From the NCBI GenBank assembly GCA_024641085.1, contig JAHEDT010000026.1, positions 1 to 42,218 on the forward strand: a stretch of 42,218 nucleotides of DNA. The letters run 5' to 3'. Shown here in pieces: positions 1-42,218 of the stretch. The translations under genes and the position numbers were made by a program. The DNA comes from Geobacteraceae bacterium (GTDB taxonomy: Bacteria; Desulfobacterota; Desulfuromonadia; Desulfuromonadales; BM103). The notes beneath the pieces were generated by a model. The model was given only the letters and a program-made list of their open reading frames with translations. It was not told where the DNA came from and searched no databases. Position 1 is the first letter of the stretch. Each line of letters opens with the position of its first letter.

Positions 1-160
1 GAAAAAGCAAAGCGGTAAAGGTCGGCATGAGCAACCACCAGGGCCAGGCCCCGGTGAGGTAGAAAACCGGGATTCCCGCCAGCGTGCCGACGGTCCCCGA
101 GGCAAAGGGGGCGTAACCGAGTCCTCCATTACTGGAGAGAAACAGAATCAGGCGGCGCAT
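1..160 (-). CDS. pgpA: Phosphatidylglycerophosphatase A, N-terminal part (cut by window start)
   Basis: Reading the minus strand from an ATG at 160 gives about 53 residues starting MRRLILFLSSNGGLGYAPFA, followed by SGTVGTLAGIP, and then running off the window. The glycine-rich GxGYxPxxxGTxGTLxGIP stretch is the hallmark N-terminus of PgpA, the membrane enzyme that removes the phosphate from phosphatidylglycerophosphate to make phosphatidylglycerol. The ATG follows the larC stop codon with no gap (TGAATG), and GGAGG just inside larC supplies the ribosome binding site, so the two genes are probably translated together. The catalytic part lies outside the window, so the call rests on the N-terminus only. 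Confidence 0.8.
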   Translation of the reverse strand, partial: MRRLILFLSSNGGLGYAPFASGTVGTLAGIPVFYLTGAWPWWLLMPTFTALLF

Positions 161-1351
161 TCAAACCTCCAGGCCGAACCGGCGGTTGGCGGCTGTCGTG
201 ACCATGCGGTAGATCTCCGGCAGCGGGCGGCCGCTGTTTTCAGCCAGCTCGCGGCAGCTCTCGTATTCCGGGGCGATGCGCAGCAGCAACGTCCCCTGAT
301 AAATCAATTTGACCGCTGCCTCGCCGCAATCGGTCTGCACGCAGGCCGGCTCACGACGGAGCTTCAAGCGGCGGGTCTCATGCATGCGGACACCGATGGC
401 GCTGCTTTCGCGCAGGATCAGTTGGCCAAGGCGGTGAGCGTCATGGGGCCGGACGATGACCGTCAAGGCCGTTCCCGGACGGCTCTTCTTCATCTGCAGG
501 GCGGTGAATGCCGTATCCAGGGCTCCGTCACTCATGAGCCGGTCGATCAGGGCGCCGAGCCATTCCGGTGACGAATCGTCGAGGTGGGTTTCGATCACGG
601 TCACCGTGTCCATCTCGAAGTCATCTGGGGCGCTCCTTGTGCCGAGGATTCCGCGCAGCAGGTTGGGACGATCCTCCAGCTGCCATCCGCCGACACCGTA
701 GCCGATGCGTCCGATCGTCATCTCCGGCATGACGCGAAATTGCGCAACTTCCCTGGCGATGGCCGCCCCGGTAGGGGTCACCAGTTCGCGCTCGCTGCCG
801 GCGTTACGGATCGGCTGTCCTTGCAGCAGCTGCAGGGTGGCCGGGGCCGGCAGGGGCATGGCGCCATGCGAACCTCGGATCATCCCGCTGGACAGGGGCA
901 GGGGGGCGCAATGGACTTCGCCGGCGCCGAGCAGGTGCAGGCCGATTGAGCTGCCGACGATATCGACGATGGCGTCCACCGCACCGACTTCATGAAAATG
1001 GACCTCATCCAAACTGACCTGATGGACCTGCGCTTCTGCGTCGCCCAGGCGACGGAAGATACGACGGGCCATGTCCCTGACCGGTGCGTCGAGCGAGCTG
1101 CCCGCCAGCATGCTGTCGATGCCGCTCCAGGTGCGGGCCGGTTGGCTGGCGTCGGCGTCGCAGATCACTTCGATACGTGTGCCGCCGATCCCGTGACGCT
1201 TTTCAGCGCGTCGTTCGAGCCGGTATCCGGTGAGGGGCAGCCTGGCCAGCTCCGCTTCGATAGCGCTCTGCTCGACGCCCAGGTCGACCAGCAGGCCGAG
1301 CATCATGTCACCGGAAATCCCGGAAAAGGTGTCAAGATAAAGAATACTCAT
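161..1351 (-). CDS. larC: LarC, nickel-pincer cofactor biosynthesis nickel insertase
   Basis: This 396-aa protein starts [18 protein letters not shown] and carries HFHEVGAVDAIVDIVG, both typical of the LarC (formerly DUF111) family. LarC is the CTP-dependent enzyme that inserts nickel into pyridinium-3,5-bisthiocarboxylate mononucleotide to give the pincer cofactor of lactate racemase and related LarA enzymes. The C-terminal half begins near ETHLDDSSPEWLG, the equivalent of the usual ETNIDDMxPE. In Lactobacillus larC is split and needs a programmed frameshift; here both halves sit in one uninterrupted frame. It overlaps the larB end by 4 bp (ATGA), so translation is coupled. No larA or larE is present in the window, so the client enzyme and the sulfur-transfer step must be encoded elsewhere. 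Confidence 0.93.
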   Translation of the reverse strand: MSILYLDTFSGISGDMMLGLLVDLGVEQSAIEAELARLPLTGYRLERRAEKRHGIGGTRIEVICDADASQPARTWSGIDSMLAGSSLDAPVRDMARRIFRRLGDAEAQVHQVSLDEVHFHEVGAVDAIVDIVGSSIGLHLLGAGEVHCAPLPLSSGMIRGSHGAMPLPAPATLQLLQGQPIRNAGSERELVTPTGAAIAREVAQFRVMPEMTIGRIGYGVGGWQLEDRPNLLRGILGTRSAPDDFEMDTVTVIETHLDDSSPEWLGALIDRLMSDGALDTAFTALQMKKSRPGTALTVIVRPHDAHRLGQLILRESSAIGVRMHETRRLKLRREPACVQTDCGEAAVKLIYQGTLLLRIAPEYESCRELAENSGRPLPEIYRMVTTAANRRFGLEV

Positions 1352-2106
1352 TGCGGCTTTCGTCGATTGATGCGAGTGGCGGCGAAGGCGGCGCCGAAAC
1401 CATTGTCGATATTGACCACCGTGATCCCTCCGGCACAGGAGTTGAGCATGCCAAGCAGGGCGGCGATGCCGTTGAAGGATGCGCCATAGCCGATCGAGGT
1501 AGGAACGGCGATCACCGGTACGTCGACCAGTCCGCCAACCACCGAAGGCAGTGCCCCCTCCATGCCGGCGACGACGATTATGACCGTGGCGTCACGTAAA
1601 GTTTCGGTGTGGGCCAGCAGACGGTGGATGCCTGCAACGCCGACGTCGACCAGCTCCTCGACCTGGTTGTTGAACATGCGGGCGGTGACGACTGCTTCTC
1701 TGGCAACCGGCAGGTCCGAGGTGCCGGCGCAGATCACCAGGATCTTGCCGCGGCCCAGGTCTTCGATCGGCTTATGCCGTAAGCTGAAGGTCCTTGAAAG
1801 AGGGTCGTAATCTCCTCCGGGGTGAGCTTTTGCCAGGATTTCGGCTTTTTCCATGGCAATTCGGGTGACCAGCACGTTGTCGCCGTGAGCGGCCATGCGC
1901 TGCACGATGGTCGCGATCTGATCGGCAGTCTTCGCGTCGCCGAGGACCACCTCCGGAACTCCCTGGCGCAGGGCGCGATGGTGGTCAATCTTGGCAATGC
2001 CGGCGTCCTCGTAAGGCAGTGTGCGCAAACGTTCGAGACCTTCGGCGATGCTCAGGTCACCGCTCTGCACCGCAGTCAGTAAGTGCTTTAAATCGTTGGC
2101 GTCCAT
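1348..2106 (-). CDS. larB: LarB, pyridinium-3,5-biscarboxylate mononucleotide synthase
   Basis: This 252-aa protein matches LarB, which carboxylates and hydrolyses nicotinic acid adenine dinucleotide in the first step of nickel-pincer cofactor synthesis. The C-terminal half (about residues 120-250) is the PurE-like carboxylase domain, with [30 protein letters not shown] and NIDNGFGAA. The N-terminal part carries the expected [16 protein letters not shown] segment. The ATG at 2106 is preceded by GGAG at a good spacing. The gene overlaps larC by 4 bp. Together they make a two-gene lar unit that continues into pgpA. Confidence 0.93.
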
Positions 2107-2177
2107 CTTTCAAACTCCCGGCCCCTCCGGAGATGACATGTTAGCATTACCGGGCGGATTTTCAAACTTTTAGTCGG

Positions 2178-2196
2178 TCGGGCAGTTGTTGCCCGA
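2178..2196 (-). other. Small hairpin between the RuvC-like gene and larB
   Basis: TCGGGCA / TGCCCGA with a 5-nt loop forms a perfect 7-bp stem in the 100-bp gap upstream of larB. No T-run follows on the minus strand, so it is at most a weak terminator or a leader structure of the lar unit. Confidence 0.35.
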
Positions 2197-2206
2197 TACT
2201 CATCAT

Positions 2207-2728
2207 TCAACCGGCCGGCCGGGTCGTCGAATCGTCAAGAGGCACGGTTCCCATTGGGCCCTGAATCAGCCACCATCCCACCAGGATCGCCTCGGCGGCG
2301 TCGTGGCGCAGTGAGGTCGGTTTGCCTGCGCCGGTTCGTTTGATGATCTCTCTGGCCAATGTGTCAGCGACCTGCTTGGCCTGCTTGCCGCTACGCTGCT
2401 GCCGCGGAAGCAGCATAAGTTCACGCCACTGTTGCGCCTGAACCTGCGTGACGGGCAGTCCGCGCTTCTTTGCCTCCTTGATCCAGATCTCCGCGAAAGG
2501 GCCGCCACCCTCTATTACCAGACGGGTCAGATCGTCGATCCCTTGGAGAATCTGCCATACGGCCTTTTTCAGACGGGCGCGGCTGCCGAAATTGTGGGAG
2601 CGATACCAGATAAGCCTGCCGGAAAGTTCATAGAGGGCCAGGCCGGTTCTGAGACCGCAATCAACGGCCAGTAGCTTGGGGACTGCAGGCACAGGGCTCA
2701 AAGCTGGTGAGGCTGCAGGTGAGTCCAT
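2207..2728 (-). CDS. Small RuvC/RNase H-fold protein of unknown function
   Basis: This is a 173-aa protein. After a Pro/Ala-rich N-terminal tail it carries LLAVDCGLRTGLALYE (first acidic residue of an RNase H fold, about residue 23), LVIEGGG (second acidic residue, about residue 70) and RHDAAEAILVGWW (HD-A motif, about residue 145). This D...E...HDAA layout is that of RuvC-type Holliday-junction resolvases and the wider RuvC-like nuclease superfamily, so metal-dependent nucleic-acid cleavage or binding is possible. It is not canonical RuvC or YqgF in sequence, and no nuclease activity can be claimed. It lies 77 bp downstream of ftsK in the same direction, which may hint at chromosome processing, but the lar genes on its other side are unrelated. 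Confidence 0.6.
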   Translation of the reverse strand: MDSPAASPALSPVPAVPKLLAVDCGLRTGLALYELSGRLIWYRSHNFGSRARLKKAVWQILQGIDDLTRLVIEGGGPFAEIWIKEAKKRGLPVTQVQAQQWRELMLLPRQQRSGKQAKQVADTLAREIIKRTGAGKPTSLRHDAAEAILVGWWLIQGPMGTVPLDDSTTRPAG

Positions 2729-2805
2729 GCAGTATTGGGCGCTCCAGGGGAAAAGATGACCTCAGCGACAGAAGAGAATGGCCCGGCCCATGGGGTGGCT
2801 GGCCC

Positions 2806-5088
2806 TTATTCGACGCCGATCTTGTTGATGTAGACCTCGCGGGGGCGGCTGGTGCCGTCAGAGGGGCCGACGATCCCTTCGGCCTCCATCTTCTCGATCA
2901 TGCGGGCGGCCCGGTTGTAGCCAAGACGCAGACGGCGCTGCAGCATGGAGATCGAGGCCTGCTTGGTGTCAGCGATGATCGCCAGGGCCTCGTCCCATTT
3001 TTCATCATACTCCTCGTCGCCGTCACTGCCACTTTCGGCGGCCGGGGGGGCTTCCAGGATCGATTTGTCGTAGTCGGGCTTGCCCTGTTTCTTGAGGAAG
3101 TCGACGACCCGCTGCACTTCGATCTCCGAGACGAAGGCCCCATGGACACGCTGTACGGCGCCGGTCCCAGGCGGCAGGAAGAGCATGTCGCCGTTGCCGA
3201 GTAAGGCTTCGGCGCCCATCTGATCGAGAATGGTGCGCGAGTCGGTGCGGGAGAAGACCTTGAAAGAGATGCGGGTCGGGAAATTGGCCTTGATCAGGCC
3301 GGTAATGACATCGACGCTCGGCCGCTGCGTGGCCAGGATCAGGTGGATTCCAGCGGCCCGGGCCATCTGGGCGAGACGGGCAATCGCTTCTTCGATCTCC
3401 CGTCCGGCAACCATCATCAGGTCGGCAAGTTCATCGACAATCACGACAATGTACGGGAGGTGGGCATGCTCGAGGATTTCTCCGTCGACCAGTTCGATTT
3501 CCGGCAGGTCGTCTTCCATGAAATCGGTCGCCGCATCGCTGCTCTGTTCCTGCTGACGCTTCGAGGAGCGGTCCTTCTCCTCCTTGGCCAGTTTGCGGTT
3601 GTAGCCGTCGATATTGCGCACGCCCTTGTCGGACATCAGCTTGTAGCGCCGCTCCATCTCGCGTACCGCCCAGTTGAGAGCTAGGGCGGCCTTTTTGGGA
3701 TTGGTCACCACCGGCAGGAGCAGGTGCGGAATCCCTTCGTACATGGAGAGTTCCAGCATCTTCGGGTCGACCATGATCAGCCGAACGTCGCGCGGATCGG
3801 CACGATAAAGCAGCGACAGAATCATGGCGTTGATGGAAACGGATTTCCCGGTACCGGTCGAGCCGGCCACCAGCAGATGGGGCATCTTGGAGAGATCGGC
3901 AATCACCGTGTGCCCAAAAATGTCCTTGCCCAGGGCCAGCGGCAGCCGTCCCCCGGTTTTCTGAAATTCGTCGGACGCGAAAATCTCCTTGAGATAGACC
4001 ATTTCCCGGTTGCGGTTGGGAATCTCGATGCCGACCACGCCGCGACCCGGGATCGGGGCCACGATGCGGATCGAGAGAGCCTTGAGCGCCATGCTCAGGT
4101 CATCGGCCAACCCGGCAATCTTGTTGACCTTGACGCCGGGTGCCGGAGCGAATTCATACATGGTGACCACCGGCCCCGGTTTAACCTCGGAAACATCCCC
4201 TTCGACGTTGAAGTCGAGCAGTTTCTTCTCCAGCAGCCGCGCATTCATCATCAGCGCGTCCTTGTCGACGGGAGTCGCAACGTCCCCATCGTGGTCGAGC
4301 AGGTTCAGGGAAGGCTGGTGATAGGTTCCCGACGGCTCCAGGAACTCGAATGCTTCCTGGTTGTCCTGAGTTTTCTTCTTGCTGCTTTTGGCCAGCTTTT
4401 CCTTGCCTGCCGGGAATACAGACGGTTCCGGGGCACGGATGACCGGGGCTTTTTCTTTTTTGGGGCTCTTGACTTCCTGCAGGGCGCGACGGGCCAGGCG
4501 GGCCTCGCGATTTCTCTCCATGCTGGTGCCCAGCCTGGCGAGCAGCCCTTCCAGAAAGAGCACCATGGAAAAGCGCGCGACCAGCATGGCCGAGACCGAC
4601 AGGAACACAAGCAGGAAGATGGCCGCCCCGGTGAGGTTGAACCAGCTCTTCAAGGTGCTGGCCAGGAAGTAGCCGATGAAGCCGCCGGCCTGGTTTAGGA
4701 CCTGCCCGAACAGGGCGACCTTGCCAAATTTAAGGGAGATCAGTCCGGCGATTGAAACCAGCATCACCACAAAAGCGATAATCTTATAGATCCGGGGGTG
4801 CAGGTCACGGAATTTCAGGAGCCGCCAGGCAAAAAGCAGGCAGGCAAAGGGGATCATCATGGCCGGCAGGCCGATGACCTGGTAAAAAAGATCGGCGACA
4901 TAGGCTCCAACCTTGCCGCAGAAGTTGAATGTCGAAGTCGGGTTGAGGTTGTTGTTGAACGATGGATCACCGTTATTGAATGAAACCAGGCTCAATAACA
5001 GAAAGAGGCCGGCGGCCATCCACAGGAGGCCGGCAATCTCTTTTTTGATGTGTTCGCGCAGGAAGGTCTTGCGTGGTTTTTCGCTCAT
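2806..5088 (-). CDS. ftsK: FtsK/SpoIIIE-family DNA translocase
   Basis: This 760-aa protein has four or five N-terminal membrane helices (about residues 20-190), a short charged linker, and the FtsK motor. Walker A is GSTGTGKS (about residue 405) and Walker B is YIVVIVDELADLM (about residue 547). The C-terminal gamma winged-helix domain (about 695-760, with KQASISMLQRRLRLGYNRAA) reads the KOPS signals that orient translocation to the dif site. FtsK pumps DNA at the division septum and activates XerCD. The linker is short compared with E. coli FtsK, as in SpoIIIE and most non-enteric bacteria. A charged insertion of roughly 35 residues (RKLAKEEKDRSSKRQQEQSS then an acidic run) lies between the ATPase motifs. 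The start codon has only a weak ribosome binding site. Confidence 0.95.
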   Translation of the reverse strand: MSEKPRKTFLREHIKKEIAGLLWMAAGLFLLLSLVSFNNGDPSFNNNLNPTSTFNFCGKVGAYVADLFYQVIGLPAMMIPFACLLFAWRLLKFRDLHPRIYKIIAFVVMLVSIAGLISLKFGKVALFGQVLNQAGGFIGYFLASTLKSWFNLTGAAIFLLVFLSVSAMLVARFSMVLFLEGLLARLGTSMERNREARLARRALQEVKSPKKEKAPVIRAPEPSVFPAGKEKLAKSSKKKTQDNQEAFEFLEPSGTYHQPSLNLLDHDGDVATPVDKDALMMNARLLEKKLLDFNVEGDVSEVKPGPVVTMYEFAPAPGVKVNKIAGLADDLSMALKALSIRIVAPIPGRGVVGIEIPNRNREMVYLKEIFASDEFQKTGGRLPLALGKDIFGHTVIADLSKMPHLLVAGSTGTGKSVSINAMILSLLYRADPRDVRLIMVDPKMLELSMYEGIPHLLLPVVTNPKKAALALNWAVREMERRYKLMSDKGVRNIDGYNRKLAKEEKDRSSKRQQEQSSDAATDFMEDDLPEIELVDGEILEHAHLPYIVVIVDELADLMMVAGREIEEAIARLAQMARAAGIHLILATQRPSVDVITGLIKANFPTRISFKVFSRTDSRTILDQMGAEALLGNGDMLFLPPGTGAVQRVHGAFVSEIEVQRVVDFLKKQGKPDYDKSILEAPPAAESGSDGDEEYDEKWDEALAIIADTKQASISMLQRRLRLGYNRAARMIEKMEAEGIVGPSDGTSRPREVYINKIGVE

Positions 5089-5317
5089 AAGTGGCCCAGT
5101 GAATAATTCGCGCCATGTTAGCGCAATTGCAGGGTTAAGGTCAAAGGTTGCATAGCGGTGCTGTTGCGTAGTGATTTTGGAGACATAACCCTCTACAGGA
5201 TCAAGACGTCATGGCGAACACCGCCGGATGTGGAGCGAGGAAGAGGTGAGGCGTAATCTCATGGGGATCGACGGGTCTCGTTCTCCTGCTCATTCCTTGC
5301 ATAGTACATCCCGTGGG
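5089..5317. other. Intergenic gap between uppP and ftsK, no gene seen
   Basis: This 229-bp stretch holds no reading frame with gene-like composition and no convincing hairpin with a T-run. It should contain the ftsK promoter, but no -35/-10 pair stood out. Confidence 0.4.
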
Positions 5318-6109
5318 TTACAGCAAGATGGCCAGGCCCAAACCTCCGGCAAGCCAACAGTAGATAGCAAACCAATGCAGCCGTCGCCGCCTGATTACAC
5401 CCATCAGCAGATGGATACAGAGCAGCCCGGTCACCAGGGCCGCGAGCGTTCCGGCCAGGTATGGCATGATCGTCCCAGCGGCCACGGCATCGAGATCCTT
5501 GACTGAGAGCAGAGCGGCTCCGCAGACGGCCGGCAGCGCCAGTAGAAACGAGAAGCGGGCCGCTGTTTCTCCATCGACGCCGCGCATCAGCAGCGCCGCG
5601 ATGGTTGAGCCGGAGCGGGAGATGCCGGGGATGATGGCACAGCCCTGAACCGTTCCGACCACGATGGCGTCCACGAACGACATCTGCGTGCGGGCCTGCT
5701 CCCTGTTGCGCAGCCGTTCAGCCAGCCAGAGCAGGCTGCCGGTGACCAGCAGCATGATGCAGACGATGACCGGGCGGTCGAAAAGGCTGATGAAGAAATC
5801 CTTGAAGAGCAGGCCGATCACGGCTGTCGGGACCGAGCCGGCGATCAGCAGGCCGACCATGAAGCGCTGTTGCGCAGCTGTTTCGTCACGTCGCCAGAGA
5901 GACGAGACCAACCCGACCAGGTCACGCCAGAAATAGATGGCGACCGCGACGATGGTGCCGAGATGCAGCATCACGTCGAAGAGCACCCCCGGCTGTTGAA
6001 AGTCGCCCAGCATCTGTTGGACCAGAACCAGGTGGCCGCTCGATGATACCGGCAGGAACTCGGTGGCACCCTGCAGGGTGCCGAGCAATATCGCATCGAA
6101 ATAAGTCAC
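5318..6109 (-). CDS. uppP: Undecaprenyl-diphosphatase UppP (BacA)
   Basis: This 263-aa polytopic membrane protein recycles undecaprenyl diphosphate to the monophosphate lipid carrier used for peptidoglycan and surface polysaccharides, and over-expression gives bacitracin resistance. Diagnostic motifs are GTLQGATEFLPVSSSGHLVL at the N-terminus (the family E-rich/SSSGH motif) and GCAIIPGISRSGSTIAALL (PGxSRSGxT, catalytic region). At least seven hydrophobic segments span the length, matching the family. The start is GTG at 6109, with GGAG eight bases upstream. The next gene upstream on this strand, RNase J, is separated by a repeat-rich 153-bp gap. Confidence 0.95.
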   Translation of the reverse strand: MTYFDAILLGTLQGATEFLPVSSSGHLVLVQQMLGDFQQPGVLFDVMLHLGTIVAVAIYFWRDLVGLVSSLWRRDETAAQQRFMVGLLIAGSVPTAVIGLLFKDFFISLFDRPVIVCIMLLVTGSLLWLAERLRNREQARTQMSFVDAIVVGTVQGCAIIPGISRSGSTIAALLMRGVDGETAARFSFLLALPAVCGAALLSVKDLDAVAAGTIMPYLAGTLAALVTGLLCIHLLMGVIRRRRLHWFAIYCWLAGGLGLAILL

Positions 6110-6128
6110 GGGAACTCCATAACAAAAG

Positions 6129-6192
6129 TTGTAAGGCTGTAAGGTTGTAAGGTTGTAAGGTTGTAAGGTAGTAAGGTAGTAAGGTAGTACGG
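6129..6192. repeat. 8-bp tandem repeat, eight units (TTGTAAGG family)
   Basis: Eight consecutive 8-mers can be read: TTGTAAGG, CTGTAAGG, three of TTGTAAGG, two of TAGTAAGG and one TAGTACGG. The array sits just upstream of the uppP start, between uppP and the RNase J gene. Its ordered drift from TTG to TAG units looks like replication slippage with point changes. Confidence 0.9.
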
Positions 6193-6222
6193 CCCTAACC
6201 CTCTAACCCTCTAACCCTCTAA
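6193..6222. repeat. 8-bp tandem repeat, CCCTCTAA units
   Basis: One CCCTAA followed by three exact CCCTCTAA units directly abuts the TTGTAAGG array. Looser versions (AGCTCTAA, GCCCTCTA) continue to about 6247, close to the RNase J stop codon at 6263. Confidence 0.85.
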
Positions 6223-6262
6223 AGCCTTATAGCTCTAAAGCCCTCTATCTGTCTGCCTGCTT

Positions 6263-7966
6263 CTATAACTCCATGATAATCGGCAGGATCAACGGGCGGC
6301 GATCCATCGTCTTGTTGAACAGGCGGCGCAGAGTCTTGCGGACCTCGACGCGCAGCTCTTCCCAGTCGGCCATTGCCTCGCGGCTGTGTTCGGCCAGCAT
6401 CTGGCAGACCAGTAACCGGGCTTCGTTGAGTAATTCCTGGCTCTCTCCCTCGGGAACGAAGCCGCGGCTGATAATCTCCGGCCCCGAGACGATGGCGCCG
6501 CTCCCCTGATTGAGGGCCAGGAAGACAATCACCAGGCCGTGGTTGGCCAAGTGACGCCGATCGCGCAACTCCATCTCGCCGACGTCCCCAACCCCCTTGC
6601 CGTCGATAAAGACCCGTCCGGTTTCAACCTGGGGCTCCATGTGGTGGCCGTTGGCGGAAAGCACCAGCGGCGTGCCGTTGCTGATCACGATTGCCCGGTC
6701 AGCACTCCAGCCCATCCCTTTTGCCAGCTGCGCATGCTTCACCAGGTGGCGGTATTCGCCGTGCACCGGCACAAAGTACTTTGGCTTGACCAGGTTGAGG
6801 ACGGTCTTCAGCTCGTTCTGGCTGGCATGCCCTGACACGTGGATCTCGCTGGTGGTCTCGTAGTGGACTTCCGCACCCCGACGATAGAGATGATTGATCA
6901 GGTGGGTGATCGCCCGCTCGTTGCCGGGGATGAACTTTGAAGAGAGGATCACCGTGTCGCCCGGATCGATGCTGATCTGCTTGTGATCGTCCATAGCGAT
7001 GCGTGCCAGGGAACTGAGTGGTTCCCCCTGGCTGCCAGTCGTCAAAATCAGGATGCGTCGTGGTGGCAGGTCACGCATCTGGCGCAGGTCGACGAGGATG
7101 TCGTCCGGCACGTACAGATAGCCGAGCTGCCTGGCGATGGCGATGTTGCTCAGCATGCTGCGCCCGGAGATCATCACCTTGCGGTCGGACAAAGCGGCCG
7201 CGTTGATGACCTGCTGGATGCGATGGATGTTGGAAGAAAAGGTCGCCACCAGGACCTTGCCGGTGCAGTGCGGCAGCAGTTCTTCGAAGGCATCGCCGAC
7301 TGTGCGCTCGGAGAGTGTATGGCCAGTGTTTTCTACATTCGTCGAGTCTGAAAATAGCAGCAGGACCCCCTCCTCGCCGAAGGCGGCCAGGCGCCCCAGG
7401 TCGGTGGGCTGGTTGTCCACCGGCGTCGGGTCGAGCTTGAAGTCGCCGGTATGCACGATCAGTCCGGCCGGGGTGCGGATCGCCAGGCCACAGCCGTCGA
7501 CTATGGAGTGGGCTGCTCGGAAGAATTCCACCTCGAACGGGCCTATGTCGATCGCTTCACGAACCTTGACGCTGCGGCATTCAACCCTGCTCCGCAACTG
7601 GTGCTCTTCCAGTTTGTTGGCGAGTAACCCCAGGGTCAGCGGTGACCCGTAGACCGGCGGGCAGCCAAGGGCCTCCACCAGGAAGGGGATCGCACCGATG
7701 TGGTCTTCATGGCCATGGGTCAAAACGATGCCGGCGATCTCATCCCTGCGGGCTGCGATCGCCGAGATGTCGGGGATGACCAGGTCGATGCCGAGCATGT
7801 AGGCTTCGGGAAACATCAGTCCGCAGTCAATGATCAGCAGGGCTCCTGCCGCCTCGATGACCATCATATTGAGACCAATTTCGCCAAGCCCGCCCAGCGG
7901 CAGGATGCGCACGGCATCGGCATGCAGCGGGCGAGGAGTCGGGCTTTTGTGCGGGGCGCAGTTCAT
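6263..7966 (-). CDS. rnj: Ribonuclease J
   Basis: This 567-aa metallo-beta-lactamase/beta-CASP nuclease degrades and matures RNA as a 5'-3' exonuclease and endonuclease. The start of the fold reads ILPLGGLGEIGLNMMVIE, and the zinc-binding motif HGHEDHIGAIPFL (HxHxDH type) lies near residue 84. GDFKLDPTPVDNQPTDL and LLFSDSTNVENTGHTLSE are RNase J signatures. The beta-CASP part carries TTGSQGEPLSSLARIA and HVSGHASQNEL, and the C-terminal domain follows from about residue 460. Length is normal for RNase J of Desulfuromonadales and other bacteria. The ATG at 7966 lacks a strong ribosome binding site, but no better start exists before the first motif. It is transcribed divergently from sfsA. Confidence 0.93.
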   Translation of the reverse strand: MNCAPHKSPTPRPLHADAVRILPLGGLGEIGLNMMVIEAAGALLIIDCGLMFPEAYMLGIDLVIPDISAIAARRDEIAGIVLTHGHEDHIGAIPFLVEALGCPPVYGSPLTLGLLANKLEEHQLRSRVECRSVKVREAIDIGPFEVEFFRAAHSIVDGCGLAIRTPAGLIVHTGDFKLDPTPVDNQPTDLGRLAAFGEEGVLLLFSDSTNVENTGHTLSERTVGDAFEELLPHCTGKVLVATFSSNIHRIQQVINAAALSDRKVMISGRSMLSNIAIARQLGYLYVPDDILVDLRQMRDLPPRRILILTTGSQGEPLSSLARIAMDDHKQISIDPGDTVILSSKFIPGNERAITHLINHLYRRGAEVHYETTSEIHVSGHASQNELKTVLNLVKPKYFVPVHGEYRHLVKHAQLAKGMGWSADRAIVISNGTPLVLSANGHHMEPQVETGRVFIDGKGVGDVGEMELRDRRHLANHGLVIVFLALNQGSGAIVSGPEIISRGFVPEGESQELLNEARLLVCQMLAEHSREAMADWEELRVEVRKTLRRLFNKTMDRRPLILPIIMEL

Positions 7967-8071
7967 AACTTGAAATTTTCTGGCAAATCAGGTGTTTGCG
8001 ATAAAAGCGCCGCCAGTCTAGGTGAGTGACGAACGATAGTCAAATGCTTTCATGTGCTCCTTCCAGGACCC

Positions 8072-8100
8072 TTGCCGGGCAGGGTTCCTGTTGTTAATAT
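8072..8100 (+). promoter_or_regulatory. Putative sigma-70 promoter of sfsA
   Basis: TTGCCG (8072-8077) and TAATAT (8095-8100) are separated by 17 bp, 29 bp upstream of the chosen sfsA start. Identified by eye only. Confidence 0.5.
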
Positions 8101-8128
8101 ACTCTGCGCTGACTACCAAGGAGATGCA

Positions 8129-8821
8129 ATGAAATTGCCTTACCCGCTATTTACCGGTCGCCTGGTCCGGCGTTACCAGCGTTTTCTGGCCGATGTCGAA
8201 CTCGACGACGGCCGCCTGGTGACGGCCCACACGCCGAATACCGGCAGCATGCTGCAATGCGCTGTACCTGGATATCCGGTCCTGCTGTCAAAAAGCGATA
8301 ACCCGCAGCGCAAACTCGCCTGGTCCTGGGAACTGGTGCGGGTCAACGACCACTGGGTTGACATCAATACCCATCGTGCCAACCGGGTCGTCGAGGAAGC
8401 CTTGCGAAATGATGTGATCCCCGGGTTGCAGGGGTATGCGGTCCGCCCCGAATTTCCCTTCGCCGACAGCCGCATCGATTTCATGCTGGCCGGATCGACA
8501 GCAAAAATCCTGCTGGAGGTGAAGAACGTCACCCTCTGCTGTGACCCCCAGATTGCCTGCTTCCCCGATGCGGTGACCATGCGTGGGCAGAAACATCTGC
8601 GCGATTTGATCGTTGCACTCCAGGGTGGTTGGCGGGCGGTGATCTTTTTCCTCGTACAGCGTGGTGAGGCCGAGGCCTTTACGCCGGCCGATGCAATCGA
8701 CGCGGCATACGGCCGTCTGCTGAGGGAGGCTGTCGAAGCAGGGGTCGAGGCCCTCGCCTACCGGACTGTTGTTTCGCCGACCGAGAACCGGCTCGCGGAG
8801 CCGCTGCTCGTTTTGCTGTAG
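8129..8821 (+). CDS. sfsA: SfsA family DNA/RNA nuclease-like protein
   Basis: This 230-aa protein matches the SfsA (sugar fermentation stimulation) family. Landmarks are YPLFTGRLVRRYQRFLADV at the N-terminus, AHTPNTGSM, and the PD-(D/E)XK-like core SRIDFML followed by LLEVKNVTL. The family binds nucleic acid and its fold suggests a nuclease; its cellular role is unsettled, and the historic link to maltose gene expression comes from E. coli. I chose the ATG at 8129 because AAGGAG precedes it by five bases and the homology begins there. A longer frame from 8054 would add 25 unsupported residues overlapping the likely promoter. Confidence 0.9.
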   Translation: MKLPYPLFTGRLVRRYQRFLADVELDDGRLVTAHTPNTGSMLQCAVPGYPVLLSKSDNPQRKLAWSWELVRVNDHWVDINTHRANRVVEEALRNDVIPGLQGYAVRPEFPFADSRIDFMLAGSTAKILLEVKNVTLCCDPQIACFPDAVTMRGQKHLRDLIVALQGGWRAVIFFLVQRGEAEAFTPADAIDAAYGRLLREAVEAGVEALAYRTVVSPTENRLAEPLLVLL

Positions 8822-8919
8822 ATCTCCAGGATCTGATCGACGACCGGACCCTTGATTCGTCAGATGCAGATACGGAAGGTATACTGTCAATGAAGTTAAC
8901 CAATTGAAAGGATTTTCCA

Positions 8920-9960
8920 ATGCGTGTTGAAACCGATTTGAAGCTGGGATTCAAGGATGTTCTGATTCGTCCCAAGCGTTCCACCCTGAAGAGCCGGGCT
9001 CTGGTCGAGCTGGACCGGACCTTTACTTTTTTGCACAGCAAGCGGCAATGGAGCGGGGTGCCGATCATCGCTGCCAACATGGATACGGTCGGCACTTTCG
9101 AAGTTGCCGAGGTTCTGGCCAGATCGCGGATGCTCTGCGCCATCCACAAACACTACAGCCTCGATGACTGGCGGGCATTTTTGGAACGGCAGCAGGACGA
9201 TGATATCTATGAGCGGATCATGGTCAGTACCGGGGTCCTGGATGAGGATTTCGAAAGGCTGTCGCAGATTCTTGCCCAGCATCCGGAGCTGAGGTTTATC
9301 TGTATCGATGTCGCCAACGGCTATGCGGAATCCTTCGTCGAATACGTCAGCAGGGTCCGGCGGGCTTTCCCCGACAAGACCATTATCGCCGGCAACGTGG
9401 TCACCGGGGAGATGGTGGAGGAGCTGCTGCTCTCCGGAGCCGATATTGCCAAGGTCGGCATCGGCCCCGGTTCGGTCTGCACCACCCGGGTCAAGACCGG
9501 AGTCGGCTACCCGCAGCTCTCGGCTGTCATCGAGTGCGCCGATGCCGCTCACGGCCTTGGCGGGCGCATCATTTCAGACGGCGGCTGCGCCAGTGCCGGC
9601 GATGTGGCCAAGGCCTTCGGCGGCGGCGCCGATTTCGTCATGCTCGGCGGCATGTTCGCCGGCCATGACGAGAGCGGCGGCCAGCTGGTAGAACGCAACG
9701 GCCTGCATTTCAAGCTATTTTACGGGATGAGTTCCGATACCGCCATGAAGAAGCATGCCGGAATGGTGGCCGACTACCGTGCCTCCGAGGGCAAGACCGT
9801 CGAGGTGCCCTACCGGGGGTCGCTGGAGGAAACCGTCAAGGACATCCTGGGCGGCCTGCGCTCGACCTGCACCTATGTTGGCGCTTCGGCACTGCGGGAG
9901 TTGACCAAGCGGACCACCTTTATCAGGGTCATGGAGCAGGAAAACCGCACGTTCGGGTGA
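8920..9960 (+). CDS. guaC: GMP reductase
   Basis: This 346-aa (beta/alpha)8 enzyme reduces GMP to IMP with NADPH and release of ammonia, returning guanine nucleotides to the purine branch point. The N-terminus [19 protein letters not shown] and the lack of a CBS domain separate it from IMP dehydrogenase. The catalytic loop [17 protein letters not shown] contains the active-site Cys, and [20 protein letters not shown] followed by VMLGGMFAG completes the phosphate-binding site. The length equals the GuaC norm. It is followed after 21 bp by nifU, so the genes may share a transcript, although the pathways are unrelated. Confidence 0.95.
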
Positions 9961-9981
9961 CCCGGCCGCAGGGGGACAGCG

Positions 9982-10929
9982 ATGCCCTGGGATTACAGTG
10001 ACAAGGTCCTCGAACTCTTCAAGGCGGCCGTGCAGGGAGATGCCGGCACACACATGGGAGAGCTCGAGAACCCCGACGGTTTTGGCGAGTATGGATCGAT
10101 TGCCTGCGGGGACACCCTGCGCTTCACCTTTCGCGTCCGGCGCCACCCGACCGATCCCGCTCGTGATGTGATCACCGTGGCCCGCTACCTGACCTTCGGC
10201 TGTACCTCGGCGATCGCCGCATCGGAGGCCCTCTGCTCCCTGCTGGAGGCACAGGGTAAGACCCCAGTCGAAGCCCTGAAGGTCACCAACCAGGAGCTGG
10301 TCGATTTTCTCGGGGGCCTCCCGGAACAGAAAATCCATTGCTCGGTGATGGGCGCCGAGGCCTTGCAGCGCGCGGTGGTCGACTGGGCGCGGAAGCGCAA
10401 TTATCCCATCGATGGACTGCTGCCGGACCTGGCCGCCGAAAATGCTCAGGAGGGTCGCATCGTCTGCAGCTGTTTCTCGGTGACCGAGCCGTATCTCCGG
10501 CGCAAGATCAGGGAGTTGAACCTGCGGACCATTGCCGAGATCACCAACGCCCTGAAAGCCGGCGGAGCCTGCGGCACATGTCATCACGCTCCGGGTGGTC
10601 TCCAGGACCTGTTGAACGAGATCTGGGGGCAGCCGTCAGGAGCACCGGATGAGGGGGCTGGAGCCGGTGTACAACCCCTCTCAGGCGCGGGGCGGTCGTC
10701 TGAGCATTTGGAACGGCAGGTCGAAGCGGTGCTCAAGAATGTCATCAGCCCCCTGTTACGCAAAGAAGGCGGGGATATCGAGCTGATCGACATCAAGGGC
10801 TACAAGGTCTACTGTCGCTTGACGGGGCAATCTGGCCGCTGCCGGTCTGCTCCAGAAAACGTCAAGCTGCTGGTCGAACAACCGCTCAAGGAGCAGGTTG
10901 ACGTCCGTTTGCAGGTGATTGCCGTCTAG
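9982..10929 (+). CDS. nifU: NifU-type iron-sulfur cluster scaffold, C-terminal CxxC degraded
   Basis: This 315-aa three-part scaffold assembles [Fe-S] clusters with sulfur from NifS. Residues 1-135 are the IscU-like domain with Cys42 (IACGDTL), Cys74 (FGCTSA) and Cys120 (KIHCSV). The central [2Fe-2S] domain has VCSC (162-165) and CGTC (197-200). The C-terminal Nfu domain (about 242-315) starts VEAVLKNVISPLLRKEGGDI, but its cluster motif reads LTGQSGRC where the family has LTGxCxxC: Ser284 replaces the first Cys and only Cys287 remains (Cys278 lies nearby). The segment 215-242 is an Ala/Gly-rich linker. The next gene is nifS, and no nitrogenase genes are near, so this is likely the general cluster-building system, as in other Desulfuromonadales and epsilonproteobacteria. 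Confidence 0.92.
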   Translation: MPWDYSDKVLELFKAAVQGDAGTHMGELENPDGFGEYGSIACGDTLRFTFRVRRHPTDPARDVITVARYLTFGCTSAIAASEALCSLLEAQGKTPVEALKVTNQELVDFLGGLPEQKIHCSVMGAEALQRAVVDWARKRNYPIDGLLPDLAAENAQEGRIVCSCFSVTEPYLRRKIRELNLRTIAEITNALKAGGACGTCHHAPGGLQDLLNEIWGQPSGAPDEGAGAGVQPLSGAGRSSEHLERQVEAVLKNVISPLLRKEGGDIELIDIKGYKVYCRLTGQSGRCRSAPENVKLLVEQPLKEQVDVRLQVIAV

Positions 10930-11009
10930 GTGACTGTGGGAGTCTCCATACGCTGATTTTGCTGCCTGATCGAGGCCCACCCGACAGACTCCTGGCCAGG
11001 AGATACCTC

Positions 11010-12206
11010 ATGAAGACGGTCTATGTCGACAACAACGCCACCACGGCCATCGCCCCCGAGGTCCTGGAGGTGATGCAGCCGTACTTCACCTCCGAGTATT
11101 ACAACCCGAGTTCCATGTATTCAGCGGCGCGCGCCCCGGCCCACGCCATTCAAGTGGCCCGGGAAACCGTGGCCCGCTGTCTTGGCGGCGTCAACCCCTT
11201 GGAGCTGATGTTCACCGGGTCGGCCACCGAAAGCAACAACACGGCCCTGTTTGGCGCGGTCCAGGCCAACCCGGCCCGCCGTCATATCATCACCACCGCC
11301 GTCGAACATCCTTCGGTGCTGGAGATCGGCAAGGAACTGGCCCGGCGCGGCTACGACGTGACCTTCCTGCCGGTGGATCGCAATGGGGAGTTGATCGTCG
11401 ATGACTTCGTCAGAGCCCTGCGCAGCGACACCCTGATCGTCAGCGTCATGATGGCGAACAACGAAACCGGGGTCTGCTACCCGGTTGCCGATCTGGCGCG
11501 GATTGCCAAGGAGACCGATGCCGGGATCGTGGTTCATACCGATGCCACCCAGGCGGTCGGTAAATTGCCTGTCGACCTGAAGAGCGCATTGCGACATGTG
11601 GACCTGTTGTCGTTTTCAGGGCACAAGATCCATGCCCCCAAAGGTGTCGGTGTACTGTTCGTCCGCCAAGGCACCCCCTGGAGGCCCTACCTCCTTGGCG
11701 GACACCAGGAGCAGGGGCGCCGGGCCGGTACGGAAAATGTCCCATACATTGTCGGGTTGGCCAAGGCGTGCGAGCTGGCCGAGGCCGGTGTCGCCGAGGA
11801 GCAGAACCGGGTCCGCAGCCTGAGAGACCGTTTGCAGGCAACTCTCGAAGAACGCATCCCTGCTCTGGAGATTAACGGCAAAGCAGCCGCACGGCGCCTG
11901 CCGAACACCCTGAACCTGGCCGTGCACGGCATCGAAGGGGAGGCGATTCTCTACGAGCTGAGCCGGCATGGTATCTGCGCATCGAGTGGTTCAGCCTGCA
12001 CCTCAGGCACCCTCGAGCCGTCCCACGTTCTCAAGGCGATGCAGGTTCCCTTCACCGCGATCCATGGTTCGGTGCGGATCAGCCTGAGTCGTTACAATGA
12101 TGAAGCAGATATCGAGCGGATTATCGAGGTGCTCCCGACAGTGGTTGCCAAGCTGCGCAAGCTCTCACCCTACTGGGACGACAAGCGGAACTGTCTGAGC
12201 ATATAG
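11010..12206 (+). CDS. nifS: Cysteine desulfurase NifS
   Basis: This 398-aa PLP enzyme takes sulfur from cysteine as a persulfide and passes it to NifU. It starts MKTVYVDNNATTAIAPEV, has the PLP-lysine region SFSGHKIHAPKGVG, and the active-site loop CASSGSACTSG with the persulfide Cys. GTENVPYIVGLAKA is also typical. The ATG at 11010 has AGGAG upstream; a frame opening at 10959 would add 17 residues without family support. It lies 80 bp after nifU and forms the expected NifU-NifS partnership. Confidence 0.95.
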   Translation: MKTVYVDNNATTAIAPEVLEVMQPYFTSEYYNPSSMYSAARAPAHAIQVARETVARCLGGVNPLELMFTGSATESNNTALFGAVQANPARRHIITTAVEHPSVLEIGKELARRGYDVTFLPVDRNGELIVDDFVRALRSDTLIVSVMMANNETGVCYPVADLARIAKETDAGIVVHTDATQAVGKLPVDLKSALRHVDLLSFSGHKIHAPKGVGVLFVRQGTPWRPYLLGGHQEQGRRAGTENVPYIVGLAKACELAEAGVAEEQNRVRSLRDRLQATLEERIPALEINGKAAARRLPNTLNLAVHGIEGEAILYELSRHGICASSGSACTSGTLEPSHVLKAMQVPFTAIHGSVRISLSRYNDEADIERIIEVLPTVVAKLRKLSPYWDDKRNCLSI

Positions 12207-12386
12207 GATTATGTCTCAGGGTGCCCTCAGGTGACGTCAAAATGAGGATCGAGGCCGACCAATTTGTGCCGGTTTTACCGTCGTCCGTGAGGGCAGGGAA
12301 CGGCAGCGGCCATGCCCGAATCAAACAGCCATCAGTTTCGTAACGCCTGGAAGATTGTCAGTCACCTCATGAAATGAGTCGTTTTT
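12207..12386. other. Intergenic gap between nifS and tmcAL
   Basis: 180 bp without a gene. TGCCCTCA (about 12222) and TGAGGGCA (about 12289) form a spaced inverted repeat, but no T-run follows, so a terminator is unproven. Confidence 0.35.
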
Positions 12387-13631
12387 GTGCCCACGATTGG
12401 TCTGATCACCGAATATAATCCCTTCCACAACGGACATCTGCATCATCTGCAGGAGAGTCTGCGCATCACCGGGGCCGAAGCCAGCGTCGCAGTCATGAGC
12501 GGGCACTTCCTGCAGCGCGGCGAAGCGGCCCTGCTCGACAAGTGGACGCGGGCCGAAATGGCCCTGGTCGCCGGGGTCGACCTGGTGCTGGAGCTGCCAT
12601 TCTCATTCGCCTGCAACAGCGCGCCTTATTTCGCTCAGGGAGCGGTGCAGTGCCTCGACGCGCTCGGAGTTGTCGACGGTCTCTGCTTTGGCAGCGAGGC
12701 CGGAGCAATTGCCCCGCTCGACCGGGCCGCGCGCCTGCTGGTGGACGCCGCGAACGAGGTGGCTGCGGGGACTGCCAGCTCCCTGCGGCAGGGGCTCAGC
12801 TATCCCGCTGCCCGTGCCAGGATCCTGGCCAGGCTGGACCCTGACTTGCCCCCAGGGTTGCTCGCCTCACCCAACAACATCCTCGCCATCGAATACCTGA
12901 GAGCCCTGCAGCTGAACGCGAGCCCGATGCGTCCCTGGACGATCCCGCGTCTCGGCGCTGGTTTTCACAGTACCGACGTGTCGGGGCATCTCGCCAGCGC
13001 GACAGGAATCCGCAGGTTGATCGGAGCGGGGGGGGACGTTGAACACTTGCTGCCGATCGCCTGCGGGCACATCTTCAAAAGAGCTCTCGACGAGGGGCGC
13101 TTTCTCGATCAGGAACGCCTGTTTACCGTTCTGCAGGCCCTTCTTCTGCAGGAAGTGGAGAGCCTGCGTGATATTTATCAGGTGGAGCATGGCCTGGATC
13201 ACCGGATCAGTGACAAGGCGATGTCAGCGACAAGTTTTACTGACCTGGTCAGCGCGATCAAGTCCCGTCAGTGGACGCAAACCCGTATCCAGAGGGTGTT
13301 GATCTACGTTATGCTGCGGGTGAGCGGTGCTGAGATGCGTGGTTTTCTCCGGCAGGGGCCCCTGTATCTGCGCGTGCTTGGGGCCACGACCAGGGGGAGG
13401 GAGGTGTTGGCTCGGGCACGCAAGAAAAAAAACCTGCCGGTGATCGGCGACCCGTCCCGGGCCAGGGCCGTTCTGCGCCGGTTTTATCATGACCGGCCTG
13501 AGTCCTGTCACCTGGCGGAACAGATGCTCAACTGCGATTTACGGGCGACCCGGCTGTACGGCCTGTTGCAGTCGACCCAGAGGGGCGTCCACAGCAACCA
13601 GGATTTCTTTCACCCTGTGCAGTGGGTATGA
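12387..13631 (+). CDS. tmcAL: TmcAL/YlbM-like tRNA(Met) cytidine acetate ligase
   Basis: This 414-aa protein begins PTIGLITEYNPFHNGHLHHL, the nucleotidyltransferase HxGH-type signature of the TmcAL (YlbM, DUF795) family, followed by AVMSGHFLQRGEAALLDKW and AGVDLVLELPFSFACNSA. TmcAL uses ATP and acetate to form N4-acetylcytidine at the wobble base of elongator tRNA-Met in Bacillus; the same job here is inferred from family membership. The length matches the family. The start is GTG at 12387 with only a weak upstream ribosome binding site; no better start exists before the first motif. The stop lies 10 bp from the convergent rmuC stop. Confidence 0.9.
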   Translation: MPTIGLITEYNPFHNGHLHHLQESLRITGAEASVAVMSGHFLQRGEAALLDKWTRAEMALVAGVDLVLELPFSFACNSAPYFAQGAVQCLDALGVVDGLCFGSEAGAIAPLDRAARLLVDAANEVAAGTASSLRQGLSYPAARARILARLDPDLPPGLLASPNNILAIEYLRALQLNASPMRPWTIPRLGAGFHSTDVSGHLASATGIRRLIGAGGDVEHLLPIACGHIFKRALDEGRFLDQERLFTVLQALLLQEVESLRDIYQVEHGLDHRISDKAMSATSFTDLVSAIKSRQWTQTRIQRVLIYVMLRVSGAEMRGFLRQGPLYLRVLGATTRGREVLARARKKKNLPVIGDPSRARAVLRRFYHDRPESCHLAEQMLNCDLRATRLYGLLQSTQRGVHSNQDFFHPVQWV

Positions 13632-13641
13632 ACCGCTCGCT

Positions 13642-15051
13642 TCAGGTCGCGGAGTCTTCGTCCTCAAGATCGTTGTATTCGACCAGGGGCGTTTCCACCT
13701 CGGCGCTCTGCCTGACTGTGGCCGGCAGCTGCTTGCGGCTTTTCACCCCGAGCGCAATCAGGCTCTGAGCTCTGGCAACGAGATTGCCCTTGCCGCTGAC
13801 CAGCTTGTTGTGGGCGCCGTCGTAAGCCTTGCGGGTGTTCTCGATCTGGTCGCCGATCTTGTCCAGGTCGGCCACGAAACCGACGAACTTGTCATACAGG
13901 GCCCCGGCCCGCTCGGCAATTTCCAGGGCATTCTTGTTCTGGTGCTCGTAGCGCCAGATATTCTGGATGGTCCGCAAGGTCACCAGCAGGGTCGACGGAC
14001 TGACAATCATGATGCTCTTGTCGAAGGCCTTGCGGAATATCTCCCCGTCCTTCTCGATCGCCAGCATGAAAGCGCTTTCGATCGGCACGAACATCAGTAC
14101 GAAATCGAGGCTTTTCACACCCGGGAGCTCATCGTAGCGCTTCGATTCCAACCCTTTAAGGTGCGCATTGATCGAAACCAGGTGCTCCTTGACGGCCCGC
14201 TCGCGCTGCTCGTCATTTTCGGCGCGGACATATTTTTCGTAAGCGATCAGAGAGACCTTGGAGTCGATCACTATGTCCTTCTCTTCGGGGAGGTGCACAA
14301 CGACGTCGGGCTTGAGCAGCCGGCCTTCCGCATCCCTGAAGCCCCCCTGGGAATCGTATTCGATGCCCTTGCGCAGGCCGGACTCCTCGAGAATGCGCTC
14401 GAGGATGATTTCTCCCCAGGTCCCCTGCGTCTTGGTGTCGCCCTTCAGGGCCCTGGTCAGGTTCTCGGCATCGACACCGATCTTCACGTTCAGTTCCTGC
14501 AGTCGTTGTACCTCCCTGATCAAGGAATGCCTCTCCTTGCCCTCGGTAGTGTAAACTTCGGTCACCTTTTTTTCGAATTCAGCAATCTTCTCTTTGAACG
14601 GCGTCAGAATCGTGTCAAGGTTCGCCTTGCTCTGGTCGGCAAAGGACCGGGTTTTCTCTTCAAAAATCTGGTTGGCAAGATTCTCGAACTGGATCTGCAG
14701 CTCCTTTTTGGTGTCGTTCAGCATCTGCAGGTTTTCTTCGGACCGGCGCACTGCTTCTTTCAGCTCCGTGGCCAGAGTTGCGTTCTGACGTTCAAGCCCC
14801 ATCTTGTCCTGGATGAGAGTCTCCGTCTTAAGGGTCTTTGCCTGCAGTTCCTCCTGCTGTCTGCGCAGCTGGTCTTCACGGCCGGTTAATCTTTCCTGCA
14901 GTGAGGAGATGTCGGCGGCAAGCTCCTGCCGCCCCGCCAGGCGGGCCGCCTCGATGCGGGTTTTCACCAGCAGGAAGGCCGGGAGCAACCCCAGGATGAA
15001 GCCGATGATCAGGGTGGCGGCAAGCCAGATCAGGTCAGAAGAGGCGGGCAT
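13642..15051 (-). CDS. rmuC: RmuC family DNA recombination-limiting protein
   Basis: This 469-aa protein has one N-terminal membrane helix (LIWLAATLIIGFILGLLPAF), then about 150 residues of coiled coil rich in Glu, Gln and Lys, then the conserved RmuC domain with GTWGEIILERILEESGL, PDVVVHLPEEKDIVIDSKVS and DFVLMFVPIESAF. The DSKVS region belongs to a PD-(D/E)XK-like nuclease fold. RmuC limits inversions at short inverted repeats in E. coli by an unclear mechanism. I chose the ATG at 15051 because the longer frame to 15162 adds 37 residues lacking family character in front of the membrane helix. Confidence 0.92.
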   Translation of the reverse strand: MPASSDLIWLAATLIIGFILGLLPAFLLVKTRIEAARLAGRQELAADISSLQERLTGREDQLRRQQEELQAKTLKTETLIQDKMGLERQNATLATELKEAVRRSEENLQMLNDTKKELQIQFENLANQIFEEKTRSFADQSKANLDTILTPFKEKIAEFEKKVTEVYTTEGKERHSLIREVQRLQELNVKIGVDAENLTRALKGDTKTQGTWGEIILERILEESGLRKGIEYDSQGGFRDAEGRLLKPDVVVHLPEEKDIVIDSKVSLIAYEKYVRAENDEQRERAVKEHLVSINAHLKGLESKRYDELPGVKSLDFVLMFVPIESAFMLAIEKDGEIFRKAFDKSIMIVSPSTLLVTLRTIQNIWRYEHQNKNALEIAERAGALYDKFVGFVADLDKIGDQIENTRKAYDGAHNKLVSGKGNLVARAQSLIALGVKSRKQLPATVRQSAEVETPLVEYNDLEDEDSAT

Positions 15052-15212
15052 GGCAGACTCCGGAAGCAGGGTGACGGGTGACAAGCAAAGATAGCAGCCC
15101 CGGATAGAGCCTGCAAGAGGGGTGTGACAGGATAGTTCACGATCCGCTGCCGCACGGGTCAATCAATGAAACTGCGACGTCGGGAAGCAAGGAAATTGCG
15201 AGGGCCTGCCAG

Positions 15213-15389
15213 TCAGCCCTGGAAGTATTGCCGCATGTCCTTTGAAAAACGCTCCAGGCCGGCTTTCGTCATACGAGCCGGCTCCTGGCAGGTTTTGCAG
15301 ACCTGGCGGTGGCCAGGGGCAAATTCCTTGAGGTCGATAGACAGTTCCTGACTGCATTGTGGGCACTCGAAGCGAATCAACAGTGTCAT
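15213..15389 (-). CDS. Small zinc-ribbon protein, 58 aa
   Basis: An ATG at 15389 with AAGGGG upstream opens a 58-aa frame: MTLLIRFECPQCSQELSIDL, then KEFAPGHRQVCKTC, ending DMRQYFQG. Two Cys pairs, CPQC and CKTC, are spaced about 20 residues apart, the layout of a one-zinc ribbon; the FxCPxCxxxL pattern is common in such small proteins. The C-terminal tail RMTKAGLERFSKDMRQYF looks like an amphipathic helix. Function is unknown. It lies between rmuC and the Dabb gene, all on the minus strand. Confidence 0.75.
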   Translation of the reverse strand: MTLLIRFECPQCSQELSIDLKEFAPGHRQVCKTCQEPARMTKAGLERFSKDMRQYFQG

Positions 15390-15560
15390 GACGGGACCCC
15401 TTCTTGGCGCATTTTAATCTTAGCGGAGGCTAATCATGCCAGAGGTTGAAGGGCCACTGCAAGTAAAATTTTTTAGCCAGGAGGGCTGAGCCGAAATTGC
15501 CACGGTATGCGGGTGCTGGCCTTTCGGCCCTCGCTCTCCAAAGCTTCGCGCCAGGTTTTA
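15390..15560. other. Intergenic gap, nothing recognised
   Basis: 171 bp between the Dabb gene and the zinc-ribbon gene with no reading frame of substance. It presumably holds the promoter for the zinc-ribbon gene. Confidence 0.3.
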
Positions 15561-15851
15561 TCAACCAGCGAAGTCGACCGCAAAGACGCTTGAGACAATG
15601 GTTTTGATGAATGCCAGGACTTTCTGGTGCTCCGGGTGAACCTGGTAGCGCTGCATGGCTTCGAGATCTTCGAAGCTGGAGACAAGAGCGAAGTCATAAG
15701 AACGTTCGGTGCGCAACACATCGGTACCGAAACGAAACTCGCGAATCTCTTCGATCAATTGCGGTAATCCGCCCAATCCTTCCGCCATCTGCTGAATGTC
15801 TCCAGCGGTGGTCTCCGGTTTGAATTTAAACAAAACAACATGAGTCAGCAT
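15561..15851 (-). CDS. Dabb (stress-responsive A/B barrel) domain protein
   Basis: This 96-aa protein starts MLTHVVLFKFKPETTAGDIQ and continues through LRTERSYDFALVSSFEDLEA and YQVHPEHQKVLAFIK, the full-length pattern of the Dabb ferredoxin-like barrel (HxVxFKxK start, YD.alvs.F.d.eal..Y..HPeH). Such proteins form dimeric alpha+beta barrels; functions range from stress-associated to polyketide chemistry, so no substrate is assigned. The ATG at 15851 is preceded by GGAGAGG. A longer frame to 15890 overlaps the upstream TM2 gene and adds unrelated residues. Confidence 0.88.
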   Translation of the reverse strand: MLTHVVLFKFKPETTAGDIQQMAEGLGGLPQLIEEIREFRFGTDVLRTERSYDFALVSSFEDLEAMQRYQVHPEHQKVLAFIKTIVSSVFAVDFAG

Positions 15852-15867
15852 AATGCCTCTCCAGGGG

Positions 15868-16260
15868 TCAGGTTTGTGAGTTGATTTCACTCAGTTGGTC
15901 GTTGAGCGTCCAGTAGTCGTAAATGTAGCCGACCAGGAACAGGCCGCCGGTCAGCAGGTAGAGGATACCCGTCAACCATTTGCCCATATACATGCGATGC
16001 ACGCCGAGCAGTCCAAGGAAGGTCAGCAGGATCCAGGCCACATTGTAATCGACCGGACCGGAGCTGAAACGCAGATCGGCCGCACGGTCCATGCCCGGGA
16101 TCAGAAACAGGTCGATCAGCCAGCCGATGAAAAACAGCCCAAGGGTGAAGAAATAGACGGTTCCGGAGATCGGCCGGCCATAGTAAAAGCGATGGGCACC
16201 GGTGAAGCCGAACAACCAGAGCAGGTATCCGATCACCGGGGTGTGGGTATTCTGCGACAT
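15868..16260 (-). CDS. TM2 domain membrane protein
   Basis: This 130-aa protein has two similar halves, each with a G-x-HRxYxG turn between hydrophobic helices: FGFTGAHRFYYGRPISGT near residue 20 and LLGVHRMYMGKWLTG near residue 85. About four membrane segments are predicted. This duplicated TM2-like layout, ending YIYDYWTLNDQLSEIN, is common in bacteria, but the function is unknown. It is 16 bp upstream of the Dabb gene and probably in the same transcript. Confidence 0.85.
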   Translation of the reverse strand: MSQNTHTPVIGYLLWLFGFTGAHRFYYGRPISGTVYFFTLGLFFIGWLIDLFLIPGMDRAADLRFSSGPVDYNVAWILLTFLGLLGVHRMYMGKWLTGILYLLTGGLFLVGYIYDYWTLNDQLSEINSQT

Positions 16261-16276
16261 CTGAGGATCCTCCGTG

Positions 16277-16750
16277 TCAGCGCGTCGGTGTCAGGTCAAA
16301 GGCATCGAGGATGTTGCGGGTTGCCGAATTCAGCAGGACAACCTTGTCTTCGATTTGCAAGATTTCGGTGCCGACGGGAGGTTTGGGCAATCGCTGCATG
16401 AGTGAATCGGGAAGGCGCTCACTCTGTCGATAGATATGGTAATCGAGACTCCGGCCTGGTGTGACCTTTTTCTGCCAGCCGGGGGGCAGGGCCTTACCGC
16501 GGGCGACTTTCTTCTGCAGCCCGGGCGGTAGATTCCTGTCTGCCTGCTGTAAGGTCGCGGACTGCTTGCTGAGCAGTTGCGCTCTTATGAGGTTGCGTTC
16601 GGCCGGACTGAACGTATTGCGTCCTTCTGCAGAGGCCTGGTCTTTGAACTCCTGTTGTGACGTATCGGGCTTCTTCGCAGCTTTGGACTTGGCCTGGGCC
16701 GGCACGGTAATGGCCAGTGCCGCAATGATCAGAACAGCAATGCGCTTCAT
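16277..16750 (-). CDS. Secreted protein resembling the CigR/RcnB-like family
   Basis: This 157-aa protein has a clear Sec signal peptide (MKRIAVLIIAALAITVPAQA). The mature part is basic and hydrophilic. It contains two copies of a LPPGxQKKVxxGxxLPPGWQKK motif (about residues 75-100), followed by a compact C-terminal segment ending VGTEILQIEDKVVLLNS. The PPG-KK motif and the 'ilriedkvvlld..trvildvf' ending recall periplasmic CigR/RcnB-like proteins; this is recalled similarity, not a search result, and no nickel or virulence role is claimed. GGAGAG lies just upstream of the ATG. The TM2 gene starts 16 bp downstream. Confidence 0.6.
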   Translation of the reverse strand: MKRIAVLIIAALAITVPAQAKSKAAKKPDTSQQEFKDQASAEGRNTFSPAERNLIRAQLLSKQSATLQQADRNLPPGLQKKVARGKALPPGWQKKVTPGRSLDYHIYRQSERLPDSLMQRLPKPPVGTEILQIEDKVVLLNSATRNILDAFDLTPTR

Positions 16751-16866
16751 GATACTCTCCGGATAGCGTTAAGTTGGCTGTTCGACCAGCAATGCAAATG
16801 CCGGCAAACAGTTCGAGAGGCTTCACCTTAATATATTTTGGCCGTTCTGTCATCAATTGCGGCGAT

Positions 16867-16895
16867 GTGACAAAGTGACTGTGTTAAGGTATATT
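16867..16895 (+). promoter_or_regulatory. Putative promoter of the cysteine-cluster gene
   Basis: GTGACA (16867-16872) and TATATT (16890-16895) are separated by 17 bp and stand 50 bp upstream of the start codon at 16946. Confidence 0.5.
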
Positions 16896-16945
16896 ATCAA
16901 CTCTTCTTTGCTGGCCCGTGCTCTTTCTGTAAAAGGGAGACGTCC

Positions 16946-17632
16946 ATGCAGGAACCTTTCGATTTCTCCACCTATGCCCGGGTGGTGCGCAAGTTTTCCA
17001 GGACTTTGATGTGCTCGGTTGGCGGCGGAGCGGAGATCTCGGGTCTCGTGCACCTTTTAACGGTTGCCGTGGAAAGGGACCTCGCTCGCTTCAGTGATTT
17101 TCAGCAAGGTTCACGCATAGCCTGTGGACCCGGTTGTGGTGCCTGCTGTGTTCTGAATGTCACCATCCTCTTCCCCGAAGCGGTGGCGATCAGCCGGTTT
17201 ATTCAAAGGCATTTTTCTGCAGATGAACTCGAGGACCTCCGCAACAGGATGCAGGAACTGCTTGGGCGAACCCGTTGGCTCGATGACGAAGAGCGCCTCT
17301 TCCTGCGTGCGCCCTGTGCCTTTCTGGACCAGCAGGGCAGTTGCATGATTCATGCTGTTCGCCCGCTCTTGTGCCGTTCCGTCACCTCAACAGATGCCGA
17401 GGCCTGCCGTGATGCGCTTGCAATGGTCGCCCTGGATGGGCTGCCGAGCGTGGAGATGAACCTGTTTCATAAACAGCTGATCGATACGGTTTATTGCGAG
17501 TTTGGCTGGACGCTGCAATTCCTGGGGTTTGATCATCGACCCATGAGGTTGACAACTGCCGTTCTGGCTCTGCTTGACGAGCCGGACATGATCGCTTCTT
17601 TCGTATCCGGTGAAAAAGTTCCTATCCACTAG
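16946..17632 (+). CDS. YkgJ family cysteine cluster protein
   Basis: This 228-aa protein carries the Cys-rich metal-binding signature of the YkgJ (CxxCxxxCC, zinc/iron-chelating) family. ACGPGCGACCVLNVTI lies near residue 55, and CAFLDQQGSCMIHAVRPLLC followed by RSVTSTDAEAC lies at about 120-155. Eight or more Cys are available to bind an [Fe-S] cluster or zinc. Function is unknown; members are often annotated as Fe-S oxidoreductases without direct proof. AAGGGAG precedes the ATG. It is transcribed toward the convergent diguanylate cyclase gene. Confidence 0.85.
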   Translation: MQEPFDFSTYARVVRKFSRTLMCSVGGGAEISGLVHLLTVAVERDLARFSDFQQGSRIACGPGCGACCVLNVTILFPEAVAISRFIQRHFSADELEDLRNRMQELLGRTRWLDDEERLFLRAPCAFLDQQGSCMIHAVRPLLCRSVTSTDAEACRDALAMVALDGLPSVEMNLFHKQLIDTVYCEFGWTLQFLGFDHRPMRLTTAVLALLDEPDMIASFVSGEKVPIH

Positions 17633-17743
17633 GCGGCTGTCGGACTATTCATAAGCCGGCGGCACATTCGGCTGTTGGGTCCATCTCACTTTTCGGTCTA
17701 TAGCGACAGCTATGAACCTGCACCCGAGCTAAAACCTGTTCTC

Positions 17744-17759
17744 AAACATCCAAATGTTT
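17744..17759. other. AT-rich hairpin in a convergent gap
   Basis: AAACAT / ATGTTT with a 4-base loop lies in the 155-bp gap between the YkgJ-like gene and the GGDEF-EAL gene. The stem is short and AT-only, so it is a weak candidate terminator. Confidence 0.25.
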
Positions 17760-17787
17760 TCTGTGGCCCGGATAGTCAAACCGCATC

Positions 17788-19749
17788 CTAGTGAATTTTC
17801 CTGGATTCCTCGAATTTGAATATTCCCTGGAGTCCCGGAGCTGTCCCCTCGCGCAGGGAAGCTCCCCTGGCTTTCAGGAATTGTGTCATCTCCTCGGCAT
17901 TCATATCTGCGCCGAAAAGCCGCCCCTGCACCTCGAGGCAACCTCGTTTGCGGAGAAATTCGAGCTGCATCGAGTCCTCGACACCGACAGCCGTTACCTG
18001 GAGATTCAGGCTGCCGGCCATGTTCAAAATGGCCTCGGTGATGGCGGCGTAGTCTCGATTGCGAGCCACTTCGCGAATAAATTCCCTGGCGATTTTGATG
18101 CGGTGGATCGGGAAGTGCTTGAGGTACAGCAGCGATGAGTAACCGGTGCCGAAATCGTCGATGGCGAGATTGATGCCGCGCACCTTGAGGTCGGTCAACG
18201 CGATGATACTATCTTCAACATGACCCATGATGGAATTTTCGGCAAGTTCAATCTCCAGTCCGCTGGGCTCCATCCTGGTTTCGCTCAAAATGGCTTCGAC
18301 CCGATCAATAAAATTGGTCTGGCGGATATGGTGCCCCGAGAGATTGACGCACATGCGAATCTGAGGCAGACCAGCCTCCTGCCAGGCCCTTGCTTGAAAG
18401 CAGGCCGTCTTCATGACCCATTCGCCAAGAGGAAAGACCAGGCCGCTTTCTTCGGCGACACTGATGATCTGCCCCGGCGGTATCAGCTTGCCGTTACTGT
18501 CATGCCAACGTAACAAGGCCTCTACGCCGGCAACCTGGCCAGTTCCCAGATTGACCAGCGGTTGATAATGCAGCTGCAGCTGATCGTTGCTGAGGGCCTG
18601 ACGCAAGCGGTATTCGAGTTCGGTTTTGGCGAGGGCCTCGGCATTCATGTCGCTGGAAAAAAACTGGATATTGTTGCGTCCTCGGCTTTTTGCCACGTAC
18701 ATTGCCGTATCGGCGCTTTTTAACAGGGTTTGTGGGTCCTCACCGTCAACCGGGTAGACCGATACGCCGATGCTGGCGGTCGTGAAAAACTCACGGCTGC
18801 CGATCTGCAAAGGTTTCCCGAGAGTTTCAATAATGCGCCGCCCCATGATCGTGAAGTTGGGGTCATGGTTCGGGTCTGCCTGAACAATCACGAATTCGTC
18901 GCCACCCAGGCGCGCAAAGGTGTCGCCCTCGCGGATGAGTTTTTTCAGGCGTTGGGCGACGGACCGCAGGACCAGGTCGCCGACTGCGTGCCCCTGAGTA
19001 TCGTTGATCAGCTTGAAACGGTCGAGATCGAAGAAGAAGAACCCCACCTGGCGGTTGTCGCGTCGGGCCAGGGCAATCGATTGGAGAATGCGGTCATTCA
19101 TCAAGGTCCGGTTGGGAAGGCCGGTCAGCGTATCGAAATACGCCAGACGCTCAATGTGCTCTTCGGCTGCACGATGACTGGTGAGGTCGTTGAGGACCGC
19201 CAGGCTCTCAGACAACTGTCCTTCATGGTCACGCAGTGCGACTTCCGATAAGGAAACCTCGATAACATTGCCGTTGGCCTGGCGTAACCGGTAGCTGGTG
19301 TCATTGATTTCATCTGACTCACCCAGTTTCCTGAAGTGAGCGGCCCGGATGGCCGGAATGTCGTCGCCGATCACAAGGTCAAAGAAATCCCTGCCGATGA
19401 CGTCTTCAGTTTTATAGCCGAGGGTGCGCAGCCAGGACTGGCTGACGAACAGAAGATGCCCCTTGTGATCCATCGCGTGCAACATGGCGGGGCTTTTAAG
19501 GTAGAGCTGGTCGAAGCGTTTATCGCTGATTTCCAGACGACGGCTCAATGTGCGCGCGCGAATGTCCACGTGGCCGAACAGCAGCCCCGCCAGCCCGCCG
19601 AATGCGGCCGGCAGCCAGAGCTGCTGCAGATCCATGGTCAGAACGTGCATTGTGCGTCCCAGGACGGCCGCTGCAGCAACCAGCATGGCCCCGGCGAGGA
19701 ACCAGAAGGTCAGCAAAAATGACGTTTTTTTATCCAAGGGTCTGAGCAT
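17788..19749 (-). CDS. PAS-GGDEF-EAL protein (c-di-GMP turnover)
   Basis: This 653-aa protein has two N-terminal membrane helices (FLLTFWFLAGAMLVAAAAVL and LWLPAAFGGLAGLLFG), a PAS sensor domain (about 75-195), a diguanylate cyclase domain with an intact FARLGGDEF site and an upstream product-inhibition RxxD site (REGD), and an EAL phosphodiesterase domain (GVEALLRW, ELAENSIM, IDDFGTGYSSL). All key residues of both catalytic domains appear present, so it could make or break c-di-GMP; sequence does not settle which dominates. The ATG at 19749 is chosen because the longer frame (TTG at 19821) adds 24 poor residues before the first helix. Confidence 0.93.
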   Translation of the reverse strand: MLRPLDKKTSFLLTFWFLAGAMLVAAAAVLGRTMHVLTMDLQQLWLPAAFGGLAGLLFGHVDIRARTLSRRLEISDKRFDQLYLKSPAMLHAMDHKGHLLFVSQSWLRTLGYKTEDVIGRDFFDLVIGDDIPAIRAAHFRKLGESDEINDTSYRLRQANGNVIEVSLSEVALRDHEGQLSESLAVLNDLTSHRAAEEHIERLAYFDTLTGLPNRTLMNDRILQSIALARRDNRQVGFFFFDLDRFKLINDTQGHAVGDLVLRSVAQRLKKLIREGDTFARLGGDEFVIVQADPNHDPNFTIMGRRIIETLGKPLQIGSREFFTTASIGVSVYPVDGEDPQTLLKSADTAMYVAKSRGRNNIQFFSSDMNAEALAKTELEYRLRQALSNDQLQLHYQPLVNLGTGQVAGVEALLRWHDSNGKLIPPGQIISVAEESGLVFPLGEWVMKTACFQARAWQEAGLPQIRMCVNLSGHHIRQTNFIDRVEAILSETRMEPSGLEIELAENSIMGHVEDSIIALTDLKVRGINLAIDDFGTGYSSLLYLKHFPIHRIKIAREFIREVARNRDYAAITEAILNMAGSLNLQVTAVGVEDSMQLEFLRKRGCLEVQGRLFGADMNAEEMTQFLKARGASLREGTAPGLQGIFKFEESRKIH

Positions 19750-19962
19750 AAAATGAGGTCCACATCGCTTCAGCAGCCTGCAGGCACTGATCTCCTGGTG
19801 CGTAGAGGTGCCTGGGACCAAGATTATAAATTATACTTACATTCTATGGATTCCGCGTGCTCTGTCAAACTTCCTGCCAGCAGCGATGACACTTCATGGC
19901 ATTCTGTGTTAGTATGAGTCGCTGAAATGGTTGGCTTGCGTTGCTGTTCAACAGGTTGGGAA
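19750..19962. other. Divergent promoter region between the GGDEF-EAL gene and clpS
   Basis: 213 bp without a gene. TAGTAT near 19912 is a possible -10 for clpS, but no matching -35 box is convincing. Confidence 0.3.
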
Positions 19963-20277
19963 ATGGCAAAACCGTCCGCTGACAATCAGGCCCGTACCGA
20001 CGTGAGAAGGCGCACCAGCACCAAGCGCCCACCGATGTATACGGTCCTGATGCACAACGACGACTACACCACCATGGAATTCGTCGTCGAAGCACTGACC
20101 ACGGTGTTCCGCAAGTCGCCTACCGAGGCCAACCGGATCATGCTGCATATCCATTTCAAGGGCTCCGGGGTGTGTGGTACCTATCCTTACGAGGTTGCCG
20201 AAACGAAAGTGGTCAAGGTTCATGATTTGGCCCGCAAAGAAGGTTTTCCGCTGCGCTGTTCTCTGGAACAGGCCTGA
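19963..20277 (+). CDS. clpS: ATP-dependent Clp protease adaptor ClpS
   Basis: This 104-aa adaptor delivers proteins with N-degron residues to ClpAP. The binding pocket is seen in VLMHNDDYTTMEFVVEAL (Asn-Asp-Asp and the gating Met) and in IMLHIHFKGSGVCGTYPYEV, with the His that contacts the substrate N-terminus. Its variable N-terminal arm (about residues 1-25) is basic. The ATG at 19963 gives the usual length; 12 upstream in-frame residues are Cys-rich and atypical. The clpA gene follows 82 bp downstream. Confidence 0.95.
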   Translation: MAKPSADNQARTDVRRRTSTKRPPMYTVLMHNDDYTTMEFVVEALTTVFRKSPTEANRIMLHIHFKGSGVCGTYPYEVAETKVVKVHDLARKEGFPLRCSLEQA

Positions 20278-20359
20278 TCAATTCTGCTAGAATATGTGCA
20301 GAGCGAATGTGCTGGTTGATAACCTGAGCGCTCAGCACTGGATGGAGTTATAGAGTCAT

Positions 20360-22606
<2,247 letters not shown>

Positions 22607-22627
22607 ACCCCGCGGCGCTCTCTTCTG

Positions 22628-23335
22628 ATGCCTGTCTTCCGTCTCACCGATGAGCTGATTTTTCCCGATCCGTGCTGGGCGACGGCGGAGGGCCTGCTCG
22701 CGGTCGGCGGGGATCTTTCGCCCGCCCGACTGCTCCTTGCCTATCGCCTCGGCATCTTCCCCTGGTATGGGGAAGCAGAACCGATCCTCTGGTGGTCGCC
22801 GGATCCGCGCTGCGTGCTGTTCCCGTCGAAGGTGTACATTGCGCGCCGCCTGGAAAGAATCATCAGTCAGGGCCGTTTTCGTTTGACCTGCAACCGTGCC
22901 TTCGACCGGGTCGTCAAGGCCTGTGCCGATGTCCGGGTCAGGAAAGGTGAGGAGACCTGGCTGATTGCCGAGATGCAGGCGGCCTATCAAAGGTTGCACG
23001 ACCTTGGCTTTGCACATTCCATCGAAGCCTGGTGCGGCGACGAGCTGACCGGCGGTCTCTATGGCGTCGCCCTCGGCAAATTCTTTTTCGGCGAGTCGAT
23101 GTTCCATACCCGGGCGAACGCCTCGAAAGTCATCCTTGCACAGCTGTCCCGCCACCTGGAATCCAGATCATTTGTGTTGCTTGACTGCCAGGTTCCCAAT
23201 CCGCATTTGTTGAGTATGGGTGCGAAGCAAATTCCACGTAAGACGTTCCTGGACACTCTTGCCGCCGGAGGCTTGGGGCCGAATGGGCACGTGGCAAAGG
23301 TGGCGTTTCCTGAGGAGCTTTGTCCGGTTAACTGA
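22628..23335 (+). CDS. aat: Leucyl/phenylalanyl-tRNA-protein transferase
   Basis: This 235-aa enzyme attaches Leu or Phe from aminoacyl-tRNA to proteins with N-terminal Arg or Lys, making them ClpS-ClpAP substrates. Family motifs are YRLGIFPWYGEAEPILWWSP, FARSI-like FAHSIEAWCGDELTGGLYG, and FFGESMFH with the ensuing SKVILAQL. The length matches the family. It starts 21 bp after clpA and likely shares its transcript, so recognition, tagging and unfolding are encoded together. It ends before a strong bidirectional terminator. Confidence 0.95.
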   Translation: MPVFRLTDELIFPDPCWATAEGLLAVGGDLSPARLLLAYRLGIFPWYGEAEPILWWSPDPRCVLFPSKVYIARRLERIISQGRFRLTCNRAFDRVVKACADVRVRKGEETWLIAEMQAAYQRLHDLGFAHSIEAWCGDELTGGLYGVALGKFFFGESMFHTRANASKVILAQLSRHLESRSFVLLDCQVPNPHLLSMGAKQIPRKTFLDTLAAGGLGPNGHVAKVAFPEELCPVN

Positions 23336-23394
23336 CCGGCAATCACTCGTACTGCTCCGGCTGGCGGAAGCTCGCCGATGATCCCGTGGGAACC

Positions 23395-23433
23395 AAAAAA
23401 AGGCCGGATCCTTTGACAGGATCCGGCCTTTTT
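23395..23433. terminator. Bidirectional Rho-independent terminator between aat and rpsU
   Basis: GGCCGGATCC (23402-23411) and GGATCCGGCC (23419-23428) form a perfect 10-bp stem with a 7-base loop. Seven A precede it and five T follow, so it can stop aat from the left and rpsU from the right. Confidence 0.93.
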
Positions 23434-23453
23434 AAATCGACATAACGCGAGGG

Positions 23454-23648
23454 TCAGTCTTTGCGCATCATGCGCATCTTCTTACGCAGGCGCCGCTGGG
23501 CTTCTTTCTCTTTACGCTTGCGCTTGACGCTGGGCTTTTCGTAGAACTTGCGCTGCTTCATTTCCCGGAAGAGCCCTTCCTGCTGCAGTTTGCGCTTGAG
23601 AACCCGGATGGCTTTTTCGACATTGTTGTCGACCACATGGATCTCCAC
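23454..23648 (-). CDS. rpsU: 30S ribosomal protein S21
   Basis: This 64-aa basic protein matches bS21: [20 protein letters not shown], then [20 protein letters not shown] and a Lys/Arg tail. The KFYEKPS motif is diagnostic. I prefer GTG at 23648 because GAGGTGA stands six bases upstream; the frame also opens at TTG 23654, which would add two residues with a worse ribosome binding site. It helps the 30S subunit engage mRNA during initiation. Confidence 0.92.
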
Positions 23649-23703
23649 CTGCAATCACCTCGCTTTCCTTGACAAATACCTCCCCGGAGGGAGAAGAACG
23701 CGG

Positions 23704-23732
23704 ACTATAACCGATATTTCCGTGGAGTGCAA
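23704..23732 (-). promoter_or_regulatory. Putative rpsU promoter
   Basis: On the minus strand TTGCAC (23727-23732) and TATAGT (23704-23709) are separated by exactly 17 bp and stand 56 bp upstream of rpsU, a close sigma-70 match. Confidence 0.6.
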
Positions 23733-23747
23733 GCAAGAATTGCCGGC

Positions 23748-24887
23748 CTAGGGCCGGCCCCTGCCCGTTGAGCCAGCTTGAGTGGTAAAGAGACCGACTT
23801 TTAAACCACCATTATCGAGAGTGGCGATCTGCCTGAAAGGCAGCCCGGTGGCTTTGGCCAGAGCCGGATCCGGACAGATCAACGCCACCTGCCAGCCAGG
23901 ATAGACGCGCTGCAACTCACGACCAAAATCAGCATAGTAATCCTCCGGACTGCCGTCCAGCGACAAACGCTTGCCATAAGGCGGGTTGCAGACAACCAGC
24001 CCCGGACCGGCCTGGACCTGCTGGGCGGCGAGGGGGCGCTGTTCGATAGAGACCTGGTTTGCGAATGCGCCGTTTTGCAGATTATCCTCGGCCGCGGCAA
24101 CCGCTTCAGGGCTTTCATCGGCGCCTTGCAGGAGGATGCCTGGCTCGACCTCACCCCGCCGAACCTCGTCGCAGAGCAGTCTCCACAGCCCCTCGCGAAA
24201 GCCCGGCCAGTGCATGAATGCATATGAGCGGCTGAGCCCAGGGGCCTGCCGTCGGGCAAGCATGGCTCCCTCGAAAAGGAAACTCCCCGAGCCGCACATC
24301 GGGTCCGCCAGGGGCTGCTGACCGTGCCAGCCCAGGAGCATCAGGACCCCTGCCGCCAACGTTTCGCGCAACGGCGCGGCGGTCACCGATTGGCGATAAC
24401 CGCGCCGGTGAAGAAGTTCGCCGGAACTGTCGATCGAAAGAACCACCTGGTCGTCAACGATCCTGACCATGACCAGTTGCGGGTTGCCCCCCGCCGGGTT
24501 GGTCGAGCGTCCGAGGGCCTGATTGAGCGACGATTCGAGAGTTTCCGCGATTCGTACGGTGTGGTTGAGCCGCGACGCATGGCAGGTTACGCGGAAGGCA
24601 ACCGGAGTGTCCGGTCGGATGAATCGTCCCCAAGGGAGTTTCAGCGTTTTGCGAAACAGGTCCGGAAAATCCCGGCTGTGAAATTCGGCGAAGCGCACCA
24701 GTATGCGACTGGCCGTCCTTAAGCACAGGTTGGCGCGATAGAGATCTCGCAAGCGGCCTGTAAAGGCAACGCCTCCTGCAGAGACTTGCTGCGGTGGCAT
24801 CTCCAGGGCAGTCAACTCCTTTGCGCAAACGTTTTCGAGGCCAGGTGAAACGACAGCATAAAAATTTTCCGTGCGGCGATGATCCAT
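23748..24887 (-). CDS. THUMP-domain class I SAM-dependent RNA methyltransferase
   Basis: This 379-aa protein has an N-terminal ferredoxin-like/THUMP region (FYAVVSPGLENVCAKELTAL, FRVTCHASRLNHT) and a C-terminal Rossmann methyltransferase with DPMCGSGSFLFEGAML for SAM binding and the catalytic VVCNPPYGKRL. The NPPY motif indicates N-methylation of a base. The family contains the RlmL N-terminal half (m2G2445 of 23S rRNA), so the likely product is m2G in 23S rRNA, but the exact target cannot be told from sequence. It lacks the RlmK half found in gammaproteobacterial RlmKL. It is divergent from the cytochrome gene. Confidence 0.9.
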   Translation of the reverse strand: MDHRRTENFYAVVSPGLENVCAKELTALEMPPQQVSAGGVAFTGRLRDLYRANLCLRTASRILVRFAEFHSRDFPDLFRKTLKLPWGRFIRPDTPVAFRVTCHASRLNHTVRIAETLESSLNQALGRSTNPAGGNPQLVMVRIVDDQVVLSIDSSGELLHRRGYRQSVTAAPLRETLAAGVLMLLGWHGQQPLADPMCGSGSFLFEGAMLARRQAPGLSRSYAFMHWPGFREGLWRLLCDEVRRGEVEPGILLQGADESPEAVAAAEDNLQNGAFANQVSIEQRPLAAQQVQAGPGLVVCNPPYGKRLSLDGSPEDYYADFGRELQRVYPGWQVALICPDPALAKATGLPFRQIATLDNGGLKVGLFTTQAGSTGRGRP

Positions 24888-24954
24888 GACAGGTCTCTGG
24901 TCCCAACAGGGCAGCTGTGAAAATCTGCCCGGTTATCGGGCTAAAATAAAAAAG

Positions 24955-24982
24955 TTGGCCGACCGGGCAAAATCAGTATAAT
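24955..24982 (+). promoter_or_regulatory. Putative promoter of the nonahaem cytochrome gene
   Basis: TTGGCC (24955-24960), a 16-bp spacer and a consensus TATAAT (24977-24982) stand 29 bp before the ATG at 25012, giving a leader of only about 20 nt. This leaves no room for the c-di-GMP-type riboswitches that precede many Geobacter cytochrome genes. Confidence 0.6.
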
Positions 24983-25011
24983 AGCTGCAAACTTTCTTAG
25001 GGAGGAAGATA

Positions 25012-25791
25012 ATGACCCGGCGCTGGATGATACTCGTAATTCTACTCTTAGTGGCCCTGCCGTCAGTTCTTTACGCTCGCTGGATCAAAGACAAAGTCTA
25101 CCTGGAAACCGAGTCTGTAGGCAAGGTCGAGTTCAGCCACTATACGCATCTGGAGATGGAGTCCGTCGGCAAGAATTGTCCTACCTGCCACAATAGTATT
25201 TTTCACATCGTCACCAAGAAGAACCCTGTCTTCACCATGGCCGACATGGAAGCCGGTAAAGCCTGCGGGGCCTGTCACAATGGAACGCAGGCCTTCAGCG
25301 TTGCCGGCGACTGCGCCACCTGCCACACGGCTGCCGGCGACATCGCGATCCAGACTGAAAACGTCGGCAAGGTGGCCTTCAGCCATGATGTCCATCTCGG
25401 CATGTTCGGTTGCAATGAATGCCACCCCGACATCTTCAAGGCCCAGAATAACAGTAATCACACCTCCATGAAAGCAATGGCAGACGGGGCCTCCTGCGGG
25501 GCCTGCCATGACGGCAGCACGGCATTCAGCGTCAAGGATGACTGCACCGCCTGTCACGCCGGGGATATCGAGTATGCCAACGCAGACGCGGGCAATGTCA
25601 ATTTCCCACATAAAGCGCATATCGGGATGTTCGGCTGCGATGAATGCCATTCAGATCTGTTCAAACCCCAAAAGGGTGGAAACAAGATGACGATGGAAGC
25701 CATGGAGAAAGGCGAATTCTGTGGGGCCTGTCATGATGGTTCGTCAGCGTTCGGGGTTGCCGAAGATTGCGAGACCTGCCACAAGATGTGA
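25012..25791 (+). CDS. Periplasmic nonahaem c-type cytochrome, three c7-like triplets
   Basis: This 259-aa protein has a Sec signal (about residues 1-22) and nine CxxCH haem sites: CPTCH, CGACH, CATCH, CNECH, CGACH, CTACH, CDECH, CGACH and CETCH. They fall into three repeats of about 75 residues. Each repeat reads F-x-H-x-x-H, C-x-x-CH, a Met-rich MxxMxxG stretch, CGACHxG, AFxV, DCxxCH. This is the cytochrome c7/nanowire three-haem pattern. The FSHYTH, FSHDVH and FPHKAH motifs supply axial His ligands; the Met conserved before each central CGACH may ligate one haem per repeat. A periplasmic electron-carrier role in metal or electrode respiration is inferred from family. GGGAGGA precedes the ATG. 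Confidence 0.93.
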   Translation: MTRRWMILVILLLVALPSVLYARWIKDKVYLETESVGKVEFSHYTHLEMESVGKNCPTCHNSIFHIVTKKNPVFTMADMEAGKACGACHNGTQAFSVAGDCATCHTAAGDIAIQTENVGKVAFSHDVHLGMFGCNECHPDIFKAQNNSNHTSMKAMADGASCGACHDGSTAFSVKDDCTACHAGDIEYANADAGNVNFPHKAHIGMFGCDECHSDLFKPQKGGNKMTMEAMEKGEFCGACHDGSSAFGVAEDCETCHKM

Positions 25792-25815
25792 TCCGGAAAT
25801 ATTGAGAGTTGAATC

Positions 25816-25847
25816 AAGGGCAACAGATGACCGATCTGTTGCCCTTT
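25816..25847 (+). terminator. Hairpin terminator after the nonahaem cytochrome gene
   Basis: AAGGGCAACAGAT (25816-25828) pairs perfectly over 13 bp with ATCTGTTGCCCTT (25834-25846) around a GACCG loop. The T-run is short, but the position 25 bp past the stop codon fits termination. Confidence 0.7.
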
Positions 25848-25935
25848 GACATTTCTAAATGGAGGTTTGTTGCGACCTTTGTTTTAATTGTGCTTTAGCC
25901 TTTTCTCACTTCGCAATTCTCAGTGCAAAGACTTT

Positions 25936-26551
25936 AAAACCGGCGGGTCGCGTCCCGCCGGACGCCATACTTTTGCCCGGCAGCAAAAGTATGCAAAAGT
26001 GCCGTCACCTCGCGGTGGGCATGTCTTGTGCGGTCATTCTACGGATCAATCCACAATACAGCCAACGACCACGTCATTTCCTTCAGCAGCACTACGGGGC
26101 CCTATTTTACCGGGCCACCGGGGTCTCCGAACGTAATGTCGCCGATGAGGTCAACCTTTCAGCCAATATCAAGGTACGCAGACCGAGGAACCAAAAACTG
26201 TCTGAATCGACCTTTTAATCAGGTTTTGACTGGTTTCCCTTTCGCCTCGAACCTCGCACCTCTTACCTCAGGTACTAAATTTGTGAAATGTGTAGACCTG
26301 ACCCCACTCACTCGTCGCATGTAGCGTGTCCCGGGTTCTATGGTGCAACTCGCGGACCATCCGGGGGCCAAACAGAAGGGCCCCCGCCAGGGTGGTCGAA
26401 GCGTAGACGGGAAGTTCTTCTGCCGTACCGGTGCTCGGTGCCAATCGATTACGCGTAAGACATGCCAAGCGCAGCGTCAGGCCCTTTTCTGCGTACTCTT
26501 TTGGGCCAGTAAAAGAGTATGGCGTCCGGCGGGACGCGACCCGCCGGTTTT
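25936..26551. mobile_element. 616-bp element bounded by a perfect 35-bp inverted repeat (candidate)
   Basis: The 35 bases at 25936-25970 are the exact reverse complement of 26517-26551. Each arm carries two nested hairpins: an outer CCGGCGGG/CCCGCCGG stem (25940-25961 and 26526-26547) and an inner one, CATACTTTTGC/GCAAAAGTATG (25966-25993) on the left and CGTACTCTTTT/AAAAGAGTATG (26492-26521) on the right. A further GGGGGCC/GGCCCCC hairpin lies at 26363-26385. No transposase is encoded. The terminal symmetry suggests a MITE-like or relic element; a structured non-coding RNA is an alternative. Confidence 0.5.
26280..26305 (+). repeat. Single copy of the GTGAAATGTGTAGACCTGACCCC repeat arm
   Basis: The 26 bases here (TTTGTGAAATG through GACCTGACCCC) are identical to 39553-39578, the right arm of the palindrome near alr. 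There is no opposing arm next to it, so it is a solo half-element. Confidence 0.9.
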
Positions 26552-26654
26552 GGTTCTGCTTAGATTGTGCTCTTTGGTGGCCGACTCTGAATCTGGGTGG
26601 GCAAACTAACCTGGGAAGAGAAGATCAAAAGAAAATATCATCACCAAATAATAG

Positions 26655-26683
26655 AGGGCAACAGATGACCAATCTGCTGCCCT
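26655..26683 (-). terminator. Hairpin terminator downstream of gap
   Basis: GGGCAACAGAT (26656-26666) pairs with ATCTGCTGCCC (26672-26682) with one mismatch around a GACCA loop, 23 bp beyond the gap stop codon. It is a near copy of the hairpin after the cytochrome gene, in the same orientation. The T-run is poor. Confidence 0.5.
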
Positions 26684-26705
26684 GTAATCCCTATTGAATG
26701 GACGC

Positions 26706-28151
26706 CTAGAAAGGCAACAGGGGCAATTCCAAACCCGCCACCTTCTGCACCAGCCTGACCACCTGGCTGCTGTAACCGAACTCGTTGTCGTACCAGACGT
26801 AGAGCACGACCCGGTCCCCCGAGACGATCGTTGAAACCGAGTCCACCACCCCGGCGTGGCGGGAGCCGACGAAATCGCTGGAGACGGCTTCCGGCGAGTT
26901 GGTGTAGTCGATCTGGTTCTGCAGCGGCGAGTCGAGAGAGACGTCGCGCAGGTAGCTGTTAAGCTCTTCCCGGCTGATTTTTTGCCCGAGGGTCAGGTTG
27001 AGAATCGCCAGCGATACGTTGGGCGTCGGCACCCGGATCGCGTTGCCGGTCAGCCGGCCGGTCAATTCGGGCAGCGCCTTGGCAATGGCGCTGGCGGCGC
27101 CGGTTTCGGTGATGACCATGTTGAGGGGAGCACTGCGGCCACGGCGGTGCTTGTTATGGTAATTGTCGATCAGGTTCTGGTCGTTGGTGTAGGAGTGACA
27201 GGTTTCCACGTGGCCGCTGATGACCCCGTAGCGGTCGTTGACGGCCTTGAGTACCGGTACGATGGCGTTGGTGGTGCAGCTGGCTGCGGAAAAGATCTTC
27301 TCGCTGTCGGTCAGCAGTTCGTTGTTGACGCCGAACACCACGTTGGGGACATCACCCTTGCCGGGGGCGGTCAGCACAACCTTGCTGATCCCTTTGGCCA
27401 CGAGGTGGCGGCTGAGGCCCTTGCGGTCCCGCCATTTGCCGGTGTTGTCGATCAGGATCGCATCGTGGATACCGTACCGGGTGTAGTCGATCTGGTCCGG
27501 GGCATCGGCATAGATCAGGCGGATCATGTTGCCGTTGGCGATGATCGCGTTCTCTTCCGCATCGATGGTAATGGCGCCGTTGAAAGGTCCATGTACCGAG
27601 TCGCGGCGCAGCAGGCTGGCCCGCTTCATCAGGTCGTCATCACCGCCTTTACGGACCACCGCGGCACGCAGCCGCAGTTTGTCTCCGCCGCCGGCCTTGT
27701 CCACAAGGATCCTTGCCAGAAGTCGGCCGATGCGGCCGAAGCCGTAGAGTACGACATCACGGGGTTCACTGAGCAGGGACGTCTGCCCGGTATTGACCTT
27801 CGCCAGTTCCCGGCGCACGAAGTCGGCGACCTCGTGATCCGGTCCCTGTGCCTGGTAGCGAACGGTCAGCTTGCCGATGTCGATTCGGGACGGAGCCAGG
27901 TCAAGACCCTCCATCGCCTTCAGAATCGGGTAGCTGTCGCGGACGGAAAGTTCGTTCTCGAGGATCTGCCGGGCAAATCGGTGGGCCTTGAGGATATCGA
28001 CCATGGATCCGTGCACAAGGCTGCGTCCGTAGACCGTGGTGACGACCCCGTGATCCCGGTAGAGCCGCCCGATGATCGGCAGCATCGTTTCCGCGATCTC
28101 CTCGCGCTGTTTCCAGTCAGAAAAATAGCGTTCCTGTTTCTCCAGGTTCAT
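26706..28151 (-). CDS. gap: Glyceraldehyde-3-phosphate dehydrogenase, long form
   Basis: This 480-aa enzyme interconverts glyceraldehyde-3-phosphate and 1,3-bisphosphoglycerate with NAD(P). The dinucleotide fold starts at LYGFGRIGRLLARIL (about residue 136), and the catalytic SAASCTTNAIVPVLKA carries the active Cys; ETCHSYTNDQNLID and YDNEFGYSSQVVRL follow. An N-terminal extension of about 130 residues precedes the GAPDH core, as in the long GAPDHs of several proteobacteria; its function is not known to me. The ATG at 28151 is chosen because of an AGGAAGG run 8-15 bases upstream; an in-frame start at 28181 would add ten residues. It is divergent from fba. Confidence 0.92.
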   Translation of the reverse strand: MNLEKQERYFSDWKQREEIAETMLPIIGRLYRDHGVVTTVYGRSLVHGSMVDILKAHRFARQILENELSVRDSYPILKAMEGLDLAPSRIDIGKLTVRYQAQGPDHEVADFVRRELAKVNTGQTSLLSEPRDVVLYGFGRIGRLLARILVDKAGGGDKLRLRAAVVRKGGDDDLMKRASLLRRDSVHGPFNGAITIDAEENAIIANGNMIRLIYADAPDQIDYTRYGIHDAILIDNTGKWRDRKGLSRHLVAKGISKVVLTAPGKGDVPNVVFGVNNELLTDSEKIFSAASCTTNAIVPVLKAVNDRYGVISGHVETCHSYTNDQNLIDNYHNKHRRGRSAPLNMVITETGAASAIAKALPELTGRLTGNAIRVPTPNVSLAILNLTLGQKISREELNSYLRDVSLDSPLQNQIDYTNSPEAVSSDFVGSRHAGVVDSVSTIVSGDRVVLYVWYDNEFGYSSQVVRLVQKVAGLELPLLPF

Positions 28152-28343
28152 CCCTGAATCCTTCCTGTATGTCTGTCTCATTTACTCGTTGAAATGTCAG
28201 CACATCCTAGTCGAAATGGATGGTGAGATGCAACCAGTGCATGTTTTATAGGGAGTTTGAACTGGACTTGTCGCAGATGAATTGGTATTAAGATATAGTC
28301 TGAAAATGGTCATTGACCGATCCAAAAAGGAGGATCTCTGCTG

Positions 28344-29324
28344 ATGGGCGATAAGGTGCATTATACGGAACTCGGGCTGGTGAACACCCGTGAGATGTTT
28401 GCTAAAGCGATGGCCGGAGGTTACGCCATTCCCGCTTACAATTTCAACAACCTCGAGCAGCTCCAGGCGATCGTTACCGCCTGCGCGGAAAGCCGCTCTC
28501 CGGTGATCATCCAGGTCAGTAAGGGGGCACGTGAATATGCCAATGCCACCATGCTGCGCTACATGGCGATGGGTGCGGTCAAGATGGCCAAAGAAATGGG
28601 TGTCGACCTGCCGATCTGCCTGCACCTTGATCATGGGGATTCCTTCGAAGTCTGCAAGTCCTGCGTCGACAACGGCTTCTCCTCGGTGATGATCGATGGG
28701 TCGCATCTGCCCTATGAGGAGAATGTCGCCCTGACCAAAAAAGTCGTCGAATATGCCCATCAGTATGACGTCACGGTCGAAGGCGAACTCGGTGTCCTGG
28801 CCGGAATCGAGGACGATGTCCAGGCGGAACATTCGACCTACACCAAGCCGGCGGAAGTCGAGGATTTCGTCAAGAAGACCGGTGTCGACTCCCTGGCAAT
28901 TTCCATAGGCACCAGTCATGGAGCCTTCAAATTCAAGCTGAAGCCGGGCGAGGACGCACCGCCGCTGCGCTTCGATATCCTCGAAGAAGTCGAGCGCCGC
29001 ATCCCCGGGTTCCCGATCGTCCTGCACGGCGCTTCCAGCGTAGTCCAGGATTACGTGGCATTGATCAACCAGTACGGCGGCAAGATGGAAGGCGCCGTTG
29101 GGGTCCCAGAAGAACAGCTGCGCCGTGCGGCCAAGAGCGCCGTCTGCAAAATCAACATCGATTCTGACGGGCGGCTGGTCGTTACCGCCAAAGTGCGCGA
29201 GTACCTGGCCAACCACCCCGGCGAGTTCGACCCCCGCAAATATCTCGGTGCGGCGCGCAAGGAATTGGTTGCGTTGCTCAAGCACAAGAATGATGCCGTG
29301 TTGGGGAGTGCCGGCAAGGTCTAA
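28344..29324 (+). CDS. fba: Class II fructose-1,6-bisphosphate aldolase
   Basis: This 326-aa zinc aldolase cleaves or forms fructose-1,6-bisphosphate. ICLHLDHGDSFEVCKSCVDN carries the catalytic Asp and first zinc His, and IGTSHGAFKF and IVLHGASSVV supply the other zinc His residues. VEGELGVLAGIEDDV is typical of the class IIA/B family. AAGGAGGA lies nine bases before the ATG. Its divergent partner is gap, so two consecutive reactions of lower and upper glycolysis/gluconeogenesis share one intergenic region. Confidence 0.94.
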   Translation: MGDKVHYTELGLVNTREMFAKAMAGGYAIPAYNFNNLEQLQAIVTACAESRSPVIIQVSKGAREYANATMLRYMAMGAVKMAKEMGVDLPICLHLDHGDSFEVCKSCVDNGFSSVMIDGSHLPYEENVALTKKVVEYAHQYDVTVEGELGVLAGIEDDVQAEHSTYTKPAEVEDFVKKTGVDSLAISIGTSHGAFKFKLKPGEDAPPLRFDILEEVERRIPGFPIVLHGASSVVQDYVALINQYGGKMEGAVGVPEEQLRRAAKSAVCKINIDSDGRLVVTAKVREYLANHPGEFDPRKYLGAARKELVALLKHKNDAVLGSAGKV

Positions 29325-29368
29325 AGCCGGGCCCGCGAGGTGCGTGGCGCGCAATCACAGAACAAATT

Positions 29369-29398
29369 AAGAGCCGCCTGGAGAACCGGGCGGCTCTT
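29369..29398 (+). terminator. Hairpin after fba
   Basis: AAGAGCCGCC (29369-29378) pairs with GGCGGCTCTT (29389-29398) over 10 bp. No T-run follows, so termination is likely but not certain; it may also serve the convergent ChaN gene. Confidence 0.55.
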
Positions 29399-29440
29399 GC
29401 CGATTAAAGGCCGTGGTTGGATTGGATGGCGTGGATTGAG

Positions 29441-30703
29441 CTATTTTTTATGTTTGTTAAGGGTGCCATGACCGTCGGTCTTGGGCAGGGGGATAAAGGT
29501 GACTTCCAGGTCGATCCTCTGGCCGTTGCGTTCCACGGTCAGGGTTGACTGGTCATCGGTAGCCCGCTGATTCACTTCGTAGATCAGGTCGAAGCTGTCT
29601 TCGATCAAAACCCCATCCAGGGCAATCACGACATCCCCGGCCAGAACCCCGGCTTTGTCGGCCGTCGAGTTCGGCACGACGGCCTCAACAACCACCTTGC
29701 CGTCTGCTGCCTTCATACTCACGCCAAGCTTGACAGGTACACCCGGCAGGCTTTCGTATGTGGTGTACACCAGGTAATCATATGAGACCATCGGGAACAG
29801 AGGCGCTTGGATATCCATCAGCTTGCTCTGCTGAGCCTCGGGGATGTCAATCTCGCGGCTGCCAACCATGACGTAGGATATCGGCAGTCGGCGAAAGACG
29901 CGCCGCGGGATGCCGAAACCGTATCTAACGTGATTGCCGCCGGCCATGACCACCATGCGATACCCGGGGCCCTTGTCTCTCATCACGTTGGCGACCGCGT
30001 TCGCCATTGCCTCATCCCAGAGTGTCTGGATACGCAGGAAACCGTCGAGCATCTTGCCTCCATGGCTGTGATCGGCATATACCGCCTCCGTCATGGCCCT
30101 TTGGTAGCGATCGTTAAGGTCCATTTCGGGCAACTGTGCACGGGTGGCTTCGTCAAGGGCCTCAAGGTCGCTCATGCCGACTTTTTGGCGTAGTTGCTTG
30201 GTGACATTCAGGCCGATCACCGGGACCTGGTGGTCGCGGGCAAAATTGAGGATGTCACGATAGTACCTGAAGTCCTGTGACCAGACGCCGTACCAGTCGG
30301 ACGTTTTTAAAAATTCCTTTTCCGACAGCTTGCCGGCAACCCATTCATCGAGTACCGCCTGCTGCTCATGGTTGAACATTTCCATCCCCAGGCTGACCTG
30401 GCCCGGATGCTGATCCAGTACGGCCTCGAGGACCTGTAATTCGAGGCGATGCGAAGCAGGATTGTCATGGGTCTCACCGACGTAGATGATCCTTGCATCC
30501 GGTAAGGCGGCAAGCATCTCTTCCCGGGTGACCTTGATGCCGGTCGTCAGGTGGTAGATGTCGCCGACGGCAGGTTGGTCTGCAGGCGGGTAGGGGGCTT
30601 CCGGGTTGCCGATCGGTTGCTGACTCATGGTGCAGGCCGTCAATAGAAAGAAGGTTGTCAAGAAAATCGCGATAATCAACCGGTTGGGTGCAGTGAGGTT
30701 CAT
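29441..30703 (-). CDS. ChaN-family lipoprotein with C-terminal PDZ domain
   Basis: This 420-aa protein has a lipoprotein signal ending LLTAC (Cys24 lipidated). The ChaN/haem-binding uptake domain follows with IYVGETHDNPASHRLELQVL, LGMEMFNHEQQAVLDEW and VMAGGNHVRYGFGIP (about residues 70-290). A PDZ-like domain lies at the end (AVVPNSTADKAGVLAGDVVI). ChaN in Campylobacter binds haem at the outer membrane, and ChaN-PDZ combinations are common in deltaproteobacteria; a role in haem or iron handling is inferred. The ATG at 30703 is used, since the longer frame to 30883 adds 60 unrelated residues before the signal peptide. Confidence 0.85.
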   Translation of the reverse strand: MNLTAPNRLIIAIFLTTFFLLTACTMSQQPIGNPEAPYPPADQPAVGDIYHLTTGIKVTREEMLAALPDARIIYVGETHDNPASHRLELQVLEAVLDQHPGQVSLGMEMFNHEQQAVLDEWVAGKLSEKEFLKTSDWYGVWSQDFRYYRDILNFARDHQVPVIGLNVTKQLRQKVGMSDLEALDEATRAQLPEMDLNDRYQRAMTEAVYADHSHGGKMLDGFLRIQTLWDEAMANAVANVMRDKGPGYRMVVMAGGNHVRYGFGIPRRVFRRLPISYVMVGSREIDIPEAQQSKLMDIQAPLFPMVSYDYLVYTTYESLPGVPVKLGVSMKAADGKVVVEAVVPNSTADKAGVLAGDVVIALDGVLIEDSFDLIYEVNQRATDDQSTLTVERNGQRIDLEVTFIPLPKTDGHGTLNKHKK

Positions 30704-30742
30704 GTGTCTGTCCGGTATGGTTTGGGGTGTCAATGCCAGAGG

Positions 30743-30767
30743 ATGGTCTATACTGGAATTAGACCAT
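30743..30767. promoter_or_regulatory. Inverted repeat upstream of the ChaN gene
   Basis: ATGGTCTA (30743-30750) and TAGACCAT (30760-30767) are perfect 8-bp inverted arms with a 9-bp spacer. On the minus strand the left arm contains TATAGA, a plausible -10 for the ChaN gene, so the repeat could be an operator. Confidence 0.4.
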
Positions 30768-30876
30768 GGTCGTGAGGGCTTATCAAGAGGAAACCGCGGT
30801 GCCGCTACCCTGCAGCCGGACCCTTGCCCCCATGGGCCCAAGGTTTCCACATCGTTTTTGCCGGGCATTTTTCCGA

Positions 30877-30904
30877 TTGACAAATGGCCCAGGATCGATA
30901 TTAT
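30877..30904 (+). promoter_or_regulatory. Putative promoter of the polyamine operon
   Basis: Consensus TTGACA (30877-30882), a 16-bp spacer and TATTAT (30899-30904) stand 46 bp upstream of the regulator start codon. Confidence 0.65.
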
Positions 30905-30922
30905 TCCCGTCTGACATTTTGA

Positions 30923-30935
30923 TTAGTATAACTAA
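30923..30935 (+). promoter_or_regulatory. Perfect palindrome TTAGT-ATA-ACTAA, likely operator
   Basis: This symmetric 13-mer lies about 12 bp past the predicted transcription start and just before the ribosome binding site of the XRE-cupin gene, a good position for autoregulation. Its link to that protein is inferred. Confidence 0.5.
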
Positions 30936-30949
30936 ACAAGGAGCGGATC

Positions 30950-31495
30950 GTGGAGATCGGGGACCGGCTCAAGCGGCTCAGGATGATCAACTCGCTGACC
31001 CAGGAAGAACTCGCCAGTCGTGCGGATCTGACCAAGGGGTACATTTCTCAAGTTGAGAATGATGCGACCTGCCCCTCGATTGCCACCCTCAAGGACATCC
31101 TCGATGTCTTCGGTGTCAGCATGCAGGAGTTTTTCACTGCCCCGGCAGAGACCGAGGTGGTTTTCGGCAGCGACTCCAGGGTGCAGTCAACGGATGACAA
31201 TAACCCGGTCAAAGTCGAACTGCTGGTCCCCGGCGCCCAGAACCGTGAACTTGACCCGGCCCTGGTGACACTCAAGCCGGGCGCCGAGATGGATCTCCAG
31301 GATGTCCACGAAGGTGAGGAGTTCGGCTATCTGCTGCGCGGTCGCATCGAGGTCTGTCTCGACGACAAGGTCTATACGGTCAATCAGGACGAGTGTTTTC
31401 TCTTTGCTTCGGACCGCCGTCACAAGGTGCGCAATATTGGCAAGGGGATGGCGCAGATACTCTGGGTGGTGACGCCACCAACTTTTGATTATTGA
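30950..31495 (+). CDS. XRE-family regulator with cupin domain
   Basis: This 181-aa regulator has an N-terminal helix-turn-helix (LTQEELASRADLTKGYISQV, residues about 16-36) and a C-terminal cupin (about 105-175, with HEGEEFGYLLRGRIEVCL). The layout is that of PuuR-type regulators, which in enteric bacteria control putrescine use. Here it leads genes for carboxyspermidine synthesis and arginine decarboxylase, so the ligand may be a polyamine; this is inference from context. The start is GTG at 30950 with AAGGAG six bases upstream. Confidence 0.88.
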   Translation: MEIGDRLKRLRMINSLTQEELASRADLTKGYISQVENDATCPSIATLKDILDVFGVSMQEFFTAPAETEVVFGSDSRVQSTDDNNPVKVELLVPGAQNRELDPALVTLKPGAEMDLQDVHEGEEFGYLLRGRIEVCLDDKVYTVNQDECFLFASDRRHKVRNIGKGMAQILWVVTPPTFDY

Positions 31496-31520
31496 AGAAC
31501 GGCTTGCGAAGGAGAACGTT

Positions 31521-32717
31521 ATGAGCAAGGTCTTGATCATTGGTGCCGGCGGAGTGAGTCGGGTCGTCGTCCATAAATGCGCCCAGCGCAAAGATATCTT
31601 TTCCGCCATTACCCTCGCTTCGCGCACCAGGACGAAATGTGACGCCATCGCCGCGGAAATCCCCGGTATCGATATCAAAACGGCCCGCGTGGATGCTGAC
31701 AACGTCCCGGAACTGGTTACCCTGATCAAGCAGGAACAGCCCAAACTGGTGATCAACGTGGCGCTTCCCTACCAGGATCTGACCATCATGGATGCTTGCC
31801 TCGAGACCGGGGTCGACTACCTCGATACGGCCAACTATGAGCCACTCGACACCGCACACTTCGAGTACAGCTGGCAGTGGGCCTACCATGAGCGCTTCCG
31901 GGCGAAGGGGCTCATGGCCCTGCTCGGCAGCGGCTTCGATCCGGGGGTGACCAACGTCTACACTGCCCTGGCTGCGAAGGACTATCTCGACGAGATCCAC
32001 GAACTCGACATTATCGACGCCAATGCCGGCAGCCATGGCCAACCCTTTGCCACCAATTTCAACCCGGAGATCAACATCCGCGAAGTGACCGCCGCCTGCA
32101 GGCACTGGGAGAATGGTCAGTGGGTCGAGAGCGCACCCCTGTCGACCAAGCGGGTCTTCGACTTCCCGGAAGGGATCGGGCCGATGAACATCTACCGCCT
32201 CTATCACGAGGAGATGGAATCCCTGGTCAAACACCTCCCGACCATCAAAAAGGCCCAGTTCTGGATGACCTTCTCCGACAACTACCTCAAGCACCTCGAG
32301 GTGCTGCAGAATGTTGGCATGACCCGCATTGACGAGGTCGAGTTCCAGGGACAGAAGATCATCCCGATCCAGTTCCTCAAGGCTCTCCTGCCGGATCCTG
32401 GCACTCTCGGTCCGCTGACCAAGGGAAAAACCTGTATAGGCGTGATCGCCCGCGGCATCAAGAAGGGGCAAAGGAAGCAGGTCTACATTTACAACATCTG
32501 CGACCACGAGGCCTGCTATGCCGAGACCAATTCACAGGCGATCAGTTACACGACCGGCGTGCCGGCTGTGGTCGGCGGTCTCATGATGCTGGCCGGCAAA
32601 TGGCACAAGCCGGGCGTCTGGAACATGGAGCAGTTCGACCCGCAGCCTTTCCTGGATGAGGTCGGGCCGATGGGCCTGCCGCATGTCGTGGTCGAAGGCG
32701 AGTGGCCGGAACTGTAA
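31521..32717 (+). CDS. Carboxynorspermidine/carboxyspermidine dehydrogenase (saccharopine dehydrogenase family)
   Basis: This 398-aa oxidoreductase joins putrescine (or diaminopropane) to aspartate semialdehyde and reduces the imine with NADPH, giving carboxyspermidine (or carboxynorspermidine). The N-terminal Rossmann motif is VLIIGAGGVSRVVVHKCAQR. Further family segments are LDTANYEPLDTAHFEYSWQW, GSGFDPGVTNVYTALA and DANAGSHGQPFATNFNPEI. The 26-bp gap to the regulator and the next gene, nspC, fit this function better than lysine synthesis. The ATG at 31521 has AAGGAG seven bases upstream. Confidence 0.92.
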   Translation: MSKVLIIGAGGVSRVVVHKCAQRKDIFSAITLASRTRTKCDAIAAEIPGIDIKTARVDADNVPELVTLIKQEQPKLVINVALPYQDLTIMDACLETGVDYLDTANYEPLDTAHFEYSWQWAYHERFRAKGLMALLGSGFDPGVTNVYTALAAKDYLDEIHELDIIDANAGSHGQPFATNFNPEINIREVTAACRHWENGQWVESAPLSTKRVFDFPEGIGPMNIYRLYHEEMESLVKHLPTIKKAQFWMTFSDNYLKHLEVLQNVGMTRIDEVEFQGQKIIPIQFLKALLPDPGTLGPLTKGKTCIGVIARGIKKGQRKQVYIYNICDHEACYAETNSQAISYTTGVPAVVGGLMMLAGKWHKPGVWNMEQFDPQPFLDEVGPMGLPHVVVEGEWPEL

Positions 32718-32722
32718 GAGCG

Positions 32723-32791
32723 ATAAGCTGTAAGCCTTAAGCCGTAAGGCGGCAACTTGAACCCAAGTCTTGCAGCTTATAACTTACAGCT
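32723..32791 (+). repeat. Interlocking inverted repeats between CASDH and nspC
   Basis: ATAAGCTG (32723-32730) pairs with CAGCTTAT (32773-32780), and the overlapping AGCTGTAAG (32726-32734) pairs with CTTACAGCT (32783-32791). The same stretch repeats the word GTAAG/TTAAG five times. The two pairings exclude one another. Confidence 0.75.
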
Positions 32792-32815
32792 GAAAGCTAA
32801 AAGCTGAGGTTGAAA

Positions 32816-33970
32816 TTGACCGGTATCGATATTCCGAAAATTTTACAGTTGTCACCGTCGCCGGCTTACGTCATCGACCTCGGTCGCCTGCGCCACAACC
32901 TGGCCATCCTCGAAGAGGTGCAAAAGCGCAGCGGTGCGAAGATTCTCATGGCGCTCAAAGCCTTCGCGATGTGGAGTACTTTCCCGTTGATTCGCGAAAC
33001 GCTGAAGGGGGTCTGTGCCTCGTCACCCTGGGAAGCGCGGCTCGGCCGCGAGGAGTTCGGCGGCGAGGTCCACTCCTTCTCTGCGGCATTCAAAGAGAGT
33101 GATGCGGTCGAGCTGCTGACGATCTCCGACCACCTGGTCTTCAACTCCTTTAACCAGCTGGAACGCTTCCGGCCGATGTGGGAAGGCGCACGGGGGCGGG
33201 TGTCGATCGGCCTGCGGGTCAACCCCGAACACTCCGAGGGCCACACCGAGCTTTACGACCCCTGTGCACTGAACTCGCGCCTCGGCATCCGGCGCAGCGA
33301 GTTCGACGGCAAGTCGCTGGACGGGGTGGACGGGCTGCACTTCCATACCCTCTGCGAGCATCTCTTCGAGCCTTTGGCCCGCACTGCCAAGGTCTTCGAA
33401 GACAAGTTCGGCGAGTTCCTGCACGGCATGAAATGGCTCAACCTGGGAGGTGGCCACCACATTACCCGTGAGGGTTACGATATCGACGGCCTGGTCGAAC
33501 TGGTCCGGTATTTCCGTGAAAAGTACCAGGTTGAAATCTATCTCGAACCGGGCGAGGCCATTGTGATCGGTACCGGTCTGCTGGTTGGCGAAGTTCTTGA
33601 CGTGGTCCCCAACCAGGTCGAGAGTGCGATTCTCGATGTTTCGGCAACCTGCCATATGCCGGACATTCTCGAGATGCCCTACCGGCCAGAAATCTACAGT
33701 GGTTACGATCCCGGTGAGAAAGCGCATACTTATCGGCTCGGCGGGCCGTCCTGCCTGGCTGGTGACGTTATCGGCGACTGGTCGTTCGAACACCCGCTGC
33801 AGCCCGGCAAGCGGCTGGCGTTCCTCGACATGGCCCACTACACCATGGTTAAAACCACGACCTTCAACGGCATCCAGCACCCCCATCTCTGCACCTTCGA
33901 ACCGGAAACCGGGGCGTTGACGGTGGTCCGGAGTTTCGGGTACGAGGATTTCCGGGACAGGCTCTCGTAA
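32816..33970 (+). CDS. nspC: Carboxynorspermidine/carboxyspermidine decarboxylase
   Basis: This protein of about 384 aa is a PLP alanine-racemase-fold decarboxylase that turns carboxyspermidine into spermidine (or carboxynorspermidine into norspermidine). The PLP lysine is in ILMALKAFAMWSTFPLIR, followed by GVCASSPWEARLGREEFGGE; GLHFHTLCEH, WLNLGGGHHIT, and the substrate-binding CHMPDILEMPYRPEI are typical. There is no ATG: TTG at 32816 has TGAGG six bases upstream, while TTG at 32810 would abut that site. It acts directly after the dehydrogenase gene. Confidence 0.92.
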   Translation: MTGIDIPKILQLSPSPAYVIDLGRLRHNLAILEEVQKRSGAKILMALKAFAMWSTFPLIRETLKGVCASSPWEARLGREEFGGEVHSFSAAFKESDAVELLTISDHLVFNSFNQLERFRPMWEGARGRVSIGLRVNPEHSEGHTELYDPCALNSRLGIRRSEFDGKSLDGVDGLHFHTLCEHLFEPLARTAKVFEDKFGEFLHGMKWLNLGGGHHITREGYDIDGLVELVRYFREKYQVEIYLEPGEAIVIGTGLLVGEVLDVVPNQVESAILDVSATCHMPDILEMPYRPEIYSGYDPGEKAHTYRLGGPSCLAGDVIGDWSFEHPLQPGKRLAFLDMAHYTMVKTTTFNGIQHPHLCTFEPETGALTVVRSFGYEDFRDRLS

Positions 33971-33983
33971 ACAGGACTACGGG

Positions 33984-34048
33984 TTGAATCGCTGTTATGC
34001 GCTGTGCGCGTTGCAGCGATTTAACAAATCAACGCTTAAGCGATTCAA
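33984..34048 (+). repeat. Inverted repeat in the nspC-speA gap
   Basis: TTGAATCGCT (33984-33993) and AGCGATTCAA (34039-34048) are perfect 10-bp arms. Between them are further small symmetric words such as GATTTAACAAATC. It may form a stem in the leader of speA. Confidence 0.75.
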
Positions 34049-34073
34049 TGCTATCGATAGAAAGGGCTTGTCC

Positions 34074-35981
34074 ATGGAACGTTGGTCAGTCAAGAACTCA
34101 GAAAAAGTCTACAACATCGACAACTGGGGGGATGGGTTCTTCTCAATCAACCGCAAGGGGAATGTCTGTGTTCACCCTTCGCCGCATTCGAAATATGCCA
34201 TCGACCTGCGGGCCCTGGTCGACGACCTGATCAAGCGCAAGATCAAGCCGCCGATCCTGCTGCGTTTCATGGACGTGCTGCAGGGGCGCATCGCGGCGAT
34301 CAACCGTGCCTTCAAGTATGCGATCGAAGAGTACGACTATCCGGCCGGCTACCAGACCTTCTTCCCGATCAAGGTCAATCAGCAGCGCCAGGTGGTCGAA
34401 GCGATCACCGAGTTCGGCAAAAAGCATAAAATCGGCCTCGAGGTCGGTTCCAAACCGGAGCTGGTGGCGGCGATCTCCTTTGCCACCGGCAAGGACCTGC
34501 CGATCATCTGCAACGGCTACAAGGACAACGATTACATCGAAACCATTCTTTACGCCAACAAGATCGGCTACAACATCACCATCGTTGTCGAGAAACTGTT
34601 CGAGCTTGAAAAAATCGTTGCCCTGTCGGAGCAGATCGGTCTCAAGCCGAAACTCGGCATCCGCGTCAAGCTCTCCTCGAAGGGGACCGGCAAGTGGTCG
34701 ACCTCGGGGGGAAGCGACGCCAAGTTCGGCCTGAAGATTTCGGAGCTGCTTGCCGCTATCGACCTGCTCAAGGAACACGACCTGCTCGACCAGGTGAAAC
34801 TGCTGCACTTTCATATCGGCAGCCAGATTACCAAGATCGACAAGATCAAGACGGCCCTGATTGAAGGCAGCCGGATCTACGCCGAGATGTGGAAGATGGG
34901 AGTCAAGCTCGACTACCTGGATGTTGGCGGTGGGCTGGGCGTCGATTACGACGGCTCGAAGTCGAGTTACTTCTCGAGTGTCAACTACTCCGTCGAAGAA
35001 TATGCCAACGACGTCATCTACCAGGTGAAAAACATCTGCACCGAGGCCGGTGTGCCCTGCCCGAATATCATCTCCGAATCGGGGCGGGCCATCGTCGCCC
35101 ATTACTCGGTGCTCATCACCAATATCCTCAATACCAATACCCAGAATGCCCTGCCCGATTATGAGGATGAGCTCGAAGAAGCCGAAAAGCTCTCGCAGAC
35201 CGTCAAGAAGCTCAATGACATCTACAAGAGCCTCGACCGCCACTCGTTGCGCGAGGACTATCACGACACCCTGCAGCTGATCCAGGAGGCCGTCAGCCTG
35301 TTCAACCTCGGCTACCTCAACCTGCAGGACCGCGCGCTGGCCGAATGGCTCTGCAACAAGATCTTCATCAAGATCAACGGTATCGTCGAGCGGATGCGGC
35401 CGGTTCCGGAAGAGCTGCAGAATTTCCAGATGAGCCTGCGCCAGACCTATTTCGCCAATTTTTCGCTCTTTCAGTCAGTGCCGGACTCCTGGGCAATCGA
35501 TCAGCTGTTCCCGATCATGCCGCTGCAGCGCCTCAGCCAGAAGCCGGATGTGATGGCGACCATTGCCGATATCACCTGTGACTCGGACGGCGAGGTCTCC
35601 AGCTTCGTCGGCGAGAACGGCCGGGCCAAGTTTCTGCCGCTGCACAAGGTGCAGGCGGCTGAGGATTACTACATCGGTTTCTTCATGATCGGCGCCTATC
35701 AGGAGATTCTCGGCGATATGCACAACCTGTTCGGCGACACCAATGCGGTGCATGTCACCTTCAACAAGAAGACCAATTACAAGATCGATACGGTGATCCA
35801 GGGCGATGCCACCTGGGAAAGTCTCAAGTACGTGCAGTACACGGGCCCGGAAATCCTCAAGCACGTGCGTGACAACCTCGAGAAGCAGGTCGCCACGCGC
35901 AAGGTCTCCTTCGAGGAGACCAGCCACTTCACCGAGCTGCTCGACAAGATGCTGCTTTCTTATACGTATCTGGGGGAGTAG
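34074..35981 (+). CDS. speA: Biosynthetic arginine decarboxylase
   Basis: This 635-aa PLP enzyme converts arginine to agmatine, the first step to putrescine. The PLP lysine region is TFFPIKVNQQRQVVEAI, with EVGSKPEL and ICNGYKDNDYI following. LLHFHIGSQITKI, DVGGGLGVDYDGSKS and ISESGRAIVAHYSVLI complete the SpeA pattern. The length equals bacterial SpeA. The ATG at 34074 follows AAAGGG; upstream in-frame residues to 33984 encode only the repeat region. No agmatinase or agmatine deiminase is present here, so the link from agmatine to putrescine lies elsewhere. Confidence 0.95.
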   Translation: MERWSVKNSEKVYNIDNWGDGFFSINRKGNVCVHPSPHSKYAIDLRALVDDLIKRKIKPPILLRFMDVLQGRIAAINRAFKYAIEEYDYPAGYQTFFPIKVNQQRQVVEAITEFGKKHKIGLEVGSKPELVAAISFATGKDLPIICNGYKDNDYIETILYANKIGYNITIVVEKLFELEKIVALSEQIGLKPKLGIRVKLSSKGTGKWSTSGGSDAKFGLKISELLAAIDLLKEHDLLDQVKLLHFHIGSQITKIDKIKTALIEGSRIYAEMWKMGVKLDYLDVGGGLGVDYDGSKSSYFSSVNYSVEEYANDVIYQVKNICTEAGVPCPNIISESGRAIVAHYSVLITNILNTNTQNALPDYEDELEEAEKLSQTVKKLNDIYKSLDRHSLREDYHDTLQLIQEAVSLFNLGYLNLQDRALAEWLCNKIFIKINGIVERMRPVPEELQNFQMSLRQTYFANFSLFQSVPDSWAIDQLFPIMPLQRLSQKPDVMATIADITCDSDGEVSSFVGENGRAKFLPLHKVQAAEDYYIGFFMIGAYQEILGDMHNLFGDTNAVHVTFNKKTNYKIDTVIQGDATWESLKYVQYTGPEILKHVRDNLEKQVATRKVSFEETSHFTELLDKMLLSYTYLGE

Positions 35982-36049
35982 CCCGGCGCTTTCAGCCTCG
36001 CCGGGGCGAGGGACACGGGACGAGCAGGCTAAACATGAAATAAACAGTT

Positions 36050-36080
36050 AGGGGGAGCACTTGTGAAAGTGGCTCCCCCT
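36050..36080. terminator. Bidirectional hairpin between speA and thiC
   Basis: AGGGGGAGC (36050-36058) pairs with GCTCCCCCT (36072-36080), and ACTT/AAGT extend the stem inward past one bulge. A weak T-rich tail follows. It lies between convergent genes. Confidence 0.7.
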
Positions 36081-36109
36081 TCGCTTTGTCAAGATTTCCG
36101 CGTCCCGCG

Positions 36110-37429
36110 CTACGCGTCCCGCGCCCCGGCTTTCCTTTGATTCATGACCTTGTAGGCACAGAACTCACCGCACATGGTGCAGGCACCATGTTCTTCGTCA
36201 ACGCCGGACTCGGCACGCAAGCGGCGGGCCTTTTCCGGGTCGAGGGCGAGGGCGAACTGACCCTCCCAGTCAAGATCTTTGCGGCATTTCGCCATGGCGA
36301 TATCTTTCTCCATGGCGCCGGGCACGCCCTTGACGATGTCCCCGGCGTGGGCGGCGATCCGGCTGGCCATGACCCCTTCGTGGACATCCTCGATGGTCGG
36401 CAGGCGCAGGTGCTCGCTGGCGGTGACGTAACAGAGGAAGTCGGCGCCTGCGGCTGCAGCGACGGTACCGCCGATGGCGCAGGTGATATGGTCGTAGCCG
36501 GGTGCTATATCGGTGACCAGCGGGCCGAGCACGTAGAAGGGCGCGCCATGGCAGAGACGCTTCTGCAGCTGGATGTTGGCTTCGATCTGGTTGAGCGGTA
36601 CGTGACCGGGGCCTTCGATCATCACCTGGACGCCGGCCTTCCATGCGCGCTGGGTCAATTCGCCAAGCAGGATCAGTTCGTGGATCTGGGCGCGGTCGGT
36701 TGCGTCCGCCAGGCAGCCTGGCCGGAAACCGTCGCCGAGGGACAGGGTGGCATCGTAGGGTTTGACGATCTCCAGAAGCCGGTCGAAATGTTCGAAGAGC
36801 GGGTTCTCGGCGTTGTTGTGGGTCATCCACTCGACGGTGAAGGAGCCGCCTCTGGAGACGACTTCCATGATCCGACCCTCGTTGTCCATCCGCTCGACGG
36901 TTGCGCGGGTCACGCCGCAATGGACGGTTATGAAGTCGACGCCGTCGTCGAGGTGTTTGACGATGCCGGCGAAGATCTCATCGACCGTCATATCGACCAT
37001 CGCCTTGCCTTTGCGGGTCACTGTGTCGACGGCCGCCTGGTAGAGTGGTACCGAGCCGATGCAGGCTCTTGTCTCGTTGATGATCGCAGCGCGAATCTGG
37101 TCAATCGGGCCGCCGGTGGAGAGGTCCATGATGGCATCGGCCCCGGCGGCCACCGCCACGCGGGCTTTCTCCAGTTCCTTGTCGATACTGGTGTCGTCTT
37201 TGCTTGTGCCGATGTTGGCGTTGACCTTGGTGCGCAAGCCTTTGCCGACGGCCAGTGGAATGCCGTTGGTGTGCCGGTTATTATGGCAGATGATCGCCGT
37301 CCCCTCGGCAATGCGCTGGCGCAGAATTTCCGGGTCGATTTTCTCGGTCGCTGCGGCCTGTTTCATCTTGTCGGAGACAACGCCCTGACGGGCGAGTTCG
37401 AGTTGGGTCAGTGAATCCTGTCTCTTCAT
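36110..37429 (-). CDS. thiC: Phosphomethylpyrimidine synthase ThiC
   Basis: This 439-aa radical-SAM enzyme rearranges aminoimidazole ribotide into the HMP-phosphate half of thiamine. Its cluster ligands are in CTMCGEFCAYKVM (CxxCxxxxC) near the C-terminus. VNANIGTSKDD, MDLSTGGPIDQIR, GDGFRPGCLADATDRAQ and EGPGHVPLNQIEANI are family signatures. The ATG at 37429 is preceded by AAGAGGA. The last residues (GARDA) are encoded by one copy of a doubled GCGTCCCGCGC word (36100-36110 and 36114-36124), so the C-terminus has been reshaped by a small duplication. It lies downstream of thiED on the same strand. Confidence 0.95.
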   Translation of the reverse strand: MKRQDSLTQLELARQGVVSDKMKQAAATEKIDPEILRQRIAEGTAIICHNNRHTNGIPLAVGKGLRTKVNANIGTSKDDTSIDKELEKARVAVAAGADAIMDLSTGGPIDQIRAAIINETRACIGSVPLYQAAVDTVTRKGKAMVDMTVDEIFAGIVKHLDDGVDFITVHCGVTRATVERMDNEGRIMEVVSRGGSFTVEWMTHNNAENPLFEHFDRLLEIVKPYDATLSLGDGFRPGCLADATDRAQIHELILLGELTQRAWKAGVQVMIEGPGHVPLNQIEANIQLQKRLCHGAPFYVLGPLVTDIAPGYDHITCAIGGTVAAAAGADFLCYVTASEHLRLPTIEDVHEGVMASRIAAHAGDIVKGVPGAMEKDIAMAKCRKDLDWEGQFALALDPEKARRLRAESGVDEEHGACTMCGEFCAYKVMNQRKAGARDA

Positions 37430-37648
37430 GAATCCTCTTGTCTATGTCTGGCAGAATGTTTTCGAACCGTTGGGTTCTGGTGACATGGCCGGGCCGGGTT
37501 GCTTCTTTCAGGGGTGGCCACCCTGACCATCCTGCCCGTGCCTGCGAGATAATCTCCTCATCGTCTGAACCCGAATCCAAAGCGATTGGCCGGTCGGGTT
37601 GGAGGGCCCCTGCATACTAAAATGCCAGGGTCATGATTCCGTCGCTCT
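37430..37648. other. thiED-thiC intergenic gap with two hairpins
   Basis: 219 bp without a credible gene. TCAGGGGTGGCCACCCTGA (37508-37525) is nearly palindromic, and GAACC/GGTTC (37464-37477) is a small stem. No second TPP aptamer (CTGAGA with ACCTGATC) is present, so thiC probably depends on the thiED leader. Confidence 0.45.
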
Positions 37649-39100
37649 TCACGTCCCGTGACCCCTTTTTATTAATAATTCCTGCCCCTCGCCCAGGACT
37701 TGCTTGGCGCCGGCGAAGTGGTTGATGGGGCCGTGCCCGCCTCCGATTGGGAACGCCTGGCCAATCGCCGCAGTGATAAACCGCTTGGCCGATGCCGCGG
37801 CCTTGGCCAATGGCTGCCCCTGCGCGAGCAGGGTCGCGATCGCCGCAGAATAGGAACAGCCGGTGCCGTGGGTGCTGGTGGTGGCAATGCGTTCTGCGGC
37901 CAGCCTGTGTATGGTCCGGCCGACCAGGAGGATGTCGATGGCATCCTCCTCGCGATGGCCTCCTTTGAGCAGGACATGCCGCGGGCCCATTGCCTGTAAA
38001 CGCCGTGCGGCGGCCTCCATATCCTCGAGGGTATGTATCTTCAGCCCGGCCAGGGCTTCGGCCTCGGGGATGTTGGGTGTCAGCAGGTAGGTGTGTGGCA
38101 GCAGTTCGCGGCGGACAGCCTCTACGGCCTCCTGACGCAACAACGGCGTACCGCCCTTGGCGATCATGACCGGATCAATCACCCCGAGCAGGTTGTATCT
38201 CTCGATGAGCCTGGCGACCGCCGTGACAATCTCGGAGTTGAAGAGCATGCCGGTTTTGATCGTGTCCGTGCCGATATCGTCGAGAATCGACTCAGCCTGT
38301 TTGATAATAAAGCTTGTCGACGCCGGTGACAGTCCGTGGACGCCAAGGGTGTTCTGTGCGGTCAACACGGTGATCGCGCTGGTGCCATAGGAACCGAGCA
38401 GGCTGATCGACTTGAGATCTGCCTGGATTCCGGCGCCCCCACCGGAATCGGACCCGGCTATGGTCATCACCCGGGTCTCCTGGCAGGACTTTCTGGAGTT
38501 GAAAAGCAGGGCCATTTCCCTGGCCGCCAGGGCGGGATTCGGGTCGTCGGCGATTGTTGAAATGACGGCAAGCGAGTCGGCGCCTGCTTTCAGGGCTTCG
38601 GCGCCGTTGTCCGCGCCGATGCCGCCGATGGCAACCAGCGGTATTTTGACTGCCCGGCGGACCTTGCTGAGGGTCTCCAGCCCGACCAGTTCGATGTCAC
38701 CCTTGGTATTGGTCGGAAAGATGCTGCCGACGGCGATATAATCGGCTCCGGCCATCTCGGCCCTGATCGCCTGGTCAATGGTGCGGGTGGAGATGCCAAT
38801 CAGTTTGTCCGGGCCAAGCAGCCTGCGGGCTTCGTGTGCCGAGCTGTCACCCTGGCCGAGGTGCACCCCGTCAGCAGAGGCTGCCGCAGCGAGTTCGGGA
38901 CTGTCGTTGATGAGAAATGTGACCCCGGCCTCGCCGCACAGCTGCGCCAGCTGACGTGCCAGATGGACCTGCGCGTCAGGCGTGCGTTGCTTGTCGCGAT
39001 ACTGAACGACACGGGCTCCGCCGCGCAGGCCCTCGCGGACAGTCTGCAGTATCTTCTCGTCTGAACCTTGCGGAGTGATCAGATAGAGTCCCGTTATCAT
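37649..39100 (-). CDS. thiED: Bifunctional thiamine-phosphate synthase / HMP-phosphate kinase (ThiE-ThiD fusion)
   Basis: This 483-aa fusion couples the two halves of thiamine. Residues 1-205 are ThiE: GGARVVQYRDK, FLINDSPELAAA, DGVHLGQGD, VGSIFPTNTKGD and AIGGIGADNGAEAL. Residues about 211-475 are ThiD, phosphorylating HMP-phosphate: MTIAGSDSGGGAGIQADLKS, IDPVMIAKGGTPLL, LTPNIPEAEAL and STHGTGCSYSAAIA with the anion hole. The short linker (LLFNSRKSCQETR) contains no stop or frameshift. The ATG at 39100 lies 34 bp downstream of the riboswitch terminator. Confidence 0.95.
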   Translation of the reverse strand: MITGLYLITPQGSDEKILQTVREGLRGGARVVQYRDKQRTPDAQVHLARQLAQLCGEAGVTFLINDSPELAAAASADGVHLGQGDSSAHEARRLLGPDKLIGISTRTIDQAIRAEMAGADYIAVGSIFPTNTKGDIELVGLETLSKVRRAVKIPLVAIGGIGADNGAEALKAGADSLAVISTIADDPNPALAAREMALLFNSRKSCQETRVMTIAGSDSGGGAGIQADLKSISLLGSYGTSAITVLTAQNTLGVHGLSPASTSFIIKQAESILDDIGTDTIKTGMLFNSEIVTAVARLIERYNLLGVIDPVMIAKGGTPLLRQEAVEAVRRELLPHTYLLTPNIPEAEALAGLKIHTLEDMEAAARRLQAMGPRHVLLKGGHREEDAIDILLVGRTIHRLAAERIATTSTHGTGCSYSAAIATLLAQGQPLAKAAASAKRFITAAIGQAFPIGGGHGPINHFAGAKQVLGEGQELLIKRGHGT

Positions 39101-39133
39101 GGTTCCTGTTCCCTTTTGATTCCCGCTGCAAAT

Positions 39134-39165
39134 AAAAAAGCGCCAGGCTGGTGGCCACGGCGCTT
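39134..39165 (-). terminator. Riboswitch-controlled terminator of the thi operon
   Basis: On the minus strand AAGCGCC (39165-39159) pairs with GGCGCTT (39144-39138), followed by a run of six T (39139-39134). It lies between the TPP aptamer and the thiED start codon, the expected place for transcription attenuation. Confidence 0.85.
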
Positions 39166-39199
39166 GCCCGCACGGCGGGTATGCTCGTTGCTGACCAGA

Positions 39200-39292
<93 letters not shown>

Positions 39293-39418
39293 TGGTTCAG
39301 GTATACAATCCAGTATGTGCGGTGTCCGCTGAGACGGTCCGGTTCTGCGTCCGGATAACTTGCGAACCTCTCGAGCGGGCAAAAAAACGCCATCAATCAG
39401 ACACATACAAGAGTCTTC
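39293..39418 (-). CDS. Possible 42-codon leader reading frame upstream of and into the TPP aptamer
   Basis: From an ATG at 39407 on the minus strand a frame starting MCLIDGVFLPAREVRKLS runs 42 codons to a TAA that falls inside the aptamer (GGGGAGTAA, about 39279-39287). GGAAG lies eight bases upstream. The coordinates given cover the part before the aptamer plus the ribosome binding site. No known family; translation is not established. Confidence 0.2.
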
Positions 39419-39434
39419 CATGTAATTATGCAAC

Positions 39435-39463
39435 AGCGTAAAAGATTGCCCGCAATGTGTCAA
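39435..39463 (-). promoter_or_regulatory. Putative promoter of the thi operon
   Basis: On the minus strand TTGACA (39463-39458), a 17-bp spacer and TACGCT (39440-39435) place the transcript start near 39428. The spacer contains ATTGC/GCAAT (39445-39456), a small symmetric site. Confidence 0.55.
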
Positions 39464-39502
39464 CAGCAACAACCGTGAAACGTAGGAATTCTTGCTTCCG
39501 CT

Positions 39503-39583
39503 TGCTAGGGGTCAGGTCTACACATTTCACATTTTTTGCAAAAAAAGCTTTTTTTGTGAAATGTGTAGACCTGACCCCTAGCA
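39503..39583. repeat. 81-bp palindromic element with perfect 29-bp arms
   Basis: 39503-39531 is the exact reverse complement of 39555-39583 (TGCTAGGGGTCAGGTC... and ...GACCTGACCCCTAGCA). The 23-bp centre holds two nested palindromes, TTTTTTGCAAAAAA and AAAAAAAGCTTTTTTT. The whole can fold as a hairpin or cruciform. A 26-bp part recurs at 26280-26305. It resembles a REP/MITE-like element. Confidence 0.9.
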
Positions 39584-39655
39584 CTCTTTACACTTTTTAA
39601 AACCGCATGCTTTAATATTATTGATTTCAAAAATCGAATTCTCAGGGAGCCTCCC

Positions 39656-40780
39656 ATGCCTGTCCCCCGGCCGACCAGGGCTGAAATCGATCTCGCTGCT
39701 CTGCGGCATAATTTCCAGGAAGTCCTCGGTGCCGTTGGCCGTGGCTGCGACGTGTTGGCCGTGGTCAAGGCCGATGCCTATGGCCATGGTGTCGGCCATG
39801 TCGCGCCGGCTCTCGCTGCTGCCGGCGCCAGGTTGTTCGGCGTCGCGCTTGTCGAAGAGGGTGTGGCGTTGCGCAGGCTGGGGATCGAGCAGCCGATTCT
39901 CGTTCTTGGCGGGGTTTTCCCCGGTCAGGAAGCAGAGATCCTGACGCACCGGCTGACCCCGGTTCTCTACGATCTCAACGGTGCACGTCGTCTGAACAGT
40001 GCCGCGCGCAATGCCGGTCAGGCCATCGATTATCACCTGAAGGTCGATACGGGAATGGGGCGACTCGGTTTCCGGGTGGAGACGCTCGGCGAGGTCCTCC
40101 CGGTATTGAAGCAACTTAAAAGTCTGCATATGGTAGGACTCATGAGCCATCTTGCCGTAGCCGACGAGCCGGATCGACCATTGACCGGGTTGCAGTACCA
40201 GGCCTTTGCCGGGGTGCTTGAACAGGTCGCAGGTTACGGCTTCACTCCACATTACCGGCACATTGCCAATAGTGCGGCGATCTACAGTCGCGAGTTGTCA
40301 GGATGCAACCTGGTCCGGCCGGGGATTTCCCTGTACGGCGGGTTGACCGGCGGGCCTTTTGCGCACGGTTTTACGCAGCGCCCGGTCATGTGTTTGGTCA
40401 GCCAGATTGCCCAGCTTAAGGATGTCCCGTTAGGTGCCGGCATCTCCTACGGCCATCGTTTCGTGACCACGCGGCATTCGAGGGTGGCAGCGATTCCGGT
40501 CGGTTATGCCGACGGTTACAACCGTCTGCTCAGCAATCGCGGCGAGGTTCTGATTGATGGTCGCCGGGCTCCGGTTGCCGGTACGGTCTGCATGGACTGG
40601 ATTCTCATCGATGTTACCGACCACCCGGATGTTCAGGTTGGCGACCGGGTGACCCTGCTCGGTCGTGACGGTGATGCCGTCATCACGGCTGAGGAGTGGG
40701 CTGAGAAGATCGGCTCGATCACCTACGAGGTCTTTTGCCAGGTCAGCAAGCGGGTCCCGCGGATTGTTGTCAATGCCTGA
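39656..40780 (+). CDS. alr: Alanine racemase
   Basis: This 374-aa PLP enzyme makes D-alanine for peptidoglycan. The PLP lysine is in AVVKADAYGHG, and the start RPTRAEIDLAALRHNF is typical. YHLKVDTGMGRLGF, NLVRPGISLYG and the second-base region GISYGHRFVT are present, as is VCMDWILIDVTD. AGGGAG lies seven bases upstream of the ATG. The 81-bp palindrome stands 72 bp upstream, close to where its promoter should be. Confidence 0.95.
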   Translation: MPVPRPTRAEIDLAALRHNFQEVLGAVGRGCDVLAVVKADAYGHGVGHVAPALAAAGARLFGVALVEEGVALRRLGIEQPILVLGGVFPGQEAEILTHRLTPVLYDLNGARRLNSAARNAGQAIDYHLKVDTGMGRLGFRVETLGEVLPVLKQLKSLHMVGLMSHLAVADEPDRPLTGLQYQAFAGVLEQVAGYGFTPHYRHIANSAAIYSRELSGCNLVRPGISLYGGLTGGPFAHGFTQRPVMCLVSQIAQLKDVPLGAGISYGHRFVTTRHSRVAAIPVGYADGYNRLLSNRGEVLIDGRRAPVAGTVCMDWILIDVTDHPDVQVGDRVTLLGRDGDAVITAEEWAEKIGSITYEVFCQVSKRVPRIVVNA

Positions 40781-40800
40781 ACTATGAATGCTCGGCGGAT

Positions 40801-41238
40801 GTGGTTGCAGCACCCTGGGGGTTAATTGGCCTCGATCTCGGCACCGCGACTTTGGCGGGGAGTTTGTTGGACTCGTCTGGCAAGGTGTGAGCCACCGCAC
40901 CTGCTGCCAACCCCCAGTGTGGTCAGGGGGTCGACATCCTGATGCGTCTCCTGGAGCGAAGCGGGGTCAACGCCGAAAACGTTCCGCTGGTTCTGGTCAC
41001 CGGTGCCCTGGGCACGGCCTTGTCGGTTGCGAGCCTGAAAAGGGTTGCCTTGCTGCCAGAGCCCATGTTAGATAAAACCTCCCTGGTCGCAAACGGGGTG
41101 TTGGCGGGGCTGCAAGCCTATCCAACCGCAACCGGTGGCCGGCAGCAGCTAGCCGGGCTGAGTGCGTCGCTGCTGCCATTTCCCCTCTCGGGCACGCCGG
41201 CCTGCGCAAGGCATTTTGGGGCGGCTCTGGAATTTTAA
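40801..41238 (+). pseudogene. Relic of a RACo-like/DUF4445 ASKHA-domain ferredoxin protein
   Basis: One reading frame carries the two ends of a known family but not its middle. The start reads PWGLIGLDLGTATLAGSLLD (ATPase phosphate-1 motif), then SSGKV, an in-frame TGA at 40888-40890, then NPQCGQGVDILMRLL. It jumps directly to the C-terminal part: NVPLVLVTGALGTALSVASL, RVALLPEPM, LPFPLSGTPACARHFG, ending EF. In intact members (reductive activators of corrinoid proteins and relatives) about 200 residues lie between these blocks, and a [2Fe-2S] domain precedes them; neither is seen. It lies between alr and purH. The stop and the deletion make it non-functional. Confidence 0.8.
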
Positions 41239-41250
41239 AACCATATGGTT
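41239..41250. promoter_or_regulatory. Perfect 12-bp palindrome upstream of purH
   Basis: AACCATATGGTT lies in the 117-bp gap between the relic gene and purH. It could be an operator; nothing recognised binds it. Confidence 0.3.
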
Positions 41251-41355
41251 CTGATGATTTAACGCGCAGAAGCCAAGCATAATGCGTTTAACCTGTTTGC
41301 GCCTTTGTATGTATTACGTCATTAATATCAACACCTATTCTCAAGAGGAACTGCC

Positions 41356-42218
41356 ATGGCTGTCATCAAGCGTGCATTGATCAGTGTGTCCGATAAAGAA
41401 GGCATCGTCGATTTTGCCAGGGGGTTGAGCCGCTTCGGCGTCGAAATCCTTTCCACCGGCGGCACCGCCAGCATGATGCGGGAGGCAGGCATTGCGGTAA
41501 CGGAGGTCTCCGAGCATACCGGGTATCCGGAAATGCTCGATGGTCGCGTCAAGACGCTGCACCCGAAAATCCACGGCGGCCTGCTCGGCCTGCGCGGCAA
41601 CCCGGCCCATGTCGCCAAGATGGCAGAACATGGCATCAGCCCGATCGACATGGTGGTCGTCAACCTCTACCCTTTCGAAGCGACGGTTGCCAAGCCCGGC
41701 TGCACGCTTGAGGACGCCATCGAGAATATCGATATCGGGGGACCGACCATGCTGCGCAGCGCAGCCAAGAACAACCAATCGGTGACGGTCATCATCGACC
41801 CGGTCGACTATGCCGTGGTTCTTGATGAAATGAACGCCGGCAACGGTGATGTCTCCCGCGAGACCAACTTTCGCCTGGCCCTCAAGGTGTACCAGCGCAC
41901 ATCGGCTTACGATGCCGCCATCTCCAACTGGCTGGGCCGCCGGATCGACGCGGACAGCGCTGATTTCCCCAGCGCCCTGACCTTCCAGTACCAACGCACC
42001 GAGGTGATGCGCTATGGTGAGAACCCGCACCAGAAGGCGGCTTTCTACGTCGAGCGTGATATCCATGAGGCTTCGATTGCCACGGCCAGGCAGCTGCAGG
42101 GCAAGCAGCTCTCCTACAACAACATCGCCGATACCGATGCGGCCCTCGAATGCGTCAAGCAGTTCAGCGATGGACCGGCCTGCGTGATCGTCAAGCACGC
42201 CAACCCCTGCGGGGCGGC
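41356..42218 (+). CDS. purH: Bifunctional AICAR transformylase / IMP cyclohydrolase, N-terminal part (cut by window end)
   Basis: The frame from ATG 41356 runs open to the window edge, giving about 287 residues. The IMP cyclohydrolase (MGS-like) domain comes first: [53 protein letters not shown] and [14 protein letters not shown]. The AICAR transformylase part begins with [13 protein letters not shown] and [16 protein letters not shown] and ends in VKHANPCGA at the edge. It catalyses the last two steps of IMP synthesis. AAGAGGA precedes the start codon. Confidence 0.96.

Follow-up and report, generated by a model that had tools for sequence, protein, structure and literature searches.

A MITE-like dispersed repeat of the Desulfuromonadales with predicted pseudoknot ends that carry a triple-helix signature

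Introduction

Dispersed repeats in bacterial genomes are usually classed as MITEs or as REPs recognized as DNA. REPINs are about 100 bp long and carry a GTAG foot, and the hairpin ends of REP and of IS200/IS605 are recognized by HUH enzymes. RNA triple helices are found in the telomerase-RNA pseudoknot and in MALAT1; a pyrimidine triple helix follows the rule of U.A-U (T.A-T) and C.G-C triads.

Chunjie is a known MITE of Geobacter uraniireducens, with 38 copies of 178 to 235 bp (PMC10969869), and Geobacter and Pelobacter genomes hold dispersed multicopy families that are mostly intergenic and in some cases palindromic, including one G. metallireducens set whose ends form inverted repeats (PMC2700814, PMC2996986, PMC3543383). 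Other reports describe an ENE triplex that protects the RNA of the plant retrotransposon Evade and aids its mobility (PMC12501189), as well as the Rfam family TwoAYGGAY (RF01731), a probable RNA without an assigned role (PMC2864571) for which CsrA binding is predicted (PMC4333381).

Here, we analyze a 616-bp element in a 42,218-nucleotide contig of a Geobacteraceae bacterium (JAHEDT010000026.1, positions 1 to 42,218; the window). Like Chunjie and other bacterial MITEs, it is short and non-coding, has terminal inverted repeats, and occurs in tens of mostly intergenic copies in the same bacterial group. In contrast, Chunjie has direct repeats and is shorter, whereas the ends of the window element covary as folded strands and lack a target-site duplication; the two are set apart by description. 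Among the features expected of a MITE, the element is non-coding, multicopy, bounded by terminal inverted repeats, and represented by sites with and without it, whereas target-site duplication is missing. It shares with REP and REPIN sequences an inverted pair of hairpin ends and a dispersed, intergenic distribution, but its ends are about 90 bp long around an element of 400 to 650 bp, and its foot letters vary and covary (TTAC, ATAC, CTAC, GTAC, TCAC, TTCA) with no conserved GTAG-type tetranucleotide. As in telomerase RNA, MALAT1, and ENEs, a U-rich strand is predicted in the major groove of an A-U-rich stem, with C.G-C triads; unlike these, the structure is bacterial, lies in an H-type pseudoknot at both ends, stands beside an intrinsic terminator in Desulfuromonadales, and has no poly(A). 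The Geobacter and Pelobacter multicopy families, which resemble the window element in being dispersed and mostly intergenic, may include the same family. No account of this family was found in the open-access full-text literature.

Results

The element lies at positions 25936 to 26551 of the window; its + strand is the one on which the interior hairpin of related copies prefers G.U over A.C. As an earlier note on this DNA had claimed, it is bounded by a perfect 35-bp inverted repeat: positions 25936 to 25970 (AAAACCGGCGGGTCGCGTCCCGCCGGACGCCATAC) and 26517 to 26551 are exact reverse complements, a pair with a chance expectation of about 2 × 10−16 in 616 bp of even base composition. Beyond the perfect part, the arms extend to 54 nt at 85% identity, and a further inner inverted pair joins 26012 to 26032 with 26452 to 26472. 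The GC stem and both AT stems given in that note were also present, as were its two hairpins per end, although these stand side by side rather than nested. Read inwards from the border, each end begins with an A tract, a GC hairpin (P1), and ACGCC. An AT hairpin (P2) follows, then a linker rich in A and a segment that is complementary to the loop of P2; a small hairpin (P3) and one strand of a long-range inner stem complete the end. At the left end, the A tract (25936 to 25939) and P1 (25940 to 25961, loop TCGCGT) form an outward, terminator-like unit on the − strand (25936 to 25961). Sequence and covariation place an 11-bp P2 at 25966 to 25993 (CATACTTTTGC/GCAAAAGTATG). The 5-bp pseudoknot helix (25978 to 26004) would pair loop positions 25978 to 25982 with 26000 to 26004, spanning the linker CAAAAG (25994 to 25999). 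P3 (CACC-TCGC-GGTG, 26006 to 26017) has the same kind of hairpin as its counterparts across aligned ends, and the inner closing stem pairs GGGCATGTCTTGTGCG (26017 to 26032) with CGCGTAAGACATGCC (26452 to 26466). At the right end, on the + strand, pseudoknot stem S1 (26480 to 26507) would pair GGCCC (26480 to 26484) with GGGCC (26503 to 26507); linker L1 (TTTTCTG, 26485 to 26491) offers six possible triads with stem S2 at 26485 to 26490 (five T.A-T, one C.G-C). S2, equivalent to P2, pairs CGTACTCTTTT with AAAAGAGTATG (26492 to 26521), with one G.U pair on the + strand. The outward, terminator-like unit here (26526 to 26551, +) is P1 at 26526 to 26547 (loop ACGCGA) with a T tract at 26548 to 26551.

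The interior holds a strong + strand hairpin at approximately 26355 to 26402 (GGGGGCC/GGGCCCCC, flanked by GACCATCC/GGGTGGTC and followed by GAAGCGTAG). By eye, the last string (about 26394 to 26402) recurs in elements of the window genus, in other Desulfuromonadales genera (L057), and in Paraburkholderia (L219, 21026 to 21034). Folded as RNA, the whole element reached −267 kcal/mol (z = −9.3), a value that none of 20 shuffles matched. No listed open reading frame in or reaching into it exceeds 119 amino acids, and 21 of the 24 indels that, inside the element, separate the window copy from nine other full-length copies are not multiples of 3, indicating that no reading frame is kept. The neighboring genes, a c7-type cytochrome gene and a GAPDH gene (Pfam), are convergent. 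A terminator scan reported the right P1 with its T tract and did not report the left one. A near-identical terminator-like hairpin (GGGCAACAGATGACC) stands on both sides of the element, at 25812 to 25845 and 26650 to 26683; the left one, a native terminator that already precedes the element, is also conserved at the empty site of G010, a genome of another genus, and its presence counts against the RNA reading favored below. The flanks (25817 to 25935 and 26552 to 26683) are partly common to several other copies, and some copies look duplicated along with their surroundings. Several own-genome copies (contigs C133, C16, C78, and C127) are embedded in low-complexity CGCCACGCG-like repeats, and a similar stretch lies inside the element. 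Two riboswitches were also observed: a TPP riboswitch (Rfam RF00059, 78 bits) at 39188 to 39297 (−) of the window, and a SAM riboswitch (RF00162) at L002, 24 to 154 (contig C95 of the own genome), about 1.3 kb from another element copy.

The element is dispersed. In its own genome, at least 87 places matched (40 of 79 first-look candidates were scored), and coverage of the element is at least 90% for 11 of these, one being the window copy, to which the remaining ten are 79 to 94% identical. At least 10 own-genome matches touch a contig end, where the repeat probably broke the assembly. A 19-base P1 motif occurred at 37 own-genome sites with at most one mismatch and gave 53 matches with up to two mismatches, compared to 0 and 1 for a backwards control. 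Of 22 family genomes, 20 had matches, though two of these had no more than a single weak one; beyond the genus, the matches listed sit in the element ends. Ends are kept while the interior differs between genera, and interior blocks are conserved within clades. A left-end pattern matched 78 stretches in named contigs, titled Desulfuromonadales, Desulfuromonadaceae, Geobacteraceae, or Deltaproteobacteria, with one Desulfobacteraceae metagenome-assembled genome as the lone exception. Among viral contigs, nothing matched this pattern, and one matched a generic hairpin pattern, without the pseudoknot. Pairing of ends up to 3 kb apart gave 69 elements, with at least 3 duplicates among them, of 229 to 672 bp, 64 of them 393 to 626 bp. 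Tandem elements occur, with five in 2.5 kb in L192. We considered integron-like arrays with attC sites, and rejected them: the tandem runs of L191 and L192 are whole elements separated by spacers of approximately 36 to 99 bp, with no gene cassettes. L127 (5334 to 5430) holds a short remnant in which a left end is joined to a right end, as though recombination between the stems had removed the interior.

A covariance model of the ends that left out P3 and the pseudoknot matched 24 of 395 phylum genomes when at most 10 candidates were scored per genome: the own genome, 8 others in its order, none labelled as another order of the same class, and 15 further ones, all weak but one. The exception is a strong end match (G286:C353:388-478; 3.6 × 10−16) in a genome of another class; that assembly has 650 contigs and 6% contamination, and the match is perhaps on a stray contig. 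Weak matches in other classes (L177, L181, and L182) were set aside as unlike the motif by eye.

Sites without the element were found in relatives. In G010, the same convergent cytochrome/GAPDH pair has its own terminator and no detected element end, with 321 bp between stop codons compared to 914 bp in the window. Paraburkholderia phymatum pBPHY01 lacks the related element at two tested sites occupied in P. caribensis (161 versus 901 bp and 28 versus 1183 bp between aligned flanks; the 1183-bp stretch holds a second partial copy in P. caribensis), and a third pBPHY01 locus aligned well on one side only. Alignments of empty sites between genera are not sharp. G004, a genome of the same genus, also carries the C95 copy, in an unbroken 84% alignment that runs to where the G004 contig starts, indicating that copies persist. 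The suggestion of the earlier note that this is a non-autonomous dispersed element thus agrees with the many copies, from the 11 near-complete ones at home to those in the rest of the family, and with the element-less sites.

We next asked whether the fold of the ends is conserved. Across 32 diverse ends, 90.8% of the 704 cells of P1, P2, and the pseudoknot were paired (75.7% in shuffles), with 98 double changes (36 in shuffles) and a covariation score of 0.334 (0.091 in shuffles). None of 500 shuffles reached the observed value on any of these measures, although the ends are kin, so that shuffles and permutations overstate independence. Structures slid by 1 to 3 columns gave covariation of at most 0.129. 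For the pseudoknot helix taken by itself, pairing was 74%, and each of its five pairs showed changes in both partners. An alignment-free parse succeeded for 149 of 158 rows, and the loop could pair with the downstream segment over at least 4 bp in 63 of 89 unique ends, compared to 38% with swapped partners and 18% after shuffling. These data argue for a predicted H-type pseudoknot, between the P2 loop and a segment past the A-rich linker, that has been kept with strong covariation. The view that the fold itself was maintained is upheld by these compensatory changes in the stems; they and the further copies are the two observations on whose absence the earlier note would have given up its reading.

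The linker is a mirror image of the P2 purine arm, shifted by four bases. Among 102 unique arm/linker combinations (from 296 rows of alignments A2 to A4, after removal of duplicates and of rows with short arms or short linkers; A and G counted only), we found 40 G-G and 452 A-A correspondences and 12 + 12 exceptions (phi = 0.743 at offset 4; −0.17 to −0.02 at the seven other offsets tried). No permutation of 2,000 reached 40 G-G (mean 9.2, maximum 20), a comparison among kin sequences that yields no probability. Read on the outward strand, the linker is made of pyrimidines and lies parallel to the purine arm, which places T at A-T pairs and C at G-C pairs. Such a mirror register would not be the product of a dimeric DNA-binding protein or of Watson-Crick pairing. 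In one Pasteurella element, at sites chosen by the mirror rule, C stands at differing places in the two ends, each matching its own arm. The left end of the window copy has a run of four T in its outward linker, and left-type linkers lack G; the triplex evidence therefore comes from right-type ends. A purine-motif triplex on the inward strand, which would have the same register, was also considered; the usual geometry of an H-type pseudoknot favors the pyrimidine motif on the outward strand, which suits the ends better. Together, the alignments suggest a parallel third strand whose bases match the pairs they face (T.A-T, C.G-C), and ends that are probably three-stranded and kept foldable by evolution. 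The pseudoknot, the triple-helix signature, and the occurrence outside the order go beyond the earlier note.

To distinguish RNA from single-stranded DNA, G.U and A.C pairs were counted. The interior hairpin of 12 relatives had 12 G.U and 0 A.C on the + strand. For P2 read outwards, the ratio was 26:7 in ends whose linkers contain G and 12:6 in those whose linkers do not (an earlier, unsplit count with fewer duplicates removed gave 40:13), and P1 read outwards showed no clear bias (18 versus 15). G.U pairs are rare altogether in the ends, where pairing is near-pure Watson-Crick, and if the element is read as a single continuous + strand RNA, left-type P2 leans the wrong way (6 versus 12). In 75 elements, borders were T-rich on both sides, and a GC hairpin followed by a T tract has the layout of a putative intrinsic terminator. 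Termination as the whole function was rejected as not general: the T tract after P1 is absent from the Paraburkholderia, Aeromonas, and Pseudoalteromonas ends examined, and a Pasteurella end pair stands between two same-strand genes. The predicted pseudoknot with its triplex signature, together with the outward terminator-like borders, favors the structured RNA that the earlier note had offered as one of two possibilities. Gene context, taken crudely around 72 elements, was codirectional for 39, convergent for 21, and divergent for 12; this is a hint only, since arrays and a few false pairs (L093 and L183) are included among the 72, which remained of 82 end pairs after 10 with short flanks, repeats, or missing open reading frames were dropped.

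The other possibility in the earlier note, an element moved by a hairpin-recognizing enzyme, found less support. No transposase-bearing or autonomous copy was found among the 69 paired elements or among 23 megaplasmid pairs described below. No target-site duplication was detected in 75 elements (k of 2 to 9, many offsets), save in three tandem-array members. At k of 6 to 9, these three, which have copied spacers, share bases about 20 positions outside the border, compared to at most 2 to 3 elements when flanks were re-paired. Y1 (HUH) transposase genes were not found in four genomes with 7 to 44 end matches (59 to 87% complete), and three were found in one genome without end matches. A Y1-transposase gene in the own genome (L051, 1380 to 2412; contig C116) is bounded by a block like that inside own-genome copies (window approximately 26271 to 26306, GGTACTAAATTTGTGAAATGTGTAGACCTGACCCC); the element seems to have taken up a RAYT-type border. 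The exact core of this block occurred in own-genome loci only, among the loci searched, and in these incomplete genomes the presence of Y1 genes shows no visible link to that of the family, which speaks against a RAYT as the mover.

Related ends were found outside the phylum. A query from a weak Desulfobacterota match (L173) retrieved 21 plasmid records, 15 of them Paraburkholderia or Burkholderia, and a second query gave 3 plasmid-search matches. We scanned 49 kb of Paraburkholderia caribensis NZ_CP012748 for sites that combine a mirror linker, a hairpin, and a 4-bp pseudoknot; there were six, arranged as three outward pairs, and three shuffled versions gave no site. With the hairpin threshold lowered from 8 to 7, the scanner recovered the right end of the window element and detected outward pairs in Pasteurella multocida and two Pseudoalteromonas records, as well as lone sites in Aeromonas, Pseudomonas, another Paraburkholderia, and Ilyobacter (Fusobacteriota). 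This wider scan gave no match in ten shuffles of the window minus the element, and none in L215 and three Burkholderia loci; Burkholderia ends in L220, L221, and L227 have a mirror linker without a 4-bp pseudoknot. Hairpin spacing within pairs was about 350 bp in Pasteurella, 410 to 560 bp in Pseudoalteromonas, and 480 to 490 bp in Paraburkholderia. Of the 50 sites on the whole P. caribensis replicon, a megaplasmid, all but 4 are arranged in 23 outward pairs, one of which straddles the origin of the circular sequence. Of the pairs, 21 span 541 to 557 bp and two span 1.92 kb. A species-specific P. caribensis pattern was absent from the four other records searched, and megablast gave no further copy on P. 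phymatum pBPHY01. Both 1.92-kb pairs contain one and the same 1373-bp sequence, which carries a Transposase_mut gene (L230, approximately 1960 to 3334, and L231). Its positions at different points of the two copies mark it as a passenger rather than an autonomous partner; this insertion sequence may target these structures.

Rfam searches of the window element gave no match at gathering level and otherwise only chance-level matches, and TwoAYGGAY had no match in the window or in the Desulfobacterota loci run against Rfam. In Pseudoalteromonas, TwoAYGGAY exceeded its gathering threshold within the elements, immediately interior to the triplex end (L218, 1066 to 1194 and 1770 to 1933); the first match stops short of the knot, which begins at about 1204. 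In Paraburkholderia, the candidate small RNA Bp1_684 overlaps the outer flank, with one match just above threshold.

Discussion

We favor, with a probability of roughly 0.55, the reading that this is a non-coding, MITE-like dispersed repeat whose ends are conserved as outward single-strand structures, working mainly as RNA and probably as RNA 3′ ends. On the outward strand, each end would fold as 5′-S1-L1(pyrimidine)-S2-S1′-S2′-3′, an H-type pseudoknot in which L1 may occupy the major groove of S2 as a U.A-U/C.G-C triple helix, much as in telomerase-RNA pseudoknots. With the element acting mainly as RNA, a transcript leaving at either border would end in the knot and then, in Desulfuromonadales, in an intrinsic terminator. 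Such a compact, knotted 3′ end would resist exonucleases; we propose that element RNA would therefore persist and that copies would be tolerable at gene ends.

A possible but clearly less probable alternative is that the ends act as single-stranded DNA, with a trans-acting enzyme recognizing the hairpin-pseudoknot, for example during replication, and moving the element as HUH enzymes do. Consistent with this are the inverted, outward ends, the differences in the enclosed interior between genera, the scarcity of G.U among almost purely Watson-Crick pairs, the element-less sites in relatives, and the lack of target duplication. However, no such enzyme was found, and Y1 genes were not found in four matched genomes of 59 to 87% completeness and were found in one unmatched genome. 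Moreover, the interior hairpin and P2 prefer G.U on one strand (a G.T mismatch is also tolerated in DNA), and T tracts at both borders suit RNA better.

Improbable, in our estimate, is a conventional MITE whose duplex terminal repeats are recognized in trans by a DDE transposase, the hairpins being incidental to palindromic ends. The intergenic sites, the long terminal inverted repeats, the size and number of the copies, and the precedent of Chunjie fit this picture; compensatory changes in three helices and a linker are unexpected for duplex recognition, target-site duplications are lacking, and none of the 69 pairs exceeds 672 bp, the two long megaplasmid pairs carrying an insertion sequence. 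Just as unlikely is a structured RNA family that benefits the host and has been duplicated, such as a CsrA/RsmA-binding RNA like TwoAYGGAY. The TwoAYGGAY matches inside Pseudoalteromonas elements, the CsrA binding predicted for that family, and the conservation of interior blocks within clades would agree with it, whereas the absence of TwoAYGGAY matches from the window and the Desulfobacterota loci, an interior less conserved than the ends between genera, and tens of copies and tandem arrays speak against it.

With a covarying pseudoknot and its triple-helix signature as the best-conserved feature at both ends, the family would show selection on a three-stranded fold and would be a bacterial parallel to the plant ENEs that shield transposon RNA. 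It offers many natural variants for testing triple-helix rules, and it would tie the orphan Rfam family TwoAYGGAY to one class of element. More speculatively, and with odds well against it, these repeats may form a cross-phylum superfamily (Desulfobacterota, Pseudomonadota, and Fusobacteriota) defined by an outward pair of triple-helix pseudoknots rather than by sequence or gene, with triplex-shielded RNA 3′ ends used in trans for copying. Such a superfamily would be a bacterial counterpart of RNA-stabilized selfish elements, such as ENE-bearing transposons.
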